From positions 58,984 through 122,983 of the forward strand of contig PLLA01000121.1 of assembly GCA_003140835.1 (NCBI GenBank): a DNA stretch of 64,000 nt, given 5' to 3'. This document shows, piece by piece, positions 1-64,000 of the stretch. Both the position numbers and the translations under genes were made by a program. Every line of letters starts with the position of its first letter. The first letter of the stretch is position 1. The notes under the pieces were generated by a model. That model saw only the letters and a program-made list of their open reading frames with translations, had not been told where the DNA came from and did no database searches. The stretch is from Candidatus Tumulicola scandinaviensis. Lineage in GTDB: Bacteria > Vulcanimicrobiota > Vulcanimicrobiia > Vulcanimicrobiales > Vulcanimicrobiaceae.

Positions 1-1
1 C

Positions 2-541
2 GCGGAGACGGCCCACACGTGGAGGGTCGGACGACGCGGGTATGACGACGGCGCCGTCCTCTTCATCTTCATGGACGACCACAAGGTCCGCATCGAGGTG
101 GGCTACGGACTCGAAGGCAGCCTGACCGATGCGGATTCCAAGCGCATCATCGACGAGCGAATCGTGCCGGCCATGCGGCAACACGATACCGATCGCGCGG
201 TTAGCGACGGCGTCCGCGCGATCTTAATGACGATTACGCCCGCCTACGCGGGCGGAACGATTCCGGCCGCCTCGCCCGAGTCGAGCGCCGCCTCGTCGAA
301 CGCCGGAACGCTCTTACTGCTCATCCTCGCCTTTGCCGTTCCGATCGGGCTCGTCATTCTGATGTTTGCGTTCGCGGCGCGGCGGCGCGGCACGAGCGGC
401 GGAAGCTCCGGCGGATTCTCCGGCGGAAGTTCGGGCGAGACGTTCTCGTCGAGCAGCGACGACTTTTCGAGTTCGAGCGACGACGACTTCGACGCGGGCG
501 GCGGCGATTTCGGCGGCGGCGGGGCGTCGGGAAGTTGGTAA
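2..541 (+). CDS. TPM-domain membrane protein, 3' part only
   Basis: The reading frame is open from the window edge, so the start lies upstream. The visible first 60 residues carry the end of a TPM domain (RRGYDDGAVLFIF, then VRIEVGYGLEG), a fold found in exported or membrane proteins such as YgcG and implicated in phosphatase-like activity or photosystem repair. One hydrophobic segment (about LLLLILAFAVPIGLVILMFAF) follows, then RRR and a Gly/Ser/Asp tail ending GGGGASGSW. This tail is typical of the bacterial TPM membrane family, so the TPM domain should lie outside the membrane and the tail inside. The next gene begins 2 bases after the stop. The family call is firm; the function is not known. 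Confidence 0.85.
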   Translation, partial: AETAHTWRVGRRGYDDGAVLFIFMDDHKVRIEVGYGLEGSLTDADSKRIIDERIVPAMRQHDTDRAVSDGVRAILMTITPAYAGGTIPAASPESSAASSNAGTLLLLILAFAVPIGLVILMFAFAARRRGTSGGSSGGFSGGSSGETFSSSSDDFSSSSDDDFDAGGGDFGGGGASGSW

Positions 542-543
542 AC

Positions 544-1554
544 GTGAGTGTTTTTGCAGCCGCTCTTCTCGCCGTATCGATCGCCCTCGCACCGGCGGCA
601 ACTCCAAACTACCATCTGGCGCACACCTACCTGCTCGGCGGCGAGGGAGGCTGGGATTATTTAACCTACGACGCCTCGTTCAAGCGCTTATTCGTTTCGC
701 GCGGAAGCCACGTCATGGTCGTCGCTCCCGAAAGCGGCACGATCGCCGGCGACATTCCCAATACGCCGGGCGTGCACGGCATCGCCCTCGCTCCCGATCT
801 CGGCAAGGGCTTCACGTCGAACGGAGCCGGCGCAACGGTGACCGTTTTCGATCTGTCGACGCTCGCAACCATCGCGACCATTCAGATCCCCGGGAAAAAC
901 CCCGACGCCATCGCTTACGAGCCGGTTACTCGGCGCGTATTCACATTCAACGGCGGAAGCAACGATGCAACGGTGATCGACGCGCGCACGAACGCCGTGG
1001 TCGCAACGATTCCGCTCGGGGGCCGGCCGGAGTTCGCCGCCGTCGACCGGCACGGTATGGTCTACAACAATATTCAGAGTACCAACGAGATCGTCGCCAT
1101 CGATGCACGCAGCGCCAAAATCGTCGCGCGTTTCGCCCTAGGAACGTGCCAACACCCTTCCGGCCTGTCGATGGATACCGAGCATCGGCGCCTGTTCACG
1201 GCGTGCACCGGTGAAATGGGCGTGGTCGACGCGGACGACGGCAAGGTCCTCGCGACGATCCCGACCGGCGCCGGAACCGACGCCACGGCCTACGATAGCA
1301 CCCACGGCCTCGCGTTTGCGTCGAACGGGCGCGATGCCACGTTGACGGTCGTGCGCGAGGAAACTCCCAACCAGTTCAGCCTGGTGGCGAATGCCGCAAC
1401 CGTATTCGGCGCCCGAACGATGGCGCTCGACCCGCAGAGCGGCAGTATGTATCTGGTCACCGCGAAGTTGATCGAGAATCCCAAGGCGACGTCGTATCGC
1501 GACCGCTATACGCCGGTCCCGGGAACGTTCGAGCTGCTCGTGATGCAGCCCTGA
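544..1554 (+). CDS. Exported YVTN/YncE-like beta-propeller protein
   Basis: The GTG start at 544 is chosen because GGGAAG at 529-534 lies 9 bases upstream; a TTG at 535 would abut that site. The product has a signal peptide (roughly SVFAAALLAVSIALAPAAT) and then repeated blades with the YVTN/YncE pattern: a value, 'VATIPLGGRPEFAAVD', then 'VYNNIQSTNEIVAIDARS' and 'ARFALGTCQHPSGLSMD'. It should be a periplasmic or surface seven-bladed propeller. Such proteins bind small ligands, DNA or metals, or act as lactonases. No catalytic residues can be assigned. A fragment of a related propeller sits at 6201-6449. The family is clear; substrate and role are unknown. Confidence 0.85.
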   Translation: MSVFAAALLAVSIALAPAATPNYHLAHTYLLGGEGGWDYLTYDASFKRLFVSRGSHVMVVAPESGTIAGDIPNTPGVHGIALAPDLGKGFTSNGAGATVTVFDLSTLATIATIQIPGKNPDAIAYEPVTRRVFTFNGGSNDATVIDARTNAVVATIPLGGRPEFAAVDRHGMVYNNIQSTNEIVAIDARSAKIVARFALGTCQHPSGLSMDTEHRRLFTACTGEMGVVDADDGKVLATIPTGAGTDATAYDSTHGLAFASNGRDATLTVVREETPNQFSLVANAATVFGARTMALDPQSGSMYLVTAKLIENPKATSYRDRYTPVPGTFELLVMQP

Positions 1555-1582
1555 GCGCATCCGCGAACGGTTCGCCGCCGAA

Positions 1583-2737
1583 CTATTTTATGAAGGGAAC
1601 GTTGTTCGGCGTTACGATCTTTGCGATATCGCGGAAGATGGCGTTGGCGACGCCGGGAAACGGCTGTTCCACCTGGCTGTTGACGAACGCGATGATCGTG
1701 ATGCCGGTCGCCGGCATGTAATAGGCTCCGGTATTGTACCCGGTGATGCCGCCGGTGTAGCCGTACCAGCCGGCCGAACAGCCGATGCCCAAGCCGAACG
1801 AGAGATTTCCCACACCCGTCGGTATGCACGTCAGCCGCGCTTTCTGCGAGGATGCGCCGTTGGTCGTTCCGGTCACGTAGGCCTTGACCCACGTCTTCAT
1901 GTCGGCCATGTCCGAAATCATGGCGCCGGCCGCCCACGAAACCGATGGCGCGAGAACCGCCGACTCGTCGATCCATTGCTTCTTTGCGTCAAGCGAATAC
2001 CCGTGGGCGTACGGTACCGGCATGTTCCGGTCGGTCGTCGGAAACGACGTCTGGCTGAGCCCCATCGGCGTAAGAAGCCGGCCGCCGATTTGATGCTGGA
2101 TCGTGTCGTGCGTCACTTTCTCGATGACGAGCCCGAGCAGAAACCAGTTGGTGTTGCTGTAGTTATACTTCGCCCCCGGCGCGAACAACGGCGGCTGCTT
2201 ACCGGCGAGCGCCACCCACTGGCGCGGCGTCCGGCTCGCCCACGTGGCGTCGTTCTCTTTTTGAACGCCCGGAACGGCATACATGTCGATGATGCCGCTG
2301 CGCATCTCGGCGAGCTCGCGCAACGTGATGGTGTTTTCGTTCGGCACGTTCAGCCCGAGGCCGAAATGGGCGATGGTATCGTCGAGCGACAACTTCTTTT
2401 CGTCGACGAGCTGCAGCAGCGCGGTTGCGACAAACGTTTTCGTGTTGCTGCCAATGCGGAAGCGATCGGCCAGCGTCATCGGAGTGCGCGGCGAGAGGTT
2501 TGAGAATCCAAACCCTTTCACGAACTCGCCTTTTCCGGGCACCCATACGGCGACGACCGCTCCCGGTATCGGCTTCGGGCCGCCATAGGCGGCCAGCTCC
2601 TTGTTGACGGCCGCCGAAATCGCAGTTTGCGTGCCGGCATCGAGTTGGGTATTCGCGGTGGCGCCGGGACCGCTAACGAGCAGCAGCGCGACGGCCAGTG
2701 CAACGAACGTTCGCCAAAAGATTTTCATGACGGCCAT
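1583..2737 (-). CDS. Exported serine hydrolase, class C beta-lactamase fold
   Basis: The product is 384 residues with a signal peptide (hydrophobic stretch about residues 10-28). The nucleophile motif SxxK is GSNTK at 96-100, with Ser97 and Lys100, and the second motif is Y-S-N in KYNYSNTNW. This is the beta-lactamase/D-Ala-D-Ala peptidase (EstB, PBP4*) fold, covering esterases, D-aminopeptidases and penicillin-binding enzymes. The genome context does not select a substrate. An alternative start at Met4 (2728) is possible; neither has a strong ribosome site. It converges on the propeller gene upstream. A second member lies at 3589-4815 and a cytoplasmic one at 43752-44576. Confidence 0.88.
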   Translation of the reverse strand: MAVMKIFWRTFVALAVALLLVSGPGATANTQLDAGTQTAISAAVNKELAAYGGPKPIPGAVVAVWVPGKGEFVKGFGFSNLSPRTPMTLADRFRIGSNTKTFVATALLQLVDEKKLSLDDTIAHFGLGLNVPNENTITLRELAEMRSGIIDMYAVPGVQKENDATWASRTPRQWVALAGKQPPLFAPGAKYNYSNTNWFLLGLVIEKVTHDTIQHQIGGRLLTPMGLSQTSFPTTDRNMPVPYAHGYSLDAKKQWIDESAVLAPSVSWAAGAMISDMADMKTWVKAYVTGTTNGASSQKARLTCIPTGVGNLSFGLGIGCSAGWYGYTGGITGYNTGAYYMPATGITIIAFVNSQVEQPFPGVANAIFRDIAKIVTPNNVPFIK

Positions 2738-2829
2738 TTTCGCGCTCGCCGATGTGGTCGGCCTCTTTTACCAGGGCCGCCGGTGCAGAGCGCGAGGGAG
2801 GGCCGCCGCCGGTACCAAATCTTGAAACG

Positions 2830-3540
2830 ATGGTAGCGAAAGCGGCCGGACCTACATCAGCAGAGGCCGGAACGCCCGATCGCCCTGCTGTTTTTCTCAT
2901 TCTCCGCGACTCAGCGTGTTCGGAGTGCGGCTCCGCGATTGTCAAAAACGATTTCCTGTCGATGGGCGCGGGTCAGCCACTGTGCCTGGCGTGCGCGGGA
3001 TATGCAGATTTGGAGTTCCTTCCGTCCGGCGATGTCGCACTGACGCGGCGTGCCTCGAAATACAGCGGACGTACGGTCGTCGTCGTGCGCTTTGCCCGAG
3101 CGCGAAAACGCTACGAGCGCCAGGGCATTCTCGTTGAGCCGGAAGCTCTGGAGAAAGCCGAGCGCGAGTGTCTTAAGGATGCTGAGGAACGCGCGGCGGA
3201 GCGAGCGAAGGCGGCCGAGGCACGCCGCCGCCAAGACCGCAAGTTCGCCCAAGAGCTCGTAGCCCAATTGGTCGTCTTGTTTCCGGGTTGCCCGCGCGAT
3301 GAGGCGATTTCGATCGCGCAGCACACCGCCGTACGCGGAAGCGGCCGGGTCGGGCGAACCGCCGCCGCGCAGCGCCTGCAAAAAGATGCTTTGACGGCAG
3401 CCGTCGTTGCAGCGATCCGGCACAAGTTCACAAACTACGACGAGCTCTTGCAAAACGGGGTCGATCGTGCCGACGCGCGCACCGAAGTCGCCGTCGAGGT
3501 GCGAACGATTCTCGCAGGGTGGCTGGTTCCATCCGGTTGA
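2830..3540 (+). CDS. DUF2293 domain protein with an N-terminal zinc-finger-like motif
   Basis: Near the N-terminus two CxxC pairs (CSECG and CLACAG) about 25 residues apart suggest a treble-clef-like zinc site, followed by the conserved block 'GDVALTRRASKYS'. A charged helical stretch (EKAERECLKDAEERAAERAKAAEARRR region) separates this from the C-terminal DUF2293 signature, seen as 'VAAIRHKFTNYDELLQNG', 'DRADAR' and a final 'ILAGWL'. The function of DUF2293 is unknown, though the basic helices and finger suggest nucleic-acid binding. The start is uncertain: ATG 2830 lies just before the conserved part, ATG 2752 would add 26 low-complexity residues, and neither has a clear ribosome site. Confidence 0.75.
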   Translation: MVAKAAGPTSAEAGTPDRPAVFLILRDSACSECGSAIVKNDFLSMGAGQPLCLACAGYADLEFLPSGDVALTRRASKYSGRTVVVVRFARARKRYERQGILVEPEALEKAERECLKDAEERAAERAKAAEARRRQDRKFAQELVAQLVVLFPGCPRDEAISIAQHTAVRGSGRVGRTAAAQRLQKDALTAAVVAAIRHKFTNYDELLQNGVDRADARTEVAVEVRTILAGWLVPSG

Positions 3541-3588
3541 ACAAGCCAATCGATTTTCGAGCTGTAAATTCTCGGGAGGCGTTTTGAG

Positions 3589-4815
3589 ATGGGGTTTCGT
3601 TTGAAGCCGCGCGCTGCTCGGCTGGCGCGGATGGCGGTAGTGGGCGCGTTGATCGCGGGATTGCCAAATCTCGGGATCGCGCAAAGTACGACCTCGCAGC
3701 GCGATACGCCGGCGCTACGCGCTGCCTTGCAGCACGACCTCGACGCCTATCTGAAGGATCGCGGGCCGCAGGAGCATCTCTCGTCGCTCTCGCTCTCGGT
3801 GAGCTTGGCGAAGGGGCGGCCGGCCATCAACCTCACGGCCGGGACCACGCGCTACGGATCCGGGCCGCCGGTAACGCCGGCGAGCCTTTACCAGATCGGG
3901 AGCAACACCAAGGCCTTTACAGCCGTAGCGATTCTACAGCTGGAAGCGCAAGGGCGCCTCTCCATCGACACGGGGATCGGCAAATATCTGCCGCAGTATC
4001 CTGCCTATGCCAAGCTGACGCTACGGCAACTGCTGAGCATGACCGGCGGGATCGACTCCTACGACAACACGCCGGCGTGGGACGCCATGTATGCAAAGAA
4101 CCCCATGGCGAACGTCGCGACCGGCACGCTGATCCGGCTCGTTTACCCGAAGTTCATGTCGACGCCCGGAACGAAGTACGCGTACTCCAACACCGGCTAT
4201 CTCCTGGCGCAAGAGATCGTCGCAGCGCGCAGCCGGAGCAAAAACTTCGCAACCGAAATCGCGCGCATTATCGCGAGCGTCGGTCTAAAAAATACCTTTT
4301 ATACCTTGAACCTCTATCCGGCACCGATTGCGCAGCGCGTCGTTGCCGGCTACTACGAAAACGACGACCCGGGCTTCGGCCGGTTCATCGGCAAGAACGT
4401 AACGCCATACAGCCTGTCGTGGGCGCAAGGCGCCGGCTCGATCGTCTCGACGCCCGAAGATCTCACCGTTTGGGCACGCGCGCTCTATCAGGGAACCACG
4501 CTGCTGCCTGCCAAGCAGAGGGCGGAGTTGCTCAGCCTCATTTCCACCAAGACCGCCAAGCCGCTGGCGAAAGCCACTTCCGACGACCCGTCGGGCTTCG
4601 GCTTGGGCGTCGCGCAGAAATACGGTTCCGACTTCGGCGCGTTTTGGTTCTACCAGGGTGAGACGCTCGGCTTTCGCGCCGCGCACGTGTATTTTCCCGG
4701 TTCGGGTCTCGTGCTGGCGATCTTCGCGAATAGCCGGCCAGTCGAAAAGAACAGCAACGTCGCGCAGCTGTTCAAGTCGCTCTACGACACCATCCAATCG
4801 GGCGGCAAGACGTAG
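3589..4815 (+). CDS. Exported serine hydrolase, beta-lactamase family
   Basis: A good ribosome site (GGGAGG, 3572-3577) lies upstream of the ATG. The 408-residue product has a signal peptide (AVVGALIAGLPNLGIAQ). Motif one is GSNTK with Ser105 and Lys108; motif two is YSN in KYAYSNTGY. Conserved family blocks 'LTLRQLLSMTGG' and 'SWAQGAGSIVSTPEDL' are present. The fold is that of class C beta-lactamases, DD-carboxypeptidases and EstB-type esterases, acting in the periplasm on an unidentified ester or amide. It resembles the product of 1583-2737 in all these blocks and may be a diverged duplicate. Convergent with the repeat-protein gene that follows. Confidence 0.9.
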   Translation: MGFRLKPRAARLARMAVVGALIAGLPNLGIAQSTTSQRDTPALRAALQHDLDAYLKDRGPQEHLSSLSLSVSLAKGRPAINLTAGTTRYGSGPPVTPASLYQIGSNTKAFTAVAILQLEAQGRLSIDTGIGKYLPQYPAYAKLTLRQLLSMTGGIDSYDNTPAWDAMYAKNPMANVATGTLIRLVYPKFMSTPGTKYAYSNTGYLLAQEIVAARSRSKNFATEIARIIASVGLKNTFYTLNLYPAPIAQRVVAGYYENDDPGFGRFIGKNVTPYSLSWAQGAGSIVSTPEDLTVWARALYQGTTLLPAKQRAELLSLISTKTAKPLAKATSDDPSGFGLGVAQKYGSDFGAFWFYQGETLGFRAAHVYFPGSGLVLAIFANSRPVEKNSNVAQLFKSLYDTIQSGGKT

Positions 4816-4834
4816 CGGCCGAATCGCGGCTACG

Positions 4835-5692
4835 TTATTGCGATTGCAGCGTCAGCGTATTGGTATTGACCGCGTAGCTGCCGGCCGCCACGCGAGCGTT
4901 TGGATCCGCGCAAATCACGCCGAAGTTGGGCCCGTAGACCACGACCAATCCGGGTGGACCGCACGGCACCTGCCGCAGACCGTAGTTCGATAGCAGCGTC
5001 GCCCCCGGACTACCCGAGACGACGTTGTACGACGTGTACGTCTGATTGGCATAAACGACGGAGCCCATGATGGCGGCAGTGGCGGCGCCGGCCGCAAACG
5101 GTCCCCAGAAGCCGCCGCCCCAGTACGATCCGTAGGGCGCCCACACGACGCCGCGATTCCATCCCCATGCGGGTCCGACGTAGACGGGATTCACGACGAC
5201 GCGGCCGTTGTAATAATACCCGTTCGTGCCGCTGGTATTGTAGTGGTATGCCGAAGTCGTGCCGGTGTTCTTATTGTACACCGTCATGTTCCCCGTATTC
5301 TTGTTGTACACCGCGGCGTTACCCGTATTCTTGTTGTACGCACCCGCCGAGTTCGCGCCGTTGTAACTACCGCTGTTGTGATTGTACGTCGAAGAGTTGC
5401 TCGTATTCGGATGGTACTGCGTCGCCGTATTCGTGCTCTTGTTGTAGGTCGTCGCGGTATTGGTGTTCTTATTATAAACGGCCGAGTTGCCGGTGGTTTG
5501 ATTGTGCGCCGCCGCGCCGTTGCTGCCCCGCGCGGTACCGGTCGGAACGTCGTTGTGCATGTCGAAGCCGCGACTTTGGCTAGGGGCCGAGCGTGACATG
5601 CCGCCGCCACCGCCACCGCCACGGCGCTGCGCGGACGCCGTCATCGGCGCCGCCAGCAGCGCGAGCACGAGAATCGTGGATAAATATTTCAT
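4835..5692 (-). CDS. Exported Gly-rich protein with YNKNT decapeptide repeats
   Basis: The ATG at 5692 overlaps the stop of the upstream gene (ATGA), so the two are translationally coupled. The 285-residue product has a signal peptide ending near APMTASAQ, a Gly-rich run (RRGGGGGGGMSRS), then about nine 10-residue units of the type YNKNTGNAAV between residues about 60 and 150. The C-terminal part is aromatic and Gly-rich (GWNRGVVWAPYGSYWGGGF), with a short hydrophobic segment and two cysteines (QVPCGPPG, GVICADP). No enzyme motif is visible. The composition suggests an extracellular beta-structured or adhesive wall protein, but that is inference. The repeat resembles tandem units in other exported proteins only by composition. 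Confidence 0.75.
   Translation of the reverse strand: MKYLSTILVLALLAAPMTASAQRRGGGGGGGMSRSAPSQSRGFDMHNDVPTGTARGSNGAAAHNQTTGNSAVYNKNTNTATTYNKSTNTATQYHPNTSNSSTYNHNSGSYNGANSAGAYNKNTGNAAVYNKNTGNMTVYNKNTGTTSAYHYNTSGTNGYYYNGRVVVNPVYVGPAWGWNRGVVWAPYGSYWGGGFWGPFAAGAATAAIMGSVVYANQTYTSYNVVSGSPGATLLSNYGLRQVPCGPPGLVVVYGPNFGVICADPNARVAAGSYAVNTNTLTLQSQ
5262..5500 (-). repeat. 30-bp tandem repeats coding YNKNT decapeptides
   Basis: Imperfect direct repeats of 30 bases, read on the plus strand as variants of 'CGTATTCTTGTTGTA' separated by 15 variable bases. They are in frame with the 4835-5692 gene and code units beginning YNKNT or a variant (YNKST, YHPNT, YHYNT). They lie within a gene and keep frame, so they are coding repeats and not a CRISPR array. 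Confidence 0.8.
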
Positions 5693-6153
5693 GGTGTGGG
5701 CCCCTCGTCGAGCTTGCCGTTTCCGGTAATGTAGGTTCCCTTTGCCGTCTGAACGGCGAAGATCACCGAGCGTGCGCCGATTTTCATCGTCGAAAGCGGC
5801 AGCACCTGATCGCCGTCGGTCGGGTTGAAGTAAAAGGTGGCGGATTTGAACGGAACGACGTGCTTCTGCCCGTCCTGAAGGAGCGAGAAGCCTCCGCCGG
5901 TGCAACGAACGAGCGCGCCGTTCGGTGCGCAGTCCGCTCCGGTGATGCCCACCGTCGAGACCTTGTCGGCCGAAATGAGCGTTAGCGTCTTGTGCCCAAC
6001 TTTCATGATGACGCCATCGTAGGTTTTCACGGAGCCATCGCGCTGCTGGATCCGGACGGTACCGGTCGCCATTGCGGGCGCACTCGGAACGATCGCAAAC
6101 GTCGCCGCCAAAGCGACCGCGAATGCTGCGACGATCTGTCGACCTAACCTCAT
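5689..6153 (-). CDS. Small exported protein of unknown function
   Basis: The start ATG 6153 has AAGGA about 8 bases upstream. The 154-residue product begins with a signal peptide (VAAFAVALAATFAIVPSAPAMA). The mature part reads as a small beta-rich domain ('GTVRIQQRDGSVKTYDGV', 'ATFYFNPTDGDQVLPLS') with two cysteines (GADCAP and VRCTGG) that could pair. The pattern of 'V-R-x-Q-x-x-D-G-S-x-x-x-Y' resembles small SH3-like exported domains, but no family can be named. The last four bases overlap the start of the YNKNT repeat protein, so the two are probably one operon and may act together at the cell surface. Confidence 0.7.
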   Translation of the reverse strand: MRLGRQIVAAFAVALAATFAIVPSAPAMATGTVRIQQRDGSVKTYDGVIMKVGHKTLTLISADKVSTVGITGADCAPNGALVRCTGGGFSLLQDGQKHVVPFKSATFYFNPTDGDQVLPLSTMKIGARSVIFAVQTAKGTYITGNGKLDEGPTP

Positions 6154-6200
6154 GGAGCATCCTTTCGTTGGGGCGGGAGCAGGTGAGTGCCTTTGTCAGC

Positions 6201-6449
6201 CTACCACCCCGCCGGGCAAACCGCTGTCCCGAAAACGCAAGCCGGCCCGGAAAGGGGCGGCGTCACCCCCTGTCCGAAGCGATTCGTATTCCCGACCAGC
6301 ACGTACTTGCCATCGGCGGTGGCCCGCACCGCGACCGGATTCGAGCCGACGTCGATGGCCGCCACCCGGGCGTCGGCTGCGCCGGCAATCAGACCCTTCG
6401 TCGAGAACCCCGTGGCGGCCGTCTGCAAGGCTGCGATAATCCCACGCAT
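6201..6449 (-). pseudogene. Beta-propeller fragment (YVTN-like), probable remnant
   Basis: This 82-codon frame contains one recognisable propeller blade: 'VAAIDVGSNPVAVRATADG' followed by 'KYVLVGNTNRFGQG', the pattern of YncE/YVTN proteins. A complete propeller needs several blades, so this looks like the C-terminal end of a decayed gene rather than an intact protein. It has a possible ATG at 6449 but no convincing ribosome site. It occupies the otherwise geneless 352 bases between the exported protein at 5689-6153 and the oxidoreductase at 6506. Nothing else was seen in that gap. Confidence 0.45.
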
Positions 6450-6505
6450 GGCGCAAGCCGTTCGGCGCGATCTGCAAAAGCCCCAGCCGTTCCACGCGCC
6501 AAATA

Positions 6506-7477
6506 TTAGTATGGCGAACGCCTAAAGACGAGACGGCGACCTGCGGTGTCGTCGTTCCAACGCGATTCTACCGCTTCCATCGCTTGGGTCGTCGTGTCGA
6601 TCTCGAATTTGGCCGCGCTCGCCGCCGCCAGCGCGTCGCCGATCCGCGCGACGAGACGTGCGAGCGCGATGCTGCGCAGCCCACTGCCCATCAGTTCCAC
6701 GCCCGAACTGCGCAGCAGGCTCGCGTCGAGAGAAATTTCCGCTCCCGAAATTGCGCCGACCTGAACGTAGCGAATGCGTGGGGCGACGGGTCCGTTCTGG
6801 TTGCGGGCGATTGCCGTCAGCAATTGCTGCGCGCTCGCGCCCCAGAGGTAATCCAGCACGATCGTAACGTCGCTATCGACCATGCTTTCGTACAACTCGT
6901 CGACGAGCCGGTCTCCGGGCAGCGTGAGCGAAATCGTTCGATCCGCACCGAGCGCCGCAGCGCGTTCGAGTTGCGCCGCATCGCGTCCGGTCGCGATCAC
7001 GGTCTTGGCGCCGAGATGCTTGGCGGTTTGAACGGCGAGCCTTCCAGCGGCTCCGGTTGCGCCGTTGATCAGCACCGACTCGCCGGGTTGGAGTTTGGCG
7101 CGGTCGAGCAGTGCCGCCCACGATGACATCGCCGGATTGGCGATTGCCGCGGCGGTGACGTCGTCGAGGTCATCGGGAACGGGAGCGGTCAACTCGATGC
7201 GCGCCGGCGCAATCTGCGCCATCGCGCCGAACGGTGAGCGAACGAACGCAAAGTAAACGCGCCGTCCATCGGGGATGCGCCCAACACCGTCGGCGCCCGC
7301 GACGAACGCTTCGGCCGTCGTGCTGCTGTAATGTTGGCCGGCTGCTCTCGCACGCGTCAGCGGACTCAGCGCTGCCATCGTCACCGCAACGAGGCTTTCG
7401 CCGGCCATCGCAACGGGATCGGCAAAATCCGTCCATTTCGGCGGCTGCCCGGGCTCGGTAACGACGGCGGCTTTCAC
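6506..7477 (-). CDS. Zinc-independent MDR oxidoreductase (quinone reductase-like)
   Basis: This is a 323-residue medium-chain dehydrogenase/reductase. The N-terminal GroES-like half lacks the Cys/His zinc ligands of alcohol dehydrogenases. The Rossmann half shows 'GESVLINGATGAAGRLAVQ', with the AxxGxxG-type nucleotide loop typical of NADPH:quinone oxidoreductases and related enoyl reductases. It should reduce a quinone or enone with NAD(P)H in the cytoplasm. Its start overlaps the mocA stop by 4 bases (ATGA), making it the last gene of the cox transcript. An MDR enzyme is not a usual cox gene, so it may be a passenger or may handle electrons or reactive carbonyls linked to CO oxidation. Confidence 0.85.
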   Translation of the reverse strand: MKAAVVTEPGQPPKWTDFADPVAMAGESLVAVTMAALSPLTRARAAGQHYSSTTAEAFVAGADGVGRIPDGRRVYFAFVRSPFGAMAQIAPARIELTAPVPDDLDDVTAAAIANPAMSSWAALLDRAKLQPGESVLINGATGAAGRLAVQTAKHLGAKTVIATGRDAAQLERAAALGADRTISLTLPGDRLVDELYESMVDSDVTIVLDYLWGASAQQLLTAIARNQNGPVAPRIRYVQVGAISGAEISLDASLLRSSGVELMGSGLRSIALARLVARIGDALAAASAAKFEIDTTTQAMEAVESRWNDDTAGRRLVFRRSPY

Positions 7478-8040
7478 AGTTCGCTCCGCTCGAACGCGTC
7501 GACGGTATCGACGTCGAAAAATGCGCCCTCATCGTGGGTTTCGATCGCGATGGTCGTGAGCTCGGGATCCGCGCGTAAAAAGCGCAGCGTGTCGCCCGGC
7601 GGAAGAGCGCCGATGGCGCGGCGCGCGCGCGGAGAGATCCAAACCGGATGGCCCGGCTCTTCACCGCGTACCGGATAAACGACATCGGCGTTCGCGGACG
7701 CAGAGCAGACGGTTTTTATCAGCGCCGGAGTGACGAGTGGCTTGTCGCCGAGCAGCACGATCAGCGCGGAGCCGGCGGGAACGACGAGACTCGCCAGCCG
7801 CAGCGAATGCGCCATGCCGAGGTCCGGCTGATCGTTGCGCACCAACTCGAGATCCTGACGCCCGGCCAGATACTCGGCGACGTCGCGACTGGCGACGACG
7901 ACCGGATTCCACAGCTGCGCCGCCGCAATGGCGTGTTCGATCAGCGGACACCCGCGACATTCCATCAGCAGTTTCTGCCGGCCGACACGCGATGACGTTC
8001 CAGCCGCGAGAATAACCGCCCGAACGGCGCCGGCGCTCAC
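7474..8040 (-). CDS. mocA: MocA-like molybdenum cofactor cytidylyltransferase
   Basis: The start is GTG 8040, overlapping the upstream stop (GTGA), because the nucleotidyltransferase signature begins right after it: 'VRAVILAAGTSSRVGRQK', the LAAGxSxRxG..K loop. Downstream blocks 'RNDQPDLGMAHSLR', 'LLGDKPLVTP' and 'GHPVWI' match the MobA/MocA family. The enzyme joins CTP to Mo-molybdopterin, giving the dinucleotide cofactor that aerobic CO dehydrogenases carry. Placement at the end of the coxDEF block supports this role rather than GTP-specific MobA. The length (188 residues) is normal. Confidence 0.88.
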   Translation of the reverse strand: MSAGAVRAVILAAGTSSRVGRQKLLMECRGCPLIEHAIAAAQLWNPVVVASRDVAEYLAGRQDLELVRNDQPDLGMAHSLRLASLVVPAGSALIVLLGDKPLVTPALIKTVCSASANADVVYPVRGEEPGHPVWISPRARRAIGALPPGDTLRFLRADPELTTIAIETHDEGAFFDVDTVDAFERSEL

Positions 8041-8990
8041 GTTCGATTGGCGACGCGCTCGACGCCGTGATGAATCGAACCGCGCGCCGATCGCAGCGGC
8101 GCACCCTCGCGGCCGTGACGGCTGGCGACGATCTCGGCGAGGATTGAAAGCGCCGTTTCGGCGACGGTGCTGCCGCCGATGTCGAGCCCGGCGGGACCGT
8201 GAATGCGCGCCAGTGCGCCGTCGTCGAAGCCGCTCTCCCGCAGCGACGCGCGGCGCGCTTGCTGTAAGCGGCGGCTTCCCAACAACCCGATGTATGGGGC
8301 GGCCGAGTTCAGGGCGCAGCGCAGCGCCGGGAGATCGAACTTTGGATCGTGCGAGAGCATGACGATCGGCGTCCTCGCCGAGAGCATCCGCGGCAGAACG
8401 TCGTCCGGCCAGTCGCGCACGAGCCGGTGCGCGTGCGGCACGCGCTCCGGCGTTGCAAACGCCGGCCGCGGATCCACCACGACGACGTTGAAATCGAGCC
8501 TCTGTCCCGTCGACGCGAGTTCGGCAGCCAGCGTCGTGGCGCCGACGAGAATCAGCGTGTCCTTCGGTTGAAACGCGTGCTCGAAGGTGACGTTCGTGCC
8601 GTCCGATTCTCGATACGCGATCGTCAAGACGGTTTCGACTTCGCCGGCGGCAATCGCACGCGCGGCCTCGCGAAACGCCGGCAGAGGACGCCAGACGACG
8701 ACCTGCATGACCGCGCCACACGGGCTTCCGCCCATCAACTCGTCGTCGCTGGTGAGATTGATGTCGAGTCGCCGGGTCGTACCGTCAACGGCCGTCTGAA
8801 TGCACGCCTCGAGGATCTCGGTCTCGTAGCACCCCGCGCCGATGTTGCCGGAAACGCGACCGCTCACGTCGACCGCAATCGTCGTTCCGACCGGGGCCGT
8901 CGCGGCTTCGCGCAGCGCGATCAGCGTTGCCAACGCGAACGCGCGTCCTTCGTCGAGCCAATCGGCGGCGACCCCAAAGACGTCACGCAT
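8037..8990 (-). CDS. coxF: XdhC/CoxI-family molybdenum hydroxylase maturation factor
   Basis: The 317-residue product has the N-terminal XdhC_CoxI domain ('SGNIGAGCYETEILEACI') and a C-terminal Rossmann-like XdhC domain ('DTLILVGATTLAAELAS', 'VVVVDPRPAFATPERV', 'YIGLLGSRR', 'IHGPAGLDIGG', 'ILAEIVA'). Members bind Mo-molybdopterin, help its sulfuration and protect it until insertion into the apoenzyme. Position after coxE fits coxF of the Oligotropha carboxidovorans cluster, though the family does not separate CoxF from CoxI by sequence inspection alone. It overlaps coxE by 8 bases. It differs from the XdhC-YHS fusion at 11081-12073, so the operon has two XdhC-type proteins. Confidence 0.87.
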   Translation of the reverse strand: MRDVFGVAADWLDEGRAFALATLIALREAATAPVGTTIAVDVSGRVSGNIGAGCYETEILEACIQTAVDGTTRRLDINLTSDDELMGGSPCGAVMQVVVWRPLPAFREAARAIAAGEVETVLTIAYRESDGTNVTFEHAFQPKDTLILVGATTLAAELASTGQRLDFNVVVVDPRPAFATPERVPHAHRLVRDWPDDVLPRMLSARTPIVMLSHDPKFDLPALRCALNSAAPYIGLLGSRRLQQARRASLRESGFDDGALARIHGPAGLDIGGSTVAETALSILAEIVASRHGREGAPLRSARGSIHHGVERVANRT

Positions 8991-10143
8991 CGGCGATCGC
9001 CGATAGGTCGTCGAGCGGTGCCAGCGCGGTTACGTACGGAAGGGCGGCGAGCATGCCGCCGGCGGTCGGCGCATAGCCCGGTTCGCCGGCGTGCGGATTC
9101 AACCACGTTATCGACGCGCAGCGGCGCGCGATCTCGTGCATCGCGCGTTTGAGCTGGGCGACGTCGCCGACGTCGAGCCCGTCGCTGATGACGATCACGA
9201 CCGTTCGATCGCTCAGCCGCGCGGCATAGCGGCGCACGAACTCGCTCAAGCTCGCGCCGATGCGCGTTCCCCCGCCCCACGCTTCGCCCAAATCCGCGAG
9301 CCGGTACGGCCCCGTTCGGCCGGCGGCGCGCAGCTCGCGCGTAACGTCCCGCAGCTGGGTGCTGAACACGAACGCACTTGCGCGGCGCGTGCGCCGGCAG
9401 AGGGCGTGCGCGAACTGCAACGCCCGCCCGGCATGTTCACTCATCGAACGGCTGCCGTCGAGCAGCAGCACGAAGCGCGGGTTGCGCCGCGGATGACCGA
9501 GCATGCGCGTCGCGACCACGTCGCCGCCGGTTCGCAAGCTCGCCCGCAGCGTGCGCCGCAAATCGAAACGGGTCCCGCGTGGCTGCGGCTTCCAGCGCAG
9601 GGAGCGCCCGAGCCGAACGCGTCTAATCAGCCGGTTCGCCTCGGCCAGCGCGGCGTCAAGCCCGTCGGTCGCAATCGACGGCGGCTCCGGCGAAACGCTT
9701 GCGTCCGGACTGTAGCGCGCCCGCATGCCCTGCCAGCTTTCGGCCAAACTCTCGCCTTCGGGATGCGCGCTGGTGCGCAGCGAACCGCCGTCGAGGTCGT
9801 CTTGCGGCGGCCGTTGTTGAGGACGCTGCGCGTCGGTACGGTCGCGCTCTTGGCGCCGGTTGGACGCCGGACGCGTTCGCCGCTGCGCTTGAGCCAGCTG
9901 CGGCGCGCCCAACGATTCGCTGGAAAAAAAAGCGTTGAAGGCTTGTTCGAAGAGGGCGATGTCTTCCGGCCGGCTGCAGCAGACGGAACGTAATGCGGCG
10001 GCCACCCGAGTGCGTTCGCGGACTCCAACGGTTTCGAGCGCGCGCAGCGCTTCGCGCGTCTCGCGCGGGCCGGTGATGAAGCCGTGCTCGTTTCGCAGGC
10101 GCGAACAGAATTCGACGACGTTCGACGCCAGGTCGTCGCGCAT
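8983..10143 (-). CDS. coxE: CoxE: VWA-domain CO dehydrogenase maturation protein
   Basis: The 386-residue product ends in a von Willebrand A domain with the metal-ion-dependent adhesion site DGSRS (Asp229, Ser231, Ser233). The N-terminal third is helical, and residues about 85-135 are a Gln/Arg/Asp-rich disordered linker. CoxE works with the MoxR-type ATPase CoxD in the cytoplasm; the pair is thought to open or remodel apo-CO dehydrogenase so that the copper-sulfur part of the [CuSMoO2] site can be built. The start is 2 bases after the coxD stop. The call rests on the MIDAS motif plus operon position. Confidence 0.9.
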   Translation of the reverse strand: MRDDLASNVVEFCSRLRNEHGFITGPRETREALRALETVGVRERTRVAAALRSVCCSRPEDIALFEQAFNAFFSSESLGAPQLAQAQRRTRPASNRRQERDRTDAQRPQQRPPQDDLDGGSLRTSAHPEGESLAESWQGMRARYSPDASVSPEPPSIATDGLDAALAEANRLIRRVRLGRSLRWKPQPRGTRFDLRRTLRASLRTGGDVVATRMLGHPRRNPRFVLLLDGSRSMSEHAGRALQFAHALCRRTRRASAFVFSTQLRDVTRELRAAGRTGPYRLADLGEAWGGGTRIGASLSEFVRRYAARLSDRTVVIVISDGLDVGDVAQLKRAMHEIARRCASITWLNPHAGEPGYAPTAGGMLAALPYVTALAPLDDLSAIADA

Positions 10144-10145
10144 TC

Positions 10146-11084
10146 CTACGTCACGCGCACCGTGCCGAGGCCGTAGTCGGCCTCCGGCGCCGATGAAGCG
10201 GCGCGCGCGTGCGGGTCGTGCGTCAGCAAGGGTTCGTATTTAGGCCGCAGCGAGCGCAGCAGCTCCCAATCTTCTTGAACTTTGAGGATGCAGCCGGCCG
10301 TCCGTTCGAGGGTACGTTCGTCGAGCGCTTCGCGATGCAGGCGCACCAGCGCGAGCGCCCAGTCTAAGCTTTCGGCCGTTCCTGGAACGCGTTGGAACGG
10401 CTGCGCGCGCAAAAATTCCATGAACCGCGCAATCTGCTGTGCGAGCCGGTCGTTGATACCGGGCAAACGCGCGTGCAAAATCGCGACCTCGCGTTCGAAC
10501 GAGGGATAATCGATCCACAGATACAGGCATCGGCGGCGCAGGGCGTCGGACAAATCGCGCGTGCGGTTCGAGGTGACGATGACGGCCGGCCGCGTTTTCG
10601 CGCGCATCGTCCCGATCTCGGGGATCGTCACCTGGAACTCACCGAGGAGTTCGAGCAGGAATGCTTCGAACGCCTCGTCGGCACGGTCGATCTCGTCGAT
10701 CAACAACACCGGCGCGCTCTCTTGCAAGATCGCCTCGAGCAGCGGACGCGCCAGTAAAAACGGCGCGCTGAAGATTTGCGCCTCGCGATCCTCGAGCGAA
10801 ACGTTTTGGTTCTCGGTGAGCCGGATGTGCAGGAGTTGCTTGGGATAGTTCCACTCGTACAGCGCGCTGGCGGTGTCGAGCCCTTCGTAGCACTGCAAGC
10901 GGATGAGTTTGGTCTCCAGCACGCCCGCCAGCACTTTCGCGCTCTCCGTTTTCCCGACGCCTGCCGGACCTTCGATCAGCAGCGGCTTCTCCAACGCCAG
11001 CATCAACTCGACGGACGTCGCAAAATCTTCATCGGCGACGTAGCCGTTGCCGGAAAAGCGCTCGCGGATCTGCGCGGCGTTCAT
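10146..11084 (-). CDS. coxD: CoxD: MoxR-type AAA+ ATPase for CODH maturation
   Basis: The start ATG 11084 overlaps the upstream stop (ATGA). Walker A is GPAGVGKT at residues 39-46, Walker B is VLLIDEIDRAD, and the sensor region is 'AVIVTSNRTRDLSDALRRR'. The length (312 residues) is normal for MoxR ATPases. Known CoxD is an ATP-dependent chaperone required for assembling the bimetallic CuSMo cluster of CO dehydrogenase. It sits directly upstream of coxE, the usual MoxR-VWA pairing. The block 'GYVADEDFATSVELMLALEKPLL' immediately before Walker A is the typical CoxD N-terminus. Confidence 0.93.
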   Translation of the reverse strand: MNAAQIRERFSGNGYVADEDFATSVELMLALEKPLLIEGPAGVGKTESAKVLAGVLETKLIRLQCYEGLDTASALYEWNYPKQLLHIRLTENQNVSLEDREAQIFSAPFLLARPLLEAILQESAPVLLIDEIDRADEAFEAFLLELLGEFQVTIPEIGTMRAKTRPAVIVTSNRTRDLSDALRRRCLYLWIDYPSFEREVAILHARLPGINDRLAQQIARFMEFLRAQPFQRVPGTAESLDWALALVRLHREALDERTLERTAGCILKVQEDWELLRSLRPKYEPLLTHDPHARAASSAPEADYGLGTVRVT

Positions 11085-12073
11085 GCGTGCACCGGCTGCC
11101 GGTAGCGGTCGGGATCGGCCGCGTACGTGGCCCGGCACCCGGCGGAGCAAAAATATGTCAGCCGGCCTTCGGTCGTCATTACGTGCGATGCGAAACGCCG
11201 ATCGACGTCCATCCCGCAAACCGGATCCATCGTCACTTCGGCGAGCTCTTCGGCTCTTGCCGGCCGCGTTTCAGTCGCAGCCACGGTCGCGACGATTTCT
11301 GCAAGTATTGAGACGGCAACGTCGCCGGGCCGGCGCGCGCCGATGTCGAGCCCGGCAGGATTGCGGACGCGTGCCAAGCGTTCGCGCCCGACGCCTCGTT
11401 GCGCGAGAACGTCCAACACGCCGGCAGCGCGTCTGCGGCTCGCCAATAAGCCGACGTAAGCCGGCAACTCACCTTCGAGCAGCGGTTCGAGTGCCGCTTC
11501 GTCGTAATGTCCCTGCGACGCCACGACGGCCACCAGCGCGCACCGCTCGCCGGCATCCAATTCCGCGAGAAACTCGGGGAACGCTTCAAGCGCAATCGCG
11601 TTCTCGACGGTCACCTCGTTCGCGGCGACGACGTGGACAATACGATAGCCGTCGAGCAGCCCTCCCAAACGCGCGAGCGCATCGGCTACCGGCGTAAATC
11701 CAACGATCAGCAGCGTGCGCGCCGGCAGATACGGCTCCACGAGGACGTCGACCGCGCCTTCAGACGTGCAGCTCATCGGCACGACGACCGTGCCGCGGTC
11801 GGAACTCTCGTCGGCGTCGGGAGGCGCACCGGGACGGATCTGCACCAGGCGCGGGTCGCCGGTTCGCATGGCCGAAACCGCTTGCCGCCGGACGATGTCG
11901 CGCGAACACGAGCCGCCGATGAAGCCCTGCATCCGCCCGTCGCCCAACACGATTGCACGATCGCCGACGTGCGAGCTCACCGGCGCTCGTCGCGCGACGA
12001 CGGTCGCGACGGCGAACGTTTCGCGCGCGCGTTCCAACTCGGCGACGCGCTCGAAAAACTCGGCGCCGTTCAT
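11081..12073 (-). CDS. XdhC-family maturation factor fused to a YHS metal-binding domain
   Basis: Residues 1 to about 265 are an XdhC_CoxI protein: 'MQGFIGGSCSRDIVRRQA' in the first domain, then 'RTLLIVGFTPVADALARLGG', 'YVGLLASRR', 'VRNPAGLDIGARRP' and 'ILAEIVATV' in the Rossmann part. Residues about 281-326 are a YHS domain: 'DPVCGMDVD' and 'TYFCSAGCRATYAADPDRY', with three cysteines that can hold a metal. XdhC proteins mature the Mo cofactor; YHS domains occur in copper and heavy-metal proteins. The gene lies between coxG and coxD, so a role in delivering or sensing copper for the CuSMo site is an attractive inference. Stop overlaps coxD start. Confidence 0.85.
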   Translation of the reverse strand: MNGAEFFERVAELERARETFAVATVVARRAPVSSHVGDRAIVLGDGRMQGFIGGSCSRDIVRRQAVSAMRTGDPRLVQIRPGAPPDADESSDRGTVVVPMSCTSEGAVDVLVEPYLPARTLLIVGFTPVADALARLGGLLDGYRIVHVVAANEVTVENAIALEAFPEFLAELDAGERCALVAVVASQGHYDEAALEPLLEGELPAYVGLLASRRRAAGVLDVLAQRGVGRERLARVRNPAGLDIGARRPGDVAVSILAEIVATVAATETRPARAEELAEVTMDPVCGMDVDRRFASHVMTTEGRLTYFCSAGCRATYAADPDRYRQPVHA

Positions 12074-12078
12074 GGATG

Positions 12079-12534
12079 CTAGGCGCTGCCGCCGCTCAGG
12101 CGCTTCTTCACGTTTTCGAACGTCATCTCGATCACCCGGCGCGCTTGGGTGTCGAGCACGCGACCACCCACGGTCGCCACCGGCCCGCGCATCGACGCGG
12201 TCCCTTTCCAGTTCAAAACCGTCGTCGTGTCGTCTTGCGCCACCAAATCCGCTCCGGCAACCAGATCGATCACGCTGCCCAAGCCGCCGCCGTTGATCTT
12301 CATGTCCATGTGGCTGCCGCCGGCGTCCGGCTCGAGCACGATCTTGAACGTAAACTTTCCGCGTACCGGACCAACCGCCACGCCGACGGTCGCGTCAAAC
12401 GCATGCGCGTCGCTAATTTTTGTCTCGCGCACCTCGGGAAGGCACGACGCGATCTTGGCGGGGTCGTTGATGAACTCCCAAACCGTCGCTTTGCTGGCCG
12501 GGATCGTTTCCTGGCCGTTCCACTCGAGGTTCAC
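12079..12534 (-). CDS. coxG: CoxG: SRPBCC-fold CO dehydrogenase accessory protein
   Basis: The 151-residue product begins with GTG placed directly after the coxL stop (TGAGTG), so translation is coupled. The sequence matches CoxG: 'ATVWEFINDPAKIASCLPEV', 'GVAVGPVRGKFTFKI' and 'GRVLDTQARRVIEMTFENVK'. The SRPBCC/START fold forms a hydrophobic pocket. CoxG proteins are needed to bring CO dehydrogenase to the cytoplasmic membrane and have been proposed to carry or extract quinone for it. There is no C-terminal membrane helix here, unlike longer homologues, so this is a minimal CoxG that would need another anchor. Confidence 0.93.
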   Translation of the reverse strand: MNLEWNGQETIPASKATVWEFINDPAKIASCLPEVRETKISDAHAFDATVGVAVGPVRGKFTFKIVLEPDAGGSHMDMKINGGGLGSVIDLVAGADLVAQDDTTTVLNWKGTASMRGPVATVGGRVLDTQARRVIEMTFENVKKRLSGGSA

Positions 12535-14898
12535 TCAGGAAACCTTCGCTTCCGCATCGCGAATGGCGCGCCAGACTTTTTCACGCGTCAACGGCATGTC
12601 GATGTGGGTGATGCCCAACGGCGCCAACGCATCCATTACCGCGTTGACGAACGCCTGCGGCGACCCGACATTGGGGCTTTCGCCGACGCCTTTGGCACCG
12701 ATCGGGTGGTGCGGACTCGGGGTGACCGTGTTCGCCGTTTCCCAGTGCGGCGTCTCGAGGGCGGTTGGCACCAAATACTCCGTAAAGTTGGTATTGAGAT
12801 TGTTGCCGCTTTCGTCGAACGCGATCTCCTGCATGAAGGCCATCGCGAAACCCTCGGTCAGACCGCCGTGGATCTGCCCTTCGACAATCATCGGGTTGAT
12901 AACGACGCCGCAGTCGTCGACGGCCAAGAAGCGACGCACGATCACCGCTCCGGTCTCGCGATCGACGTCGACCACCGCAATGTAGGACCCGTTCGGAAAC
13001 GTAAGATTTGGCGGATCGTAGTAGTAGGTCGCCTCGAGACCGGGCTCGCTATCCGGCGGCGGATTCGTATAGGCGGCGAACGCGACTTCCTTCATCGTAA
13101 CGCTCTTGCCGGGCACGCCTTTGAGGTTGAACTTATAGTCCTTCCACTCGACGTCGTTCTCCGAAGCTTCCAAGAGATGCGCCGCGATCTTTTTGCCTTT
13201 CTCGCGAATGCGCCGCGCTGCCAGCGCGAGCGCGCCGCCGGCCACCGGCGTACTGCGGCTTGCGTAGGTTCCCAAGCCGTAGGGTGCGGTGTCGGTGTCA
13301 CCCTCTTCCACCAACAGCTCTTGTGGGTCTAGCCCCAGTTCTTCGGCGACGATCTGCGCCCACGTCGTTTCGTGACCCTGGCCTTGATGGCGCGTTCCCG
13401 CGCGGACGATGCCGGATCCCGTCGGGTGAATGCGGATCTCGGCACTATCGAACATTTTGATGCCCAGGATGTCGAAGTGCTTGCCGGGTCCTGCCCCGAC
13501 GATTTCGGTGAACGTCGACACGCCGATGCCCATGAGTTCGCCGCTTTTGCGTTTCTCGGCTTGCTCTTTGCGCAATTCGTCGTAACCGATAATGTCGAGC
13601 GCCTTTTGCGTGGTGGCTTCGTAATCGCCGCTGTCGTAGACGAATCCAAGCGGCGACGGATACGGAAACTGTTCCTTCTTGATAAAGTTGCGGCGGCGCA
13701 GTTCGACGGGATCCATGTCGAGCTTTCGCGCCAAAATGTCCATGCCGCGCTCGATCGCAAACGAAGCTTCGGTCACCCGGAACGAACATCGGTAGGCGAT
13801 GCCGCCCGGCGCTTTGTTAGTGAAGTAGGCGTCGACTTCGGCAAAAGCCGTGGGAAAGTCGTACGATCCGGTCACGATGCCGAACATACCGGCAGGGTAC
13901 TTGCGCGGATCGGCGGCCGCGTCGAACGCGCCGTGGTCGGCCACGGTCGACACTTTGAGCGCGGTGACTTTGCCTTCTTTGGTCGCGCCGATCTCGACGT
14001 CCATATGGTAGTCGCGCGCAAAACCCGTCGTCGTGAGATTCTCGGTGCGCGATTCGACCCACTTCACCGGAACGCCGATGATGACCGACGCCACGGTGGC
14101 CACCACGTAGCCAGGATAGACCGGCACCTTGTTGCCGAAACCGCCACCGACGTCGGGCGAGATGACGTGAATTTTATCTTCGGGAATTCCCGTGACCAGC
14201 GAAAACGCGGTACGATGCACGTGCGGTGCCTGCGACGTCATGTAGACCGTCAAACGTCCGGTGGCCTTGTTCATGTCGGCCAGCACTCCGCACGGCTCGA
14301 GCGGAGCCGGGTGGCAACGCGGCGATAGGATGCGTTCCTTGATGCGCACCGCCGAGCCGTCAAGTTCGCCCTCGGCTTTTGCCTTGTCGCCAACTTCCCA
14401 GTGGTAGATGTGATTGGTCTTGCTTTCGCGGTCGTCGCGTAAGATGATTTTGTCTTCGCGCGCCTGGAACGGCGTTACGAGCGGATCGAGCGGCTCGTAC
14501 TCGACTTCCACCAACTCGGCTCCGTCGCTGGCGATCTCGCGCGAGGTGGCCACCACGCCGGCGACTTCCTGATACTGATAAAGAGCCTTGCCGAATGCCA
14601 GCACCATTTGCTTGTCGTAGCCGTGGAAGGTCGGCAACCATTCGAGCTTGGCCGCGTCGAGATCTTCGCCGGTGATCACCGCCTTGACGCCGGGCAGCGC
14701 CAGCGCCTTGCTCTTGTCGATGCTCTTAATGCGAGCATGCGGATACGGACTGTGCACGAGCGCGAGGTACAGCATGTGCGGGAGCACGATGTCGTCGAGA
14801 TAGCGGCCTTTGCCGCGGATGAAGCGCGGATCTTCCTTGCGCTTCATCGACTTCCCGAGCGAATGGCGCGCAGGCAGGTCGTCGGTCGTCGTGGCCAT
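12535..14898 (-). CDS. coxL: CoxL: form I aerobic CO dehydrogenase, Mo/Cu large subunit
   Basis: The ATG 14898 is 2 bases beyond the coxS stop, with GGAAG just upstream. The product has 787 residues against about 809 in Oligotropha carboxidovorans. The active-site loop is AYRCSFR (Cys371 carries the copper sulfur), the diagnostic sequence of form I, CO-oxidising enzymes; form II proteins have AYRGAGR. GGGFGNK at 251-257 binds the cofactor, and the C-terminal 'KGVGESPN' holds the catalytic glutamate. The reaction is CO + H2O to CO2, two protons and two electrons at the [CuSMoO2] site, with electrons passed through CoxS and CoxM to quinone. The whole operon is co-oriented. Confidence 0.97.
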   Translation of the reverse strand: MATTTDDLPARHSLGKSMKRKEDPRFIRGKGRYLDDIVLPHMLYLALVHSPYPHARIKSIDKSKALALPGVKAVITGEDLDAAKLEWLPTFHGYDKQMVLAFGKALYQYQEVAGVVATSREIASDGAELVEVEYEPLDPLVTPFQAREDKIILRDDRESKTNHIYHWEVGDKAKAEGELDGSAVRIKERILSPRCHPAPLEPCGVLADMNKATGRLTVYMTSQAPHVHRTAFSLVTGIPEDKIHVISPDVGGGFGNKVPVYPGYVVATVASVIIGVPVKWVESRTENLTTTGFARDYHMDVEIGATKEGKVTALKVSTVADHGAFDAAADPRKYPAGMFGIVTGSYDFPTAFAEVDAYFTNKAPGGIAYRCSFRVTEASFAIERGMDILARKLDMDPVELRRRNFIKKEQFPYPSPLGFVYDSGDYEATTQKALDIIGYDELRKEQAEKRKSGELMGIGVSTFTEIVGAGPGKHFDILGIKMFDSAEIRIHPTGSGIVRAGTRHQGQGHETTWAQIVAEELGLDPQELLVEEGDTDTAPYGLGTYASRSTPVAGGALALAARRIREKGKKIAAHLLEASENDVEWKDYKFNLKGVPGKSVTMKEVAFAAYTNPPPDSEPGLEATYYYDPPNLTFPNGSYIAVVDVDRETGAVIVRRFLAVDDCGVVINPMIVEGQIHGGLTEGFAMAFMQEIAFDESGNNLNTNFTEYLVPTALETPHWETANTVTPSPHHPIGAKGVGESPNVGSPQAFVNAVMDALAPLGITHIDMPLTREKVWRAIRDAEAKVS

Positions 14899-14900
14899 GC

Positions 14901-15395
14901 TCAACTTCCTACGGCGGCGGCGGCCGGTTCGGCCGCGAGTTCGGTGGAGGCCTGCTGAATGGCTTTCACAATATTCTGATAACCCGTACAGCGGCAAAGA
15001 TTGCCCGCAATCGCTTCGCGGATCTCGGCTTCGTTCGGCGCCGGCTGATGTTTGAGCAGTACGTACGAGGTCATCAACATACCGGGCGTGCAGTAGCCGC
15101 ACTGCAGGCCGTGCTGATCCCAAAATGCCTGCTGCAACGGATGCAGCTTTCCGCCTTGTTCCAACCCTTCAACCGTCGTGATCTCGTGGCCGTCGGCTTG
15201 CACGGCGAACATCGTGCACGACTTCACCGCGCGGTCGCCGTCCATTGCCACGACGCAGCAGCCGCAGCTCGACGAGTCGCAACCGACGTGCGTGCCGGTG
15301 AGGCCGAGGTCTTCGCGCAGAAAATACGCCAACAGCGTCCGCGGCTCGACGTCGCGCTCGTAGCGCTCGCCGTTGACCGTCACCGCGATCTTCAT
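14901..15395 (-). CDS. coxS: CoxS: CO dehydrogenase [2Fe-2S] small subunit
   Basis: The 164-residue product has the two iron-sulfur centres of molybdenum hydroxylases. The N-terminal plant-type cluster uses Cys39, Cys44, Cys47 and Cys60 ('[10 protein letters not shown]'); the C-terminal cluster uses Cys99, Cys102, Cys134 and Cys136 ('CGYCTPGM', 'GNLCRCTGY'). Position 46 is a further cysteine where most homologues have alanine. The subunit relays electrons from the Mo/Cu site of CoxL to FAD in CoxM. The start ATG overlaps the coxM stop (ATGA). Confidence 0.96.
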
Positions 15396-16171
15396 TTCAA
15401 ACCTCCCACGCCTAACCGTTCGAGTGCGCCGGCGATCGCGCGTCCGACCAGCACGCCGGCCATCGCCTTCTTATACTCCACCGAACCGCGGTTGTCGGGC
15501 GAGGGGTCGGCGATCTTTTCGGCTTCGCGCATGGCCGCCCGAATGAGGTCCTTGCTGGGCTTGGCGCCGGCGAGCAGCTTCTCGGCAGCGAAATCGCCGA
15601 CCTTGCGCTCGATTTTCTGATACGATCCCGACGTGCGCGTGCCGGGCGTCGGGAACCGTACCTCGACGGCCATTTCGCCGGTGCCGACCGCGGTCGTGTA
15701 CGAGTCGACGACGAAATCGTCGATGGCAACCGTCCGGGTCGCGCCGCCGGGAGTGCGTATCGAAACCTGCGCGCGAGCGGCCAGCGCGGTCACCGGCCAA
15801 TCGCCGGCCGGATCGTTATGGCAGAGACTCCCCACGACCGTCCCCATTTGCCGAACGACCGGATCGGCCACCAAGGCCGACGTGTCGGCCAGCAACAGGT
15901 AGCGTTGCGCGATCAACGGGGCGGTCTCGAGTGCGAAGTCGCGCGTCCCCGCGCCGACGGCCAGATGTCCGTCGCTTTCGCGGACGTATGCCAGCTCGTC
16001 GATCGCGTTGATGTCCACCAGCACCGACGGGCGCGCCAGCCGGAAACGCATCGCCGGAATCAAGCTTTGTCCACCGGCGAGGATCCGGGCGTCATCGCCG
16101 AAGCGCGCGAGCGCTTGGACGGCGTCGTCGACCGAGTGCGCTCGGTAATAGTCGAACGGGGCCGGAAACAT
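15392..16171 (-). CDS. coxM: CoxM: CO dehydrogenase FAD medium subunit, internally shortened
   Basis: The start ATG 16171 is preceded by AAGGAGGAG, the best ribosome site in the operon. The 259-residue product has the FAD_binding_5 domain: '[19 protein letters not shown]' for the first pyrophosphate loop, and '[16 protein letters not shown]' for the second, where the usual TIGG reads TVVG. The C-terminal domain is short. After '[10 protein letters not shown]' the sequence passes directly to 'AEKLLAG', skipping about 30 residues (the strand-turn region around 'GIALTNVG') present in other CoxM proteins, which are about 288 residues long. The deletion keeps frame. CoxM hands electrons from CoxS to the quinone pool. 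First gene of the cox operon. Confidence 0.93.
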
Positions 16172-16328
16172 CCGCTCCTCCTTGCCCGCGTACGCGAGTT
16201 GCGGGGGACTCTGAAACTTGGCCTCTGCTTTGGAAAGTCCCGCACGCGCCGGATGGTTCTTCGACTGCGCGCCTTCGGCGCTCTGCTCAGGATGACGATG
16301 GCAGCTCCGCTCAGGATGACACCGGTCG
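16172..16328. promoter_or_regulatory. Divergent intergenic region between coxM and the cyclase gene
   Basis: These 157 bases separate the coxM start (minus strand) from the cyclase-NTPase start (plus strand), so both promoters should lie here. No textbook -35/-10 pair could be fixed by eye. About 63 bases on the cyclase side are a copy of a dispersed repeat (16258-16320). Its last unit provides the only AGGA (16313-16316) upstream of the cyclase ATG, at a rather long 12-base spacing. Confidence 0.5.
16258..16320 (-). repeat. Dispersed GTCATCCTGAGC repeat, copy A
   Basis: Read on the minus strand, the element starts with GTCATCCTGAGCGGAGC, has a second GTCATCCTGAGC about 25 bases on, then a small hairpin (GCGCC-GAA-GGCGC) and ends with GCGCAGTCGAAG. 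The same order is seen in copy B (62571-62632) and, degenerate, in copy C (60601-60654). It lies in the coxM/cyclase promoter gap, ending 8 bases before the cyclase start codon. Confidence 0.8.
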
Positions 16329-19088
16329 ATGGCGAACCACGCATTCGTGCCCGATATCCCAACCGGCACCGTTACCTTTGCCTTTACCGACATCGAAGGC
16401 AGTACGGAGCGCTGGGAACGTGACCGCTCGGCGATGGAAACGGCGGTGCGCCGTCACGACGCCCTCGTTCGCGAGGCGATCGTCAACCACGATGGCTACG
16501 CGTTCAAAGCCGCGGGCGATTCGTTCTGCGCCGCATTTTCGCACCCGGCCGATGCGGTGGCCGCGATGCTCGACGCACAGCGCGCGCTCGCTGCCGAGGA
16601 TTTTTCAGCCGTCAACGGGCTTCGAGTACGCGCAGCTATTCACACCGGAACCGCCGACGAACGCGATGGCGATTACTTTGGGCCGGCCGTCAATCGCATC
16701 GCGCGCCTGTTGGCCATCGGCCACGGCGGCCAAACGCTCGTTTCCGGCGTGACCGGCACGATCGTGCAAGCCGAACTCCCCGCACAGGTAACGCTGCACG
16801 ATCTGGGCGAGCACCGGCTCAAAGATCTCACCGCGCGAGAGCGCGTCTACCAACTCGACGCACCCGGTCTTCCGACCGAGTTTCCCGCACTGCGGTCGTT
16901 GGGTACGCGCTCGAACAACTTACCGGTTCAATTGACGTCGTTCGTTGGCCGCGAGCGCGAACTATCGGAGATCGTCGCGCTGGTTCGGGAAAATCGCTTG
17001 GTAACGTTGATCGGGTCGGGCGGCGTCGGCAAAACGCGCACGGCGCTCCAAGTGGCCGCCGAGCTGCTGGACGATTTCGACGACGGCGTTTGGTTCGTCG
17101 ACCTCGCACCATTGTCGAACGGCGATCACATTCCGTGGACGGTCGCGCACGCTCTCGGCACGGCGCTGGCCACCGGCGGCGATCCAATCGACGAACTCGT
17201 ACGGGTGCTCAAACCCAAGAACGCGTTGCTGCTCTTCGACAACGGCGAACATTTGGTCGAGCCGGTCGCCGGAATCGTTCTCGCCGCGCTGGAAGCGTGT
17301 CCGCGCGTTAAGATCCTGGCATCCAGCCGGCAAGGCCTCGACATCTCCGGCGAGCAGACGTACCGGTTGCCGTCGCTCGACGTTCCGGCCGCGGTCGCGC
17401 TTTTCGCCGAACGTGCGCGCAGCGTCGACGAACGATTTGCGCTCACCGGCGAGAGCGCCGCCACGGTCGCCGAGATCTGCAACCGGATCGACGGGATACC
17501 GCTCGCCATCGAGCTCGCCGCATCGCGAACTGCCGTCCTGAGCGTAAAGCAGCTCTTGGAAAAGCTGAACGAGCGGTTCCGCTTGCTCTCCCAAAAAAGC
17601 AGCCGCCGCCTCCCGCGTCAGCAAACGCTGCGCGCGCTGATCGATTGGAGCTTCGACCTACTCGACGAAGACGAGCGCAAGGTGCTTCGGCGCTTGTCGG
17701 CGTTCGCCGGCGGATGGACGCTGCAGGCGGCCACCGCAGTGTGCGCGGACGATGCGATCGACGAGTGGCAGGTTTTCGAGCTGCTCTCCACGCTGGTCTC
17801 GAAATCTCTGGTCGTCGCCGAATACGGCGGCGACGATCGCCGCTACCACCTGCTGAATTCCATTCGCGACTATGGCCGAGAGCGCTTGGAAGCGGCCGGC
17901 GAAGCGGCCGAGATCGCAACCAAACACGCGCGCTATTTCGCTGAGTTTGCGGCAAGCCTCAGTTCGCTGGTCGACGCACTGGAAGACGTTCGGTGGCAAC
18001 GCGCGCTTGCGCCGGAACTCGACAACCTTCGAGCCGCCCTCGACTGGACGGTCTTTCGCGGCAACGACGCGGCTACCGGATTGCGTTTGCTCGCACAGCT
18101 CGAATGGCCGGAGCTGTTGGCCACCCCGCAAGAAGCGGTGCAGTGGTTTGATGCGGCCGCCGGTCCGCTCGACGCGGTCGTCGCGGAAGCGACGCGCGCA
18201 CGCGTCATTCGCCATCACGTTCGGTTGGAATGGCTGGTAGGACGCGCGACCGCCGACCGCGAGCGCCACGCGATCGGCGGACTCGCGCTGGCACGCGCGT
18301 CCGCCGATCCCGACGCGACCGCACACGCTTTAGCGATTCTCGGCAGCGTCTATCGCGATGCCGGGCGATTCGACGACGCCGAACGGCTCTTCGAAGAAGC
18401 CTACGCTGCGGCGCCGGCGCTTTCCCCAATTACCCTTAACGCGCTGCTGCGCAACTGGGCGGTGACCAACCTGCAGCGCGGCGACGTCGACACGGCTCGC
18501 CGGCGCTTCATCGAAGTCGCCGAGCGGGAGCGACCAGGGAGTGAAGCGCACGCGAGCGCGTTGCTCAACATCGGCGAACTCGAATTTGCGGTTGGAAACG
18601 TCGAAGCCGCCCGGGCCGCCGCGCGTAAGGCGCGAGAAACGCTCGATCGTCTTAACGCCGCGCCGCTCGGGCTCGCCGTCTGCAACCTCGCCGCCTACGC
18701 GATGGCCGTCGACGAGTTCGATGAAGCCCGCGAGCTTCTGCGCGAGGCGCTCACGTTGCTCAAACAAACCGGCGCCCGCTGGATGACGACGGCACTGGAG
18801 CATCACGCGTTGCTCGGCGGGCTGCGCGGCGAACACGACCGCGCCGCCATTCTGGTCGGCTTTACGAACGCGCGGTATTCCGGCGCCGATGTGCGCCAAA
18901 AGACCGAGCAAATCGGATACGACCGCCTGATGCGGCTTCTATCGGCGTTTTTCGCTGAAAACGAACTCGCGCGGCGGTTGAATGAAGGCGCTAGCTTGAG
19001 TGACGAGCAGGCGCTGGAGCACGCCGCCGCGATAAACGAACCTCAGGCGACAAGCACGGCGGCGACCGCCGCCGAGAAACGAGAATAG
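16329..19088 (+). CDS. Class III adenylyl cyclase fused to STAND NTPase and TPR domains
   Basis: Residues 12-175 are a cyclase homology domain with all catalytic positions: metal Asp21 and Asp64, adenine-selecting Lys60, and Asn122/Arg126 in 'GPAVNRIARLL'. It should therefore make cAMP. Residues 200-530 are an NB-ARC/STAND ATPase: Walker A GSGGVGKT at 229-236, 'NALLLFDNGEHL' as Walker B, and 'CNRIDGIPLAIELAA' as the GxP motif. The rest is helical TPR-like repeats to residue 919. No LuxR or winged-helix DNA-binding domain is present, unlike many relatives. The gene is divergent from coxM, so it may sense a ligand and set cAMP for cox expression, which is inference. Confidence 0.9.
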   Translation: MANHAFVPDIPTGTVTFAFTDIEGSTERWERDRSAMETAVRRHDALVREAIVNHDGYAFKAAGDSFCAAFSHPADAVAAMLDAQRALAAEDFSAVNGLRVRAAIHTGTADERDGDYFGPAVNRIARLLAIGHGGQTLVSGVTGTIVQAELPAQVTLHDLGEHRLKDLTARERVYQLDAPGLPTEFPALRSLGTRSNNLPVQLTSFVGRERELSEIVALVRENRLVTLIGSGGVGKTRTALQVAAELLDDFDDGVWFVDLAPLSNGDHIPWTVAHALGTALATGGDPIDELVRVLKPKNALLLFDNGEHLVEPVAGIVLAALEACPRVKILASSRQGLDISGEQTYRLPSLDVPAAVALFAERARSVDERFALTGESAATVAEICNRIDGIPLAIELAASRTAVLSVKQLLEKLNERFRLLSQKSSRRLPRQQTLRALIDWSFDLLDEDERKVLRRLSAFAGGWTLQAATAVCADDAIDEWQVFELLSTLVSKSLVVAEYGGDDRRYHLLNSIRDYGRERLEAAGEAAEIATKHARYFAEFAASLSSLVDALEDVRWQRALAPELDNLRAALDWTVFRGNDAATGLRLLAQLEWPELLATPQEAVQWFDAAAGPLDAVVAEATRARVIRHHVRLEWLVGRATADRERHAIGGLALARASADPDATAHALAILGSVYRDAGRFDDAERLFEEAYAAAPALSPITLNALLRNWAVTNLQRGDVDTARRRFIEVAERERPGSEAHASALLNIGELEFAVGNVEAARAAARKARETLDRLNAAPLGLAVCNLAAYAMAVDEFDEARELLREALTLLKQTGARWMTTALEHHALLGGLRGEHDRAAILVGFTNARYSGADVRQKTEQIGYDRLMRLLSAFFAENELARRLNEGASLSDEQALEHAAAINEPQATSTAATAAEKRE

Positions 19089-19093
19089 CACCA

Positions 19094-19276
19094 ATGGCCA
19101 CCGCCCACGAACAAGCTTCCGCAGAACTCCACGCTCACGGACATTCAATCGACGAACTTCACCATAAGCTCGCCGCGCTGCCCGGCGTCGACAAAGAACG
19201 GCTGCACAAGGCGGTCGACAAGTTCAAAGCCGCCCACAAGCAATTTAGCGACGACGCTCTCGGCTGCATGAACTAA
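19094..19276 (+). CDS. Small His-rich helical protein of unknown function
   Basis: Sixty codons begin 5 bases after the cyclase stop. The product is charged and mostly helical ('ELHAHGHSIDELHHKLAAL', 'KERLHKAVDKFKAAHKQF') with seven histidines and a C-terminal 'DDALGCMN'. No family is recognised. Tight spacing and strand suggest it is cotranslated with the cyclase protein. The helical amphipathic pattern and GC-rich third positions support a real gene. A metal-binding or protein-interaction role would fit the histidines, but there is no direct evidence. Confidence 0.6.
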   Translation: MATAHEQASAELHAHGHSIDELHHKLAALPGVDKERLHKAVDKFKAAHKQFSDDALGCMN

Positions 19277-19280
19277 CGCG

Positions 19281-20801
19281 CTAGGCGGGCTGCGCTCCGA
19301 GCGCGTCCGCGATCGCACTTCCAATCGGGACGCCGAGTCCGGTGCACGGATTCCAGGGCGCACCCGCCCCAAAACGGTCGTTGCTTCCCTCCGTAATTGA
19401 GTGGAAGAGCCCGTGGTGCGACCGTTCGTAGAGCAACGGCGAGAAAAAGCCGATCGGCGTTCCCAGGTGCGCGTTGATCCGCGCCGCCAATGCCGCCCAC
19501 ATCGGCGCCACTGCACTGGTGCCGCCCATGGCCAACTCCACACCGTTGAGGATGCCATAATAGCCGGGCGTTTGTTGCGCGGCAACGTCGGGCACTCCGC
19601 GACCGGCGGGCACGCCGTAGTGCGATGCCGACGATCCCGCAACGGTTTGCCACGCGGGAGTCGCAAAACGCTCGCTGAAACCGCCACCGGTTTTCTTCCA
19701 TGCTCGCTCGGCATTTGCCGCGGTGATTTCCGTCGCTCCGCAAGCGATGGCGAACGGGCTGGAAGCCGGCGCCAGCACATGTGCATTCCCGGCGGCATCG
19801 AGTTCGGCGCCGTTGTCTCCCGACGCACAAAAGACGCTCACGCCCAGAAGTGCCGCCACTGCAAACAGCTCGTCGAGAATCGCCAGCGCGACCGGCGTCC
19901 AAAGATGCTCGGGCCATCCGTAACTGATCGACAACACCGAGGGTGCGAGCTCGTCGTCGAAGAGCGCCGTGCGGACGGCGTCGAGAAAGCCGCGCTCGTC
20001 GTTGGGTGCCTCGTAGACCACGACGCGCGCACCCGGAGCGAGCGACGCAATGATCTGAACGTCGAGCGCTGCCTCGAGATCCTTGACCGTTTCCAATTCG
20101 TGTTCGACGACCGCATTGTCCACGCGCTTCACGATGGGCACGGGTGGTGTGAGTTTTTGCGCCGCCATGCAACGATCGAAGTCGGCGGCGTTGAAGACGC
20201 CGTTGAGCTGCAGCACGCCGACCGTCTGACCGCTCCCGTCGCCGGGGGGAAACGCGTAGCGCGCGACAACGTCGCGCGCTTTGAGCGGCGTAACGCTCCG
20301 CTGCAACGACGTGAGCTTGCGCGAGCGCGGCCATTGGTGCAAGCCGAAAATGCCGCGCACGATGGCGACGATCTCGGGAGGGACGTGCAACGCTCCGGAG
20401 CGGTGGCGAAAGCGCCGCTGACCCTCGTCTTCGAAAATCGCAACCGTCGCTCCAAACGCGTCGATCAGCCGGTCGATCGACCCACTGACCGTCACCGATC
20501 TCCAGTGCGAATTTCCGACGGTGATTCCTAAGCCCTCGCAGTAGCGCTGCAAGACGGCGACGTCGGCGGGGTCGGCATCGGTCTGGCCTTTGAGCGTACT
20601 CCGCGTGGCGTAGGTGCGACGCAACGGTGCAACGCTCCCGAGCGTGCGTGCGGCGTCTTCATCGAGATCGCCGCCGCGGCGCGGGCGCAGCCACGCCGTC
20701 AACAGCACTTCGGAGTCCGCCGATACCGAATCGGCTTTACGGCTTCCCGGCCAAATCGCGCGTTCCGTGCCCGGTAGCGGAACGCGCTTTTCCTCGCTCA
20801 T
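19281..20801 (-). CDS. Sedolisin (S53) serine-carboxyl peptidase with propeptide
   Basis: The 506-residue product has the S53 layout: a Pro-kumamolisin activation domain (residues about 30-170) and the peptidase domain. The catalytic residues are Glu243 and Asp247 in 'DLEAALDVQ', oxyanion Asp329 in 'ASGDNG', and Ser429 in 'MGGTSAVAP'. A C-terminal 'NPCTGLGVP' fits the calcium site. These enzymes cleave proteins at low pH outside the cell. The N-terminus (MSEEKRVPLPGTERAIWPG) lacks a classical signal peptide, as in kumamolisins, so the export route is unclear. Convergent with the small 60-residue gene. Confidence 0.95.
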   Translation of the reverse strand: MSEEKRVPLPGTERAIWPGSRKADSVSADSEVLLTAWLRPRRGGDLDEDAARTLGSVAPLRRTYATRSTLKGQTDADPADVAVLQRYCEGLGITVGNSHWRSVTVSGSIDRLIDAFGATVAIFEDEGQRRFRHRSGALHVPPEIVAIVRGIFGLHQWPRSRKLTSLQRSVTPLKARDVVARYAFPPGDGSGQTVGVLQLNGVFNAADFDRCMAAQKLTPPVPIVKRVDNAVVEHELETVKDLEAALDVQIIASLAPGARVVVYEAPNDERGFLDAVRTALFDDELAPSVLSISYGWPEHLWTPVALAILDELFAVAALLGVSVFCASGDNGAELDAAGNAHVLAPASSPFAIACGATEITAANAERAWKKTGGGFSERFATPAWQTVAGSSASHYGVPAGRGVPDVAAQQTPGYYGILNGVELAMGGTSAVAPMWAALAARINAHLGTPIGFFSPLLYERSHHGLFHSITEGSNDRFGAGAPWNPCTGLGVPIGSAIADALGAQPA

Positions 20802-20928
20802 AACGTGTTACTTCGCCTCAAGAGGCGGCGCGCTTTCCTGATCCTTGCGTAAGCCGGCTTGGTGACAGGTCGCATGCCGGCCGGCCGCAAACCACCGAAA
20901 TCCGGGTTCCTGACTCAAGGGGGCCATT

Positions 20929-21597
20929 ATGACGTTTGCGTTTCGCTGCGGAACCATCGCTGCGCTGGTTTCGGCCACATCGCTGGCAGGATGCGCCGGC
21001 GGCTCGACACTCGTTCCTTTGCAGCCATCGGCACCGGCTGCGAACGCATTTTCGTTCGTCAACGCACGTTTGCCGAACGCCGGCCCGCCTCCATGCAAAG
21101 GGCAAAAAAACACCAAACAGTACGCCACCGTCGGACCGCAAGGCATCTCGACCAAGGGCGGTTCGCTGTGTCTGCCCGCCTTCGGCGGCTGGGGCGGCTC
21201 GATCCAGTACCCCAACGTCAACGAGGGCGCTCAGGCGTATTTCACGACCAGCACGACCGCGTATCAGCCCGGCCTCTTTCCGCCGCCGGGCTCGATGACG
21301 CCGCTCTTTTACATTCAGTTCTCCTTTAGCGCAAACGTGACGTTCGGATCGAAGCTTCCGGCCGGCAACGGGATTGCGAGCGAGAAAGTGATTCCGCTGA
21401 AAGCCTATACCGCCGAGTCCGCACTCGCCTTCGGCAGCCTTTGGGAACCATTCGGGTCCTGTTACTCGATTGCCAAGAAGGTCAAGTACGGCGGCGGAAT
21501 CGGGCGCGTCGGGTCGATGTTCTTAGGCAAGCACATGACGCCGTCGTCCGGGGTGATCGAGATTTATCAAGGCAAGCTCGTCGGCAACAAGTGTTGA
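20929..21597 (+). CDS. Putative lipoprotein of unknown function
   Basis: The start ATG follows an AAGGGGG ribosome site. The 222-residue product has a lipoprotein signal with lipobox LAGC and lipidated Cys22, a Pro/Ala-rich spacer, and then a Gly/Tyr-rich domain ('GFGGWGGSIQYPNV' type stretch, 'TPLFYIQFSFSANVTFG', 'GGGIGRVGSMFL'). Further cysteines at CKGQ, LCLP, SCYS and NKC could form two disulfides. No family is recognised. The organisation, an N-terminal Cys anchor and a beta-rich exterior domain, points to the outer face of the cytoplasmic membrane or the outer membrane. It stands alone between convergent neighbours. Confidence 0.72.
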   Translation: MTFAFRCGTIAALVSATSLAGCAGGSTLVPLQPSAPAANAFSFVNARLPNAGPPPCKGQKNTKQYATVGPQGISTKGGSLCLPAFGGWGGSIQYPNVNEGAQAYFTTSTTAYQPGLFPPPGSMTPLFYIQFSFSANVTFGSKLPAGNGIASEKVIPLKAYTAESALAFGSLWEPFGSCYSIAKKVKYGGGIGRVGSMFLGKHMTPSSGVIEIYQGKLVGNKC

Positions 21598-21601
21598 CGG
21601 C

Positions 21602-22132
21602 TTAGAGTTTTCCGCTCGCGATATACGTGACGATGTCCCAGGCATTGCGAATGCCGACGAACACCAGCAACAACGCCCCTCCCGCAAGGGCGAACAGCGC
21701 CTGCACCGGGTCGAACGGTAGCCCGATCGCGCCGCCGGAAATGGCCGCATAGCCTGCGAACGGAAGAATCGTGTACCAGATCCAGTCCTCGAGATCGGCC
21801 ACGTAGGTGCTCAGCTGTCGCGTCCAATGCATGATTCGTAAAACGTAGACGATCCCGTAGAGGCCGATCGCCGCTACGACGACGGCCGGGTAGGCAAGCG
21901 ATCTCCACGGCGCGCAGAGCAACGCCGATACGAGCAATGCCGTGCCGAAGTGCACGACGGTAGGCGTACTGAACGTGGAAATGCCGGCCTGCGAGTTCTC
22001 ACGCCGTTCCGTTGCGGTCACCAGCGTGATGACCACGAACATCAAGCCGGTCAACGCCGCCGCTGCCGAGCCCGCGACCACAAAAAAGCTCGACCACGGA
22101 ACGAGAAACGACGACGCATTATAGGCCACCAA
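21602..22132 (-). CDS. Small integral membrane protein, about five TM helices
   Basis: The 176-residue product has hydrophobic segments at roughly residues 10-40, 62-80, 82-105, 120-140 and 143-165 (for example 'AALTGLMFVVITLVTA' and 'ALFALAGGALLLVFVG'). Positive charges sit between segments 1 and 2 (TERREN) and after segment 3 (RIMHWTR). No family name can be given with certainty. Its start overlaps the amine oxidase gene by 14 bases, so both are transcribed together. The function is unknown. Confidence 0.72.
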   Translation of the reverse strand: MVAYNASSFLVPWSSFFVVAGSAAAALTGLMFVVITLVTATERRENSQAGISTFSTPTVVHFGTALLVSALLCAPWRSLAYPAVVVAAIGLYGIVYVLRIMHWTRQLSTYVADLEDWIWYTILPFAGYAAISGGAIGLPFDPVQALFALAGGALLLVFVGIRNAWDIVTYIASGKL

Positions 22133-23465
22133 CGTCTCCTTTCGGTGACGCAGTTCGCAACGCCGCCACTACTTCTTCGGCCGCCCGTTCGCCGGTTTCC
22201 AACGCTCCGCTGACCGTGCCGCCCTGTCCGTCGAACGACGTCGCCTCACCGGCGAAGAACAACGCACCGTCGACCGATTCCGCGAGCGCCTCTCGAGCGT
22301 TGCCGCCGCCGGCAGTCACGTAGCTATATGCGCCGCACGCAAACGGGTCGCCGCTCCAATCGTGCACCGCACTCCATACCAGCTCGCTGCGCGCGAGTGT
22401 GGTCGCGTCGAACAACGCGCCGAACCCCGCAACCGCGCGGTCGACGATGTCCACTTCTGGGACGTTGCGCAGTGCCGCGGTGCCGGGGCCGCCCGACCAC
22501 GCGGTGACCAGACGGCTGCGCAGCGGCATCTGCGTCCAGTACGCCATGAACGGCGGCGTGCCGCTGCGAAAAAAAGCAGCGTCGCGATAGCGGCCTTCGT
22601 GAAGCCGCTCCCAGAACGGCGAGCGAAAGCCCATGACGACCTTAACGACGTGACCCATCTCGATGCAACTCAGCGCCGCGCGCTTTGCGGCGGGCAGTTC
22701 GGGATCGAACACGACGCCGCCGGCGCCGTCACCACCGCGCAGGATGCCGGCCGGGAGCGTCACGACTGCTGCCCGTGCACGAACGGTGCGCGAAACTCCG
22801 TCGTTGCCGGCGTACTCGACGATAACGTCGCCACGCCGCCATACGATGCGGCGCACGACCGCGTTCAGAAACAGCCGAACCCCGGCATCGACGCAGTGCG
22901 CCCGCAGAAAGTCGAAGGCGGGAGCATAACCGCCGACCGGTCGCGCGCTCGTCGAGTCGGTACCTGACTGCAGCTCGTCGGCGATTGCGCGAACGCTAGC
23001 GATCGCAGGGTCGGCTGCCTCGAAACCTTCGACGAAAGCCCGCGCCGCCGCGACGCTGCCGCGCAGCGCTTCGTCACGTTCGAATCGCCGCAAAAACCGT
23101 TCGACGCTCTCATCGTGCGCGAGCGCACTCGCTCGTTCCAACGTCGCCGCGGCGGCCGCGGCGAAATCGTCCTCCTCGCGCACCAACTCGCCGCTTTCAT
23201 CGCGCACCCACGATTCGCCGCCGGTCGCGATAGCGGCCGATCCGGCTTCGCGGAGCAATCGCATCGTCGTTTCGGCCGGACCGTGGATGAACTCCGCGCC
23301 GAGTTCGGCCGGAGGTTCCGCTGCTTCGAACGCACGCCACCGTACGCGCCCGCCGGTGCGATCGCGCGCCTCCAGCAAGACCACGCGCAGGGAGCCCGCC
23401 GCCAACCTGCGCGCCGCCGCCAATCCGGCCGCTCCGGCACCGATGACGACCGCGTCAGCATCCAT
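22119..23465 (-). CDS. FAD-dependent amine oxidase (flavin monoamine oxidase family)
   Basis: The start ATG 23465 places the FAD-binding fingerprint at the N-terminus: 'AVVIGAGAAGLAAARRLAA' ends in 'VVLLEARDRTGGRV'. The C-terminal FAD block is 'GALFFAGEATSFDGQGG'. The 448-residue length matches the family, which oxidises primary or polyamines to aldehydes with release of ammonia and H2O2, or acts as polyamine oxidase. Substrate cannot be told. It has no export signal visible. The membrane protein gene downstream is translated from its last codons. Upstream is the divergent DUF1345 gene. Confidence 0.9.
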   Translation of the reverse strand: MDADAVVIGAGAAGLAAARRLAAGSLRVVLLEARDRTGGRVRWRAFEAAEPPAELGAEFIHGPAETTMRLLREAGSAAIATGGESWVRDESGELVREEDDFAAAAAATLERASALAHDESVERFLRRFERDEALRGSVAAARAFVEGFEAADPAIASVRAIADELQSGTDSTSARPVGGYAPAFDFLRAHCVDAGVRLFLNAVVRRIVWRRGDVIVEYAGNDGVSRTVRARAAVVTLPAGILRGGDGAGGVVFDPELPAAKRAALSCIEMGHVVKVVMGFRSPFWERLHEGRYRDAAFFRSGTPPFMAYWTQMPLRSRLVTAWSGGPGTAALRNVPEVDIVDRAVAGFGALFDATTLARSELVWSAVHDWSGDPFACGAYSYVTAGGGNAREALAESVDGALFFAGEATSFDGQGGTVSGALETGERAAEEVVAALRTASPKGDVGGL

Positions 23466-23554
23466 GCACGGGAATATACCGCGCTGCGGACCACCTCCGT
23501 TATTTGGCAGGCGGCAGGAACCGGCCGCAGCCGGGCAGACTGCACGGCGTAAGG

Positions 23555-24220
23555 ATGAAGACTCGAGCGCTCGTCCCGATCGCCGTGTCGGGGGCCACGG
23601 CAGTCGCTGCAGCATTTCTGCTGGTACTGTTCGCGCCGCATTGGCTGCAGAGTATGGTTCGGATCGTTGCCGTCTACGACGCGGCTGCCCTCGCGATTCT
23701 GGCGTTCTACTGGACGGTCGTCATGCAAAGCGACGCCGCCCAGACCAAGGCGCGCGCGGCGGCGCAGGATCCGGGTCGCAACGCGGCCTTCGCCATCGTG
23801 TTGACGGCGGTCGTTTTCGGCTTCGTTTCCGCGTTCGCCATCCTCGGACCCGGGCCGCACGACCGGCTCCCGGAACACGAGGTCGCGATCTACGTGCTGG
23901 GCTTCGGCGCCGTCGTCCTGGGCTGGCTGCTCATCCACACGATCTTCGTGTTTCGTTACGCGCATCTCTACTATCGCGACCGCGACCGGAACCTGAGAAG
24001 CGACGGTGGCCTCGTTTTTCCAGGCACCCCGGAACCGAGCGACGTCGACTTCGCGTACTTCTCGTTCGTCATCGGGATGACGTTTCAAGTTTCCGACGTG
24101 CAGATCACCGATCGAGGCATTCGGCGCCTCGTGCTCGCGCACGGGCTCATTTCCTTCGGCTATAACACGGCCATTCTCGCGCTCGTCGTTAACGTGGTCT
24201 CCAACCTGCTGCACGCATGA
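23555..24220 (+). CDS. DUF1345 membrane protein
   Basis: The 221-residue product has about five membrane segments and the DUF1345 block 'DVDFAYFSFVIGMTFQVSDV', preceded by 'LYYRDRDRNLRSDGGLVFPG', which are the family's most conserved parts. The function of DUF1345 is unknown; no catalytic motif is seen. ATG 23555 is chosen since it begins the first hydrophobic segment; an in-frame upstream codon at 23504 would add 17 charged residues. The last four bases overlap the antiporter start (ATGA), so the pair is cotranslated and may share a physiological role in ion homeostasis. Confidence 0.85.
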   Translation: MKTRALVPIAVSGATAVAAAFLLVLFAPHWLQSMVRIVAVYDAAALAILAFYWTVVMQSDAAQTKARAAAQDPGRNAAFAIVLTAVVFGFVSAFAILGPGPHDRLPEHEVAIYVLGFGAVVLGWLLIHTIFVFRYAHLYYRDRDRNLRSDGGLVFPGTPEPSDVDFAYFSFVIGMTFQVSDVQITDRGIRRLVLAHGLISFGYNTAILALVVNVVSNLLHA

Positions 24221-25815
24221 GCGTCGCCGCGTTCGTCGTCGCCTTCATTTCAATTATCGCGCTGGTCGCGATCGCGAACCGCATCAACGTGGCTTATCCG
24301 ATCGTGGTCGTGCTGGGCGGCATGCTGATCGGCTTCATTCCCGGCGTACCGACCGTCACGTTGCCGCCCGATCTCGTGTTGGTCGTTTTCTTGCCTCCAT
24401 TGCTGTATTGGGAAAGCGTGACCGCGCCGACCAGTGAGTTTCGTGCCGGCGCATGGTGGATTTTCCAAATGGCCTTCGGGCTCGTCGTGGTGACGACGGT
24501 GGTCGTCGCCGCGGTAGCTCACGCGGTCGTGCCGGGAATGTCGTGGGGCGTCGCCTTCGTGCTCGGCGCAATCGTCTCGTCGACCGATGAAGTCGCGTTC
24601 GCCGCGATTGCCGATCAGCTCAACGTCCCGCGCCACATCATCGGGACGATCGAAGGCGAGAGCCTCGTCAACGACGCCACGTCGCTGATTCTCTACGGCG
24701 TCGGAATCGCGGCCGTCGTGGGCGCGTCCTTTTCGATTCTCCATGCGGCGGGAGCATTGGCTCTGGCGGTAATCGAAGCGGTCGCCATCGGCCTGGCGGC
24801 CGGCGGCATCGCGGTCCTTGCGTGGCGCACGATTAAGGATCAAACGCTGCAAGGGGCGATCTCGATCGTGATTCCCTTCGTGGCCTACCTGCCGGCGTAC
24901 TATATCGGCGCGTCGGCAGTCTTAGCGACCGTCACTGCCGGACTCTTCGTCACCCGTTTTACGCCCAGCGTTCTGAAACCTCAAGCACGCGAGTTGGTCA
25001 CCGGATTTTGGGTCACGATCGTGTTCTTGCTCAACGCGTTCATCTTCGTCGAGGTCGGCATCTCCTTTCATCAAATTCTGTTGCGCCTGCACGAATATTC
25101 GCCCGGTCAACTGCTCCTATGGGCCGGCGCCGTAGCCGCAGCTTGCATCGGAGTGCGGCTGGCGTGGACGTTCGCTCAAGGGCTGATGCCGGCCACCAAC
25201 GAGCCGGAGCACGTCGAGGGGAAAGCCGAATGGTCGCACGTCGCCATCCTGGCTTGGACCGGTATGCGCGGCGGCGTTTCGCTCGCGGCTGCGTTTGCGA
25301 TTCCGCTCGAGACGTCGGCCGGACCGTTTCCATTTCGCGACCTGCTCATCTTCATTACATTCGTCGTTCTGCTGGCGACCTTAGTTGGCCAGGGCGGCAC
25401 GCTCCCGTTTCTCATTCGCAAACTCGGGGTCAAAGACGACGGCGCGGACGAACGCGAGGAACAGATCGCGCTGGCGGCGACTTCACGCGCGGCGCTCAAG
25501 CATCTTCGCGAACTCGAACGCGAAGGCCGGATTCCGCTCAGCATCATCGAGCTGCTGCGCAAGCGCTTTCGCGCGCGATGGGCGGAGTTCGGATCCGACG
25601 AGCGCCGTCCCGACGCCGCGACGCTCACCGCGTCGTACCGCCAAACCGAGTGCGAGGTCCTCGACGTGCAGCGCCGCGAACTCATCACGTTACGCGATCG
25701 CGGCAAAGTCGATAACACCGTCCTGCGGAAGATCCAGCGGATTCTCGACTTGGAGACGGTGGCAATCCAGCTGCTCGGCACCACCGGTCACTCGTCAATC
25801 GAAGACGAGGACTAA
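24217..25815 (+). CDS. CPA1-type Na+/H+ antiporter with a cytoplasmic C-terminal domain
   Basis: The first 400 residues hold about twelve membrane helices of the Na_H_exchanger fold. The ion site shows as 'SSTDEVAFAAI' near residue 122 and 'EGESLVNDATSLI' near residue 147, the family's TD and ND motifs. The block 'GMRGGVSLAAAFAIP' is also conserved. The last 120 residues are a charged helical cytoplasmic region ('RAALKHLRELEREGR', 'VDNTVLRKIQRILDLE') like the tails of NhaP and YjcE homologues. The protein exchanges Na+ or K+ for H+. ATGA overlap links it to the DUF1345 gene. Confidence 0.92.
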   Translation: MSVAAFVVAFISIIALVAIANRINVAYPIVVVLGGMLIGFIPGVPTVTLPPDLVLVVFLPPLLYWESVTAPTSEFRAGAWWIFQMAFGLVVVTTVVVAAVAHAVVPGMSWGVAFVLGAIVSSTDEVAFAAIADQLNVPRHIIGTIEGESLVNDATSLILYGVGIAAVVGASFSILHAAGALALAVIEAVAIGLAAGGIAVLAWRTIKDQTLQGAISIVIPFVAYLPAYYIGASAVLATVTAGLFVTRFTPSVLKPQARELVTGFWVTIVFLLNAFIFVEVGISFHQILLRLHEYSPGQLLLWAGAVAAACIGVRLAWTFAQGLMPATNEPEHVEGKAEWSHVAILAWTGMRGGVSLAAAFAIPLETSAGPFPFRDLLIFITFVVLLATLVGQGGTLPFLIRKLGVKDDGADEREEQIALAATSRAALKHLRELEREGRIPLSIIELLRKRFRARWAEFGSDERRPDAATLTASYRQTECEVLDVQRRELITLRDRGKVDNTVLRKIQRILDLETVAIQLLGTTGHSSIEDED

Positions 25816-25816
25816 A

Positions 25817-26209
25817 CTAGGTAGGCGGGAGTTCGAAGCGCATGCTGACCGTCGTCCCCGATTCTGTCTGCAGATCCACCGAATGCGCGATGGAGCGAAC
25901 GATCCGAAGACCGAATCCGCGGTTGGGACGCGGCTTTGGCTGAGCGAACGTTCCGCGGTCGACGACTTCCACTGCGAGAACGTCGTCGGACTCCACCCGC
26001 GCGACGATTTTGACATCGCCGACCGGACCGTTGCGGTAGGCGTGTTCGACGGCGTTTGCCAGCGCTTCGCCGACGGCGGTGATAACGTCGAGCCGAACCG
26101 CCTCGGGAATCTCGAGGGCGCGCAAGAACTCCGAAAGTGCGTGTCGCATCGGTGCCGCCGTTTCGGCCTGGGCCCTGCGTTCGAGGCTAAATTGGCCCCG
26201 TGGCATCAC
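25817..26209 (-). CDS. RsbW-type HATPase anti-sigma serine kinase
   Basis: The 130-residue product is a bare GHKL ATPase domain: N-box 'VGEALANAVEHAYRNG', G1 box 'VVDRGTF' and G2 region 'RGFGLRIVRSIA'. RsbW-like proteins bind a sigma factor or another partner and phosphorylate an STAS antagonist. Its gene overlaps the STAS gene by four bases (ATGA), giving the order phosphatase, antagonist, kinase on one transcript. No sigma factor gene adjoins, so the target could be elsewhere or non-transcriptional. Confidence 0.92.
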   Translation of the reverse strand: MMPRGQFSLERRAQAETAAPMRHALSEFLRALEIPEAVRLDVITAVGEALANAVEHAYRNGPVGDVKIVARVESDDVLAVEVVDRGTFAQPKPRPNRGFGLRIVRSIAHSVDLQTESGTTVSMRFELPPT

Positions 26210-26532
26210 GAAGCGCGCTCGAGATGGGCCATCGCGTCGCCGCGATTTTCGAAAATGTCGAACACTTCGTGAAGCCCGGCATACCGGATGATGCGGTCCA
26301 ACTGGGGGCCGTTCACGACGACTGCGACCGGCAATCCGTGCTGCTCGGCGTGCATTCGAAAACGGAGCAGTTCGGTCAGCGCGGTCGAGTCGGCATAGGT
26401 CACGTCGCTCAGGTCGACCAGAACACCGCGCATTTCCGCCTCGACGAACAGGGCACGATGCAGCTCTTCTTTGCGCGCGATGTCAAGCTCTCCGGCCAGC
26501 GTCACCACTTCGAAGGCAGGCTGCGCTTTCAC
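26206..26532 (-). CDS. STAS-domain anti-sigma factor antagonist
   Basis: The 108-residue product is one STAS domain of the RsbV/SpoIIAA type: 'VVTLAGELDIARKEELH', 'VLVDLSDVTYADSTALTELL' and 'IIRYAGLHEVFDIFENRGDAM'. Ser in ADSTALTEL is the expected phosphorylation site. When dephosphorylated by the upstream SpoIIE-type phosphatase it should bind the HATPase kinase and free its partner. Start and stop overlap both neighbours by 4 bases, which supports equal production of the three proteins. Confidence 0.93.
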   Translation of the reverse strand: MKAQPAFEVVTLAGELDIARKEELHRALFVEAEMRGVLVDLSDVTYADSTALTELLRFRMHAEQHGLPVAVVVNGPQLDRIIRYAGLHEVFDIFENRGDAMAHLERAS

Positions 26533-27962
26533 GCGGACTTCCTCGCAGCCAGCACCGGCTCCGATGCGAATCCGATGGTCAAAATCGCGACGTCGTCGCC
26601 AACCAGCCGGCTTTCGAAAATCGAGCGATAAATCGCCGCAGCCGCATCCGCGCCGCCCGGACCGGCGGCAATCGCATCGAGCAGCATCCGTTCTCCATCG
26701 ATGATATTCCGCGAGTGTTCCACGGCACCGTCCGTATAGAGTACCAACATGGCTCCGGGTACCGTCTCGACTCGATGCACGTTATAGACGGGTTTCTCTG
26801 ACACGCCCAGCGGCAATCCTCCAAAAGCAAGCAGGCGCGGCGACTTGCCGGGCTCGACCAGAATTGGCGGAGGGTGACCGGCCGTCGAGTATTCGAACGA
26901 ATACGTTCCGGCGTCGGCCACACCAACGATTGCCGTGACCATCGGAGAGGCCGCATCGCCGCGCATGAGGTGATCGTTCACGTGCGTAAGGATCGATTGG
27001 GCGTTCGAGTCCAACAAGGCTGCCGTCAGCACTTCATCCCGAACTCGCCGCATCGCGACCGCCGCGTTGAGGCCGTGTCCGGCAATGTCGCCGATCGAGA
27101 AGAGAATGCGGTTGGGCCCGATCTCGAACGCGTCGTACCAGTCCCCGCCGACTTTGGCCTCCTCGGTGGCCGGCACGTACGTCGCGCTGAAGCTCATCGA
27201 CGGTATATTCGGCAACGTCCGCTGCAAGAACGCGTCTTGCAGCGTATCGGCGACGCGCCGTTCCGATTCGTAAGCGGCCCGCAACTCGCGTTCGCGCATT
27301 CGCGCTTCCTCACGCTGTTGCCGCACGGCATCGAGCCGGTTCCACGCTCGCGCCGTGAGGAGCGCAAACGTCAAGCCGATGCCGAGCAACAGCAACGCTG
27401 CAACGACGATCAAAATGCTCAAGCGAGTGAGCTCGGCCTGGAAGGCGTCGCGCAGTTCGTCGTGGCGCACGGCCAGGTCTTGTTCGGCGGCCTCCCTGTC
27501 GAAACGAAAGCGGTCGACGAGACTCTTTCCAAGCCTTTGCAGCGATAGCGAGTTTGGGGCGCGTCGCGTGAGCATAGGCGTTGCAACCAAATCGTTCCAG
27601 GCGTCGTTCGTCCGCTGCATCTCGCGCACGGCGGTGACCGCCGAGGGCAAGCCTAGTTCCCGCAAAGCAGCCTCGAGATTCGGGAGCAGACGCGGCATTT
27701 GCGCTCTTCCCGTTTGGTATGGCTGAAGAAACGCTGGATCGCGGGTGCCCAAATACCCGCGAAGACCGGTCTCTTCGTCGAGCTGGGCCTTGATGGCGGC
27801 AAACAGCAGCGTTCTCGCGTCGCGAACGCTCTGTTCGGTATCGAACGTAGCCGCGACCGAGTTACGGATTAGCACGCCGGCAGACAGCAAGACCACGACG
27901 ATCGCTACGAGCGCGATAACCCATGGCGTGATCCACGGGATGATCGTGCGCCTAAGAGCCAT
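26529..27962 (-). CDS. Membrane SpoIIE/RsbU-type PP2C phosphatase with CHASE3 sensor
   Basis: The product is 477 residues. TM1 is at about 12-37 and TM2 at about 178-205, with a CHASE3 periplasmic sensor between ('LDEETGLRGYLGTRDPAFLQPY' region). A coiled coil follows ('RQQREEARMRERELRAAYESE'). The PP2C phosphatase covers about 255-470, with metal Asp residues in 'VGGDWYDAF', 'GDIAGHGLNAA' and 'GDDVAILTI'. It dephosphorylates the STAS protein encoded next, so an external signal is passed to the kinase by partner switching. Divergent from the EEP nuclease gene. Confidence 0.92.
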   Translation of the reverse strand: MALRRTIIPWITPWVIALVAIVVVLLSAGVLIRNSVAATFDTEQSVRDARTLLFAAIKAQLDEETGLRGYLGTRDPAFLQPYQTGRAQMPRLLPNLEAALRELGLPSAVTAVREMQRTNDAWNDLVATPMLTRRAPNSLSLQRLGKSLVDRFRFDREAAEQDLAVRHDELRDAFQAELTRLSILIVVAALLLLGIGLTFALLTARAWNRLDAVRQQREEARMRERELRAAYESERRVADTLQDAFLQRTLPNIPSMSFSATYVPATEEAKVGGDWYDAFEIGPNRILFSIGDIAGHGLNAAVAMRRVRDEVLTAALLDSNAQSILTHVNDHLMRGDAASPMVTAIVGVADAGTYSFEYSTAGHPPPILVEPGKSPRLLAFGGLPLGVSEKPVYNVHRVETVPGAMLVLYTDGAVEHSRNIIDGERMLLDAIAAGPGGADAAAAIYRSIFESRLVGDDVAILTIGFASEPVLAARKSA

Positions 27963-28048
27963 GGCAGACTTCTTAGTCGGCTCACACCGGTTCCCTCGCG
28001 AGAAAAACCCTGGGTATAGAGGGTCTTCATGGCAAACACTCAGGGCGC

Positions 28049-28801
28049 GTGCTCGTTCTAGCCGTCAACGTGCGATCCGGAGGAAGCCGCGCGACCGCCG
28101 ACCGGCTGGTCGAGCGCTGCGCCGAGCACCATCCCGACGTGACGATTTTTTCGGAGTATCGGGATACGGCGGCGGGCGAGCGACTGCGCGACCGGGTGCG
28201 CCGCACCGGCTTGGAATATCAAGCGTGGACCGCGGGACATCGCGGCAACGGCGTGCTGATTGCGGCCCGCGATCGCTTCGACGGCATCCGCAATCCATTC
28301 GGATTGGCCGACGACGAGTATCCCGATGGCGTATTGCTCGCGCACTTCGAACGCTTGGATCTGTTCGGCGTTTACCTACCGGGCCAAGACCGCAAGCGTC
28401 CGCACCTGCGATGTCTGGTCGCCGCAGCCCAGCGATATAACGATCGCGGATTGGATGCCGCGTGCATCGGCGACTTTAATTCCGGGCGCAACGAGACCGA
28501 CATCGAAGTAAACGTGCGCACGGGCCGCATCGTCGACGAATTCAGTACTGCCGATTTGTACGCCCAACTGGAACGCTACTGGACCGAGGCGTGGCTGGCC
28601 GCGAATCCCGAGCGCCTGGAATACAGTTGGTCCCTTTTCCGTCTCGACCCGCAATACGAAGGACGCAGCGGCTGGCGCATCGACAAGGCGTTCGTTTCGC
28701 GGTCGCTTCTTCCCAAGGTCCGCTCGGCAGAGTACGACCACGCCTTCCGTCGCGAACGCCTTACCGACCACTCGGCGATACTCGTTCGTTTCGACGTGTA
28801 G
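28049..28801 (+). CDS. Endonuclease/exonuclease/phosphatase (EEP) family protein
   Basis: The 250-residue product shows the EEP motifs in order: Asn in 'LAVNVRSGG', Glu in 'VTIFSEYRD', 'CIGDFNSGRNE', 'RIDKAFVS', and 'LTDHSAILV' with the catalytic His. The enzyme hydrolyses a phosphodiester in nucleic acid, a lipid or a small molecule; the substrate is not evident. No signal peptide is present, so it is cytoplasmic. The GTG start at 28049 is taken because the conserved strand begins two codons later. Confidence 0.88.
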   Translation: MLVLAVNVRSGGSRATADRLVERCAEHHPDVTIFSEYRDTAAGERLRDRVRRTGLEYQAWTAGHRGNGVLIAARDRFDGIRNPFGLADDEYPDGVLLAHFERLDLFGVYLPGQDRKRPHLRCLVAAAQRYNDRGLDAACIGDFNSGRNETDIEVNVRTGRIVDEFSTADLYAQLERYWTEAWLAANPERLEYSWSLFRLDPQYEGRSGWRIDKAFVSRSLLPKVRSAEYDHAFRRERLTDHSAILVRFDV

Positions 28802-28882
28802 CGGCGAGCTGATGCGCCGAGGAAACGGACGCCCGTCGCGGAAACCGCCAGCCAGATTACGTTGCAAGCGGAGGATTCGATT

Positions 28883-30709
28883 ATGCAGGGTGTTTCGGCG
28901 CCGTTTCGCCGCGAAGCGGTAGCGGCTTTCGTTCTGGCAGCCGGGCTAACCGGCTGTGCCGGCCACGGTTCGGCCGGCTCGGCCATTCCAATGGGTTCGC
29001 AGGCACAGCGCATTGCGACCGGACCGCTCTCGATCGCGCGCAGCGCGCGCATGGTGCGGGAGCTGGCGGGGCGCGGTTCGGGTGCGACGGGGCCCCGGAC
29101 GCCCGGCGCCGGCTATCCGGTGACCGCCGATCCGCGCGTCTCCCATCCGGCCGAGACTCCGTGCGTCGACAAGCTGTTCGATCCGCACACGCCGCCCCTC
29201 AATCCGAGCGGCTTGCCGGTCGGCGACTTCGCCGACTACGCGGATCACCCGTTCAACTACTCGCCACCGTCGAGTTGCCCGGGTCCGTACGCCAAGATCG
29301 TCTTTAAGATGCACTTCCGGGTCACGGCAGGCGTGCAATACGACCGCACCGGCGCGGTGTGGATCGGCGGGACGAACGTGTTCTTCGGAACGACGGCTGA
29401 ACCGGGGCAAAATGCGAGTCCGGAGTGGACCGTCGAGCGCGACGTAACCGAATACGCCCCCATCTTCGCGCAAGCGTCGACCGGTCAAGCTTCGGTCTAC
29501 AACATCGTCAACTCGCAGTACACCGGCATCATCTATGGAAGCGCCGAGCTCGATTTTTATCCGGCCACCACGCAGTTTCCAGCCGGTCAAGCTGCCGATG
29601 CGGTCTATCCGCTATCGGCCGGACCGGCGGGCGGCTACGTTTTCCTCGACGGCCCCAGCAATCAGCTGACCGGCTCGTTCACCTTCCCGCAGAACGTCGA
29701 AGCGGCATACCTCGACGTGTTCCTCGAGTCGCAATCGGGCGACGAATTCTGGTATACGTGCTTCCCGAACGACCTCGCCCAGAAGCTCAATAACTGCGGC
29801 GGCACGGCGTTTCGTGAAGGCGAGGTCACCGTTGACGGACAACCGGCCGGCGTCGCTCCCGTGTATCCATGGATCTACAGCGGCGGAATCGATCCGTATC
29901 TTTGGGTTCCGATTCCCGGCGTCGAAACGCTCGACTTCAAACCGTATCGCGTCAATCTCACGCCGTTTGCGGCGTGGTTTGACGACGGGAATCCGCATAC
30001 GATCGCCGTTTCGGTCTTTAACGACGACAACTACTTTGCGACCAACGCCGCCTTGCTCGTGTACGAAGACCATGGCTCTTCGCAAGTTACCGGCGCGCTG
30101 GTTAGCAACGGAACGGCGATCGCGCCGGCACAAACGGTGGTCGAACACGTGAAGTTCGATCGATCCGGCAATGCTAAGGGCACGATCGAGGTTTCGGCAA
30201 CGCATCCGGTCAGCCTGAAAGGGTACGTAAACACGTCGCACGGGCGGGTGACGACGCGCGTGGATCAACGGATCGCCTTCTCGAACGACCAAACCATCGA
30301 CAGCACGTCTACCGAGTTTCTGCAGAACATCGACCAGCGGACGACGGTGACGTCGGACGCAACCACGATCTCCAACAACCGGACGCTCAGATCCCACGAC
30401 CAGACCGTCTGGCCTCTCGGCTTGAAGTACCTCTATACCGTGCAAGCCAGCAATGCGACGCAAAACGCCGCCATCACGCAAACCAAGAGCGACAACGGGC
30501 TGGTTCAACGGCGCCGCGGCACGGACACCTGGCTGCTGCAGAACTCCGTGAATTCGTCGGATACCCTGACCTTCACCAGTTCCGGCTACTCACCGTCGAA
30601 CGGCGCGAGCAGCCAGCGGTATAAATCGCTCGGCATCGACGGTCGGTGCTACGAAGAAACGCTCAAGTCCAAAAACTACGCGATCACCAGCATAACGAAA
30701 GGGTGTTAA
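28883..30709 (+). CDS. PNGase A-like lipoprotein (N-glycan amidase family)
   Basis: ATG 28883 is 8 bases after GGAGG. The 608-residue product has a lipobox LTGC (Cys25). The mature part matches the peptide-N4-asparagine amidase A family of plants and fungi block by block: 'YDRTGAVWIGGTNVFF', 'EWTVERDVTEYAPIF', 'NSQYTGIIYGSAELDFYP', 'SGDEFWYTCFPND', 'AFREGEVTVDG', 'YPWIYSGGIDPYLWVPI' and 'YRVNLTPF'. Those enzymes release complete N-glycans from glycopeptides. A bacterial, lipid-anchored member suggests digestion of plant or fungal glycoproteins, or another amide-linked glycan. It is one base from the next lipoprotein gene. Confidence 0.85.
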   Translation: MQGVSAPFRREAVAAFVLAAGLTGCAGHGSAGSAIPMGSQAQRIATGPLSIARSARMVRELAGRGSGATGPRTPGAGYPVTADPRVSHPAETPCVDKLFDPHTPPLNPSGLPVGDFADYADHPFNYSPPSSCPGPYAKIVFKMHFRVTAGVQYDRTGAVWIGGTNVFFGTTAEPGQNASPEWTVERDVTEYAPIFAQASTGQASVYNIVNSQYTGIIYGSAELDFYPATTQFPAGQAADAVYPLSAGPAGGYVFLDGPSNQLTGSFTFPQNVEAAYLDVFLESQSGDEFWYTCFPNDLAQKLNNCGGTAFREGEVTVDGQPAGVAPVYPWIYSGGIDPYLWVPIPGVETLDFKPYRVNLTPFAAWFDDGNPHTIAVSVFNDDNYFATNAALLVYEDHGSSQVTGALVSNGTAIAPAQTVVEHVKFDRSGNAKGTIEVSATHPVSLKGYVNTSHGRVTTRVDQRIAFSNDQTIDSTSTEFLQNIDQRTTVTSDATTISNNRTLRSHDQTVWPLGLKYLYTVQASNATQNAAITQTKSDNGLVQRRRGTDTWLLQNSVNSSDTLTFTSSGYSPSNGASSQRYKSLGIDGRCYEETLKSKNYAITSITKGC

Positions 30710-30710
30710 T

Positions 30711-31649
30711 ATGGTCAAAACGCTTACCGTTACGATTAGCTTCGCCGCCGCGGCGGCGTTAACGGCCTGCAATGGAGCCAACGTTTCCTCGGTTCCACCG
30801 ATGCAGACGGCGGCCGCTCCGACGGCAATCAAGGCTCCAGCGAATACGGCCTATGTATTACGCGACGCGCAGGGGCGCGCCGTTCAGGGTGCACACGTCA
30901 TGTTGACGCGCCCGGGCGCCGAGCGCCTTCGTCCGAACCGCCGGACCAACAACCTCAACTACTACGGCGGCCCCGTCCAAACCACGCCGTCGATTTACGT
31001 CGTTTTCTGGGGCTTCACCAGCGATCCGTCGGGCGAGGCAACGCGTGTCGTGAACTTCCTCAATGCCGTGGGCGCGTCGCAATGGCTGAATACGGTCACC
31101 CAATACTACCAATCGGGTCCCGTTCACATCTCTAATCCCGCCGGTCAGCTCAAGGGCAGCTGGTACGACAATTCGAGCGTCCCGGCGCATCCGACCGACT
31201 CCCAGGTGGCGGCCGAATCCGTGAAGCTGGCACAGCACTTCGGCGTCTACAGCGAAAATGTTTCGTACGTCGTCGCGACTCCGACCGGTCACAGCACTTC
31301 CGGATTTGGGACGCAATGGTGCGCCTACCACAGCGTTACCAGTTCGAATGGCGCGACCATTCCCTACACGAACTTCCCCTACATGACCGATGCCGGCGCG
31401 TCGTGCGGAAAGAACTCCGTCAACGGCGGACCGGCCGGATTGCTCGACGGCGTCACGATTGTCGGTGGCCACGAACTTGCCGAAACGCAGACCGATCCTG
31501 GCGCGGGCAACGGTTGGCTCGATTCGCACGGCAGCGAGATCGGCGACAAGTGCGCGTGGACGAACCTGCAAAACACGAGCTTCGGCCAATACGGCTCCTT
31601 CCCAACGCAACCGCTCTGGAGCAACTCCGCCGGCGGGTGCGTGCAATAG
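30711..31649 (+). CDS. EXORDIUM-like lipoprotein with a putative HELAE metal site
   Basis: The 312-residue product has the lipobox LTAC (Cys20). Its core resembles the phosphate-induced/EXORDIUM family: 'NNLNYYGGPVQTTPSIYVVFWG' near residue 80, 'QWLNTVTQYY' near 125, and 'GLLDGVTIVGGHELAETQTDP' near 245. Unlike plant EXORDIUM, it has His254-Glu255-x-x-Glu258 followed by Asp271, Glu276 and Asp279 ('SEIGDKC'), a pattern that could bind metal and hint at a peptidase, though this is not proven. Four cysteines (WCAY, SCGK, KCAW, GGCV) may pair. Coupled to the PNGase A-like gene, so both should face the same exterior substrate. Confidence 0.7.
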   Translation: MVKTLTVTISFAAAAALTACNGANVSSVPPMQTAAAPTAIKAPANTAYVLRDAQGRAVQGAHVMLTRPGAERLRPNRRTNNLNYYGGPVQTTPSIYVVFWGFTSDPSGEATRVVNFLNAVGASQWLNTVTQYYQSGPVHISNPAGQLKGSWYDNSSVPAHPTDSQVAAESVKLAQHFGVYSENVSYVVATPTGHSTSGFGTQWCAYHSVTSSNGATIPYTNFPYMTDAGASCGKNSVNGGPAGLLDGVTIVGGHELAETQTDPGAGNGWLDSHGSEIGDKCAWTNLQNTSFGQYGSFPTQPLWSNSAGGCVQ

Positions 31650-31680
31650 CACCACATAACGGAGGTCGCTGCGCCGCTCA

Positions 31681-34600
31681 ATGCAGCTGATCGATGGCCA
31701 CCTCATCTATTCGGCCAGCGACCTCAATAACTACCTCGAATGCAAGCGCCTAACCGAGCTCGATGCCTTGGTGGCGCGCGCGAAGATGCAACGGCCGCCG
31801 GATGACGACGACGCGCAAGCGCAACTCATCCGGCGCAAGGGCGAGGAACACGAGCGACGTTTTCTCGGCGAAATGCAGCTGCTCTACGGAGAGCAGGTCG
31901 TCTGTTTTGGGCGTCCCGACTCCAATCTCGAAGCGTTTGCTTTAGCCGAACGCCAAACGCGCGCCGCAATGGCGTCGGGCGCGCCGATCATCTACCAGGC
32001 GACGTTTTTCGACGGCCGGTTCGTCGGCCATGCGGACTTTCTGCGCCGCATCGAAACCCCTTCGGCGCTGGGCGCGTGGAGCTACGAGGTTCTCGACACC
32101 AAGCTCGCGCTGCTGACCAAGCCATACTATTTAGTGCAGCTCTGCAACTATAGCGAGCATCTCGAGCGGATCCAAAGGTTGGCGCCCGCGCATGGCTACA
32201 TCGTGCTCGGGAACGGCGAAGAAACTCGCTTCCGCCTGTACGACTACGCCGCGTACTATCGCCACCTCAAGGCGGCGTTCTTGGCCTTCGCCGGAGATCC
32301 GGAACGCGCCGCCGCAAACGCTCCGGGCGAATATCCGCTCAAGTGCGAGCACTGCAAGATATGCCCGTGGGACGCCAAGTGCAGGCAGCAACGAATCGAC
32401 GACGATCACTTGAGCCTGGTTGCGTGGATGCGCCGCGATCAGATTGCCAAATTCGCCGAGGCCGGCATCGGAAGCGTGGCGACGCTGGCGACGGCATCCG
32501 ACACGGCGCTCCCCAAGGGCATGAGTGCGCAGACGTTTCAAAAACTGCGGCGGCAGGCGGCGATTCAAGTGCGCGGCCGAACCAAGGGCCCGCTCTACGA
32601 GTTGCTGCACCACGAACCGCCGATGGGCTTCGCGCTGTTGCCCGAACCGGCACCCGGTGATGTGTTTTTCGACATGGAAGGCGACCCGTATTACGAGCCG
32701 GGACGCTCGCTCGAGTACCTATTCGGCTGTTGGCTGCCCGGCGACGAACCTCGGTACCGCCCCTTTTGGGCGCTCGATCGCGGCCAGGAGAAACATCGCT
32801 TCGAGGAGTTCGTCGACTTCATCGTCGCGCGCCGCCGCGCATACCCGGCGATGCACGTTTACCACTACGCACCCTACGAAAAGGACGCACTCCGGCGCCT
32901 GGCGCAAGCGCACCGCACCCGCGAAGACGCCGTCGACGACCTGTTGCGCGGCGAAGTTCTGGTCGATCTCTACGCCGTGGTCCGGCAATCGCTGCTCATA
33001 TCCAAGGAGAGTTACGGGCTCAAACGGCTGGAAGATTTTTACGGCTTGCAGCGTGAGACCGGGATCAAGAAGGGTGACGATTCGATCGTCATGTTCGAGC
33101 GCTGGCTGTTGGAAGGCGATCCCAACATTCTGGCCGATATCGCCGACTATAACCGGGACGACTGTCTTTCGACGTATTTGCTGCGCGAGTGGCTGGCGCA
33201 ACGGCGTCTCGACGCAATATCGCAGCTGAGCCTCGAGGTTCCCTACCGTCCGGTGAAACTGCCCGGCGAGCCGTGTCACACCGAGTTCCTGGCCAACTGC
33301 TCGAAATGCGAGCAGCGCCGAAAGGACGAACGCGAACAGCAGCGGCTTACGGACATCGAGCGTACGCTGCTTGCCGACGATTCGGACGACGCCCAGGTGC
33401 ATCACTTGCTCGCACACCTGCTAGCCTACCACCGGCGCGAAGAGAAACCGGAATACTGGGCGTACTTCGACCGCCGCGAGAACGTCGACCGTTTGCTCGA
33501 GGACGGCGAAGCGCTATTCGGACTGACGCTCCGCGATGACGTCGCGCCCGAGAGCGTTGCGCGGAGTTACGTCTACACGTATCGTTTTCCGGATCAACCG
33601 CACAAGATGGCGGCAGGCGACACCCCGCACGACCCGTCCGCCGACCCGTACAAAAACGCCGGCACCATTATGGCCATCGACGAAGATCGAAACGAACTGC
33701 GCTTAAAGCGTACCGGATCGATCGACGAAGCACGCACCGTTACGGCGCTCATTCCGCGGCACCCGCTGCCCACCGACGTGCAACGCAAGGCGCTGAAGAG
33801 AATCGCCGAAGCCTTCCTGGCCGGCCGGCTCGACGAATGCCGGGCGACGTTCGATCTGCTCGCGGCTCGCAATCCGCGCGTGTCGGGCCGCGGCAGCGGC
33901 GTTATTCAACCCGAACCCGTCACCGCGGCGGCCGTATCGGAAATCGTGCAATCGCTCGACAACAGTTACCTGTTCGTTCAAGGGCCGCCCGGGAGCGGTA
34001 AAACGACCAGCGGCGCGTACGTCATTTGCGACTTGCTGCAACGCGGAAAGCGCGTCGGCATCACCAGCAGTGGGCACAAGGCCATTCATAACCTGCTCCG
34101 CAAAATCGAGTGCGAGATGACGGCGCGCGGCGCACATTTCCGTGGGCTCTATAAATATAGCGGCGCCAACGCCGGGTCGAAGTACGAATCGCCCTTACCC
34201 GATGCATTCGTCGAATCTACCGACGACAACAAGGCCTTCGACGGCGACGACTATGCCTTGGCGGCCGGCACGTCGTGGCTGTTTGCGCGCGACGAACTCG
34301 TGGGCCGGTTCGACTACCTCTTCGTCGACGAAGCCGGGCAGGTCTCGCTCGCCGACGCAATTGCCGTGTCGGCAAGCGCCCATAATCTAGTCCTGATGGG
34401 CGATCCGTCGCAACTTGCGCAGGTCAGCCAGGGCGTGCATCCGCCGTACGCCGGAGGCTCGGTCTTGCAGCACGTGCTGGGCGAGGACCACACCGTCCCG
34501 CCGCAGCGCGGGATCTTTCTCGACGTTTCCTATCGCATGCAGCCCGAGATCTGCGCGTTAGTCTCGGACGCCATGTACGATTGCCGCCTCAAACCTGCCC

Positions 34601-35157
34601 GCGATACTTTTCTTCACCGGGCGATCGTCGACGATCGGACTTACGCCGGCCTGTATTACCTGCCGGTCGAACACGCCGGCAACCGCTCGAGTTCGCCGGA
34701 AGAGGCAGACCGCATAGTGCGCGAGATCGCGCGGCTGCTTGCGGGCACGCTCGTCGACTCGCAACCGCCATGGCGCGGCATCGAGCGCCCGATCTCGCAT
34801 AGCGACGTCATCGTCGTGACGCCCTACAACGTGCAGCGCCGGCTGATCGCACGCAAGCTCGCCGAAGCCGGAATCGACGTGCGAGTCGGAACCGTAGACA
34901 AATTCCAAGGCCAGGAAGCTGCGGTCGTGTTCTATTCGATGGCCACGTCGGCCGGCGACGACGTGCCCCGCGACCTCCAGTTTCTCTTCGAACGCAATCG
35001 CTTCAACGTCGCCATCTCGCGGGCGCGCGCGATGAGCGTGCTCGTCTGTAGTCCGCGGCTGCTCGACGTCGACTGCCGGACGCCCGAGCAGATGGCACTG
35101 GTGAACCTGCTGTGCGCCTTTGCCGAGGTCGCACACCGCTATACGCCGGCCGGTTGA
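31681..35157 (+). CDS. TM0106-type RecB-like nuclease fused to SF1 helicase
   Basis: The 1158-residue product has three parts. First, a Cas4/RecB-like PD-(D/E)xK nuclease (about 1-240): 'FVGHADFL', 'YEVLDTKLA', 'LVQLCNYSEHL', with likely [4Fe-4S] cysteines (Cys22, and Cys222, 225, 228, 234 in 'CEHCKICPWDAKC'). Second, an RNase H-like YprB-type domain (about 325-510): 'DVFFDMEGDPYYE' and 'DYNRDDCLSTYLL'. Third, a superfamily 1 helicase: Walker A 'GPPGSGKTTSG' near 770, 'LFVDEAGQVS', 'TVDKFQGQEA' and 'NRFNVAISRAR'. This should be a DNA-processing or repair enzyme. It stands alone; no defence genes adjoin. Confidence 0.92.
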   Translation: MQLIDGHLIYSASDLNNYLECKRLTELDALVARAKMQRPPDDDDAQAQLIRRKGEEHERRFLGEMQLLYGEQVVCFGRPDSNLEAFALAERQTRAAMASGAPIIYQATFFDGRFVGHADFLRRIETPSALGAWSYEVLDTKLALLTKPYYLVQLCNYSEHLERIQRLAPAHGYIVLGNGEETRFRLYDYAAYYRHLKAAFLAFAGDPERAAANAPGEYPLKCEHCKICPWDAKCRQQRIDDDHLSLVAWMRRDQIAKFAEAGIGSVATLATASDTALPKGMSAQTFQKLRRQAAIQVRGRTKGPLYELLHHEPPMGFALLPEPAPGDVFFDMEGDPYYEPGRSLEYLFGCWLPGDEPRYRPFWALDRGQEKHRFEEFVDFIVARRRAYPAMHVYHYAPYEKDALRRLAQAHRTREDAVDDLLRGEVLVDLYAVVRQSLLISKESYGLKRLEDFYGLQRETGIKKGDDSIVMFERWLLEGDPNILADIADYNRDDCLSTYLLREWLAQRRLDAISQLSLEVPYRPVKLPGEPCHTEFLANCSKCEQRRKDEREQQRLTDIERTLLADDSDDAQVHHLLAHLLAYHRREEKPEYWAYFDRRENVDRLLEDGEALFGLTLRDDVAPESVARSYVYTYRFPDQPHKMAAGDTPHDPSADPYKNAGTIMAIDEDRNELRLKRTGSIDEARTVTALIPRHPLPTDVQRKALKRIAEAFLAGRLDECRATFDLLAARNPRVSGRGSGVIQPEPVTAAAVSEIVQSLDNSYLFVQGPPGSGKTTSGAYVICDLLQRGKRVGITSSGHKAIHNLLRKIECEMTARGAHFRGLYKYSGANAGSKYESPLPDAFVESTDDNKAFDGDDYALAAGTSWLFARDELVGRFDYLFVDEAGQVSLADAIAVSASAHNLVLMGDPSQLAQVSQGVHPPYAGGSVLQHVLGEDHTVPPQRGIFLDVSYRMQPEICALVSDAMYDCRLKPARDTFLHRAIVDDRTYAGLYYLPVEHAGNRSSSPEEADRIVREIARLLAGTLVDSQPPWRGIERPISHSDVIVVTPYNVQRRLIARKLAEAGIDVRVGTVDKFQGQEAAVVFYSMATSAGDDVPRDLQFLFERNRFNVAISRARAMSVLVCSPRLLDVDCRTPEQMALVNLLCAFAEVAHRYTPAG

Positions 35158-35236
35158 AAGGTTCTGCGACTCCGGTCGCACAACGTTTCGAGAATCACTC
35201 ACGCGCACGACGTTGTTGAAGGGAGTCTCGCTCGCT

Positions 35237-35602
35237 ATGAAAGCTCCGGCGGTTCTATCGATGGTTTTAGGTTTGTTGACGGCCGGCACGGCGCTCGCGG
35301 CAGCCGCTGGATCCGCCGTCACCCTGCAACCGTCCACGCTGTCGTTCAAACAGGCGATGTCGGCCTGCTCGGGCTCCCTGGGCAGCATCACGTTTACCCT
35401 CGGTCACTCGCGAGTCGCGAGCCTGCCCGGAGTGTCCGACGAGACCGACACGTCGTCGGCGGGGATCGATACGGTAACGTTTAGCGACGACAAGACCGGT
35501 AAGACCGCGGTCGCGAAGGCCAACGGCCACAATAACAGCGTTATGGCGAAAAACGTGCAGGTGAAGTGGAAGAACCAATTGGCCTGCATCAACCCGGATT
35601 GA
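35237..35602 (+). CDS. Small exported protein of unknown function
   Basis: ATG 35237 begins a signal peptide (KAPAVLSMVLGLLTAGTALAAAAG). The mature part of about 95 residues has two cysteines (SACSGS and LACINPD) that could pair, and a Ser/Thr-rich region without a known motif. A purine-rich GAAGGGAG lies about 12 bases upstream. The gene lies in the short interval between the helicase and hyuA and is not recognisable as belonging to either. Compositional bias and a clear signal peptide support that it is real. Confidence 0.65.
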   Translation: MKAPAVLSMVLGLLTAGTALAAAAGSAVTLQPSTLSFKQAMSACSGSLGSITFTLGHSRVASLPGVSDETDTSSAGIDTVTFSDDKTGKTAVAKANGHNNSVMAKNVQVKWKNQLACINPD

Positions 35603-35642
35603 TTCACTCCCGATCTTCGTCAACTCAGCCTTTCATAATGGC

Positions 35643-37724
35643 GTGCTGCGAGTAGGGATCGACGTCGGCGGGACCTTTACGGATCTCGCGGCGATCGATT
35701 CCGACAGCGGCGAAACCTTCACGCTCAAAGTTCCTAGTACGCCGCGCGAGCCCCAGCGCGGCGTTATCGATGCCCTCGAACGGTTTCTCGCCGAGCGCCG
35801 CTGCGGCGCGTCCGCGGTCGCGTTCCTGGGACACTCGACGACGATCGCCACCAATGCGTTACTGGGACAGCTCGGCCTCGAACTGCCGCGGGTCGCGCTC
35901 GTCACCACGCACGGTTTTCGCGACGTGATCGAGATCGGGCGCCAGAATCGCAGCGACGTCTACGATCTTTTCGTCGAACGCCCACGGCCGCTGGTCGCCC
36001 GGGAAGATCGCTTCACCGTACGCGAACGCATGGATTATCGCGGCCAGATTCTCGAACCACTCGACGCCGAATCGCTCGCGCAGGTTTGCAAGGCACTGCG
36101 AGCCTGCGACAACCTGGCAGCAGTGGCGATTTGCTTGCTCAACGCGTACGCCAACGATGCGCACGAGCGCCGCGTTGCGGAAGCCGTAGCCGAAGCGCTG
36201 CCCGGCGTCGCGGTCGTCCGCTCGTCGCACGTCGATCCCGAATATCGCGAGTACGAACGCTTTTCGACGGCGGTCGTGAACGCGGCCTTGACGCCGATCG
36301 TAGCGCGCTATCTCGATAGCTTGACGGCGGCTCTGCGCGAGCTCGGCTTGGGCGCACCGTACTACGTCATGCGGAGCGACGGTGGATTGGCGAGCGCCGC
36401 GCACGCCGCGTCGCGGCCGGCGGCCATCGTCGAGAGCGGGCCGGCCAGCGGCGTCGTCGCGGCCGCCGCCCTGAGCAATCGCTTCGGCGAGCGACGTCTG
36501 CTTTCGTTCGACATGGGGGGAACCACCGCGAAAGCCGGCGCGATCGTCGACGGCATCGCGCATGTGGTCGCCGAGTTCGAGGCCGCCGGCAGGACGCACA
36601 GCGGACGCTCCATCCGCGGTAGCGGGTATCCGGTCCGATTTCCGTTCGTCGATTTGGCCGAAGTGAGCGCCGGTGGCGGAACGATCGCATGGATCGACGA
36701 TGCCGGTTCGCTGCGCGTCGGACCGGTATCGGCGGGCGCCGACCCGGGACCGGCGTGCTACGGCGTTTCCGAGCGTGCCACCGTGACCGACGCCAACGTC
36801 GTCCTGGGACGGCTCAATCAAACGCATTTGCTGGGCGGCGCGTTCCCGATCGACGCGGGGCGCGCACGATCGGCGGTGGCCGCGCTGGCCGATTCGCTCG
36901 ATCTCAGCGTCGAAACGACGGCTGCCGGAATCGTCACGCTGATCGACGCGCAGATGTCGAAAGCGCTTCGCATCGTGACCGTCGAGCGCGGACTCGACCC
37001 GCGCGATTTTACGCTGGCGGCGTTCGGCGGGGGCGGTCCGTTACACGCTTGCGCGCTGGCCGGCGAGTTAAGCATTGCGCGCGTTCTCGTTCCGCCGCGT
37101 CCCGGCATCTTCTCGGCATACGGCCTGTTGGTGGCCGACATCCGCGAGAACGTCGTGCTTCCGCTGTTGGCGCCACTCGAGGAAACGGATTTCGCGCGGC
37201 TGGAGCGCACGTTCCGCGAGTGCGAAGCGCGCTCGCGCGCGACGCTGCTGGCGCAGGGCGCCACGCCCGAGTCCATCCGATTCCGGCACGAGTTAGACGC
37301 GCGCTACGCCGGCCAAGGTTTCGAGTTGTCCATCCGGCACGACCCCGCAGCCGAAGCCGTCTCTCGCCATTTTCATGCGGCGCATCGCGCGCGCTACGGC
37401 TACGACGTTCCTGGCGAACGCATCGAGCTCGTGAACGCTCGCTTGACGGCGTTCGGCTCTCTACCGCACATCGCGGATACGGCGAATCGGCCGCACGACC
37501 GCACTGTGCGCGCGCCGCAAGCCGCCGCGTACCGCCGCGTTTGGCATATCGACCGCTTCGTCACAACGCCGGTCTTCGCGCGCGACCGGCTGTCAGCCGG
37601 CGACGCAATCCGCGGCCCGGCGATCGTCGAGCAATACGATACCTGCACGTATCTCGCGCCGGACTGGGGCCTAACCGTACGCGATGATTTGCTGGTTCTC
37701 GATCGCGCAACGAGCGACGCGTGA
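35643..37724 (+). CDS. hyuA: Hydantoinase/oxoprolinase A subunit, HyuA
   Basis: The 693-residue product begins at GTG 35643 with the ATP-phosphate loop 'VGIDVGGTFTDLAAID', and later shows 'FLGHSTTIATNALLGQ', 'SFDMGGTTAKAGAI' and 'GPACYGVSERATVTDANVVLGR', all family hallmarks. HyuA and HyuB form an ATP-dependent enzyme that opens five-membered lactams: hydantoin, N-methylhydantoin or 5-oxoproline. Paired with hyuB by a 4-base overlap (GTGA). The sequence alone does not choose among substrates; lack of a carbamoylase or racemase gene next door argues slightly for an oxoprolinase-like role. Confidence 0.93.
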   Translation: MLRVGIDVGGTFTDLAAIDSDSGETFTLKVPSTPREPQRGVIDALERFLAERRCGASAVAFLGHSTTIATNALLGQLGLELPRVALVTTHGFRDVIEIGRQNRSDVYDLFVERPRPLVAREDRFTVRERMDYRGQILEPLDAESLAQVCKALRACDNLAAVAICLLNAYANDAHERRVAEAVAEALPGVAVVRSSHVDPEYREYERFSTAVVNAALTPIVARYLDSLTAALRELGLGAPYYVMRSDGGLASAAHAASRPAAIVESGPASGVVAAAALSNRFGERRLLSFDMGGTTAKAGAIVDGIAHVVAEFEAAGRTHSGRSIRGSGYPVRFPFVDLAEVSAGGGTIAWIDDAGSLRVGPVSAGADPGPACYGVSERATVTDANVVLGRLNQTHLLGGAFPIDAGRARSAVAALADSLDLSVETTAAGIVTLIDAQMSKALRIVTVERGLDPRDFTLAAFGGGGPLHACALAGELSIARVLVPPRPGIFSAYGLLVADIRENVVLPLLAPLEETDFARLERTFRECEARSRATLLAQGATPESIRFRHELDARYAGQGFELSIRHDPAAEAVSRHFHAAHRARYGYDVPGERIELVNARLTAFGSLPHIADTANRPHDRTVRAPQAAAYRRVWHIDRFVTTPVFARDRLSAGDAIRGPAIVEQYDTCTYLAPDWGLTVRDDLLVLDRATSDA

Positions 37725-39304
37725 AGAACGCCGATCCGATCACCGTCGAGGTCATTCAGAACGCGCTGGTTTACGCGAGCGAAGAGATGGGCATCGCCGT
37801 GCGCAACAGTGCGTACTCGCCGAACATCAAAGAACGTCTCGATCACTCGTGTGCGCTATTCGACGCGCGCGGCCGGTTGATCGCCCAAGCCGAACACATT
37901 CCAGTGCATCTTGGGTCGCTTCCGTGGGGCCTCAAGCAAACGATGCGCGTCGTCACGAGCGAGTGCGGAGGAGCGCGCGAGGGCGATATGTGGGTCGCAA
38001 ACGATCCGTATATCACCGGCACGCACCTCAACGACGTCACCGTGGTTCGCCCGGTGTTTTTTGCCGGCGCCTTGATTGGATTCGCGGCGAACAAGGCGCA
38101 CCACACCGACGTGGGCGGCAGCGCTCCCGGATCGATGCCGGTGGATGCCGTCGACCTATTTGCCGAAGGTCTGGTCGTTCCGCCGATGCGTCTGGTCGAA
38201 TGCGACGAGCCGGTAGCGACCGCAATCGACCTGTTTCGCGCCAATTCACGCACGCCGCAGGCGCGCGCCGGCGATTTACGCGCGCAGATCGCCGGGAACT
38301 ATACGGGCGAGCGCCGGCTGATCGAACTCTTCGAGCGCTACACGGCCGGTGTCGTCCTGGCGGCCATCGACCGCATCCTCGCCGACAGCGAGACGCGCAT
38401 GCGCAACGCGCTGCGCGCGTTGGGGGACGGCGTTTTCGAAAGTACCGACTTTCTCGAGGATCGCCAAGGCTCGCCGACGATTCGAATCGCCGTCAAGCTC
38501 ACGCTGCGCGACGGAACGGCGTCGTTCGATTACACCGGGACGGGCGCGCAGATGAGCGCTCCGCTCAATGCGGTGTTCGGCGTAACGCTATCGGGCGTGC
38601 ACTACGCGCTGCGCGCCGTCACCGATCCGACGATCCCGATGAACGACGGTTGCTTTCGACCGGTCGACGTATTCGTTCCGGAAGGAACGCTGCTCAATCC
38701 GCGCCGCCCGGCACCGGTTTCCGGCGGCAACGTCGAGACGAGCACGCGCAACGCCGACGTCGTTCTTCAAGCCCTTGCGCTCGCCGCTCCCAATCGGGTG
38801 CCGGCGTGCAGCGGCGGCACGATGAGCAACGTCGTCATGGGCGGAACGCGCCCCGACGGTCGCGCCTGGACGTTCTACGAAACGAACGGGTGCGGCATGG
38901 GCGCGCGCCCCACCAGCGACGGCATCGACGGCATCCAATGTCACATGACCAACTCGTCCAACACGCCGATCGAAGCGATCGAGCGCGACTTTCCACTGCG
39001 CGTCACTCGTTACGAATTTGCCGAGGGAACCGGCGGCGCCGGACGCCATCGTGGCGGAAACGGCCTCGTTCGCGCGATCCAACTCGTCGAAGGTTCGGCA
39101 CAGGCGTCGCTGCTCGCCGACCGCCACGTTCTGCAGCCGCCCGGAGCTCTCGGCGGCGCACCGGGCGCATGCGGCCACCATGCGCTGATACGCAATGGCT
39201 ACGAAACCGAACTCGCAGCCAAGGTGACGCTCGCGCTCGAACCAGGCGACGTCATCGTCGTGCAAACGCCGGGCGGCGGCGGCTACGGCCCTTTGTCATC
39301 CTGA
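37721..39304 (+). CDS. hyuB: Hydantoinase/oxoprolinase B subunit, HyuB
   Basis: The 527-residue product has the HyuB blocks 'VRNSAYSPNIKERLDHSCALF', 'GDMWVANDPYITGTHLNDV', 'NKAHHTDVGG', 'TSDGIDGIQCHMTNSSNTP' and 'GGAGRHRGGNGLVR'. It forms the catalytic partner of HyuA. The start is GTG inside the hyuA stop (GTGA). Its final codons are TTG TCA TCC TGA, so the last ten bases of the gene (39295-39304) are the core of the dispersed GTCATCCTGA repeat described elsewhere in the window; whether that is chance is open. Confidence 0.93.
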   Translation: MKNADPITVEVIQNALVYASEEMGIAVRNSAYSPNIKERLDHSCALFDARGRLIAQAEHIPVHLGSLPWGLKQTMRVVTSECGGAREGDMWVANDPYITGTHLNDVTVVRPVFFAGALIGFAANKAHHTDVGGSAPGSMPVDAVDLFAEGLVVPPMRLVECDEPVATAIDLFRANSRTPQARAGDLRAQIAGNYTGERRLIELFERYTAGVVLAAIDRILADSETRMRNALRALGDGVFESTDFLEDRQGSPTIRIAVKLTLRDGTASFDYTGTGAQMSAPLNAVFGVTLSGVHYALRAVTDPTIPMNDGCFRPVDVFVPEGTLLNPRRPAPVSGGNVETSTRNADVVLQALALAAPNRVPACSGGTMSNVVMGGTRPDGRAWTFYETNGCGMGARPTSDGIDGIQCHMTNSSNTPIEAIERDFPLRVTRYEFAEGTGGAGRHRGGNGLVRAIQLVEGSAQASLLADRHVLQPPGALGGAPGACGHHALIRNGYETELAAKVTLALEPGDVIVVQTPGGGGYGPLSS

Positions 39305-39310
39305 CACTAC

Positions 39311-40951
39311 TTAGCGTGCGAGCGGTGAGTTGCTGCGCGCGACCGACGGGCGCTCGAGTCCGAAACGGGCCGCGCACAACAAGTCGACCACGCGAATAGC
39401 CGATCGCCGGGGAGAGAATCGGCGGCGTGCGTCGGCGGCTAACAGCGTTCCGTACCGCACGCGGGCTTGCACGCCGTTCAGGAGGTTCGCGACTCGTTCG
39501 ACGAGTTCGCCGGATCGCGCAATCGACGCAACGTCCGGCGCCAATAGACCGCCGAGTCCGCCGTCCATCGCGATCGCCGGCAATGCCGATTGCGCGAGCA
39601 AGACGTTGCCGAAGGCGGCGGCGTCGGTCAAGCCGGCATGCACGACGCACGCAACATCGCGACGCGCGCCATCCAGTGTCAGCAACGCGACAGCGTCGGC
39701 GCGCTCGCCATAGCGTGACGCGAGCTCGCCGGCGCCCGCGTCTTGCGTCAGCTCGATGAAAGCTCCCGCCAGTCCCCGAGCCAGCAGATCGTCGAGCATT
39801 GCGATCGTTTCGCCCTTGGCGTGCGGCGACGCGGATTCGAAGCCGGCGATCGCCACGGCGGTGCATGCTGGATCGTCCGAAGGCCGCACCGGCAGCATCG
39901 CAATGCGATCGGGGGCCGCGCAGGGAAGCCACGCAACGCGGACGTCCGCGCCGCCGCGCACCTGGATCGTAGGACCAGCGCTACCGGTACCTTCGACGGC
40001 AACCGCCGCCCGCGCGTTTCCGGTGGTAAACCATTCGAGCGACGCACTTTGGCGAAACCTCGCGTCGAACCGATGCCGGAACCGCACGCCGCCGCGCACG
40101 ATCGGATGACCGAAGGCGCGCAGCCCCGCCTCGAGATCTTCCAAACCGGCAGCCAGCAATGCCGGCGCGCCCGATGCTATGTGCACCGAAATCCCACGAA
40201 CGTGGCCGCGCGCCGTTCGCGGCATCCCGCCCAAGCGCGCGGACCAGCGTTGGTAAAACCGCGCTTCGTTTTCCGCCTCCCGGTCGAAGCGGCCGGCCGA
40301 AGCACCCTCGTAATGCGCGAAGCGCGCGTCCGCAACGTAGCGAATCGCGCGGCCGCCCTCGCGCGCCCGCATGCACAAATCGACGTCCTCGAAGCCGTTG
40401 ATATACGTTTCGTCAAATCCGCCTTCGCCGAGGAACCATTCGGTCCGTACGGCCATGGCAGCGCCCGAAACTCCCAGCGCATTGCGGGAGGTGGTGACGC
40501 CGTCAAGCATCGGCGGCAGATTCCGGTACGAATAGTGCCAATGCGCGTTCGGCAGCATTACGAAGCCGGCGCACTGCGTTACGCCGTCTTCGAAGAACAG
40601 CGAACCTCCGGCTATCGCGACTTCTGGCCGGTCGAACGCGCGCACCAGCGGCCCGAGCGCGTCGCCTAACGGATACGCGTCATTGTTGAGAAAGAGAATC
40701 AGCGGTGCTTCCGCGAGGCGCGCGCCGGCGTTGCAAGCGCCCGCAAAGTTTTGATTGCGCTCCGTGCGCGCGTATCGCACCCAAGGAAAGCCGGCGATGG
40801 CGCTCGGAGTTTCGTCGCTGGACGCGTTGTCGACGACGATGGTTTCGAACGGCAGCGTCGATCCGCGCAACCCTTCCAGCACCCGCAGCGCGCGCGCCGT
40901 CAACCACCAGTTGTCGTAGACGGGAATGACGACGCTAAGGTGTGGGTTCAA
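39311..40951 (-). CDS. GT2 glycosyltransferase with a long C-terminal domain
   Basis: The N-terminal 270 residues are a GT-A family 2 enzyme: 'LSVVIPVYDNWWLTARALR', 'IVVDNASSDETP', 'ARTERNQNFAGACNAGA', the metal motif 'LFLNNDAYP', and 'GFEDVDLCMRAREGG'. Closest relatives are rhamnosyl-type or cell-wall transferases. The C-terminal 280 residues are Ala/Gly/Arg-rich and end with 'SGELVERVANLLNG', reminiscent of the last part of GT4 enzymes, so a second, partly degraded GT domain is plausible. It is last in a four-gene operon and its start overlaps the Gre-like stop by 4 bases. Confidence 0.85.
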   Translation of the reverse strand: MNPHLSVVIPVYDNWWLTARALRVLEGLRGSTLPFETIVVDNASSDETPSAIAGFPWVRYARTERNQNFAGACNAGARLAEAPLILFLNNDAYPLGDALGPLVRAFDRPEVAIAGGSLFFEDGVTQCAGFVMLPNAHWHYSYRNLPPMLDGVTTSRNALGVSGAAMAVRTEWFLGEGGFDETYINGFEDVDLCMRAREGGRAIRYVADARFAHYEGASAGRFDREAENEARFYQRWSARLGGMPRTARGHVRGISVHIASGAPALLAAGLEDLEAGLRAFGHPIVRGGVRFRHRFDARFRQSASLEWFTTGNARAAVAVEGTGSAGPTIQVRGGADVRVAWLPCAAPDRIAMLPVRPSDDPACTAVAIAGFESASPHAKGETIAMLDDLLARGLAGAFIELTQDAGAGELASRYGERADAVALLTLDGARRDVACVVHAGLTDAAAFGNVLLAQSALPAIAMDGGLGGLLAPDVASIARSGELVERVANLLNGVQARVRYGTLLAADARRRFSPRRSAIRVVDLLCAARFGLERPSVARSNSPLAR

Positions 40952-41391
40952 GCGGTTTCGACGGCGTCGATGACGACGACGGCCGGCCCGGCCGGGCGCT
41001 GCACGACGACCCGATCGCCGGCGCGATGCCCCATCAACGCCTCTGCGTAGGGCGACATCCAGCTGATCGTTCCGTGCATCGGGTCGGCCTCGTCTTCACC
41101 CACGATCCGCAGGTCGATCTTCGCGCCGCTCCCGTCTTCGTGACCGACAATCCGGCAGCCGAATGCCACGACGCCCGGCTCGGCGGACTGCGGATCGACG
41201 ACCTGTGCGCTCGCAACGCGCTCCTCGTAATATTCGACGTTGCGCTTATCGGCGCTCGTGCGCGCGCGTTCGAGCGAGTCTTGAAGCTGCGTTAACCCGT
41301 TGGGCGTGACGTAATTCGGCCGGTCGCTCACCGGGCGCGGAGGCGGACGTTCGGGACGGTCGTCGTCTTCCTTGACGAATCCGCGGCTCAC
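40948..41391 (-). CDS. Gre-like transcription factor with a truncated coiled coil
   Basis: The GTG start 41391 overlaps the alcohol dehydrogenase stop (GTGA). The 147-residue product opens with a charged Pro-rich tail, then 'YVTPNGLTQLQDSLERARTS' and 'NVEYYEERVASAQVVDP', which are the start and end of the GreA/GreB N-terminal coiled coil, and the C-terminal FKBP-like domain ('GSGAKIDLRIVGEDEADP', 'ISWMSPYAEALMGHRAGD'). The middle of the coiled coil, with the acidic tip that enters the RNA polymerase channel, is missing. It could bind polymerase like Rnk without aiding cleavage. Its place inside a metabolic operon is odd. Confidence 0.82.
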   Translation of the reverse strand: MSRGFVKEDDDRPERPPPRPVSDRPNYVTPNGLTQLQDSLERARTSADKRNVEYYEERVASAQVVDPQSAEPGVVAFGCRIVGHEDGSGAKIDLRIVGEDEADPMHGTISWMSPYAEALMGHRAGDRVVVQRPAGPAVVVIDAVETA

Positions 41392-42380
41392 GGGCGTATT
41401 ACCGCCGCGCCGTTGATGGCGTCGCCGCGCACCACGGCGAGCGCCGCGGCGGCATCCCGCAACGAAAACTCGGTCGTTTCGGCCACGATCCCTTCGGCCG
41501 CGGCAATCGCCAGGAAGTCGCGGGCGTCGTCGCGAGTCGCGTTGGTGACGCTGCGAATTTGCCGCTCTCCCCACAGCAACGAGTCGTAGTCGAACGACGG
41601 CATACGGTCGAGATGGATGGCGTTGATAGCGACCACTCCGCCCTTGCGCAGCGACGCCAGCGCCGCGACGACCACATCGCCCGCCGGAGCGAAGGTCACC
41701 GCGCGGTCGAGTTTTACCGGCCGCGTTTCGAGTGCGTCACCAACCCATGCGGCTCCCAGCCGTCGCGCGAACTCGCGATGCGCCTCGCCGCGCGTCGACA
41801 CGTACGCCTCGCACTTCCACGCACGCAGAACCTGAAGCGCGAGATGCGCCGACGAGCCGAAGCCGAATAAGCCGACGCGCTCGCCGGGCTGCACGCCGGC
41901 CACGCGCAGGGCGCGAAATCCGATGATACCGGCGCACAGCAACGGCGCTGCGCGCAAGTCGTCCAGCTCGCGCGGCAGCGGGACGGTAAAATCGGCGCGG
42001 GCGCACGCGTACTGCGCGTACCCTCCGTCGCGATCGTATCCGGTATACACGGGATGGTCGCACAGATTTTCGCGTCCGGCGCGACACTGCGGGCAAGTCC
42101 CGTCGGTTCCACCCAGCCATGAAACACCGACGCGCGCTCCGGCAAATGCGCCATCGACGCCGTCGCCGAGCGCCGTTACGTCGCCCACGATCTGATGCCC
42201 CGGAATGACGCAGTCGCGATGCGGCGGAAGTTCGGCATCGACGACGTGGAGATCCGTTCGGCAGACGCCGCACGCCCGCACCCGCAGCAACACTTCGCCG
42301 CTCGCCGGTTGGGGAATGTCGACCTCTTCGATTCTCAAGACTCCGTGCGGATCGTCCGCACGGCGCACGGCCGCGAGCAT
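41388..42380 (-). CDS. Zinc-dependent alcohol dehydrogenase
   Basis: The 330-residue product is a zinc MDR enzyme: catalytic zinc Cys in 'RACGVCRTDLHVVDAE', 'IPGHQIVGDVTALG', and structural-zinc cysteines in 'GTCPQCRAGRENLCDHP'. The nucleotide-binding loop is 'VGLFGFGSSAHLALQVLR', where the third glycine is replaced by Ser-Ser. The enzyme oxidises an alcohol or reduces an aldehyde with NAD(P). ATG 42380 starts the conserved region, 5 bases after the porter stop, so it is operonic with the sugar porter and could use a polyol or sugar alcohol. Confidence 0.9.
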   Translation of the reverse strand: MLAAVRRADDPHGVLRIEEVDIPQPASGEVLLRVRACGVCRTDLHVVDAELPPHRDCVIPGHQIVGDVTALGDGVDGAFAGARVGVSWLGGTDGTCPQCRAGRENLCDHPVYTGYDRDGGYAQYACARADFTVPLPRELDDLRAAPLLCAGIIGFRALRVAGVQPGERVGLFGFGSSAHLALQVLRAWKCEAYVSTRGEAHREFARRLGAAWVGDALETRPVKLDRAVTFAPAGDVVVAALASLRKGGVVAINAIHLDRMPSFDYDSLLWGERQIRSVTNATRDDARDFLAIAAAEGIVAETTEFSLRDAAAALAVVRGDAINGAAVIRP

Positions 42381-42385
42381 CGCCG

Positions 42386-43711
42386 TTACGCCGCTTGTAC
42401 GCGGATTTCTTCGAGCAGTTCGCGCTTGGTCTCCGGCACCATTGCCCGAATGAAGAGAATCGTGACGACGCACAGCGCGGCGTATACCCAAAACGTCAGC
42501 GGCCGCCCCAGTTTGTTAATCATCGTCAGGAAGAACTGCGAAACCAAGAAGTTCCCCACCCAGTTCGCTAATGTCGAGATCGACATGCCGAGACCGCGGG
42601 CCGGCAGCGGAAATATTTCCGAGATGAGCAGCCAGACGATGGGACCGAGGCTGAACGCGAAGCAGCCGACGTACACCATCATGCTCACCAGCGCGATCGT
42701 GCCCAGCGATCCCGACAGATGGGGCTGCGCGAAGGCAATACCGAGGGTCGTGAGCGCGAGGAACATTCCCGCGAGTCCGATGTAGAGCAGCGGTTTGCGC
42801 CCGACCCGATCGACGAAAAAGATTGCGACCAGCGTCAGCAAAACGTTGACGGTGCCGACGAGCGTTTGCGCCAGGATCGACGCCGTGTTCGATGAGATAC
42901 CCGCCATTTGAAAAATCTGCGGGCCGTAATAGATGACGGTATTGATGCCGGTGACTTGTTGTAACAGCGCCAGCGAAACCCCGATGAACAGTGCAAGGCC
43001 AACCGCGGGCACCTTGAACGCGGCGAAGCCGGAGCTCTTGACCTTCAGGCTTTCGCGAATCGAGCTTTCCTCGTGAATAGAATCCTGCGGGTTCTCGGCG
43101 ATGCGGTTCAGTTCGTCACGAGCGCGCGAGTCGTGGCCCCGCCTGAAGAGATAGCGTGGGCTTTCGGGCATGAAAATCATCCCGCCGATGAGGATGAGCG
43201 ACGGAACCAGAGCAAACCCGAGCATCCAGCGCCAATCGCCGCGGCCGGCAAACACGTAATCGATAAAGTACGCCCCGAGAATTCCAACCGTGATGGCGAA
43301 CTGATAGAGCGAAACGAGCGCTCCGCGTACTTTCGCCGGCGCAACTTCGGAGATGTAGAGCGGCGCGACAACCGAGCTGAATCCGATGCCAATTCCGACC
43401 ACGAATCGGCCTACCAGCAAGATCGTTTCGTCGGGTGTGAACGCCGAGGCGAGCGCGCCGATCAGAAAGATGACGCCCGCCGCTAACAGCGTCAAGCGGC
43501 GGCCGATCGCGTCGGCGATCGTACCGGCGACGGCCGAGCCGGCGATGCAGCCGATCAGCACGACGCTGATCGTGAATTCCTGTAGCCGCGTGGTCAGCGA
43601 GAAGTCTTTGCTGATGAAGAGGATTGCCCCGGAAATCACCCCGGTGTCGTAACCGAAGAGGAGCCCGCCTAAAGCGGCAACCGATGCGACCAACAGGACG
43701 TAGGGCCTCAT
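42386..43711 (-). CDS. Sugar porter of the major facilitator superfamily
   Basis: The 441-residue product has twelve membrane helices and the sugar-porter signatures: 'GGLLFGYDTGVISGAI' in helix 1, 'ADAIGRR' between 2 and 3, 'PESPRYLFRRG' after helix 6, 'QQVTGINTVIYYGP' in helix 7, 'DRVGRKPLL' between 8 and 9, and 'VPETKRELLEE' at the end. It is a proton-driven uptake protein for a monosaccharide (GalP, XylE or Glf type). ATG 43711 is preceded by no strong ribosome site. First gene of the operon with the dehydrogenase, Gre-like factor and GT2 protein. Confidence 0.95.
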   Translation of the reverse strand: MRPYVLLVASVAALGGLLFGYDTGVISGAILFISKDFSLTTRLQEFTISVVLIGCIAGSAVAGTIADAIGRRLTLLAAGVIFLIGALASAFTPDETILLVGRFVVGIGIGFSSVVAPLYISEVAPAKVRGALVSLYQFAITVGILGAYFIDYVFAGRGDWRWMLGFALVPSLILIGGMIFMPESPRYLFRRGHDSRARDELNRIAENPQDSIHEESSIRESLKVKSSGFAAFKVPAVGLALFIGVSLALLQQVTGINTVIYYGPQIFQMAGISSNTASILAQTLVGTVNVLLTLVAIFFVDRVGRKPLLYIGLAGMFLALTTLGIAFAQPHLSGSLGTIALVSMMVYVGCFAFSLGPIVWLLISEIFPLPARGLGMSISTLANWVGNFLVSQFFLTMINKLGRPLTFWVYAALCVVTILFIRAMVPETKRELLEEIRVQAA

Positions 43712-43751
43712 GAAAGCGCTTTTGTGACTGCCCCTCGAACGCTCCTTCCCT

Positions 43752-44576
43752 ATGGAGATCGAGGCAGCGCTCGAGTACGCGCGCAAACACGCGCTCGAGG
43801 CGTTACTCGTAACGCGCGGCGGCCACGCCGTCGTTGAAGAATATGCGGGCTCGTTCGGACCCGAGCGTCCGCATGCGCTCTACAGCGGAACGAAGAGTTT
43901 CTGGGGAGTCGCCGCACTGCGCGCGCAAGCGGACGGATTACTCGAGCTCGACGAAATGGTGGCCGATACGGTCGAGTCGTGGCGCGAGGATCCTTGGAAG
44001 CGCCGCGTGACGTTGCGCATGCTGCTGTCGCTGAGCGCCGGCTTCGGGTTCGGCGGTTTGGGAAGTGCCGTGCCGGCGTACGATCGAGCCCTGGCCTTCC
44101 CGCTCAAAAACGAACCCGGCTCGACGTTTACGTACGGCGGCATCGCGCTGCAGGTATTCGGCGCGGTTTTCGCACGCAAACTCGCGCCGCGCAACCAAAC
44201 GCCGCAGGAGTATCTGCGCGAGCGCGTCCTCGACCCCGCCGGCGTCGCCGTTGCGGCTTGGCGAACGCTTCCCGACGGAACGCAACCGCTTCCAACCGGT
44301 TCGTCGCTCACCGCACGCAACTGGCTCGCGTACGCGCGTGTCGTTCTGCGCGAACGCGATGCACTGCGTGAATGCTTTGTCGGCACGACCGCCAATCCGC
44401 GCTACGGATTAGGGTGGTGGCTCCCCCCGCCGGGGACGCCCCCCGATCTCGTCTATGCCAGCGGCTCCGGAGGCCAAGCACTCTATCTCGTTCCCTCGCT
44501 CGACGTCGCCGTCGTCCACTTTGGAAAGAGCGCCTCGTACAAACACGACGCGTTTTTGAAGCGCCTCTTCCGCTAA
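43752..44576 (+). CDS. Cytoplasmic serine hydrolase, beta-lactamase fold
   Basis: The 274-residue product has the SxxK motif in 'LYSGTKSFWGVAALRA' and the second motif as YGG in 'FTYGGIALQVFG'; the conserved 'RVTLRMLLSLSAGFGFGG' lies between. It lacks a signal peptide. The family contains esterases, amidases and penicillin-binding enzymes, with no clear substrate here. Its 3' end overlaps the convergent propeller gene by 4 bases. It is shorter and less conserved than the two exported relatives near the start of the window. Confidence 0.85.
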   Translation: MEIEAALEYARKHALEALLVTRGGHAVVEEYAGSFGPERPHALYSGTKSFWGVAALRAQADGLLELDEMVADTVESWREDPWKRRVTLRMLLSLSAGFGFGGLGSAVPAYDRALAFPLKNEPGSTFTYGGIALQVFGAVFARKLAPRNQTPQEYLRERVLDPAGVAVAAWRTLPDGTQPLPTGSSLTARNWLAYARVVLRERDALRECFVGTTANPRYGLGWWLPPPGTPPDLVYASGSGGQALYLVPSLDVAVVHFGKSASYKHDAFLKRLFR

Positions 44577-47500
44577 ACCACGGGAGTAGCGCTGTCGAGC
44601 GGTTTGAGGCCGGCGCTTTTGAGTTGGGCTTGGAGCGGTGCGAGACCGGCGACGAACGCATTGTACTTGGCCAAGGCTGCCTGGTATTCGGCATCGAAGC
44701 GACCGGCAAACTCGAGCAGTGAAGCGGTTGGAGGCTGATTGCCGCCGCGGAGAAATCCGCCGCTTGGAACGTCTTCACGCAGCGCGCCGGGGCGCTGAAT
44801 CGAATCCTCGTCGTTCTGGTAGTCGGCGGTAAAAAGCGCGAAGATTTCCGCGCGCTGCGATTCGGCAGCAGCGATTTGGGACGTCAGCGTGGCGTTTGCG
44901 GCAACGCCGCCGGCTTTCGAAGCGGCCGCCAGCGATTTCTTGAGCGCATCGAGATTGTTGAGCGCTTGGTCGATCTTTCCGTACTCGCCGAAATACTTTT
45001 TGTTGAAAGCGTAACCCGCTTGGTAGTCGGCTTGCGTCCAAGAGTCGCGCGGATCCGGTTTCACGACGACGTTCTGGACGAGCGTCCTCCCGTCGAGCAC
45101 GATCCGAACCGTATACGTGCCGGGCACGACCAGCGCGCCGATCTTCGGACCCCGGTACTCCTCGCGTGCGGCCCCCATCCATTGAACCGGACCGTCTTCG
45201 TGAAAGTCCCATACGTAACGGTTGAGACCCGCTTTGTTCGTGACGTCGGGTACGTCTTTGTCGTGTTCCTTGTGAGTGCCGGTATCGCGGCGAATGACGG
45301 CGCCGCCGGCGTCGAGCACTTCGACGACGGGCGTCTTCGACTGCGGTTTGCGCTGGTAGAAATCGACGATTGCGCCGAGCGGCGGATTCGCGCCCGAAAA
45401 GCGCGTGTAGGTGCCCTCGTCGTTCGAGTGCTGGTGATATTCGTAGGCGACCCGCGGTGGAAAGAGATACACGCCGGCCGCCTGCGCTTGCGGCAAGTCT
45501 TGCAGCGGCCCGATCGCGTCCATGATCCACAACGAGCGGCCGTGCGTTGCGAGCAACAGATCGTCGAACTGCGGTTGAATGCGAATATCGCGCACGGAAA
45601 CCGGCGGAAGATTCAGGCGGAAGTTCTGCCAGTCGCTGCCGCCGTCGTACGAGAGATAGAGGCCGCGCTCGGTTCCGGCGTAGACGAGATTCGAATTCCT
45701 CGAATCGCCGCGCACCGTGCGCACGTATTCGGCGGACGGCAATCCGCTTACCATCTTCGTCCACGTCTGGCCGTAGTCGTGGGTCACGAACAAATAGGGT
45801 GCGTAGTCGCCCGAGCGGTGGCGGTCGACGTTGGCATACGCCGTGCCGGCCACCAGCGGTGACGGCGCTACCGTTTCGACCCGTCCAAACGGCGCGACTT
45901 CCGGCGGCGTCACGTCGTGCCAGGTCGCGCCGCCGTCGCGCGAGAGCTGCACGAGACCGTCGTCGGTGCCGACCCAAATCTCGCCCTTGTTCAACGGCGA
46001 TCCTTCGATCGAAAGAATCGTATCGGAATACTCGGCTCCGGAGACGTCGAATGCGAGCGGGCCGCCCGACGGATGCTGGTGCTCCTTGAGGTTTCGGGTG
46101 AGGTCGGGGCTGATCGGCGTCCAGTGCTCGCCGCGATCGGTCGTTTGGAAAACGACGTTGCCGCCGTACCACGCAACGTGCGGATCCCAGGGAGCGAACG
46201 CGATCGGCGAGTCCCAGTTGAACCGATACTTGCGATTGGCGATATCGAAGTCGTTCTTGGCGAAATCGTAGTACGGAAGCACGAACCGGTTCGTTTGCCG
46301 GCTACGATCGTACACCGATACCCGGCCGTCCTGAAGGTCGGTCCAGATCAGGTTCGGATCCGACGGATCGGGCACCGCCCACATGCCGTCGCCGCCGATG
46401 ACGTCTATCCACGCGTCGTCCTTGATGCCGCCGCGATCCAGCGAGTTCGACGGGCCGCAGAAGGCATTGTTGTCCTGCAAACCGCCGCACACGAAGTATG
46501 GATTCTCGTTCGAAGCGGCGATGTGATAGAACTGACCGATCGCGAGATTGCGTGAAAACGACCAGTTCTTGCCGCCGTCGGTCGTGAGCGCGTATCCACC
46601 GTCTTCGCCGGTGATGATGCGTGCGGGGTTGTTTGGGGCGATCCAGATCGCATGGTAGTCGACGTGCACGTCCTTGGCGATTTCGGTAAACTTCTTCCCG
46701 CCGTTCTTGCTTTCGGAGAGGGCTTCGGACACGGCGTAGACGTGATTTTCGTCGCGCGGGTCGACGGCGATGTGCGAAAAGTAAAAAGGCCGCTGATCGA
46801 CCAGCGTATTCTTCGAGGTCATGGTCCACGACGTTCCGCCGTCGTCGGAGCGCCACAGAATTCCGCCCTTAGCTTCGATCAAGGCGTAAACGCGGTTGCC
46901 GTCGCTGGGAGCGACCGCCAAACCGATCCGTCCGGTTATGCCGTCGGGCAATCCGTGCCCGGTCAGCCGCTTCCACGTTCTCCCGCCGTCGGTCGATTTA
47001 TACAAGCCGTCGTCGGCTCCGCCGCTGGTAAACGTCCATGGCTGGCGGCGAAATTGCCAAATCCCGGCGTAGATCGTGTTGGGCTGCCGTACGTCCAGCG
47101 CGAGATCGCTCGCGCCGCTGCGCGGACCGGCGTAGAGCGTCTTGCTCCACGAACGGCCGGCGTCGAAAGTCACGTAGACGCCGCGGTCGGGCGAGTCGGC
47201 GAAGACGTCGCCCAACGCGCCGACCACCACGTGTGCGGGATTCTTCGGATCGATGACGATCCGCGAGATATGGCGCGTGCCGCGCAAACCGACGTTGGTC
47301 CAGGTCTTGCCGCCGTCGGTTGACTTGAAGAGCCCGTCGCCGTAGCTCACGTCGTTGCGAGGATTGCTTTCACCGGTGCCCACGTACACCACGTTCTCGT
47401 GGAGCGGATCGATGGCGACCGCACCGATCGCGGGCACGCCCTGCTTGTCGAAAACCGGCTCCCAGGTTGCGCCGCCGTTGGCGCTCTTCCAAACGCCGCC

Positions 47501-47707
47501 GCCGGCCGTTCCGACGTAGTAGAGTTGATCGTCTTGCGGCGTCCCGGCGACGGCCGCCACGCGGCCGCCGGAAACCGCCGGCCCGATCGAGCGCCACGTA
47601 AGGTTCCCAAAGCCGGTCGAATCGGCCGCGCCCGTTGCGGCCGAGGCCGGCGCGACTGCGGCCGCCGCGAACACGAGCGATGCCGCTGCCCGGAGCATCG
47701 GGTTCAT
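44573..47707 (-). CDS. Exported sortilin (VPS10)-like beta-propeller protein, copy 2
   Basis: The 1044-residue product has a signal peptide and a large propeller region with ten Asp-box motifs of the type SxDxGxTW (for example STDGGKTW, SDDGGTSW, TTDRGEHW, SRDGGATW, THDYGQTW). This is the VPS10/sortilin glycosyl-hydrolase-like family, often exported in soil bacteria. After about residue 750 comes a Fn3/beta-sandwich region ('EVLDAGGAVIRRDTGTHK', 'PGTYTVRIVLDG'), then a helical C-terminus. Function is not established; such propellers bind carbohydrates or peptides. Start overlaps the stop of the paralog upstream (ATGA), indicating tandem duplication. Confidence 0.9.
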   Translation of the reverse strand: MNPMLRAAASLVFAAAAVAPASAATGAADSTGFGNLTWRSIGPAVSGGRVAAVAGTPQDDQLYYVGTAGGGVWKSANGGATWEPVFDKQGVPAIGAVAIDPLHENVVYVGTGESNPRNDVSYGDGLFKSTDGGKTWTNVGLRGTRHISRIVIDPKNPAHVVVGALGDVFADSPDRGVYVTFDAGRSWSKTLYAGPRSGASDLALDVRQPNTIYAGIWQFRRQPWTFTSGGADDGLYKSTDGGRTWKRLTGHGLPDGITGRIGLAVAPSDGNRVYALIEAKGGILWRSDDGGTSWTMTSKNTLVDQRPFYFSHIAVDPRDENHVYAVSEALSESKNGGKKFTEIAKDVHVDYHAIWIAPNNPARIITGEDGGYALTTDGGKNWSFSRNLAIGQFYHIAASNENPYFVCGGLQDNNAFCGPSNSLDRGGIKDDAWIDVIGGDGMWAVPDPSDPNLIWTDLQDGRVSVYDRSRQTNRFVLPYYDFAKNDFDIANRKYRFNWDSPIAFAPWDPHVAWYGGNVVFQTTDRGEHWTPISPDLTRNLKEHQHPSGGPLAFDVSGAEYSDTILSIEGSPLNKGEIWVGTDDGLVQLSRDGGATWHDVTPPEVAPFGRVETVAPSPLVAGTAYANVDRHRSGDYAPYLFVTHDYGQTWTKMVSGLPSAEYVRTVRGDSRNSNLVYAGTERGLYLSYDGGSDWQNFRLNLPPVSVRDIRIQPQFDDLLLATHGRSLWIMDAIGPLQDLPQAQAAGVYLFPPRVAYEYHQHSNDEGTYTRFSGANPPLGAIVDFYQRKPQSKTPVVEVLDAGGAVIRRDTGTHKEHDKDVPDVTNKAGLNRYVWDFHEDGPVQWMGAAREEYRGPKIGALVVPGTYTVRIVLDGRTLVQNVVVKPDPRDSWTQADYQAGYAFNKKYFGEYGKIDQALNNLDALKKSLAAASKAGGVAANATLTSQIAAAESQRAEIFALFTADYQNDEDSIQRPGALREDVPSGGFLRGGNQPPTASLLEFAGRFDAEYQAALAKYNAFVAGLAPLQAQLKSAGLKPLDSATPVV

Positions 47708-50700
47708 CGCAGAGTCATCGTCGAAATCCCAGGCAACCCCTTCTGCCCGGCACTCTTGAGCGCGGCGTTGACGCCGGGAAGCACGCCGGAGACGAACGCG
47801 TTGTAGCGTCCCACGCCGTCGCGATACTCCACACCGACGCGGCCCAGGAAATCGGTGGCAGCCGGCGTGATGAGACCCTGGGAGGTGAAGTACGCTCCGA
47901 TCAGATCTTGCTGCAGTTTGGTTTCGTCTTCAGTTCCTTCACCGCGCACGTTCGCAGTCAGCGAGTCGTAGAGCGTCTGCCGCGCAGTTTCGGCATCTTG
48001 AAGCTTCCCGGCCAGCGCCGAAACGTTGGCCTTCTTCGCGCTGTCGGCGGCGGTTGCGAGCGCCTTCTTAAGGTCGTCGAGCGTGTTGAGCATCGTATCG
48101 ACTTGCGACAGGCGAGCCATCTGCCGCATCGCCTCGTTGAAGGTCCGCAGGTACTCGGCCTGCGTGAACTGCGAGCGCGGATCGGGTTCGACTCTGAAGC
48201 GCTGCACGTACGTGCGACCCGAGAGCGTCATCCGCACGGCGTAGTTCCCCGGAACGACGCCGGGTCCGTTGGCTGGACCCTTGAGGAAATCCAGCGTTGG
48301 CGCGTTCCACCTCACGGGACCGTTGACGGTGAAATCCCACGTGTAACGGTTCAGACCCACCTTGTTGGTGATGTAGGGCACGTCCTTACCGCCGATCTTG
48401 TGCGTACCCAAAACGTTGCGAATCACGCGGCCGTTCGCATCGAGAATATCGAGCGCCGGAGTGCCTTTCTGCGCGTCCTTCTGGTAGAAGGAAATCGTAA
48501 CGCCGAACGGCGGGTTGTCGGCAGCGTAGTTCGTGTAGGTTCCCTCGTCGTTCTCGTGCAAGGTCCATTCGTAAGCCGTGCGCGGCGTAAAGAGCCAGCT
48601 ACCGCTTGCGATTGCCCGGTTCAGTTCTTGCACCGGCCGAACGTCGTCCATGACGTACACACCCCGGCCATGGGTGGCGATCACCAGGTCGTCTTCGCGC
48701 GGCTGCATGCGAATGTCGTGCACCGACACGCTCGGCAGGTCGTTCTTGAACGATTGCCAATGCGCGCCGCCGTCGAACGAGATCCAAATCCCCTCCTCGC
48801 TACCAAGATAGACGAGATTGCGGTCGCGAATGTCGGGTCTTATCGCACGCGCCCACTGATCGGACGGCAATCCGTCGACGATCTTCGTCCAGCTCTGGCC
48901 GAAATTATGGGTGACGAAAGCGTAAGGCGCCGCGTCGCCCATCTCGTGATCGTCCTCGATCGCGTAAGCGGTGCCGTCGACGAGCGTCGATGGCGCGACG
49001 GTCGCGAAGCGCCCGAACTGCGGTGCGCCTTGCGGCGTTACGTTCTTCCAATGCTTGCCGCCGTCGCGCGTCAGTTGTATCAAGCCGTCGTCGGTCCCCA
49101 CCCAGATCTCGCCGCGCGCGCGTTGCGACGCCTCGATATCCAAAATGGTGTCGGTGTACTCCGCTCCCGAAACGTCTTGCGCGAGGGGTCCGCCGGCCGG
49201 GTTCTGATGCGACTTGAGGTTGCGCGTAAGGTCCGGACTAATGACGCTCCACGAGCGGCCGCGATCGGTCGTTTGAAAGACGACGTTGCCGCCGTACCAC
49301 CCGATCAGCTTTCCACCGGCAGCGCGCCACGGTGCGAACGCAATCGGAGACTCCCAGTTGAAGCGATACTTGCTCGTACCGATCTCCCAAGATTCCTTCC
49401 CCGTCTGCCCGTACGGTTGCGCAGACCACTGATCTTGCGTCACACGATTGTACACGATGAGCGAACCGTCTTGCGCGTCCGCCCAAATCCAGTTCGGATC
49501 GTCGGGCTCGGGTATGCCCCACGTTCCATCGCCGCCCACCGTGTTGATCCAGTTCTTGTTCTGGATGCCGGATGGATCGAGGGAGTTCGAGGGGGCACAC
49601 CACCCGTTATTGTCTTGCAAGCCTGTACAGATGGTGTAGGGATTGTCGTTTCCTAATCCGACGCGATAGGCTTGGCCGATCGACATATTCGCGGACCAGA
49701 ACCAGTTATCGCCCCCGTCGAGTGTGAGCGCGTAGCCACCGTCTTCGCCCAACATAACGCGTGTCGGATCGTTAGGTGCGATCCAAATCGAGTGGAAGTC
49801 GCTGTGAACGTTGTCGGCGATCGCTTTGAACGTCTTTCCGCCGTCGGTACTGAGCATAACTTGAAACGAGATCGCGTACACGCGGTTGGGGTTCTTCGGA
49901 TCGACCTCGACGTGCGAAAAATAGAAGAACCGCGCGTCAATAAGGGAGTCGTTACTGACCATCGTCCAGTTCGCGCCACCGTCGTCGGATCGCCAGAGTA
50001 TTCCCGCCTTCGACTCCATGAGGGCGTACACGCGATTGCCGTCGCTCGGCGCAACTGCGACGCCGATGCGACCGGTGATCCCGTCAGGTAACCCGTGGCC
50101 CGTAAGCTTCGTCCAGGTCGCGCCGCCGTCGGTAGACTTGTACAGCCCGTCTTGGTCGCCGCCGCTCGTGAAGGTCCACGGACGCCGCTGGAACTGCCAA
50201 ACGCCGGCGTAGAGGACGCTTGGATTCTGCGCGCTCATCGCGAGATCCGAGACGCCGCTTTGCGGACCGGCGAACAGCGTTTGCTTCCACGTCTTGCCGC
50301 CGTCGTCGGTCACGTAAATGCCGCGATCGGAGGAATCCGAAAAGACGTCACCGAGCGCGGCGACCACAACGTGATTGTGGTCGCGCGGATCGACGACGAT
50401 ACGCGAAATATACTTCGTGTTTTTCAGGCCGACGTTCGTCCAGTGATCGCCGCTGTCGGTCGACTTATACACGCCGTCACCGTAGCTCACGTCGTTGCGC
50501 GGATTGGTCTCACCGGTCCCGACCCACACCGTCGCGTTGTTCGAGGGATCGATGGTCACCGCGCCGATGGACGCGACCGCCTCCTTCTCGAACACCGGGT
50601 TCCAGGTTTGCCCGCCGTTGGACGATTTCCAAACGCCGCCGCCGGCGCTGCCGACGTAGTACAGCTTCGGGTCCGTCGCCGAACCCGCGACCGCCGCCAC

Positions 50701-50994
50701 GCGACCGCCCGTGGTCGCCGGACCGATGGCTCGCCAGCTCATATTGGAGAACGCTGGCCCAGGGGTCGGAGTCGGTGTCGGCGCCGGCGTTGGCTTGGCC
50801 GGTTTTGGCGGCTCAGCCGAAGAGGTGACGGCCGGCGCCGGAGGAGTGGCCGCCGGGGGCGGCGACATGCCGGCCGGCATCGCCGAAGCAGCCGGCGACG
50901 CCGATACTGGGGGGGTCTGCGCCGAGAGCGGCGCGCGAGTCGAAAAGAGGGCGGCCGCAACGGCCGCCGCAACGAGAAGCGTACGACGAATCAT
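47704..50994 (-). CDS. Exported sortilin (VPS10)-like beta-propeller protein, copy 1
   Basis: ATG 50994 begins a signal peptide (RRTLLVAAAVAAALFSTRAPLSAQ). A Pro/Ala/Thr linker ('PTPAPTPTPTPG') leads to a propeller with about eleven Asp-boxes, alignable by eye block for block with the downstream gene ('TGHGLPDGITGRIGVAVAPS', 'GGNVVFQTTDRG', 'EIWVGTDDGL'). The C-terminal sandwich and helices also match. The linker is absent from copy 2, and copy 1 (1096 residues) is longer by this amount. It should be secreted or surface-bound. The two propellers may act as a pair, or one may be redundant. Confidence 0.9.
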   Translation of the reverse strand: MIRRTLLVAAAVAAALFSTRAPLSAQTPPVSASPAASAMPAGMSPPPAATPPAPAVTSSAEPPKPAKPTPAPTPTPTPGPAFSNMSWRAIGPATTGGRVAAVAGSATDPKLYYVGSAGGGVWKSSNGGQTWNPVFEKEAVASIGAVTIDPSNNATVWVGTGETNPRNDVSYGDGVYKSTDSGDHWTNVGLKNTKYISRIVVDPRDHNHVVVAALGDVFSDSSDRGIYVTDDGGKTWKQTLFAGPQSGVSDLAMSAQNPSVLYAGVWQFQRRPWTFTSGGDQDGLYKSTDGGATWTKLTGHGLPDGITGRIGVAVAPSDGNRVYALMESKAGILWRSDDGGANWTMVSNDSLIDARFFYFSHVEVDPKNPNRVYAISFQVMLSTDGGKTFKAIADNVHSDFHSIWIAPNDPTRVMLGEDGGYALTLDGGDNWFWSANMSIGQAYRVGLGNDNPYTICTGLQDNNGWCAPSNSLDPSGIQNKNWINTVGGDGTWGIPEPDDPNWIWADAQDGSLIVYNRVTQDQWSAQPYGQTGKESWEIGTSKYRFNWESPIAFAPWRAAGGKLIGWYGGNVVFQTTDRGRSWSVISPDLTRNLKSHQNPAGGPLAQDVSGAEYTDTILDIEASQRARGEIWVGTDDGLIQLTRDGGKHWKNVTPQGAPQFGRFATVAPSTLVDGTAYAIEDDHEMGDAAPYAFVTHNFGQSWTKIVDGLPSDQWARAIRPDIRDRNLVYLGSEEGIWISFDGGAHWQSFKNDLPSVSVHDIRMQPREDDLVIATHGRGVYVMDDVRPVQELNRAIASGSWLFTPRTAYEWTLHENDEGTYTNYAADNPPFGVTISFYQKDAQKGTPALDILDANGRVIRNVLGTHKIGGKDVPYITNKVGLNRYTWDFTVNGPVRWNAPTLDFLKGPANGPGVVPGNYAVRMTLSGRTYVQRFRVEPDPRSQFTQAEYLRTFNEAMRQMARLSQVDTMLNTLDDLKKALATAADSAKKANVSALAGKLQDAETARQTLYDSLTANVRGEGTEDETKLQQDLIGAYFTSQGLITPAATDFLGRVGVEYRDGVGRYNAFVSGVLPGVNAALKSAGQKGLPGISTMTLR

Positions 50995-51051
50995 ACCGGC
51001 TCGGTCCAATGCGTGCACGCGAGACTCCTGCGCGCCTATATCAAAGATGCA

Positions 51052-51222
51052 TCAAACCTGCGCGGCGCGCGCGTGCTTCTTCTGCTCGTAGTTGGGAACG
51101 TTCACGTGAATTGCCCACCACTGTGAGAGCGCGATTGCCGCACACATGACGATGAAGAATAGAACAAGTCCGATCGCCCAGGCGCGACGGGCTCTCGGCG
51201 ACATTTTGGACCGGCGGCGCAT
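51052..51222 (-). CDS. Small single-span membrane protein
   Basis: Fifty-six codons begin at ATG 51222: a basic N-terminus (MRRRSKMSPRARR), one membrane helix (AWAIGLVLFFIVMCAAIAL), and a short polar tail (NVPNYEQKKHARAAQV). The positive-inside rule puts the N-terminus in the cytoplasm. In-frame upstream codons would run into the transglycosylase gene's start region on the other strand, so the short form is preferred. No family is recognised. It precedes the propeller genes on the same strand but no role in their secretion can be shown. Confidence 0.5.
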   Translation of the reverse strand: MRRRSKMSPRARRAWAIGLVLFFIVMCAAIALSQWWAIHVNVPNYEQKKHARAAQV

Positions 51223-51298
51223 CGTTAGGAGTGTTTCCTGCGGCGATGCGACCTTCCCGGGAGGCTCGACCCGCGCGAGGCTTGAAGCACGATGGCTC

Positions 51299-51939
51299 AT
51301 GCCGAGGATCTTCGCCTTGACCACGGCCGTGGTCGGACTTACTTTTTGTCTCGCATTCGCCGGGGGCACGGCCGCCCGAGCTGCCGCCCAAGCTCCACTG
51401 CAAACGACTCCGACGACGATCGCGGTTTATGCGTCCGTCCTGCATCACATCAATCCGCAGATGCCGCAGTGGCAGAGCCGGGATCTCGCGCGTCACGTGC
51501 TCGTGAACGCCGAGCGTTGGCGGCTCGACGCGAACATGCTGGTGGCCATCGTGACGGTTGAATCGCGCTGGCACACCCACGCCCTCTCACGCTCGGGCGC
51601 AATCGGCCTCGGGCAGCTCATGCCGGGTACGGCCGCGCGGCTCGGCGTCAATCCGCACGACCCGGGCGAAAACCTTTCCGGTGCCGCCCGCTATCTCAGC
51701 GGCCTAATGCAGCGATTCGGCTCGAACCACTATAGCCTCGTGTTCGCTGCCTACAATGCCGGCCCGCGAGCCGTCGCCGAATACGGCGGCATTCCACCAT
51801 ACGGAGAAACCCAACACTACGTCGTGCGCGTCATGACCGCGTGGCGGCACCTCACGAAGACGGTGCGCGTGCCCAACGACGCGATAGCCTTCGCCCGCGG
51901 CCCCGACCTCGACTACTGGCTGGACGGCGCGACCGCTCG

Positions 51940-51943
<4 letters not shown>
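51299..51943 (+). CDS. Lytic transglycosylase, SLT family
   Basis: ATG 51299 begins a signal peptide (PRIFALTTAVVGLTFCLAFAGG). The 214-residue product has the SLT lysozyme-like domain: catalytic Glu in 'VTVESRWHTHALS', the block 'GAIGLGQLMPGTAARLGV', and 'VFAAYNAGPRAVAEYGG'. It cleaves peptidoglycan glycan strands, leaving 1,6-anhydro-MurNAc ends, in the periplasm. An in-frame start at 51146 would precede the signal with 51 unrelated residues and is rejected. Convergent with the phosphatase gene, with a 4-base overlap of stops. Confidence 0.92.
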
Positions 51944-54197
<2,254 letters not shown>

Positions 54198-54255
54198 TTA
54201 CACGCACTGCAGCGAGCTCATGCCGCCGTACAATGCTTTTTAAACGAGGAGCGGG

Positions 54256-55637
54256 TTAGCCGGGCTGCGCCGCGCGGGCGATGGCTTGGAACCGTGGAAG
54301 TTCGACGAGGTTCTCGAACCACGGCAGGCTCTTGAGAAAGAGCAAGCTCGGCTCGCGGTCGACGAAGGCCTTTTCGAGATAGGCGAGCGCTTCGTCTCTG
54401 CGACCAATCCCGGCCGCCACGATCGCGTGATTCCAGCCCACCACAAACTGCGTTTGGACCGTCAGCTGCAGCTGCCGGTATACGGCGGTTGCCCGCTCGG
54501 CATCGCCGAGATCGGCATACGCGCGGCCAAGCATCGGCAAGCGAAAACTGGCGTCTTCCGAAAGCTCCCGCCGTAACAGCTCGAGATCGTCCAAGGCTCT
54601 GTCGGGATCTCCTTGCAACAAGTACGCCTGCGCCCGATACCGCCGTGCGATGTAGAACGCCGGGTCGCTGTCCAGCAGGTTCGACATGATGCTGACGGCG
54701 TTACGGTAATCCTTGTCGTGGACCAGAACGCGGGCAAGCAGCAGCTGAAGCGGCAGCGAGGAGGGCTCCAAGGTAAGGGCATGCTGCGCCTCAGAGAACG
54801 CTTCGCGGTAGCGCCCGGCGCAGACGTGCAGCCACGCTGCGTTGTTTCGAACGAACGTGGAGCCCGGATTGAGAAGCATCGCAAGATCGATTTCCGCCTT
54901 CGCGCCCTTCCAGTTCCAATCCGCAAAACAGAGGATTTCAGAGCGCACGGCATGCCCGATCGCAGACGACGGGTCGAGTTCGAGAACGCGGGAAATCGCC
55001 CGTTTTGCCTGCTCGAAGGCCGGTCGCGACGGCGCATGCCAATACTCGGCGAGCGACGCATGGGATCGCGCGAGCCCCGCCAGCGCGGGAACGTAGTGGG
55101 GTTCCGACCGCAAAGAGGCTTCGAAGAACTCGATTGCCCGCGCAAAGGCCGGCGCCGTTCGCTTTTCGAGCAGGAACTTTCCCGGCAAAAGTTTTGGAAC
55201 GGCTCGACGCCGCTGGCGAGCAGCATTTCGCCGATCCCGCCGGCGGCGGATGCCAGTACTTCTGCAGCGTTGGGAGATTCGACGACTACCGGCGACGTAA
55301 ACCGGTATCCCCGCCCCGAAACCGTCAGAATGATCGAGCGTTCTCGAGCCCGTTCGCCGAGAAGCCGGCGTAACAAGTAGACGTGCTGCGCGAGATTACC
55401 GTCGCTGACTTCTTCGTGGGGCCAGATCCGCACGGCGAGCGTTTCTTTTTCGACGGTTGCTCCGTTTGCTTGAACGAGCAAGATGAGCAAGACTGCGAGC
55501 TGTTCGGGCACGGGCGTAACGTCGGAAGCACGAAAGAGAAGCCGCCGATTCGCATCGAAACGAAAGTCCGCAAACCGGTACACTCCGGAATACTGTCCGG
55601 GCGATGAATCTCCAGCGTTTTCCACGGGTACATGCAT
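54256..55637 (-). pseudogene. Winged-helix/TPR regulator interrupted by a frameshift
   Basis: Residues from ATG 55637 form an OmpR/CadC-type winged helix ('YRFADFRFDANRRLL', 'IWPHEEVSDGNLAQHVYLLRRLLGE', 'ILTVSGRGYRF'). The helical TPR half ('AFARAIEFFEASLRSEPHYVP', 'LPMLGRAYADLGDAERATAVY') lies in the minus-one frame, beginning near 55190. The change falls at AAAAGTTTT (55187-55195, plus strand), a run that favours slips. The relatives are one continuous protein of about 460 residues, so this is either a mutation, an assembly error, or less likely programmed slippage. It was a cytoplasmic transcription regulator. Confidence 0.75.
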
Positions 55638-55719
55638 GTTGAATGGCCTCGCTCCGATTCTACCGCCGCCCCGGTGCCTTCTGGTTCAAAAAACCTTCAA
55701 AACAAATTGATATAATTTG
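55638..55719. promoter_or_regulatory. AT-rich divergent promoter region of two regulators
   Basis: These 82 bases lie between two divergently oriented winged-helix genes. In strong contrast to the window, 55688-55718 is AT-rich, with TATAAT at 55711-55716 on the plus strand. The minus strand of the same block reads TTATAT. A -35 partner is not clear. If TATAAT is a real -10, transcription on the plus strand would begin near 55723, so the second regulator would need a start further inside its frame. Confidence 0.45.
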
Positions 55720-56640
55720 ATGCACGACCGGCTACGTCGCTTAGACTTCGCAACGCGACCTACAGCTTCGGGCGTTTTCGGCTGGATACGTTGCGGCGCG
55801 TGCTATTGTCCGGCAGCGACGTGCGAACGATGCCCGAGAAGCTCTTTCGAATTCTGCTGTTGCTGCTTCCGGCGAACGGCAGGGTCGTGGATAAGGAAAC
55901 CTTCTTCTCGCGCGTTTGGCCCGAGGAAAGCGTATCCGACGGAAATCTCGCGCAGCACATCTTCCTGTTGCGCAGATTTTTGGGGGACGAAGGCGTCGCC
56001 CATCCCTACATCTTGACCGTACCGCGCGAGGGATATCGCCTAACGCTGCGCAGTTCGACGATCGTCCGCTCGGACTCCGACGTGCTGACCGACAGCGCGG
56101 CAAGCCTCGGCGGCGCGCTCCTCGATAACGGATTCGAAAGCGCTATCTCACTTGTTGACAACGCGCGACCATTTCAATGCCTGCGATTTGTTTCCGCGAG
56201 CAAGCGATCGAGCCGGCGCGCCGATATTCAGTTCTTTCGAACGAGCGGACGCCGACGTCGTATATGCCGGTTTGGCAACGGCCATCCCGCAACTCGGGAT
56301 GGAGCCCAGCGGCGAGGCGGCCGGCGCCCGATTCTATCTGAAGCAATTAGGCCGGTACGTCGCCGGCCTGACCGATTCGCCGAAACACGCAACCGAAGCG
56401 GCAGAACGCCTCGGTGACGATTCGAGGGTCTTCGTACAGTTCGTCGTGAGGTTCGTCGAGGACGTCGCCGAGATCGTCCGTCCGGCGTTCTTGGCGATCG
56501 CGAGTCCGCAGCATCGTTTTGTGGTGGAAAGCCGCTTGCGAGAATCCCTTCAGAGTTTTGCGCGCCAGGCCACGCAGCGAGCGGCAGTTCCTCGTCGGAT
56601 AGTTCGGGGGAATGGGCGACCGGTGCAAGAACCCGGTCGC
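55720..56640 (+). pseudogene. Decayed winged-helix regulator, frames broken twice
   Basis: The middle frame has an intact winged-helix core from about 55760 to 56060: 'YSFGRFRLDTLRRVLL', 'FSRVWPEESVSDGNLAQHIF' and 'YILTVPREGYRL', very similar to the neighbour at 54256-55637. The only upstream ATG (55720) is in another frame, and after about 56150 the coding-like sequence returns to that other frame ('DADVVYAGLATAIPQLGMEP', 'VAEIVRPAFLAIASPQH'). No TPR half is recognised. The end at 56640 is approximate, since no stop appears in the last frame before the transporter. It looks like a degenerate paralog of the divergent regulator. Confidence 0.5.
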
Positions 56641-56699
56641 CTATCTTCCCTCCACGCTGAATTACGACGAAACCGCAACCTCTTCTCGGCCGGTACTTC

Positions 56700-57563
56700 T
56701 TGCTGGGCGGCGCGCAGCTGGCCGTCGGCGCGGCCGCCATCTTCGCGCGATTTGCCCTCCAAGGAGCGGCCCCGCTGGCGGTTGCCGCCTCACGCCTGTG
56801 CGTGGCGGCGATCGCCTTACTCGTCATTACTGCGTTTGCGGGGCGGAACCGTTCGCAGACGTTGCCCACGCGCCGTCAATCGCTTCAGCTGGGCGTTGCG
56901 GGCGTCGCACTTGCCGTGCACTTTGGCGGCTGGATCGCATCGCTCGAATACACGACGGTGGCGGCGTCGACGCTACTGGTGGCGACGACGCCGATGTGGA
57001 CCGCGCTCTACGATGCGTGGGCGCGCCGCCGCGCGCCGTCGCCGGTGGTGGTGATAGCCTTCGTCGTCGGAGGCCTCGGCTTGATCGCGATCGTCGGTTT
57101 CAATAAAACGCCGCCACCGGTTGCCGGTCATGCGTTACTTGGCGCGCTGCTGGCAATCGCGGGCAGCCTCGCAATGGCCGTCTATCTGATCGTGGTGCGC
57201 GAACTGCGTGAGACGCTCGCTACGCGAACCATCGTTACGCGCACCTACGCGTGGTCGGCGATCGTGCTGATCGCCGCTGCCGCAGTCGCGCACCAGGCGC
57301 CTCCCGCGCTGAGCGACGTGCCGGCCTGGGGCGGCATTCTCGGGATGGCGCTCGTTTCGCAGCTCCTCGGCCATACGGCGATCAACGCGAGCCTGCGTTG
57401 GTTTTCGCCGAGCGCGGTTTCATTCACCAATCTCATCGAGCCGGTCGCGGCGGCCGTGTTGGCGCTTTTCATCTTTGGCGAAGCGCTCGCGCCGCCGGCG
57501 ATAGCGGGGGGAGCCGTTCTGCTGATCGCCATCGGCATCGTGCTGCGCGAAGAGCGCACGTAA
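56700..57563 (+). CDS. EamA/DMT-family transporter
   Basis: The 287-residue product has ten membrane helices in two EamA halves ('RLCVAAIALLVITAFAG' to 'TTVAASTLLVATTPMWTALYD', and 'NASLRWFSPSAVSFTNLIEPVAAAVLAL'). Family proteins export amino acids, nucleosides or other metabolites. The TTG start at 56700 is the first permitted start; a stop lies 36 bases upstream in frame, so the N-terminal part of the first helix is barely complete. The substrate is unknown. It lies between the decayed regulator and the pyruvate dehydrogenase operon. Confidence 0.87.
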   Translation: MLGGAQLAVGAAAIFARFALQGAAPLAVAASRLCVAAIALLVITAFAGRNRSQTLPTRRQSLQLGVAGVALAVHFGGWIASLEYTTVAASTLLVATTPMWTALYDAWARRRAPSPVVVIAFVVGGLGLIAIVGFNKTPPPVAGHALLGALLAIAGSLAMAVYLIVVRELRETLATRTIVTRTYAWSAIVLIAAAAVAHQAPPALSDVPAWGGILGMALVSQLLGHTAINASLRWFSPSAVSFTNLIEPVAAAVLALFIFGEALAPPAIAGGAVLLIAIGIVLREERT

Positions 57564-57589
57564 GCGCAAGACGCGAGTATTGGCATCGT

Positions 57590-57612
57590 CCGGTCACGCC
57601 ATTGGACCGGTC
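57590..57612 (+). promoter_or_regulatory. Inverted repeat in the aceE upstream region
   Basis: CCGGTC (57590-57595) and GACCGG (57605-57610) are separated by nine bases; the second arm is itself part of the palindrome GACCGGTC (57605-57612). It sits about 45 bases before the aceE start and could be an operator or a weak hairpin. No regulator gene is adjacent. In GC-rich DNA short palindromes occur by chance, so this is a suggestion only. Confidence 0.3.
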
Positions 57613-57656
57613 CGTCCGCAAGAGATTGACCCGCAGCGCGGAATGGTGCGCATCCT

Positions 57657-60323
57657 ATGACGACGTCCGTTCAGGATCCGGATCCGCAAGAAACGCAGGA
57701 GTGGCTCGAGGCCATGCGCGGCGTCTTGGCCACCGAAGGCCCCGACCGCGCCCGCGAGTTGATCGGGCGGCTCGTCGACGAGGCTCAGCGCGGCGGCGCG
57801 CACGTATCCCTCGGGCTCGAAACGCCTTACGTCAACACGATACCGGTCGCGCTGCAAGCGCCGATGCCCGGCGATCGCGAGCTGGAAGGCCGTCTGCGCC
57901 ACTACGTGCGCTGGAACGCGCTCGCGATGGTGTTGCGTGCCAATAAGGTCAGCTCGGAACTCGGCGGCCACGTCGCCAGCTTCGCGTCGGCCGCAACCCT
58001 GTACGACGTCGGCTTCAATCATTTCTTTCGCGCGCCGTCGGCGTCGTTCGGCGGCGATCTGGTGTTTTTGCAAGGTCACTCCGCGCCGGGCTTCTACGCG
58101 CGCGCGTTCCTCGAAGGACGCATCACGCACGAGCAGCTGGAGCACTTTCGCCAAGAAGTAGACGGCAAAGGCCTCTCGTCGTATCCGCATCCCTGGCTAA
58201 TGCCGGACTTTTGGCAGTTCCCAACGGTTTCCATGGGGCTGGGGCCGATCATGTCGATCTATCAGGCGCGCTTCATGCGTTATCTTCACGATCGGACGTT
58301 GATCGACGCACAGGATCGAAAGGTGTGGGCGTTCCATGGCGACGGCGAAATGGACGAGCCAGAATCGCTGGGAGCTATATCCCTGGCCGGCCGCGAGAAA
58401 CTCGATAACCTCATTTGGGTTATTAACTGCAACCTTCAGCGGCTCGACGGTCCGGTGCGCGGGAACGGAAAAATCATTCAAGAGCTCGAGCGTGTCTTCA
58501 AGGGCGCCGGCTGGAACGTCATCAAAGTGATTTGGGGCAGCCGTTGGGATCCGCTCCTGAGCGCCGATAGCGGCGGCCGCTTAGTCCAGCTGATGACCGA
58601 ATGCGTCGACGGCGACTACCAGACGTTCAAATCGCGAAACGGAAAGTACGTTCGCGACGAATTCTTTGGCCGTTACCCTGAAACCGCGGCGTTGGTTGGA
58701 ACGTGGAGCGACGACGAAATCTGGGCGCTGCAGCGCGGCGGTCACGACTCGACCAAGGTGTACGCCGCCTACAAAGCCGCGGTCGAGCACCGCGGCCAGC
58801 CGACGGTCATTCTCGCAAAGACCATCAAGGGCTACGGAATGGGCGAAGCCGGCGAAGCGCGCAACATCGCACATCAGGCCAAGAAGATGGAAGTCGAAGC
58901 GATGCGCGCGTTCCGCGACCGTTTTAGCATTCCGGTCAGCGACGCGGAGATCGAGAAGATTCCGTTCTACAAGCCGGCCGAGGACAGCCCGGAGCTAAAG
59001 TACCTGCGCGACCGTGTCAAGGCGCTCGGCCGCGTGCCGCAACGGCGGCGCACGTCGGCGGCGCTCGCCGTTCCCGAGCTGCCGGCCTTCGAGGGGCAAC
59101 TGGCAGGCACGGGCGACCGCGAGATTTCAACGACGATGGCATTCGTGCGAATTCTCAACACGATCGTTCGCGACCAGCACATCGGCGCGCGCGTGGTACC
59201 CATTGTTGCCGACGAGTCGCGCACGTTCGGCATGGAAGGCATGTTCCGCCAACTCGGAATTTACTCGTCGGTCGGCCAGCTCTACCACCCGCAAGACGCC
59301 GAACAACTTATGTGGTACCGCGAAGACAAGCTCGGCCAGATTCTGCAAGAAGGGATCAACGAAGCCGGCGCGTTTTCGTCGTGGATCGCCGCGGGAACGT
59401 CGTACTCGAATCACGACCTGCCGATGATCCCCTTTTACATCTTCTATTCGATGTTCGGTTTCCAACGCATCGGCGACCTCGCCTGGGCGGCCGGCGACAG
59501 CCGCACCCGCGGGTTTTTGCTGGGCGCAACGTCGGGCCGAACGACGCTCAACGGCGAAGGCTTGCAGCACGAAGACGGGAGCAGTCAAGTCGCGGCGTCG
59601 TTCATTCCAAACTGCCGCAGCTACGACCCGACGTACGGCTACGAGGTCGCCACCATCATCCAAGACGGTTTGCGGCGCATGCTCGTCGAGCAAGAAGACG
59701 TTTACTACTACATCACGCTGCTGAACGAGAACTATCCGCATCCGGCGATGCCGGAGGGTTCCCGCGACGGAATTCTGCGCGGAATGTATCTGTTGCGCGA
59801 CGCCGGTAAACCGGGCAAAAAGGACGAGCCGTGCGTTCAGCTCTTCGGCTCGGGAGCCATACTGCAGGAAGTGCTGGCGGCGGCCGACCTCTTGGCAAAC
59901 GACTGGAACGTTCGCAGCGACGTTTGGAGCGTCACCAGTTTCAACGAGCTGCAGCGCGATGGCGTCGCCGCGCGGCGCTGGAGCCTGCTCCATCCTCAAG
60001 AGCCGCCGCGGCCTTCTTTCGTCGAGGAATCGCTGGGCGACCGTCCGGGTCCGGGCGTCGCCGCGACCGACTACATTCATACCTTCGCCGAACAGATTCG
60101 CCCGTTCGTCGGCCGGCGCTACGCTACGCTAGGAACCGATGGTTACGGCCGCAGCGACTACCGGCGCAAGCTGCGCGAGTTCTTCGAAGTCAGCCGCTAT
60201 TTCGTCGTGGTGGCGGCCCTCAAGGCACTCGCTGAAGACGGGCTGCTGCCGGCCGCGAACGTCGGCAAAGCGCTTGCGAAGTATCATATCGACCCGAACA
60301 AACCCAATCCGGTAACCGTGTGA
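57657..60323 (+). CDS. aceE: Pyruvate dehydrogenase E1, homodimeric type
   Basis: The 888-residue product has the length of the homodimeric AceE. The thiamine diphosphate motif runs from 'GDGEMDEPESLGAISLAG' near residue 228 to 'NLIWVINCNLQRLDGPVRG'. Other AceE blocks are 'SSYPHPWLMPDFWQFPTVSM' and 'TSGRTTLNGEGLQHEDG'. It decarboxylates pyruvate and passes the acetyl group to lipoyl lysines of E2. E2 (aceF) begins 10 bases later, so they form one operon; no E3 lipoamide dehydrogenase is in the window. Confidence 0.97.
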   Translation: MTTSVQDPDPQETQEWLEAMRGVLATEGPDRARELIGRLVDEAQRGGAHVSLGLETPYVNTIPVALQAPMPGDRELEGRLRHYVRWNALAMVLRANKVSSELGGHVASFASAATLYDVGFNHFFRAPSASFGGDLVFLQGHSAPGFYARAFLEGRITHEQLEHFRQEVDGKGLSSYPHPWLMPDFWQFPTVSMGLGPIMSIYQARFMRYLHDRTLIDAQDRKVWAFHGDGEMDEPESLGAISLAGREKLDNLIWVINCNLQRLDGPVRGNGKIIQELERVFKGAGWNVIKVIWGSRWDPLLSADSGGRLVQLMTECVDGDYQTFKSRNGKYVRDEFFGRYPETAALVGTWSDDEIWALQRGGHDSTKVYAAYKAAVEHRGQPTVILAKTIKGYGMGEAGEARNIAHQAKKMEVEAMRAFRDRFSIPVSDAEIEKIPFYKPAEDSPELKYLRDRVKALGRVPQRRRTSAALAVPELPAFEGQLAGTGDREISTTMAFVRILNTIVRDQHIGARVVPIVADESRTFGMEGMFRQLGIYSSVGQLYHPQDAEQLMWYREDKLGQILQEGINEAGAFSSWIAAGTSYSNHDLPMIPFYIFYSMFGFQRIGDLAWAAGDSRTRGFLLGATSGRTTLNGEGLQHEDGSSQVAASFIPNCRSYDPTYGYEVATIIQDGLRRMLVEQEDVYYYITLLNENYPHPAMPEGSRDGILRGMYLLRDAGKPGKKDEPCVQLFGSGAILQEVLAAADLLANDWNVRSDVWSVTSFNELQRDGVAARRWSLLHPQEPPRPSFVEESLGDRPGPGVAATDYIHTFAEQIRPFVGRRYATLGTDGYGRSDYRRKLREFFEVSRYFVVVAALKALAEDGLLPAANVGKALAKYHIDPNKPNPVTV

Positions 60324-60333
60324 GAGCGGCGCA

Positions 60334-61923
60334 GTGAGCGACACGATCGAGGTTCGCGTTCCCGACATCGGCGACTTCAAAGACGTGCCGGTCGTCGAAG
60401 TGCTGGTCAAAGCCGGACAAACGATTTCGAAGGAAACGCCGCTGGTCGTTCTCGAGAGTGACAAAGCGTCGATGGAAGTGCCGTCCACGACGGCGGGCAC
60501 CGTGCACGACGTGAAAGTGCGCGTGGGCGATCGAGTATCGCAGGGTGCCTTACTTCTCACGCTCGGCTCTGCTTCCGACGGCGCCGCCACCGCCGACAAT
60601 GTCATCCCGAGCAATGTCATCCTGAGCGGAGCTCGCAAAGCGAGCGCAGTCGGGTCGATCGACCTCGTCGTTCCCGACATCGGCGACTTCAAAGACATTC
60701 CGGTCGTCGAAGTGCTCGTCAAGCCGGGCCAACGGGTCGCGAAGGAAGCTCCGCTGATCGTTCTCGAGAGCGAGAAGGCATCGATGGAAGTCCCGGCGTC
60801 GGCCGCGGGAACCATCGCCACGGTAGCCGTGAAACCCGGCGATAAAGTTTCGATCGGAACGGTCATTGCAACGCTCGAGGTTGCGACCGAAGCGAACGCC
60901 GAACCGGCCGTCGCAGCCACCTCCCCGGCCGCGCAGGCTACCGCGCCGCTGGAGCAAATGGCGGCGGCCGAACCAACGCCGGCGTCGCCGCAACCGGGTT
61001 CGAAAGCGAGCGGCATCGTACACGCCAGTCCGGCGATTCGGCGATTCGCTCGCGAACTCGGCGTCGAACTGGCTCGGCTTGAGGGAACCGGTCCGCGCGG
61101 ACGCATCACGCGCGAGGACGTGCAGACGTTCGTCAAATCGGCGTTGCAGCGCGGCACGGCTCCGCCGGGTGGCCTCGCGATCGGCGGCGGATTGCCGGCT
61201 TGGCCGAACGTCGATTTCGCGCAATTCGGCACGATCGAGCGTAAGCCGCTCGGCCGCATCAAGAAGCTGTCCGGCCCGAATCTGCATCGCAACTGGCTGC
61301 TGATTCCGCACATCACGAACTACGACGAAGCCGACGTCACCGAGCTGGAAGCGTTTCGCAACCAGATCAATGCCGAGCAAGGCAAACGCGGCAACGGCGT
61401 CAAGCTCACCATGTTAGCGTTTCTCGTAAAGGCGTCGGTTGCTGCGTTGCTACGCTTTCCAGAATTCAATTCGTCGCTCGACGGCGCCGAGCTGATCTAT
61501 AAGCGTTACTACAATATCGGATTCGCCGCCGACACTCCAAACGGGCTGGTCGTTCCGGTTTTAAAGAATGCCGGCACGAAGGGGCTGCTCGCGATCGCCG
61601 CCGAGACCGCGGAGCTGGCGGGCAAGGCGCGCGACGGAAAGCTCGGGCTCGGCGACATGCAGGGCGGCACGTTCACGATTTCGTCGATCGGCGGCATCGG
61701 CGGCACGGCCTTCACGCAGATCGTCAACGCACCCGAGGTCGCGATCCTCGGCGCGGTACGCGCCTCAACTAGGCCGGTCTGGAACGGCAGCGAGTTCGTC
61801 CCGCGCCTGATGCTCCCGATCAGCGTGAGTTACGATCATCGCGTGGTCGACGGCGCCGGCGCCGCCCGCTTTCTCGCCTACCTGGGTTCGCTGCTCGGCG
61901 ATTTCAAGCGCATCGCACTGTAA
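60334..61923 (+). CDS. aceF: Pyruvate dehydrogenase E2, two lipoyl domains
   Basis: The GTG start follows the aceE stop by 10 bases. Layout: lipoyl domain 1 (lipoyl Lys44 in ESDKASME), linker, lipoyl domain 2 (Lys148 in ESEKASME), an Ala/Pro linker, a peripheral subunit-binding domain near residues 228-265 ('SPAIRRFARELGVELARLEG'), and the acetyltransferase domain with the catalytic His in 'YDHRVVDGAGA' near residue 501. It moves acetyl groups to CoA. The first linker, residues about 90-107, is coded by a degenerate copy of the dispersed GTCATCCTGAGC repeat and reads 'VIPSNVILSGARKASAVG'. Confidence 0.96.
   Translation: MSDTIEVRVPDIGDFKDVPVVEVLVKAGQTISKETPLVVLESDKASMEVPSTTAGTVHDVKVRVGDRVSQGALLLTLGSASDGAATADNVIPSNVILSGARKASAVGSIDLVVPDIGDFKDIPVVEVLVKPGQRVAKEAPLIVLESEKASMEVPASAAGTIATVAVKPGDKVSIGTVIATLEVATEANAEPAVAATSPAAQATAPLEQMAAAEPTPASPQPGSKASGIVHASPAIRRFARELGVELARLEGTGPRGRITREDVQTFVKSALQRGTAPPGGLAIGGGLPAWPNVDFAQFGTIERKPLGRIKKLSGPNLHRNWLLIPHITNYDEADVTELEAFRNQINAEQGKRGNGVKLTMLAFLVKASVAALLRFPEFNSSLDGAELIYKRYYNIGFAADTPNGLVVPVLKNAGTKGLLAIAAETAELAGKARDGKLGLGDMQGGTFTISSIGGIGGTAFTQIVNAPEVAILGAVRASTRPVWNGSEFVPRLMLPISVSYDHRVVDGAGAARFLAYLGSLLGDFKRIAL
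60601..60654 (+). repeat. Dispersed GTCATCCTGAGC repeat, copy C, inside aceF
   Basis: GTCATCCCGAGC, then GTCATCCTGAGCGGAGC, then a perfect hairpin (GCTCGC-AAA-GCGAGC), then GCAGTCG. The order of units and hairpin follows copies A and B, on the opposite strand. It lies within the aceF frame, in the linker joining the two lipoyl domains, and is read as protein without a stop. The normal linker there is short Ala/Pro-rich sequence. Confidence 0.75.
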
Positions 61924-61932
61924 CCATATCGA

Positions 61933-62562
61933 CTACGCGCGTCTCGCAGTAAAGCGATCGACGGCCCACGGAACCGCAATTCGAGTCGTCACGACGATCA
62001 AAACAGCCGCGATGAAAAGGTCGCGCGCGCTGGTAACCTGCTCGAATGCGACGCCCGACACGATAAACGCGAACGTGCCCACCGAGGTAAGAATCGCGCG
62101 GCTCAATCCCCAGCGCAAATCCTCAATCGCAAGCATTCGCCAACGGACACGCAGTCCGATCCACATCATGGTGGCGAGCAGCGCGTAGACGATGCTGTAG
62201 CTGAACAGCCAGAGCTGCACCGCCTCCCCGGCTCGATCGGCGATTGCGATCAGATGCAGGCTGATCTGCTGGAAGTACACCATGAGAACGAGGCTTCCCA
62301 ACATTGCAAAATTGAGAATCAGGGTGACGGGAGTGAGCACGAACAAACTTTTGAACAGGCGGTGATGGATCCACCACACGATTGAGATGAGAACGAACGA
62401 AATAATGAAGCCGTTCGTACCGACGACGATCGACGGGAGTGCCGATGCCGTTTTGGGGATTAACAGGTTCAAGCCCATTTCGGCGATGCAAAAACCGATG
62501 ACGATGTCGGAAAATGCCTCGAGGCGATGGACCGTCCGCTCGTCGCCGTTTTTCGTTACCAT
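61933..62562 (-). CDS. TMEM175-family (DUF1211) membrane protein
   Basis: The 209-residue product has about six helices. Helix 1 carries the family signature RLEAFSD followed by 'IVIGFCIAEMGLNLLIP', and helix 2-3 the block 'ISIVWWIHHRLFKSLF', as in bacterial TMEM175 K+ channels. The FSD motif in the first helix lines the pore in that family, so a potassium or proton leak channel is a fair inference. It lies 61 bases downstream of aconitase on the same strand, beyond a repeat copy, and may be transcribed with it. Confidence 0.85.
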   Translation of the reverse strand: MVTKNGDERTVHRLEAFSDIVIGFCIAEMGLNLLIPKTASALPSIVVGTNGFIISFVLISIVWWIHHRLFKSLFVLTPVTLILNFAMLGSLVLMVYFQQISLHLIAIADRAGEAVQLWLFSYSIVYALLATMMWIGLRVRWRMLAIEDLRWGLSRAILTSVGTFAFIVSGVAFEQVTSARDLFIAAVLIVVTTRIAVPWAVDRFTARRA

Positions 62563-62570
62563 TCGACCGT

Positions 62571-62632
62571 CCTTCGACTACGCGCCTACGGCGCTCCGCT
62601 CAGGATGACAATGCGGCTCCGCTCAGGATGAC
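62571..62632 (-). repeat. Dispersed GTCATCCTGAGC repeat, copy B
   Basis: On the minus strand: GTCATCCTGAGCGGAGC, 8 bases, GTCATCCTGAGCGGAGC, hairpin GCGCC-GTA-GGCGC, then GTAGTCGAAGG. It is nearly the same as copy A (16258-16320). The first unit supplies the aconitase stop codon (TCA TCC TGA, 62623-62625), and the rest fills the 61-base gap to the TMEM175-like gene. Confidence 0.85.
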
Positions 62633-64000
62633 GAGGGAGCTGCGTTGAGTTGGCGGAGCACGTACTGCAGGATGCCGCCGTTACGGTAGTATTCCGCCTC
62701 GTCGGGCGTGTCGATGCGAACGCGCACTTTGAACTCGATCGATTTACCGATCTTGGCGTCGACGGCCTTTACCATCGCGTGCATGCGCGGGGTGACGCCG
62801 CCGGCGACTCCGGTGACGTCGAAGATCTCTTCGCCGGTAAGCCCGTACGTCGATTGATCGGCGCGGTCGACGTACTCGAGCGGGAGCACGCCCATTCCGA
62901 TGAGGTTCGAGCGGTGGATCCGTTCGAACGAGTGCGCGATCACCGCCCGAATTCCCAACAGGTACGGTCCTTTGGCCGCCCAATCCCGCGACGAACCCGA
63001 GCCGTATTCGCGGCCGGCGAGCACGATCAACGGCGTGCCGTCGGCGCGATATCGCTCGGCGGCGTCGTAGATCGACATTTGCTCGTTGGTTGGGAGATAC
63101 CGGGTCGTGCCGCCTTCGACGCCCGGCACGAGGTGGTTGCGCAGCCGCACGTTTGCGAACGTTCCACGGACCATCACTTCGTGGTTGCCGCGACGCGATC
63201 CGTACGAGTTGAAATCCTTGGGCTCGATGCCGCGTTCCATCAAGTATTTCGCGGCCGGACTCGTCTTCGCAATGCTTCCTGCTGGAGAAATGTGATCGGT
63301 CGTCACCGAGTCTCCGAGCACGGCAAGCGCGCGCGCGCCGGCGATGTCGGATAGCGGCGGCGGCAGCGCGGGCATCGCATCGAAGTACGGCGGCTTCTTG
63401 ACGTACTCCGAGTTTGGATCCCATGCGTAGCGCTCGCTCGGCGTGACCGTCAGCTTGGCCCAGTTGTCGTCGCCGCGAAAGACATCGGCGTATCGCGCCT
63501 TGAACATGGTGTCGTTGACGCATCGCGCCATCACGTCGGAAATCTCGTCGTCGCTCGGCCAAACGTCCTTTAGATACACCGGCGCGCCGTCGCTACCGAT
63601 TCCCAACGGCTCGGTCGTGACGTCGACGTCCATGCGCCCCGTCAAAGCATAGGCCACCACCAGCGGCGGCGACGCGAGATAGTTCGCGTGCACTTGTGGA
63701 TGGATGCGGCCTTCGAAGTTGCGATTCCCGGACAGGACCGCCGCCACGATCAGATGCTGGTCGGCGACCGTCTCGGCGATGTCCGGCGGAAGCGGCCCGG
63801 AGTTGCCGATGCACGTGGTGCATCCGTAACCGACGATGTTGAATCCCAAGCGGTCGAGATACTCTTGCAAACCGGCCTTCGCGAGATAGTCCGTCACCAC
63901 CATCGAGCCGGGCGCGAACGACGTCTTCACCCACGGCTGCGTTTTCAGCCCGCGCCGTACGGCGTTGCGCGCCAAGAGTCCGGCGCCGACCAGCACCGCG
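62623..64000 (-). CDS. acnA: Aconitate hydratase (AcnA type), C-terminal part
   Basis: The frame is open to the window edge, so the N-terminal half lies beyond. Visible parts include '[19 protein letters not shown]', the iron-sulfur cysteines in '[14 protein letters not shown]', '[14 protein letters not shown]', '[15 protein letters not shown]', '[20 protein letters not shown]' and the swivel domain '[17 protein letters not shown]'. It isomerises citrate to isocitrate in the TCA cycle, or acts on methylcitrate. Its last codons (TCG TCA TCC TGA) are the first unit of repeat copy B. With pyruvate dehydrogenase nearby it forms a small central-carbon neighbourhood. Confidence 0.97.

Follow-up and report, generated by a model that had tools for sequence, protein, structure and literature searches.

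Bacterial PNGase A enzymes have been in print since 2014 and were described again in 2020 (PMC4231336; PMC7348039). PNGase H+ of Terriglobus roseus frees core alpha-1,3-fucosylated glycans and works best at about pH 2.6 (PMC4231336), and a panel of bacterial PNGase A enzymes, including that of Dyella japonica, has been characterised, with negligible activity for several acidobacterial candidates (PMC7348039). EXORDIUM (EXO) influences plant growth, its molecular mode of action being unknown (PMC3691544), and one bacterial EXO-like protein, in Solibacter usitatus, and no others, was reported in 2009 (PMC2661892). These publications speak against regarding bacterial PNGase A as undescribed or EXO-like proteins as confined to plants and fungi; an earlier note on the DNA considered here had called both families typical of plants and fungi.

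The window, i.e., the whole stretch of 64,000 nucleotides that was analysed, comes from a soil bacterium and harbors a gene related to each of these families, referred to here as ORF 1 and ORF 2. ORF 1 would bring a new phylum to a known and useful enzyme family, and ORF 2 may provide a handle on the old question of how EXORDIUM acts.

Locus and predicted lipoproteins

ORF 1 (28883..30709, plus strand) starts with an ATG at 28883, downstream of a GGAG Shine-Dalgarno sequence, ends with a TAA stop codon at 30707-30709 and encodes a predicted lipoprotein of 608 aa of the PNGase A / PNGase H+ type of peptide:N-glycanase. It is followed on the plus strand by ORF 2 (30711..31649), which encodes an EXORDIUM/Phi_1-related HExxE protein of 312 aa, likewise a predicted lipoprotein. 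The junction reads TAA, T, ATG, the ATG of ORF 2 being at 30711, and this one-base gap suggests that the two genes are cotranscribed in the source genome (a 4.0-Mb assembly, 92% complete), where ORF 2 may also be translationally coupled to ORF 1. Both proteins start with a signal peptide that runs up to a lipobox cysteine. Read directly from the sequence, the lipoboxes are LTGC near residue 25 of ORF 1 and LTAC, ending at Cys20, in ORF 2; lipoboxes can also be found in many relatives of ORF 1 and of ORF 2. The coordinates of both genes, their one-base separation and the predicted lipid anchor on both proteins stand as the earlier note had given them.

ORF 1 and the PNGase A family

That the first protein belongs to the PNGase A family and keeps its conserved blocks, as had been proposed, is borne out by profile comparison. 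PF12222 matches residues 122-409 of ORF 1 (29246..30109, plus strand, corresponding to G000:C11:88229-89092 in the source genome) with E=1.7e-54 and 185.3 bits (cut-off 25.3), covering positions 28-333 of the 336 in the profile, and PF25156 (PNGase_A_C) matches residues 435-506 below its cut-off (E=5e-4). Of the relatives with a solved structure, PNGase Bb (PDB 9vla) ranks first, and its structure contains a MUXF glycopeptide. PNGase Bb is retrieved by sequence with E=5.7e-51, and by the AlphaFold model of ORF 1 with a fold-search E=4.3e-38 (TM 0.76/0.85); in the structural alignment, identity is about 24%, and the match does not extend to the anchor segment of ORF 1. In the fold search, 9vla is followed by PNGase F and its relatives, which is consistent with a common core. 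PNGase F and PNGase F-II (1pnf, 3ks7, 4r4z, 7zgn) catalyze the same reaction and are matched with E values of about 1e-5 to 1e-7, but their overlap with ORF 1 is partial (TM 0.3-0.55) and they are not detected at the sequence level. Across an alignment of 19 ORF 1 relatives, D154 (in QYDR), R155, E173, E288, R311, E312, and D396 are invariant, and D154-R155 would be the counterpart of Asp60 and Arg61, the residues named for PNGase F (PMC12753239).

ORF 1 thus adds one more member to an already described family. Like PNGase H+ from T. roseus, the Dj enzyme from D. japonica and others, it would be a secreted bacterial PF12222 protein of about 600 aa. Unlike PNGase H+, ORF 1 has a lipobox and comes from another phylum, and its activity is a predicted one, most likely that of a surface acid N-glycanase. 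PF12222 is present in 26 of 149 genomes of the phylum Vulcanimicrobiota (Candidatus Eremiobacterota), and also in 35 of 150 genomes of one acidobacterial family, whose PF12222 genes share about 34-47% identity with ORF 1. A match above cut-off can also be found in a control genome, that of the archaeon Sulfolobus acidocaldarius, so that the PNGase A family reaches beyond plants, fungi, and bacteria.

ORF 2, its HExxE site and its relation to EXORDIUM

The likeness of the second protein to EXORDIUM, also claimed in the earlier note, survives as a remote one and not as a family match above cut-off. None of the Pfam and NCBIfam models matches ORF 2 above its cut-off, and Phi_1 (PF04674) gives no match. 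Over the whole 4.0-Mb genome, PF04674 yields just two weak matches (E 0.016 and 0.21), both to ORF 2 paralogues at C11:141-143 kb, and it matches 5 of 25 ORF 2 relatives weakly (best E=2e-4). Some proteins of other phyla do lie above the Phi_1 cut-off, e.g., a bacterial bridge protein in locus L211 (79 bits). This protein matches the ORF 2 family with an hhalign probability of 99.7% (E=1.2e-25) and ORF 2 itself by BLASTP with 30% identity over 256 columns (E=5e-19). The alignment passes through HELSE/HELAE. The bridge makes ORF 2 a distant relative of EXORDIUM, with homology over about 250 residues that includes the HExxE segment; in a further locus, L212, a Phi_1 match at residues 304-361 covers the HExxE at 324. 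The likeness is thus real but remote. In contrast to accepted Phi_1 / EXORDIUM members, ORF 2 scores below the family cut-off; it also carries HExxE, which plant members, in line with the earlier note, are not known to have.

The HELAE motif that had been pointed out in the second protein is indeed present, at residues 254-258. It opens the segment HELAETQTD (residues 254-262; 31470..31496, plus strand), in which HExxE is joined by an Asp, and is carried by a predicted helix (residues 246-261). Of 109 family sequences, 106 have an intact HExxE, with H254, E255, and E258 kept in 106, 108, and 107 of the 109, respectively, and the motif is kept in records from Vulcanimicrobiota, Acidobacteriota, Chloroflexota, Actinomycetota, and Pseudomonadota. 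C204, H207, C232, D262, W269, E276, C281, and C310 are invariant in the 109 sequences, and the conservation of H254, E255, E258, D262, C204, H207, E276, and D279 across the several phyla represented amounts to 97-100%. Beside HExxE, candidate third metal ligands are D262, E276, and D279. The combination of HExxE with invariant Cys, His, and acidic residues suggests a metal-dependent hydrolase, which would most likely be extracellular and most likely a peptidase.

The model of ORF 2 has a mean pLDDT of 79.6, with a good core and low values for residues 1-47. In a fold search of the PDB, nothing reached E 0.001. The best solved folds are the metzincins ADAM17 and fragilysin, and because their E values are 0.01 or worse and TM is at most 0.35, a zincin fold can be suggested only. 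Zincin metallopeptidases also carry the HE motif on a helix, but ORF 2 has HExxE where these have HExxH. Searches for PDB relatives of ORF 2 by sequence and by profile returned none that was convincing.

The family is large: one scan gave at least 525 related stretches, and among the matches listed, most of the closest relatives with a named record are Candidatus Eremiobacterota (Vulcanimicrobiota) MAGs. Bacterial relatives of EXORDIUM are widespread, and in the literature no report was found of HExxE in an EXORDIUM context. ORF 2 represents a new branch within the Phi_1 superfamily, one marked by HExxE, and it is this part of the locus that merits attention. With a large bacterial set in which HExxE is near-invariant, the EXORDIUM question becomes directly testable.

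In the family tree, ORF 2 falls among sequences of other genomes, and its two paralogues in the source genome form a separate, fully supported clade. These paralogues are arranged in tandem about 51 kb downstream (G000:C11:141572-143640; L028, L029, L055). Other relatives (L072, L073) have Pro-Thr-rich linkers and an additional C-terminal domain, an architecture that suggests modular secreted forms. The histidine of HExxE is lost in full-length copies in L126 (from about 2621), L132 (from about 8834), and L080 (1492-2457), where GGEFGAS, GGLYGAS, and GGEQAE can be read. In L126 and L132, the motif-less copy adjoins an intact one. Motif-less copies may be pseudoenzyme partners.

Adjacency of the two genes and competing readings

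The reading preferred here, with a probability of roughly two in three, is that of two separate lipid-anchored neighbours brought together by chance, ORF 1 baring peptide and ORF 2 acting as a metal-dependent hydrolase. The earlier note had instead seen a paired exterior deglycosylation system. In such a working pair, the PNGase would bare the peptide and the HExxE protein would cleave or bind it, both on the cell surface. The shared strand, the one-base gap and the lipobox on both proteins are in keeping with it, as is the co-occurrence of the two families above chance by simple counting, the ORF 2 family being present in 21 of the 26 PNGase A genomes of the phylum (Fisher p=1e-5 by genome and 0.006 by genus, relatedness and genome size being ignored). 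However, the arrangement does not recur. When PNGase A surroundings of several kb (less at contig ends) were searched by tblastn with ORF 2 and 24 diverse relatives, none of the 25 other PNGase A genomes of the phylum, a same-genus genome included, had an ORF 2 relative nearby. Nor did any turn up in 44 more PNGase A loci, most of them acidobacterial or actinobacterial, of which roughly 1.5 kb to either side of the domain was read, and a conserved ORF 1-ORF 2 pair was rejected on these counts. The sole other near co-location, in one of 80 named ORF 2 loci, is that of a Streptosporangiaceae MAG (L163), with PNGase A about 9 kb off. The same-genus genome, G108, keeps the SpoIIE, STAS, kinase, and phosphatase genes, with PNGase A on the other side of this block and the closest ORF 2 relative some 45 kb from PNGase A. 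The PNGase A gene is without any conserved neighbour, and the recurrent neighbours of the ORF 2 family elsewhere are tandem copies of that family only. No other genome that was searched has the two genes as neighbours, an outcome that the earlier note had itself named as refuting its reading, so ORF 1 and ORF 2 probably do not form a single system. The feature that made the finding striking, the pairing, is not supported; a working pair is very unlikely, and a recent juxtaposition is the best reading of the arrangement.

The catalytic roles given to the two proteins have rivals of their own. A serious one is that the ORF 2 family consists of secreted binding or structural proteins and not of enzymes, HExxE being a structural leftover. 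Plant EXORDIUM is usually treated as a binding or structural protein. A non-enzymatic role would agree with the unknown molecular mode of action of EXO (PMC3691544), with the persistence of motif-less tandem copies at full length and with the weakness of the peptidase fold matches, but the 97-100% conservation of the putative metal-site residues in 109 sequences and the position of the motif on one predicted helix, as a metal site would need, argue against it and leave it doubtful. A wider scenario, in which the EXORDIUM/Phi_1 superfamily derives from widespread secreted bacterial HExxE metallopeptidases, plant EXORDIUM has lost the site and ORF 2 is one of the bacterial enzymes, is likewise put forward as a tentative one. 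Regarding ORF 1, the PNGase A fold could serve another amide or glycan bond, e.g., in fungal, algal, or archaeal glycoproteins, and not plant N-glycans. This would fit with the match in S. acidocaldarius and with the negligible activity of several acidobacterial candidates (PMC7348039), but ORF 1 closely matches PNGase Bb in both sequence and fold, and the structure of PNGase Bb was solved with a plant-type MUXF glycopeptide, which makes this reading rather unlikely.

Returning to the reading of separate neighbours, ORF 1 and ORF 2 would be two secreted, lipid-anchored proteins placed side by side by chance in one genome. ORF 2 would belong to a widespread bacterial Phi_1/EXORDIUM branch, with HExxE and near-invariant C204, H207, D262, E276, and D279, and would act as a metal-dependent extracellular hydrolase. 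Homology, motifs, lipoboxes and the want of a conserved pairing come out of the computation, and activity, substrate, metal and anchoring are predicted from it. The gain from ORF 1 would most likely be the peptide, bared for proteolysis, over the glycan as food. Access to peptide is favored because the usual mannosidase and fucosidase families are absent: no GH92, GH38N, or GH29 was found in the source genome, which has a single weak GH20 match. Glycan catabolism is thus unlikely in this genome, in which, at 92% completeness, absent glycosidases might be missed. An N-glycan utilisation locus was also considered and rejected, given the absence of GH92, GH38N, and GH29 and the neighbours of the two genes, namely an exchanger, a SpoIIE/STAS/kinase cassette, a phosphatase, a nuclease-helicase, and hydantoinases.

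With regard to these surroundings, a row of histidine-kinase-like ATPase, STAS, and CHASE3-SpoIIE phosphatase genes (25817-27962) looks like a partner-switching regulatory cassette, and its gene order is kept in G108. On the other side, a large protein combining an RNase H-like nuclease domain with an AAA helicase (31681-35157) starts 31 bases past ORF 2.
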